The translations under genes were made by a program, and so were the position numbers. Shown in pieces: positions 1-11,094 of a DNA stretch of 11,094 nt (within the stretch, counting starts at the first letter, position 1; each line of letters opens with the position of its first letter). The stretch covers positions 1-11,094 of the forward strand of contig QMNM01000023.1 in the NCBI GenBank assembly GCA_003647765.1. Reading direction: 5' to 3'. The DNA comes from Candidatus Cloacimonadota bacterium. Its GTDB lineage: Bacteria > Cloacimonadota > Cloacimonadia > JGIOTU-2 > B8-G9. Below the pieces are notes generated by a model. The model was not told the origin of the DNA and searched no databases. It saw only the letters and a program-made list of their open reading frames with translations.

Positions 1-6
1 AAAGAA

Positions 7-82
7 TGGTAGGCCCAAGGGAGTTCGAACCTCTGACCGCCAGGATATGAGACGGGAGCTCTACCAACTGAGCTATAGGCCC
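7..82 (-). tRNA. tRNA with anticodon CAT (elongator Met or Ile2), poorly paired stems
   Basis: Read on the minus strand, this 76-nt stretch has a full tRNA layout: 7-base acceptor strand GGGCCTA, T8-A9, D arm with AGTTGGTA loop, anticodon CAT at 49-47, a 5-base variable loop, T loop TTCGAAC and an encoded CCA tail. A CAT anticodon means elongator methionine, or isoleucine if the C is modified to lysidine. It is not the initiator, because position 1 is a G that can wobble-pair with U72 and the GGG/CCC anticodon-stem signature is absent. Pairing is weak: G1-U72 and U6-G67 wobbles in the acceptor, C29-U41 and U31-C39 mismatches in the anticodon stem, A51-C63 mismatch and G53-U61 wobble in the T stem. 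It lies 68 bases downstream of rpoD on the same strand. It could be functional but divergent, a decaying copy, or affected by sequence error. Confidence 0.78.
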
Positions 83-150
83 ATAGAAAAATAATTCTAT
101 TATGAAATGAGTTTCCAAAAGAAATTCGTGTAATTATACTGTCAAATTTT

Positions 151-1899
151 TTATTTCATAGAAAGATTAAATGTATCTAAATATCGCTTCAATACTTCTC
201 TTCTGTGTGGTCTGCGTAATTTTTCCAATGCTCTTTCCTCTATCTGTCGTACACGCTCTCTTGTAACACTAAAAATATGTCCTACTTCTTCCAAAGTTCG
301 TGGAGTACCATCGCCAATGCCAAATCGCAATTTTATAACCCGTTTTTCTCTTATAGTTAATGTGGATAATACACTATCTACTTGCTTCCGTAACAATGAG
401 AGTTCTGCAATTTTTTCTGGTGAGATAATACTCTCATCTTTAATGAAATCACCTAATAAATTGTCATCGCTATCACCATCGCCAATCGGTTTATCCAAAG
501 AGATTGGTCTTCGTGAAACTGACAATATAGCAATTACCTTATCTACTTTCATATCTAATTGCTCTGCTATTTCCTCAGGATAAGGTTCACGACCTAATTT
601 TTGCATCATTTGTCTACGAGTTCTGGCAATTCTGTTAATCGTTTCAATCATATGTACTGGTATACGAATAGTTCTAGATTGGTCTGCAATTGCCCTAGTA
701 ATAGATTGTCTAATCCACCAAGTAGCATAAGTACTGAATTTATATCCCTTGCGATAATCATACTTTTCTACTGCCTTCATTAGTCCAGAATTTCCTTCTT
801 GAATTAAATCCAAAAAATCAAGACCACGATTATTGTATTTTTTTGCAATACTAATAACAAGACGCACATTAGCATTTATCATATGATTTTTAGCCATTGC
901 CTTTTCTACCTCACCTTTCTTTATGTTATCCACCAACTGTTTGAGTTCATGAGCATTCATTCTTGTTTCAAGTTCCACGCGACGAATCTTCCGCTTATTG
1001 TTTTTAATTTTTCGCAGTGCATCAATAAAAATATCTGGATCAAGTCCGGTCTCTTCAGCTACTTCGTCATATTCTTTATCTCCTTTCTTAGATTTTCTTC
1101 CCAAAGAACAAATTTTCCTTGAACTAAAATTCCTAATACTTGTTAATTCCGCTATCTTTCTTTCACTATCAATTATTCTATCATTCAAGCTAAATATACG
1201 ATATTTTAATCTATTTATTAGAGGTTCAGCAAAAGGCAGTGCTTTTAGTTTATCTATAATTATTTTTCTGTTCTGCTGGATTTTCTCCATATAAGTCATG
1301 TCTTCATTATACGGTTTATTATATGCCTTACCAATAAACTGCTCTATTTCATCAGAAATAGGAGCAACCTCCTCTAAAGTATCATTTAACTGTTTGATTA
1401 GCATTTCATTCTTTTCTTTATCAAGCCAACTACCAAACTCTATTTGAAACATTTTATCAATTTTAATTCTTCCCTCATTATATCTTTTTAGAATAGTATA
1501 CAATTCCCGAATACTACTACCAGATAAGAATGTCTGTTCGTTTATATATTGTTGAGCAGATTCCATCTTTTTTGCAACATCAACTTCTCCGTGCCGAGTA
1601 AGAAGTGGAACTTTGCCCATCTTTATTAGATACATTCTTACAGGATCATCATAATAACGGACTTTTTTAGATTCTCTCTTACTTTTCTTTGTTATGTCAG
1701 ATATTCTCTGCTTTAGTTTACCCTCTTCACTTTCATCAATCAATTCTATACCATTTTCAGTTAGCTCTGTAATAATATCATCTACACGATCTAAAAATAT
1801 AGGATTATCCGGAAAAATTTCGTTAAAACGAGTATAAGTCAAATAACCTGACTTCTTGCCTATAGATTTCAATTTTTCAATTAATTGATTTATTGTCAT
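151..1899 (-). CDS. rpoD: RNA polymerase primary sigma factor RpoD (sigma-70)
   Basis: Housekeeping sigma factor that directs core RNA polymerase to standard promoters; cytoplasmic. The 582 residues show the full group 1 layout: an N-terminal acidic region 1.1-like part (about 1-75), region 1.2 starting at YDDPVRMYL (83-113), a long lysine-rich non-conserved region (about 115-320), region 2 (about 336-420) with [19 protein letters not shown] and [18 protein letters not shown], region 3 with [15 protein letters not shown], and region 4 with the helix-turn-helix [20 protein letters not shown] (about 535-554). Q398 and T401 match the -10 contacting residues known in E. coli, and R547/E548 fall where the -35 contacts are. 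Region 1.1 plus the long non-conserved region separates it from alternative sigma factors. It starts 4 bases after the dnaG stop with its ribosome binding site inside the end of dnaG, so the two are almost certainly co-transcribed. No convincing terminator follows before the tRNA. Confidence 0.97.
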
Positions 1900-1903
1900 A
1901 TCA

Positions 1904-3643
1904 TTACCCCCGTAATTTAATGACCTTCCTACCCTTTAATTTTTCCATTTCTTTTTTTATACGCTCTTTTACTCTTAAATATTCAATATTATCAGGATCT
2001 TTGAGGATTTTTTCAGAAATTTTGACTAAGTCAAAATTATATTTTCTAAACTTCAGCCCTTCTAATATGGATTCAATATTATCTTTAGATATAGTGTTAC
2101 TCATCAGGATACCAGCAACAAAATCTCTATCCTTGTCAGCAAATAGGTCTAATAATTTGGAATGATTAGAAATAATATCTGGAATGTCTTTTCTGGATAA
2201 TAATAGTTGCATTATCTTTTTACACTGCGGATGGAAAAAATATGAATCATCTATTTTATCTGTAATTATAATATAATTATCAGGATTTTGCAACATAAAT
2301 TTTATTATATCTATTTCTTCTGAATATTTATAATTATTGGCCTCCTTTTTACTATCTTTATCTTTGACTCTATATTGAAGATTATGTATAGATTTCCAAA
2401 TACTCTCTTCTCTCAATTTCAAAATATGAGCAATTTCTCTAACATAGATCTCTTTTTGTAAATCATCTTGAATATAAGATATGCTTTCTAGGATTTCCTT
2501 CACTGTTTTTCTGTCTTGATTCGGATCATTACCATATCCAAAAATATCTAATATAAATTCGTAGAAATTTTTTGCTGATTTAATTCTATCTTTCAGTTTT
2601 TGCTCACCGAACTTTTCTAAAAAACTATCTGGATCCTCATTTTTTGGTAGAATAACAATTCTTGGAAATATATTAGTAGATAAGAATATTCTACTAGCTC
2701 TGATAGATGCTGTTCTACCTGCACTATCTCCATCATATAAAATATAGACATTATCTGTAAAACGTGCAATTAATTTTGCCTGATTTTCTGTAAGTGAAGT
2801 TCCCAAACTGGCTACTACATTCCTAAATCCAAAGTTGAACATCTTAATTGCATCCATATATCCTTCAACTAAAATTGCTGATTTGTCCTGAGATATATAT
2901 TGTTTTGTTTGATAAAGTGCATAGACATGCCTTCCTTTTCTAAAAACAACATTTTCAGGAGAATTTAGATATTTCGGACCCTGTTGGTCATTAGTGTATA
3001 TTCTACCACCAAAGCCAATAACTTTACCATTAACAGAATAAATCGGAAATATTATCCGTTTCCAAAATTTGTCTGACAATCTTTGCTCAGATTTTTTTAT
3101 AAGTCCAGCACTAAGCAATGTCTTTTCATTATGTCCTTTTCTTTTTAGATAGTCCATCAATCCATTCCAAGCATCAAGAGCTAAACCAAGATGGAAATAT
3201 TTTATCGTGTCAGAAGATAAATTTCTGCTCTTTAAATATGCTAATGCATTATCTCCGTGTAATATTAGATTGCTACAAAAATATTCCATAGCTTGCTCGT
3301 TAATGTCGTAAATCTGTTTGTAATTACTTGCTCTTTCCGTAGATAGCTTGTCTTTAGGAATGTTAATATGGACGCGTTCAGCCAATTTCTCAACTGCTTC
3401 TGGGAAATTCAATTTTTCATATTCCATAACAAAAGAGAACACATTTCCACCTTTGCCACAACCAAAGCATTTATAAAGCTGCTTACTTGGACTAACAATA
3501 AAAGATGCTGTTTTCTCATTATGAAATGGACAACGGCATTTGTAATTAACACCGCTCTTTTTTAACGGCAAATATTCACTAATGACAGATACTATGTCAT
3601 TGGCTTCTCTGATATTATCAATGATATTTTGTGGAATAAACAT
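1904..3643 (-). CDS. dnaG: DNA primase DnaG
   Basis: Synthesises RNA primers for lagging-strand and origin replication in the cytoplasm, acting with the replicative helicase. The 579 residues are a normal length for the family. Residues 36-67 form the CHC2 zinc-binding domain with ligands C38, H41, C59 and C62. The catalytic core follows, and its Toprim domain shows ILVEGYMD (257-264, E260) and DGDSAG (304-309, D304 and D306), the metal-binding acidic residues known in E. coli DnaG. Residues from about 430 to the end are the less conserved C-terminal domain expected to bind DnaB helicase. The N-terminus ([19 protein letters not shown]) matches the family start, so the ATG at 3643 is right. 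No Shine-Dalgarno sequence precedes it. A TATAGT at 3659-3654 lies only 10 bases upstream, so the message might be leaderless, but no good -35 is visible. rpsU, often the first gene of this operon, is not adjacent. Confidence 0.97.
1907..1911 (-). promoter_or_regulatory. rpoD ribosome binding site within the dnaG 3' end
   Basis: On the minus strand a run of five G residues sits 7 bases before the rpoD ATG. It is formed by the last two sense codons of dnaG (CGG GGG) just before its TAA stop. This G-run supports the ATG at 1899 as the rpoD start and suggests translational coupling between primase and sigma factor. Confidence 0.6.
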
Positions 3644-3694
3644 AATATTTTAAACTATAAATAAACACAGAATCTAAATAGCCGTAATATGGTT

Positions 3695-3720
3695 TTGCGT
3701 TGGTGTTTACACCGTCGCAA
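3695..3720. repeat. Imperfect hairpin between the S41 peptidase gene and dnaG
   Basis: TTGCG at 3695-3699 pairs with CGCAA at 3716-3720; after a T-T mismatch and one G-T pair, GGTGT (3702-3706) faces ACACC (3709-3713) around a very short loop. It is the most GC-rich part of the 112-base gap between the two genes. No T-tract follows on either strand, so it is not a typical intrinsic terminator. It may be a leader structure or operator upstream of dnaG, or an interspersed palindrome. Confidence 0.45.
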
Positions 3721-3755
3721 CTGTTTGGATATATTGTTGTTTATTTGTGGGCTAC

Positions 3756-5522
3756 TTATCTATTTTCCAAATACAAAATTGCTCTTTCCAAAGTTACATC
3801 TTTGCCTGATATTATATCCTCAATGGTTTCTTCAACTTCTATATCCGGGATAAAACCTTTACCAACAAATTCATAACCATCAGCACACCAGCATCTTCTG
3901 GCACAGATTCTTACAGAAAATTCATTATTTAATCTTATAAAAAGAGGTTGTCCTGTGCTTCCTCCTGTTGGTTTTCCGATTAAAGTAACTCTATCTGTTC
4001 CGTGTAAAGGTGCCAGAAAATCCTCTGCTGCACTAAAAGTTTTTGGACCAATTAGAACCACTATTGGTTTGTCATATATTGGAGGTCTTGGCTGCAATAC
4101 GAAATATTCACAATTTTTGAATTTTTCTAGTAATCCCTCTTTATTTGTCTCTGTTGTATCGGGAAATATCCCTTGATAAACTGAATAAAAAACATCAAAC
4201 ATTTCCTCATCTGAGAACCATTTATCAAACATATCTACGCTATAAATTCTAACTTTACTTTTAAATACCGGTAAAGGTTTATTAGAAATTCTTGTTATAA
4301 TATGAAAGCCAGTGCCCGAGCTTCCGCCACCGTTATTTCTAATATCAATAATTAACGCTTTTGTATTGAACAGCGAGTCTAAAGCTGAATCAAAAAGTGG
4401 TGTAATTTCTTCAGTTGGGTACATAGAATTTACAGCAATATAACCAATATTGTTTTCCAGTATCTTTGACTCTACATAAGGCGGTTTTTCTTTGGATTTT
4501 TCTGGAGAAGGATAAATCGTTTCTGTTAAAATTTTACCATTATGTTCATATTCTATAGTAACCGAATCACAATTATTGAAGTTAATGAATGACCTATTAT
4601 TTTCCAATCTGGATGTTATCCACTGTTCAGTTGAGCCGGAGATATATTTCTTTGTTTTCTCGATCGCATCTATAACCGGAATATTATTAATTTTAAGAAT
4701 TTTGTCACCATAAGAGATAGCATTTTTTCTATAGGATTCGTCTTTTATGAAATAGACATTATCGTCAATGATTTTTGTATAGATAAAAGAAGGCCTCCAC
4801 AAACCTTGAACATTAACTTTTGTATGACCATCCTTTAATAAGGCGAGCATTTCTGTCATAAGCCAATAAAATTCTTCATTATTTTTTGTTGCTTTCACTT
4901 TTGGTAAATACTCCATTTTCACTTTTTCCCAATCCAAATCAACCTGATCAAAAAATGCGAAGAAATCATTACAATAATGCCATACTTTGAAGAAATAGCA
5001 AAGTTTTTCATCTTCTGTTAATTGCTTGTTGAAATCAGTATTTTTACCTAAATTTTTCAAAGCATATTTGCACATATCATTCTTTTCAACATCCAGACCT
5101 TTTTGATAATACTCTTTTGCTTTATCTAAATTGTCCATCGCTTCATATACCATACCCAAACGCCAATATCCTCCCCAAAGTGACAGGTCTTGTTTATCGT
5201 CTAGATTTTCATAGTTTTGGATGAAATTGAGGAATATCTGTTCTGCCTTGTCCAATTCTTTCCCTGAAAATAAATATGCTTTACCGAGTTGATATTCATA
5301 AAAAGAGGATGGTTGTTTTTCTAAATATTTTTCCATAGCAGAAATTGCTTTGTCATAGTTTTTTTGATTAGAGAAAAACCAGAATTCATCTATCAATTTT
5401 TGCTGATTGAAATCTGATTCCTTTCCAAATAATGAGAGTGCAAAAAAGCAGAAAATGGTTATAAGAATAACTACTTTTATATGAAAATAGAACAACATTA
5501 AACTACGCGATTTATTATACAT
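3756..5522 (-). CDS. Exported TPR-containing S41 family peptidase (tricorn-like type)
   Basis: Probable serine peptidase exported across the inner membrane; its substrate is unknown. Of 588 residues, about 16-32 form one hydrophobic segment (VVILITIFCFFALSLF) behind a basic N-terminus, a signal peptide or anchor. Residues about 45-150 carry TPR-like repeats (KAYLFSGKELDKAEQIF, LGMVYEAMDNLDKAKEYY). The S41 domain covers about 170-570: DGHTKV with H233, a PDZ-like part around GDKILKINNIPV (272-283), ALIIDIRNNGGG (389-400), GPKTFSAAEDF with probable nucleophile S497, and DGYEFVGKGFIPDIEVE near the end. There is no lysine 25 residues after S497, the CtpA/Prc position, so the Ser/Lys dyad is absent. 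H233, S497 and perhaps E551 fit the tricorn-like Ser/His/Glu arrangement instead; that assignment is inference. AGGA 3 bases before the ATG supports this start. It begins 33 bases after the porV-like gene, so an operon is likely. Confidence 0.88.
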   Translation of the reverse strand: MYNKSRSLMLFYFHIKVVILITIFCFFALSLFGKESDFNQQKLIDEFWFFSNQKNYDKAISAMEKYLEKQPSSFYEYQLGKAYLFSGKELDKAEQIFLNFIQNYENLDDKQDLSLWGGYWRLGMVYEAMDNLDKAKEYYQKGLDVEKNDMCKYALKNLGKNTDFNKQLTEDEKLCYFFKVWHYCNDFFAFFDQVDLDWEKVKMEYLPKVKATKNNEEFYWLMTEMLALLKDGHTKVNVQGLWRPSFIYTKIIDDNVYFIKDESYRKNAISYGDKILKINNIPVIDAIEKTKKYISGSTEQWITSRLENNRSFINFNNCDSVTIEYEHNGKILTETIYPSPEKSKEKPPYVESKILENNIGYIAVNSMYPTEEITPLFDSALDSLFNTKALIIDIRNNGGGSSGTGFHIITRISNKPLPVFKSKVRIYSVDMFDKWFSDEEMFDVFYSVYQGIFPDTTETNKEGLLEKFKNCEYFVLQPRPPIYDKPIVVLIGPKTFSAAEDFLAPLHGTDRVTLIGKPTGGSTGQPLFIRLNNEFSVRICARRCWCADGYEFVGKGFIPDIEVEETIEDIISGKDVTLERAILYLENR

Positions 5523-5555
5523 TATTCCTATCTTTCAATTGCACTATTTAAATTG

Positions 5556-6524
5556 TTAAAATGCACATCCAACAGAAATGCGTTGACTATTCTCTAATTC
5601 AGTATTGATTTGATATGAGTAATTCAATCTAAATTTATCGTAATTTATTTGCAAGCCAAAACTTGGATACTTACGATTCAGTCCAGCAAGTAGAGAAAAA
5701 TATTTAATTATTTTAAGTTCTGTTCCAAAATGAAAATCTATGCCGAGCTTGTTCCAATGTAGTTGAGTGCATTTCTGCCCTTCAAAATTAATATCCGCCT
5801 GACAATTGAGTATCATATCAAACTTTGCTATTGGAAATGGAACTACAATACTGAGCCCAGTCCAAAGATTTGGAGTTATTGTCTCTTTTGTTCCATTATC
5901 CCAAAATATTTGCGTATAAAAAAAGTCCCTTAAATTCAGTCCAGCATTTATTCTTTTAGCAAAATTATATTGTAAGCCAATATCACTGCCTATACCAAAA
6001 GCGGAATAATCTCCAATCTTCCGATAAATCAATTTTGTATTAAAACCAAAATCCATTCTGTTTGTCAACATTCGCGAAAAGGAGAGATAAGTAACATAAT
6101 CCGCATTACTGACTTTTTTGTAAATATACGGTTCATTATTATCATCTAATTTTGTATAAGGAATATCAGAGATGCCAATTCTCGTAAGCAAGAAACCGAA
6201 TCTGCTTTTCTCTGTGTATGGGAATACAAAAGAGAAGGTATCATACTTCAAATTTCCTTTATATTCTTCGGAATGCATCAGCTCAGTGTCTATTTTATTC
6301 AGATTTTGCATTCCAGCTGGATTCCAGTAAATAGCTGAACCATCATCCGGATGTGGAGTAAATGCACTGCCCATACTATATGCTTTCACGCCAACAGCTA
6401 AATTCATAAATTCTCCGGCATACTTTTCCGCTTGCAAAGAATTTGCTGTAACTAAGACAATTATGGAAAATAATCCCTTCATCAGAAAATAAAATATGGA
6501 TAATACTGAATCATTGTTATACAT
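5556..6524 (-). CDS. PorV/PorQ family outer-membrane beta-barrel protein
   Basis: Predicted outer-membrane barrel of 322 residues. The N-terminus is a signal peptide ending near NSLQA-EK (about residue 32-33). The mature start holds the family hallmark from GEFMNLAVGVKAYSMGSAF through PDDGSAIYWNPAGM (37-72), matching the PorV/PorQ consensus of the form GEF-x-GVGARA-x-MGGAF-x-DD-x-WNPAG. The rest alternates short amphipathic strands with aromatic ends, and the protein ends in phenylalanine (ISVGCAF), as many barrel proteins do for BAM-mediated assembly. In Bacteroidetes PorV and PorQ act with the type IX secretion system, but homologues are widespread in lineages without a known T9SS, so a secretion role is not shown here. 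The chosen ATG at 6524 has a weak purine stretch (AGAGAAG) just upstream. M15 (6482) would give a more compact signal peptide but has no ribosome binding site. Confidence 0.85.
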   Translation of the reverse strand: MYNNDSVLSIFYFLMKGLFSIIVLVTANSLQAEKYAGEFMNLAVGVKAYSMGSAFTPHPDDGSAIYWNPAGMQNLNKIDTELMHSEEYKGNLKYDTFSFVFPYTEKSRFGFLLTRIGISDIPYTKLDDNNEPYIYKKVSNADYVTYLSFSRMLTNRMDFGFNTKLIYRKIGDYSAFGIGSDIGLQYNFAKRINAGLNLRDFFYTQIFWDNGTKETITPNLWTGLSIVVPFPIAKFDMILNCQADINFEGQKCTQLHWNKLGIDFHFGTELKIIKYFSLLAGLNRKYPSFGLQINYDKFRLNYSYQINTELENSQRISVGCAF

Positions 6525-6634
6525 TAACTTCTCTATTCTTTCGGTTGAAATATTCGCTATTTTTGTAAAGTTGAAAAGAAAGATGATAAAAAAATTCTGT
6601 CAAACTTTCTATATTCTATTATAATAGTAAAAAC

Positions 6635-8548
6635 CTACCAGACAAAGATTATTCCACTATTCGGTAATATCCATTCTTCTGGAGATGTTCTAATTGTAAT
6701 TCCCTTTGTTTGCTTAATCTCTTGTGGATACTTCTCTCGTCCAGCAAATATTGTTACTGTCTCAACATTGTTAATTTTTGTATCTGAAAACTCAAATTCC
6801 ACATCTATTCCTTTGGTCAATTCAACAAAATATATGGATAACTGATGCTTATTTTTGGGATAATAACTTGTGGTATCTATAGTAAAATCAACTTCTTGAT
6901 TTAATAGATTTTTTAAATCCTGGTGTGTGCATTTAATTTCCATATTACTATTTTTATATTTAGTTTCATAATGGAGAGCAATATCATTGATAGCAACTTT
7001 ATCTATTCTAAAAGCCCCTTCCAATTCAATATCTTTGTCAATTAACCAGCGATATTCTACATCAGATAATTGAAAGTATGACTCCAATTTTTTTAAACTT
7101 TTAGCACACACAATCTTAAAACTATCATTCGTTAATATTTTCTTATATTTCAATTTTGAAATAGCGAGAAAATAATCAGGCTTAAAAGAGCTATCCTTAA
7201 AAACTATCTTATGTTGAAAATTTTTCCTATATGGCAAAATTTTTTTATCACTTTTAATTGGAGCAAGAATATGTTCTAATAGTTCATTAAAAATCATATT
7301 GCCTATTTCTTCACTATTTGTTCGTTGAGTAAGTGAAGCACGGATAATTTTATTAAGTTTAGTATCTGAGAAATCTTGAGCCAAAAAGTTTCGCCGAGAT
7401 ATAGGTTCTGTTGTAATTTGCTCTTTATTTTTGATAAATACACGATGAGCGCGTCGTCCTACATTACAAAGAATTTCGTAACTTGAACCATCATATTGAG
7501 TTGCAATCTCATCTGCTCGTAATATATTGTTCTCACTTATACCTAATAAAGTTACTTCATCGCCAATCTGCACAAAAGCTAATTTCGTAACATCCACCAT
7601 TACTAAATCCATTGTTATTCTGCCCAAAATCGGACAGAATTCATTTCTGATAATTACTTTTCCCTTATTTGACAATAAAAAGTTATATCCATCAGCATAG
7701 CCAGTTGATATTACAGCAATTTTTTGCGAATGCTTTGTAATATAGGTCTGATTATAACTTATTCCGTAATTCGCTGGAAATTGCTTGATTAAATTTATTC
7801 TCGTTTTAAATGACATTACAGGCAATAGATTTATTTTCTTTTTCAGATGAGGATTTGCATAAATTCCGAAAGCAAGAAGCCCAATTCTCACTAAATCAAA
7901 TTGATACTCTGGAAAGTTGACTACTGCGGCACTATTTGCTAAATGTTTAATTTTAGGCTTTATCCCAATATGTTCTAATTGTTCCAATAGATTGATGTAT
8001 CTCTTTGCTTGAATAGTTGTGAAATTACTACTAACATCTTCGCTCATTGCAAAATGTGAGAATATCCCTTCAATTTCAAGATATGGAAGTTGACTTATCT
8101 TTTTTATATCCTCTAATGCCTTATTCCATAGAAATCCACATCGTCCCATTCCAGTATCAATGTTGATATGTATGACAACTTTTTTTTTGTGAGAATTAGC
8201 AATTCTATTTAATGCTTTTGCCTCTGAAATGGAAGATATACAGGGCATTAAATTATATTCAATTACTTCATTAAATTCACTTTTCAGGCAGGGACTTAAA
8301 ATTAGAATTGGTATATTTATGCCTTCCATACGCAATAAAATACCTTCGTCTGCATTAGCTATGCCTAAATAAGTAATTCCATTTTTTATTGCTTCTCTGG
8401 ATATTTCTATTGCACCATGACCATACGCATCAGCTTTAACTATCTGCATTAACTTTGTTTCAGGAGATAAAAATCTTTTTAGCTCTCGTAAATTTTCATT
8501 ATAATTGTCTAAATTAATCTCTGTCCAACTACGATATTCATTATTCAT
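6635..8548 (-). CDS. alr: Alanine racemase with a long unrecognised C-terminal extension
   Basis: PLP-dependent racemase that makes D-alanine for peptidoglycan; cytoplasmic. The first ~375 residues form a complete Alr. Numbering from the upstream ATG at 8560, these are the PLP lysine in VKADAYGHGA (K42), MGRCGF (R140), VRIGLLAFGIY (R225), the catalytic tyrosine in GISYNQTY (Y269), TGYADGY (284-292 area) and GRITMDLVMVDVT (M317), ending at NVGRRAHRVF. I prefer the ATG at 8548 because GGA lies 7 bases before it, while the upstream ATG has no such signal; this gives 637 residues. Typical Alr ends near 370-390, so about 260 residues (380-641) are extra: a helical part (DTKLNKIIRASLTQRTNSEE), a lysine-rich middle, and a probable beta-rich end with YRWLIDKDIELEGAF and a final WILPNSGIIFVW. 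I do not recognise this part. The reading frame is continuous, so it is a fusion or lineage-specific extension, not a frameshift. The gene has its own upstream gap and candidate promoter. Confidence 0.93.
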   Translation of the reverse strand: MNNEYRSWTEINLDNYNENLRELKRFLSPETKLMQIVKADAYGHGAIEISREAIKNGITYLGIANADEGILLRMEGINIPILILSPCLKSEFNEVIEYNLMPCISSISEAKALNRIANSHKKKVVIHINIDTGMGRCGFLWNKALEDIKKISQLPYLEIEGIFSHFAMSEDVSSNFTTIQAKRYINLLEQLEHIGIKPKIKHLANSAAVVNFPEYQFDLVRIGLLAFGIYANPHLKKKINLLPVMSFKTRINLIKQFPANYGISYNQTYITKHSQKIAVISTGYADGYNFLLSNKGKVIIRNEFCPILGRITMDLVMVDVTKLAFVQIGDEVTLLGISENNILRADEIATQYDGSSYEILCNVGRRAHRVFIKNKEQITTEPISRRNFLAQDFSDTKLNKIIRASLTQRTNSEEIGNMIFNELLEHILAPIKSDKKILPYRKNFQHKIVFKDSSFKPDYFLAISKLKYKKILTNDSFKIVCAKSLKKLESYFQLSDVEYRWLIDKDIELEGAFRIDKVAINDIALHYETKYKNSNMEIKCTHQDLKNLLNQEVDFTIDTTSYYPKNKHQLSIYFVELTKGIDVEFEFSDTKINNVETVTIFAGREKYPQEIKQTKGITIRTSPEEWILPNSGIIFVW

Positions 8549-8573
8549 ATAGCATTCCATACAATATTTTACT

Positions 8574-8601
8574 TTTATATTTTTGCTAAAAATATATACA
8601 A
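8574..8601 (-). promoter_or_regulatory. Candidate sigma-70 promoter for alr
   Basis: On the minus strand TTGTAT (8601-8596) and TATAAA (8579-8574) are separated by 16 bases. Transcription would begin near 8567, leaving an untranslated leader of roughly 20 bases before the preferred alr ATG at 8548, with the GGA at 8558-8556 inside it. The surrounding sequence is very AT-rich, so chance matches are likely and this is a tentative call. Confidence 0.3.
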
Positions 8602-8630
8602 ATATTTGCGAATTTTTATCCTGATATATG

Positions 8631-8670
8631 CAGACGCAAACTAATACAAACTAAGCGAACTTACGCGAAT
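8631..8670. repeat. Degenerate 10-base periodic repeat
   Basis: Four consecutive 10-base units line up: CAGACGCAAA, CTAATACAAA, CTAAGCGAAC and TTACGCGAAT. The shared core is roughly A-C/G-GCGAA at the same phase in each unit, eroded in the second. A related piece, TTGCGAATTTTTATCC, lies just to the left at 8606-8620, and the last unit is followed by ACTTTTATCC, so the larger block GCGAAT...TTTTATCC also appears twice. Confidence 0.45.
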
Positions 8671-8720
8671 ACTTTTATCCTTTTGGAAAAAATAATAATA
8701 AATCCACTATAAAAACCGTT

Positions 8721-8785
8721 CACCACGTTAGACCCTTAGGTTGAGACACTGTTTTTCTGTTAAAATTTTAATTATCTAACTGGTG
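8721..8785. repeat. Long-loop inverted repeat
   Basis: CACCACGTTAG at 8721-8731 pairs with CTAACTGGTG at 8776-8785, giving 10 base pairs with a single bulged C (8726). The loop of 44 bases is AT-rich in its right half. On the minus strand the stem is followed by AACGGTTTTTAT, so it could help termination, though the loop is long for an intrinsic terminator. Confidence 0.4.
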
Positions 8786-8829
8786 TAAAAATAAACTCGA
8801 CTCGGGTTCTTTGAACTCGAGTCGGGTTT
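8783..8829 (-). terminator. Strong terminator-like hairpin downstream of the MnhD-like gene
   Basis: Positions 8793-8809 and 8813-8829 form a 17-pair stem with only two G-T pairs and a 3-base loop, by far the strongest hairpin in the window. On the minus strand it is followed by TTTATTTTTA, as expected of an intrinsic terminator for transcripts coming from the mnh genes; on the plus strand no T-run follows. It stands about 290 bases after the MnhD-like stop, which is far for a simple terminator. The two arms are also near-identical direct copies (see findings), so an operator or repeat element is the alternative. Confidence 0.55.
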
Positions 8830-8850
8830 CACGGTATATCGTCTGAAAAT

Positions 8851-8927
8851 GGTTAGTCCTGTATAAGTAGTGGCATTTTGAGATGCTTTATTGATAAATC
8901 ATTCACCACTACTTTTGGGGGACTACC
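8851..8927. repeat. Nested hairpin structure
   Basis: An outer stem pairs GGTTAGTCC (8851-8859) with GGACTACC (8920-8927), leaving one bulged base. An inner perfect 9-base stem pairs AAGTAGTGG (8865-8873) with CCACTACTT (8906-8914). Inside it, ATGCTTTA and TAAATCAT around TTGA form a third imperfect stem. No T-tract suitable for termination follows on either strand. The layered pairing is more than expected by chance and suggests a folded RNA or a palindromic repeat element. Confidence 0.45.
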
Positions 8928-8946
8928 TACAATTTTAGTTGTAGGT
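8925..8946. repeat. 8-base-pair hairpin overlapping the nested structure
   Basis: ACCTACAA (8925-8932) and TTGTAGGT (8939-8946) are perfect inverted copies around a 6-base loop. On the plus strand the stem runs into TTTTAG, a weak terminator-like end. Its left arm shares ACC at 8925-8927 with the outer stem of the neighbouring nested hairpin, so the two cannot both form completely. Confidence 0.4.
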
Positions 8947-9040
8947 TTTAGAAAGGATAGCACACACTACTTCGTCAAAACCTTATAGGGCACACTGAAA
9001 AACGCTGACCAAAGACACCGACACTGATAAAAAGTTAAAA

Positions 9041-9087
9041 TTACTCCGTGTCCTTAAATCTTACTCTGTGTTCTCTGTATCTCTGTG
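9041..9087. repeat. Degenerate CTCTGTG-type tandem repeat
   Basis: TTACTCCGTGTCCTTAAATC (9041-9060) is followed at once by TTACTCTGTGTTCTCTGTAT (9061-9080), two related 20-base units, and CTCTGTG recurs again at 9081-9087. The stretch begins 29 bases beyond the MnhD-like stop. CTCTGTG/CACGGA-rich intergenic repeats are, from memory, common in environmental bacterial genomes, but I cannot confirm copies elsewhere from this window. Confidence 0.5.
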
Positions 9088-9115
9088 GCAATATAGTTAG
9101 TTCGCGATTAAATCC

Positions 9116-10702
9116 TCAACTCATAAGAATCAAAACTATTATTCCTATCAACATCAATAAGAATTTACTGTCAAAAGAAAATCTTTTTTCACCAATCATT
9201 CTTAATAATGAATGCTGTTTAATAACTAATCTGCTTATTAAATAACCAATTATAAAAAAAATAACTGCCTTTACCAAAGATTTAGTACTAAAAAAATATT
9301 TATAAGAATAGTCGTATGCTATTACATTAAATAAACCAAACTTGTAAAATATACCCATTGTAAGACAAAGGATGGCAATTATAGTTATGGATAATTTTTG
9401 TTCGTATTTTATATCAAATTTAGTATTCTTTGATGCACCTGACAAAATGGAAAGAATTTTGAAAAATGAAGCAATTGTCAACAAAGAAGTAAGTTGTATT
9501 AGCCAATAAAAAATAGGATAATCGTGCAATTGATTGCTAATTATAGTTTTGCTGATAAAACCATTAAATAAAGGCATTCCCATTATTGAAAATGAAGCAA
9601 TAATAAGTATCAATGAGAGAAATTTATTTCTCTGCCATAATCCTCTCATATGAAGAATATTTCGTGAATCATATATTCCTATGAGCAAACAAGCACAAAA
9701 AAATAGTAAAGATTTAAATAAAGCGTGATTAACAAAGTGTAGAAATCCACCCAATTGCATATCTTGACTAATTCCCGAAAATCCAATAAGCACATATCCC
9801 ATCTGGGAAATCGTAGAATATGAAAGTAACATCTTAATATCCGTCTGCATTACAGCATAAGTTGCTCCAATCACAGCAGATAATACTCCCAGAACCAAAA
9901 ATAAATCTTGAAAATAAAAGAACTGCCATATTGGACTGAGTTTGTATAAGATAACAATACCTGTTTTGACAATAACTCCAGACAATATCACAGATACAGG
10001 ATGAGGAGCATAAGAATGTGCCTGTGGTAACCAGCTGTGAAATGGTATGATTGCAGCTTTCATCAATGGAATTACTAATAAAAAACCAATACCTACTTTT
10101 ATTATTTTATAATTTAATAATTGAGAAATGTTATTACTTATGTAAGAGATGTTAAAATTGCCAAAGTAATTATAAAAGATCCCAGCACCAAGAAGAAAAA
10201 AGAACATACAGAAATAACTAATAAATAGATATTGAAGAGAACTTCGCAGTGCAAATTTGGTATTTTGATATGAAATCAATAGAAATGAGGAGATAGACAT
10301 TATTTCAAAAAAGATGTATATATTAAAGATGTCGTTTGAGAAATAGATAGCATTTATAGAAAACAGGGAGATAAATAAAATTTTGAAAAAACTATTGTTA
10401 TATTGATGTTTATTAAGGCAGAATATAATTACTGAATTGTAAATTATTTGTGATATAATAATGAAAATCAGAGTTTCTTTTGTTGCTTTTAATTCTATTC
10501 CTAATAATGAGGTATGACTTCCCAATACATAGCTGACTGGTAAATTATGTAATGTCTCTTGAAGAAAATATATAAGCGAAGCGATATTTAATACAAATCC
10601 AGAAATAAGAATTATTCGTCTTTGTTGTAAATTGTCTTTAATAATGAATAGAAGAATAAGTGGTATTAGTGGAGTGATAATCAAAAATATAGGACTATGC
10701 AT
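9116..10702 (-). CDS. MnhD/MrpD-like proton-conducting antiporter subunit (NuoL/M/N family)
   Basis: Integral inner-membrane subunit that moves protons or exchanges Na+ for H+, in an Mrp antiporter or a membrane-bound hydrogenase/complex I-like enzyme. The 528 residues are dominated by about 14 hydrophobic segments. Family landmarks are present: the TM5 glutamate in IFNIYIFFEIMSISSF (E133), the TM7 lysine in PLMKAAIIPFHSWLPQAHSY (K215) with the diagnostic HSWLPQAH, a second lysine in SGVIVKTG (K246), HFVNHALFKSLLFF with H322, H326 and K330, and K385 in NGFISKTI. These line the proton half-channels known in complex I antiporter subunits, so the pump appears intact. The gene follows the MnhC-like gene by 12 bases, the C-D order of Mrp and MBH operons, which favours MnhD over NuoN. 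The start at 10702 has no clear Shine-Dalgarno sequence. No further module gene follows on its 3' side. Confidence 0.88.
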   Translation of the reverse strand: MHSPIFLIITPLIPLILLFIIKDNLQQRRIILISGFVLNIASLIYFLQETLHNLPVSYVLGSHTSLLGIELKATKETLIFIIISQIIYNSVIIFCLNKHQYNNSFFKILFISLFSINAIYFSNDIFNIYIFFEIMSISSFLLISYQNTKFALRSSLQYLFISYFCMFFFLLGAGIFYNYFGNFNISYISNNISQLLNYKIIKVGIGFLLVIPLMKAAIIPFHSWLPQAHSYAPHPVSVILSGVIVKTGIVILYKLSPIWQFFYFQDLFLVLGVLSAVIGATYAVMQTDIKMLLSYSTISQMGYVLIGFSGISQDMQLGGFLHFVNHALFKSLLFFCACLLIGIYDSRNILHMRGLWQRNKFLSLILIIASFSIMGMPLFNGFISKTIISNQLHDYPIFYWLIQLTSLLTIASFFKILSILSGASKNTKFDIKYEQKLSITIIAILCLTMGIFYKFGLFNVIAYDYSYKYFFSTKSLVKAVIFFIIGYLISRLVIKQHSLLRMIGEKRFSFDSKFLLMLIGIIVLILMS

Positions 10703-10714
10703 TATGATCTATTT

Positions 10715-11071
10715 TCAGCAATTGTTATCATTCTGAAAGATTTCTTTCATATCAATGGACCCGAAGTGCTTATGAATTTTGAGTATCAAGGCAAGTGCTA
10801 CACAGCTAGTAGCAAAGCCAATGACAATAGCAGTTAACATCAATGCTTGTGGGACAGGATTCACATATTTTTTATATAATTGATGAATAATAGGTGCAAC
10901 TGCTTCTGTTTTATATCCTAATAGAACAAAGAATAGAATAATACCATTTGACGCAATGTTCATTGAGATAATTTTATTAAGCAAATTTTGTTTATAAATC
11001 ATTCCGAATATGCCTAAAAATATAAGAATTAAAGGCACAATAAAGATTAGTTTTGCTAATAAAATATTCAT
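10715..11071 (-). CDS. MnhC/MrpC-like membrane subunit (NuoK family)
   Basis: Small inner-membrane protein of 118 residues with three predicted helices, the homologue of complex I subunit NuoK in Mrp antiporters and membrane-bound hydrogenases. The decisive motif is VNPVPQALMLTAIVIGFA (about 70-87), matching the DPLPQALxLTAIVIGFA signature of MnhC/MrpC rather than NuoK, followed by the usual charged tail with GSIDM. The loop EAVAPIIHQLYKKY is also typical. The position of NuoK E36 is not a glutamate (ISMNIASNG), as is usual for MrpC. The ATG at 11071 lies 23 bases from the window edge with no clear ribosome binding site visible; AATTACA precedes it. It is probably an internal member of a longer operon entering from the right, with the MnhD-like gene next. 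Confidence 0.88.
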   Translation of the reverse strand: MNILLAKLIFIVPLILIFLGIFGMIYKQNLLNKIISMNIASNGIILFFVLLGYKTEAVAPIIHQLYKKYVNPVPQALMLTAIVIGFATSCVALALILKIHKHFGSIDMKEIFQNDNNC

Positions 11072-11094
11072 TGTAATTTATAATGCAGGAAATT

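Follow-up and report, generated by a model that had tools for sequence, protein, structure and literature searches.

The window, which is the whole stretch of 11,094 nucleotides analysed from a Candidatus Cloacimonadota bacterium, contains on its reverse strand an open reading frame in which an alanine racemase (Alr) is continued by a long C-terminal tail (Table 1). On one side of alr, the segment 5556-6524 gave a weak UPF0164 match and probably encodes an outer-membrane beta barrel; it adjoins an S41-family peptidase (3756-5522) that carries TPR repeats at its N-terminus and also a tricorn C1 segment. On the other side, 555 bases without an annotated gene (8561-9115) separate alr from antiporter-like genes; this stretch contains an imperfect inverted repeat (8854-8925) and had no match in Rfam.

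Table 1. Parts of the Alr-tail fusion, with positions in the window.
Feature	Position	Strand	Remarks
Alr-tail fusion ORF	6635-8560	-	641 aa, ATG start, stop-free frame
Alanine racemase N-terminal PLP barrel domain	7859..8518	-	aa 15-234, PF01168 (Ala_racemase_N), E 2.6e-61
Alanine racemase C-terminal domain	7439..7819	-	aa 248-374, PF00842 (Ala_racemase_C), E 4.6e-40
Linker	7367..7438	-	aa 375-398, motif P386, R389, R390, F392, D396
Two-helix hairpin	7253..7366	-	aa 399-436, AlphaFold2 helices 399-414 and 417-436
All-beta C-terminal domain	6638..7243	-	aa 440-641, M1 aminopeptidase N-terminal 'saddle' fold predicted

Alanine racemase, a textbook enzyme of the cell wall and a drug target, makes D-alanine and is usually a stand-alone protein of two domains. 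With TIGR00492, the NCBIfam model of alanine racemase, the frame scored 342.8 bits, well past the curated equivalog cut-off of 168. The PLP lysine K42 and the catalytic tyrosine Y269, aligned with PDB entry 4luy, were invariant among 76 homologues. As far as can be judged from sequence, the racemase moiety is a complete alanine racemase with its set of active-site residues intact. The solved alanine racemases in the PDB are at most about 417 aa long and their matches stop by query residue 385. A preliminary description of this DNA had reported an unrecognised C-terminal extension, and indeed about 265 residues were found in frame beyond the complete Alr, which in Pfam reaches aa 374. The start that it gave for the tail, nt 7420 (aa 381), is near the end of Alr but lies slightly within it, since the tail-less Alr L190 keeps P..RR.F, which equals window aa 386-392. 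Because this sister of the fused enzymes also ends with P..RR.F, the motif is probably part of the C-terminal end of Alr itself. L190, which was found in genome G011 (6% contamination) and has the C-terminal end '...EPKLRRIFIPGE', is possibly close to the pre-fusion ancestor, or a contaminant.

The structure was predicted with AlphaFold2 as a monomer from an alignment of 76-78 homologues (mean pLDDT 85-87). The earlier view of the tail as helical and then beta-rich agrees with this model, in which some 15 strands, spanning aa 444-640, come after the two helices. It had also been regarded as a single domain of about 260 residues; it is a C-terminal extension, but one made up of three parts, namely linker, helix hairpin and a beta domain whose fold can be recognised. 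The lysine-rich character ascribed to the helical section reflects this AT-rich genome more than the family, as many relatives in the alignment lack it. In the beta domain pLDDT was mostly above 90, and at aa 386-401 of the linker region it was below 50.

Searched alone, the tail had no match in Pfam at E<=1 and none in NCBIfam at E<=5. As a single sequence or as an alignment it retrieved scattered matches at chance level from Pfam, NCBIfam, PADLOC and PHROGs, and a sequence-profile search of the PDB brought up ribosomal protein S2 (E 0.016) and Lmo0067 (E 0.075), which were judged to be chance. In agreement with the preliminary description, the tail is not MurF and is unnamed in any library used; a clear match to a domain previously reported as a fusion partner of Alr was sought without success. 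In the literature searched, alanine racemase and Cloacimonadota names never appeared in one paper, and the fusion was likewise absent. With this tail, which no curated model covers, a well-known enzyme has a new domain architecture.

When the model was compared with known structures, the best Foldseek matches were leukotriene A4 hydrolase and other M1 aminopeptidases (best E 2.6e-5). VIA-align 2 gave Z values of 10-12 across model residues ~70-271, which is the entire beta domain; its matches were 3kd4 (which we take to be a DUF3857-type protein), 4g2a, OST1/ribophorin I, the TFIID subunit TAF2 and many M1 N-terminal domains, all nearly tied. This suggests that the beta domain, as modelled, resembles the 'saddle'-type fold of the M1 aminopeptidase N-terminal domain. 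In a profile-profile comparison M1_N ranked first of 27 profiles with the 'V.VN' strand region aligned, at a probability of 3.7% and with a score equalled by 1 of 60 column shuffles. For PF17900, the M1 N-terminal domain, the tails of the window protein and of 25 relatives did not reach the Pfam gathering score and gave no match at E<=1; for DUF3857 (PF12969) there was no Pfam match at E<=1 and the profile-profile probability was 0.3%. Homology of the beta domain with M1_N is plausible, the sequence profiles falling short of proof.

The tail contains no HExxH motif and no M1 catalytic domain, the protein ending with the beta domain. The frame has no peptidase domain and the fused protein is therefore not an M1 enzyme. 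This bears on the idea that the tail is a second catalytic unit of a bifunctional enzyme, which would be favoured by the Cys, His, Glu and Asp residues that are conserved in 95-100% of 78 sequences. However, the domain matched best in fold is one that is not catalytic in peptidases and, besides the lack of HExxH and of a subsequent catalytic domain, no enzyme family was matched, so that this reading is very unlikely. Of the functions offered in the preliminary description, namely regulation of the racemase, tethering to a partner and a second activity, the last found no positive support.

The distribution of the tail was determined at several levels. A profile search of the Cloacimonadota covered 124 genomes and detected the tail in 100 (among the 70 of good quality, in 64), which means that it is conserved essentially across one phylum; a separate search found it in 82 of 98 related genomes. 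A lack of conservation between close relatives was looked for and not found. Most genomes without the tail also had no Alr_C match, which is what assembly gaps would produce; in a few the only Alr was a distant short one. A peptide-pattern scan of 84,980 species genomes, the sole search of phyla beyond Cloacimonadota and Neomarinimicrobiota and one that distant relatives would escape, yielded 77 loci. By title these are Cloacimonadota, except six Neomarinimicrobiota or Marinimicrobia and one Armatimonadota. Spread to the latter phylum was rejected, the locus (L058) having the same coordinates as G113, a Cloacimonadota genome, which makes it a matter of naming. Viral contigs gave 48 pattern matches, of which 0 were confirmed, and a search of plasmids for the tail found none. 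At 77 of 77 loci the tail was fused in frame to Alr, and at none did it stand alone. An accidental origin (read-through, frameshift, assembly artefact or unselected extension) is refuted by this fusion in one frame at every locus, by a length and C-terminus that are the same across Cloacimonadota, and by a dN/dS far below 1.

In close pairs dN/dS ranged from 0.03 to 0.10 for the tail and from 0.06 to 0.14 for the Alr part, and in each of the 12 pairs the tail had the lower value. The tail is at least as strongly constrained by purifying selection as the racemase part. The pairwise distances of the two parts were related with r 0.87. Together, the phylum-wide conservation, the constant fusion, the low dN/dS and this joint change imply that the tail is a functional part of the protein. 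A maximum-likelihood tree built from the Alr part groups the fused enzymes in one clade (support 99/99), whose sole members without a full tail, L188 and L189, are both cut by contig ends. The fused copies of Neomarinimicrobiota (L091, L097, L099, L101, L102, L103, L195 and L196) nest in the Cloacimonadota clade at two separate places. In that phylum the tail was present in 8 of 245 genomes, and an Alr_C match of any kind was rare among those sampled. One of the copies is located 0.92 Mb inside its contig, a position that speaks against contamination. On the simplest reading, the entire fused gene was apparently transferred laterally into Neomarinimicrobiota twice.

The fused protein was the sole Alr_C match in about 70 genomes, including G018, which is a single contig and 99% complete, and D-Ala-D-Ala ligase was found in 36 of 40 relatives. 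Most likely, the fused enzyme is the housekeeping (biosynthetic) racemase of the Cloacimonadota, racemisation itself being a prediction. A second, tail-less Alr occurs in nearly 30 Cloacimonadota genomes. In the tree the short Alr proteins of about 390 aa (L171-L187, n=17, some of them from genomes in which no fused gene was found) make up a very distant clade with a branch of 2.5. They carry the C-terminal signature NYELL.RLP..IPR, and this paralogue may act on another substrate. Upstream of alr, a gene for a PIN/PhoH-like ATPase in the same orientation was present at 52 of the 77 loci (L031-L107), the window not being among them. It was the only recurrent neighbour at these loci; cell-wall synthesis genes did not recur, and no partner was indicated.

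The linker motif (Table 1) is kept in 77-78 of 78 sequences, and in the hairpin I406, R413, E418 and L428 are conserved in the same alignment. Such conserved helices and linker beside the C-terminal end of Alr, which is active as a dimer, would fit a purely structural tail that, through its hairpin and beta domain, stabilises the dimer or assembles a higher oligomer, with neither outside partner nor regulation. This is unlikely, as ordinary Alr manage without such a tail and as it would by itself leave unexplained the polar residues that are invariant in the beta domain of the 78 sequences, namely K474, C485, E502, Y503, R504, D508, Q573 and S635. Most of these (K474, C485, E502, R504, D508 and Q573), together with the near-invariant C544, H546 and H572, would suit a ligand-sensing allosteric domain, where a small molecule or peptide, e.g. 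an amino acid or a cell-wall precursor, changes racemase activity. The N-terminal domain of M1 peptidases borders the substrate site, which would be in line with this, but no known ligand of the saddle fold outside peptidases was found, and we consider a ligand sensor rather unlikely.

Computation established the fusion, its phylum-wide conservation, the intact set of active-site residues of the racemase, the strong purifying selection that acts on the tail, and the fold as predicted. As to function, we infer, with a probability of about 0.45, that the tail is a tethered docking or regulatory module on the housekeeping racemase of the Cloacimonadota. Alr is permanently joined to an accessory module of linker, two-helix hairpin and beta domain of predicted saddle fold, and this module would itself be non-catalytic. 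The conserved linker motif and the polar residues of the beta domain would bind a partner, which might be an enzyme that uses D-alanine, another cell-wall enzyme or the second subunit of the Alr dimer, and this binding would place the racemase or tune its activity. In known proteins of the saddle fold, the domain forms a lid or a scaffold next to their other domains. Among the readings considered, the docking or regulatory module ranks first, followed by a purely structural role, a ligand sensor and a second enzyme, because the two parts evolve jointly, the linker motif is conserved although disordered in the monomer model, and the beta domain has its polar invariants. It is also supported by the movement of the fused gene between phyla as a unit. 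Against it stand the gene neighbours, which point to no partner, the many invariant polar residues, which would fit ligand binding or catalysis as well, and the orientation of the two parts, which the model does not settle (pTM 0.64).

An extra conserved domain on the often sole Alr of a whole phylum suggests that the supply of D-alanine is organised or controlled differently there, and the tail gives a defined piece for experiment. The saddle fold would gain a use outside peptidases and eukaryotic complexes. A bolder and improbable idea is that the D-alanine supply of Cloacimonadota is directly controlled by a domain that is specific to the phylum, uses this fold and senses a partner or a ligand; if true, control of the drug target Alr by a sensing domain would be a form of control absent from the searched literature.

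Of the known systems, the M1 N-terminal saddle (PF17900; LTA4H, ERAP1, PepN) is alike in predicted fold, with Z ~10 and an rmsd of 3.1-3.6 over ~150 residues. It is, however, N-terminal on a peptidase, whereas the window domain is C-terminal on a racemase and is not accompanied by the M1 catalytic domain. OST1/ribophorin I, TAF2 and the DUF3857-type 3kd4 reach Z 10-12 over the same range and are tied with M1, but these are different proteins with other cell locations, and DUF3857 has no sequence match to the tail. The biosynthetic Alr (TIGR00492, PDB 4luy) has both Alr domains, the PLP lysine and the catalytic tyrosine in common with the window protein, which is about 260 residues longer than the solved enzymes that end near query residue 385. 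The models of other Alr fusions fell below their cut-offs: MurF-Alr (NF008897) scored 337 against 804 bits, with only profile positions 460-821 (the Alr part) matched, VanT NF033131 scored 336.8 against 460 bits in the Alr part only, and VanT NF033132, which includes an N-terminal membrane domain, scored 217.9 against 900 bits, the Alr domain of the window protein beginning at aa 15. In MurF-Alr and VanT an Alr is likewise fused to another domain, but there the extra part, MurF or a membrane domain, is N-terminal, whereas in the window protein it is C-terminal.
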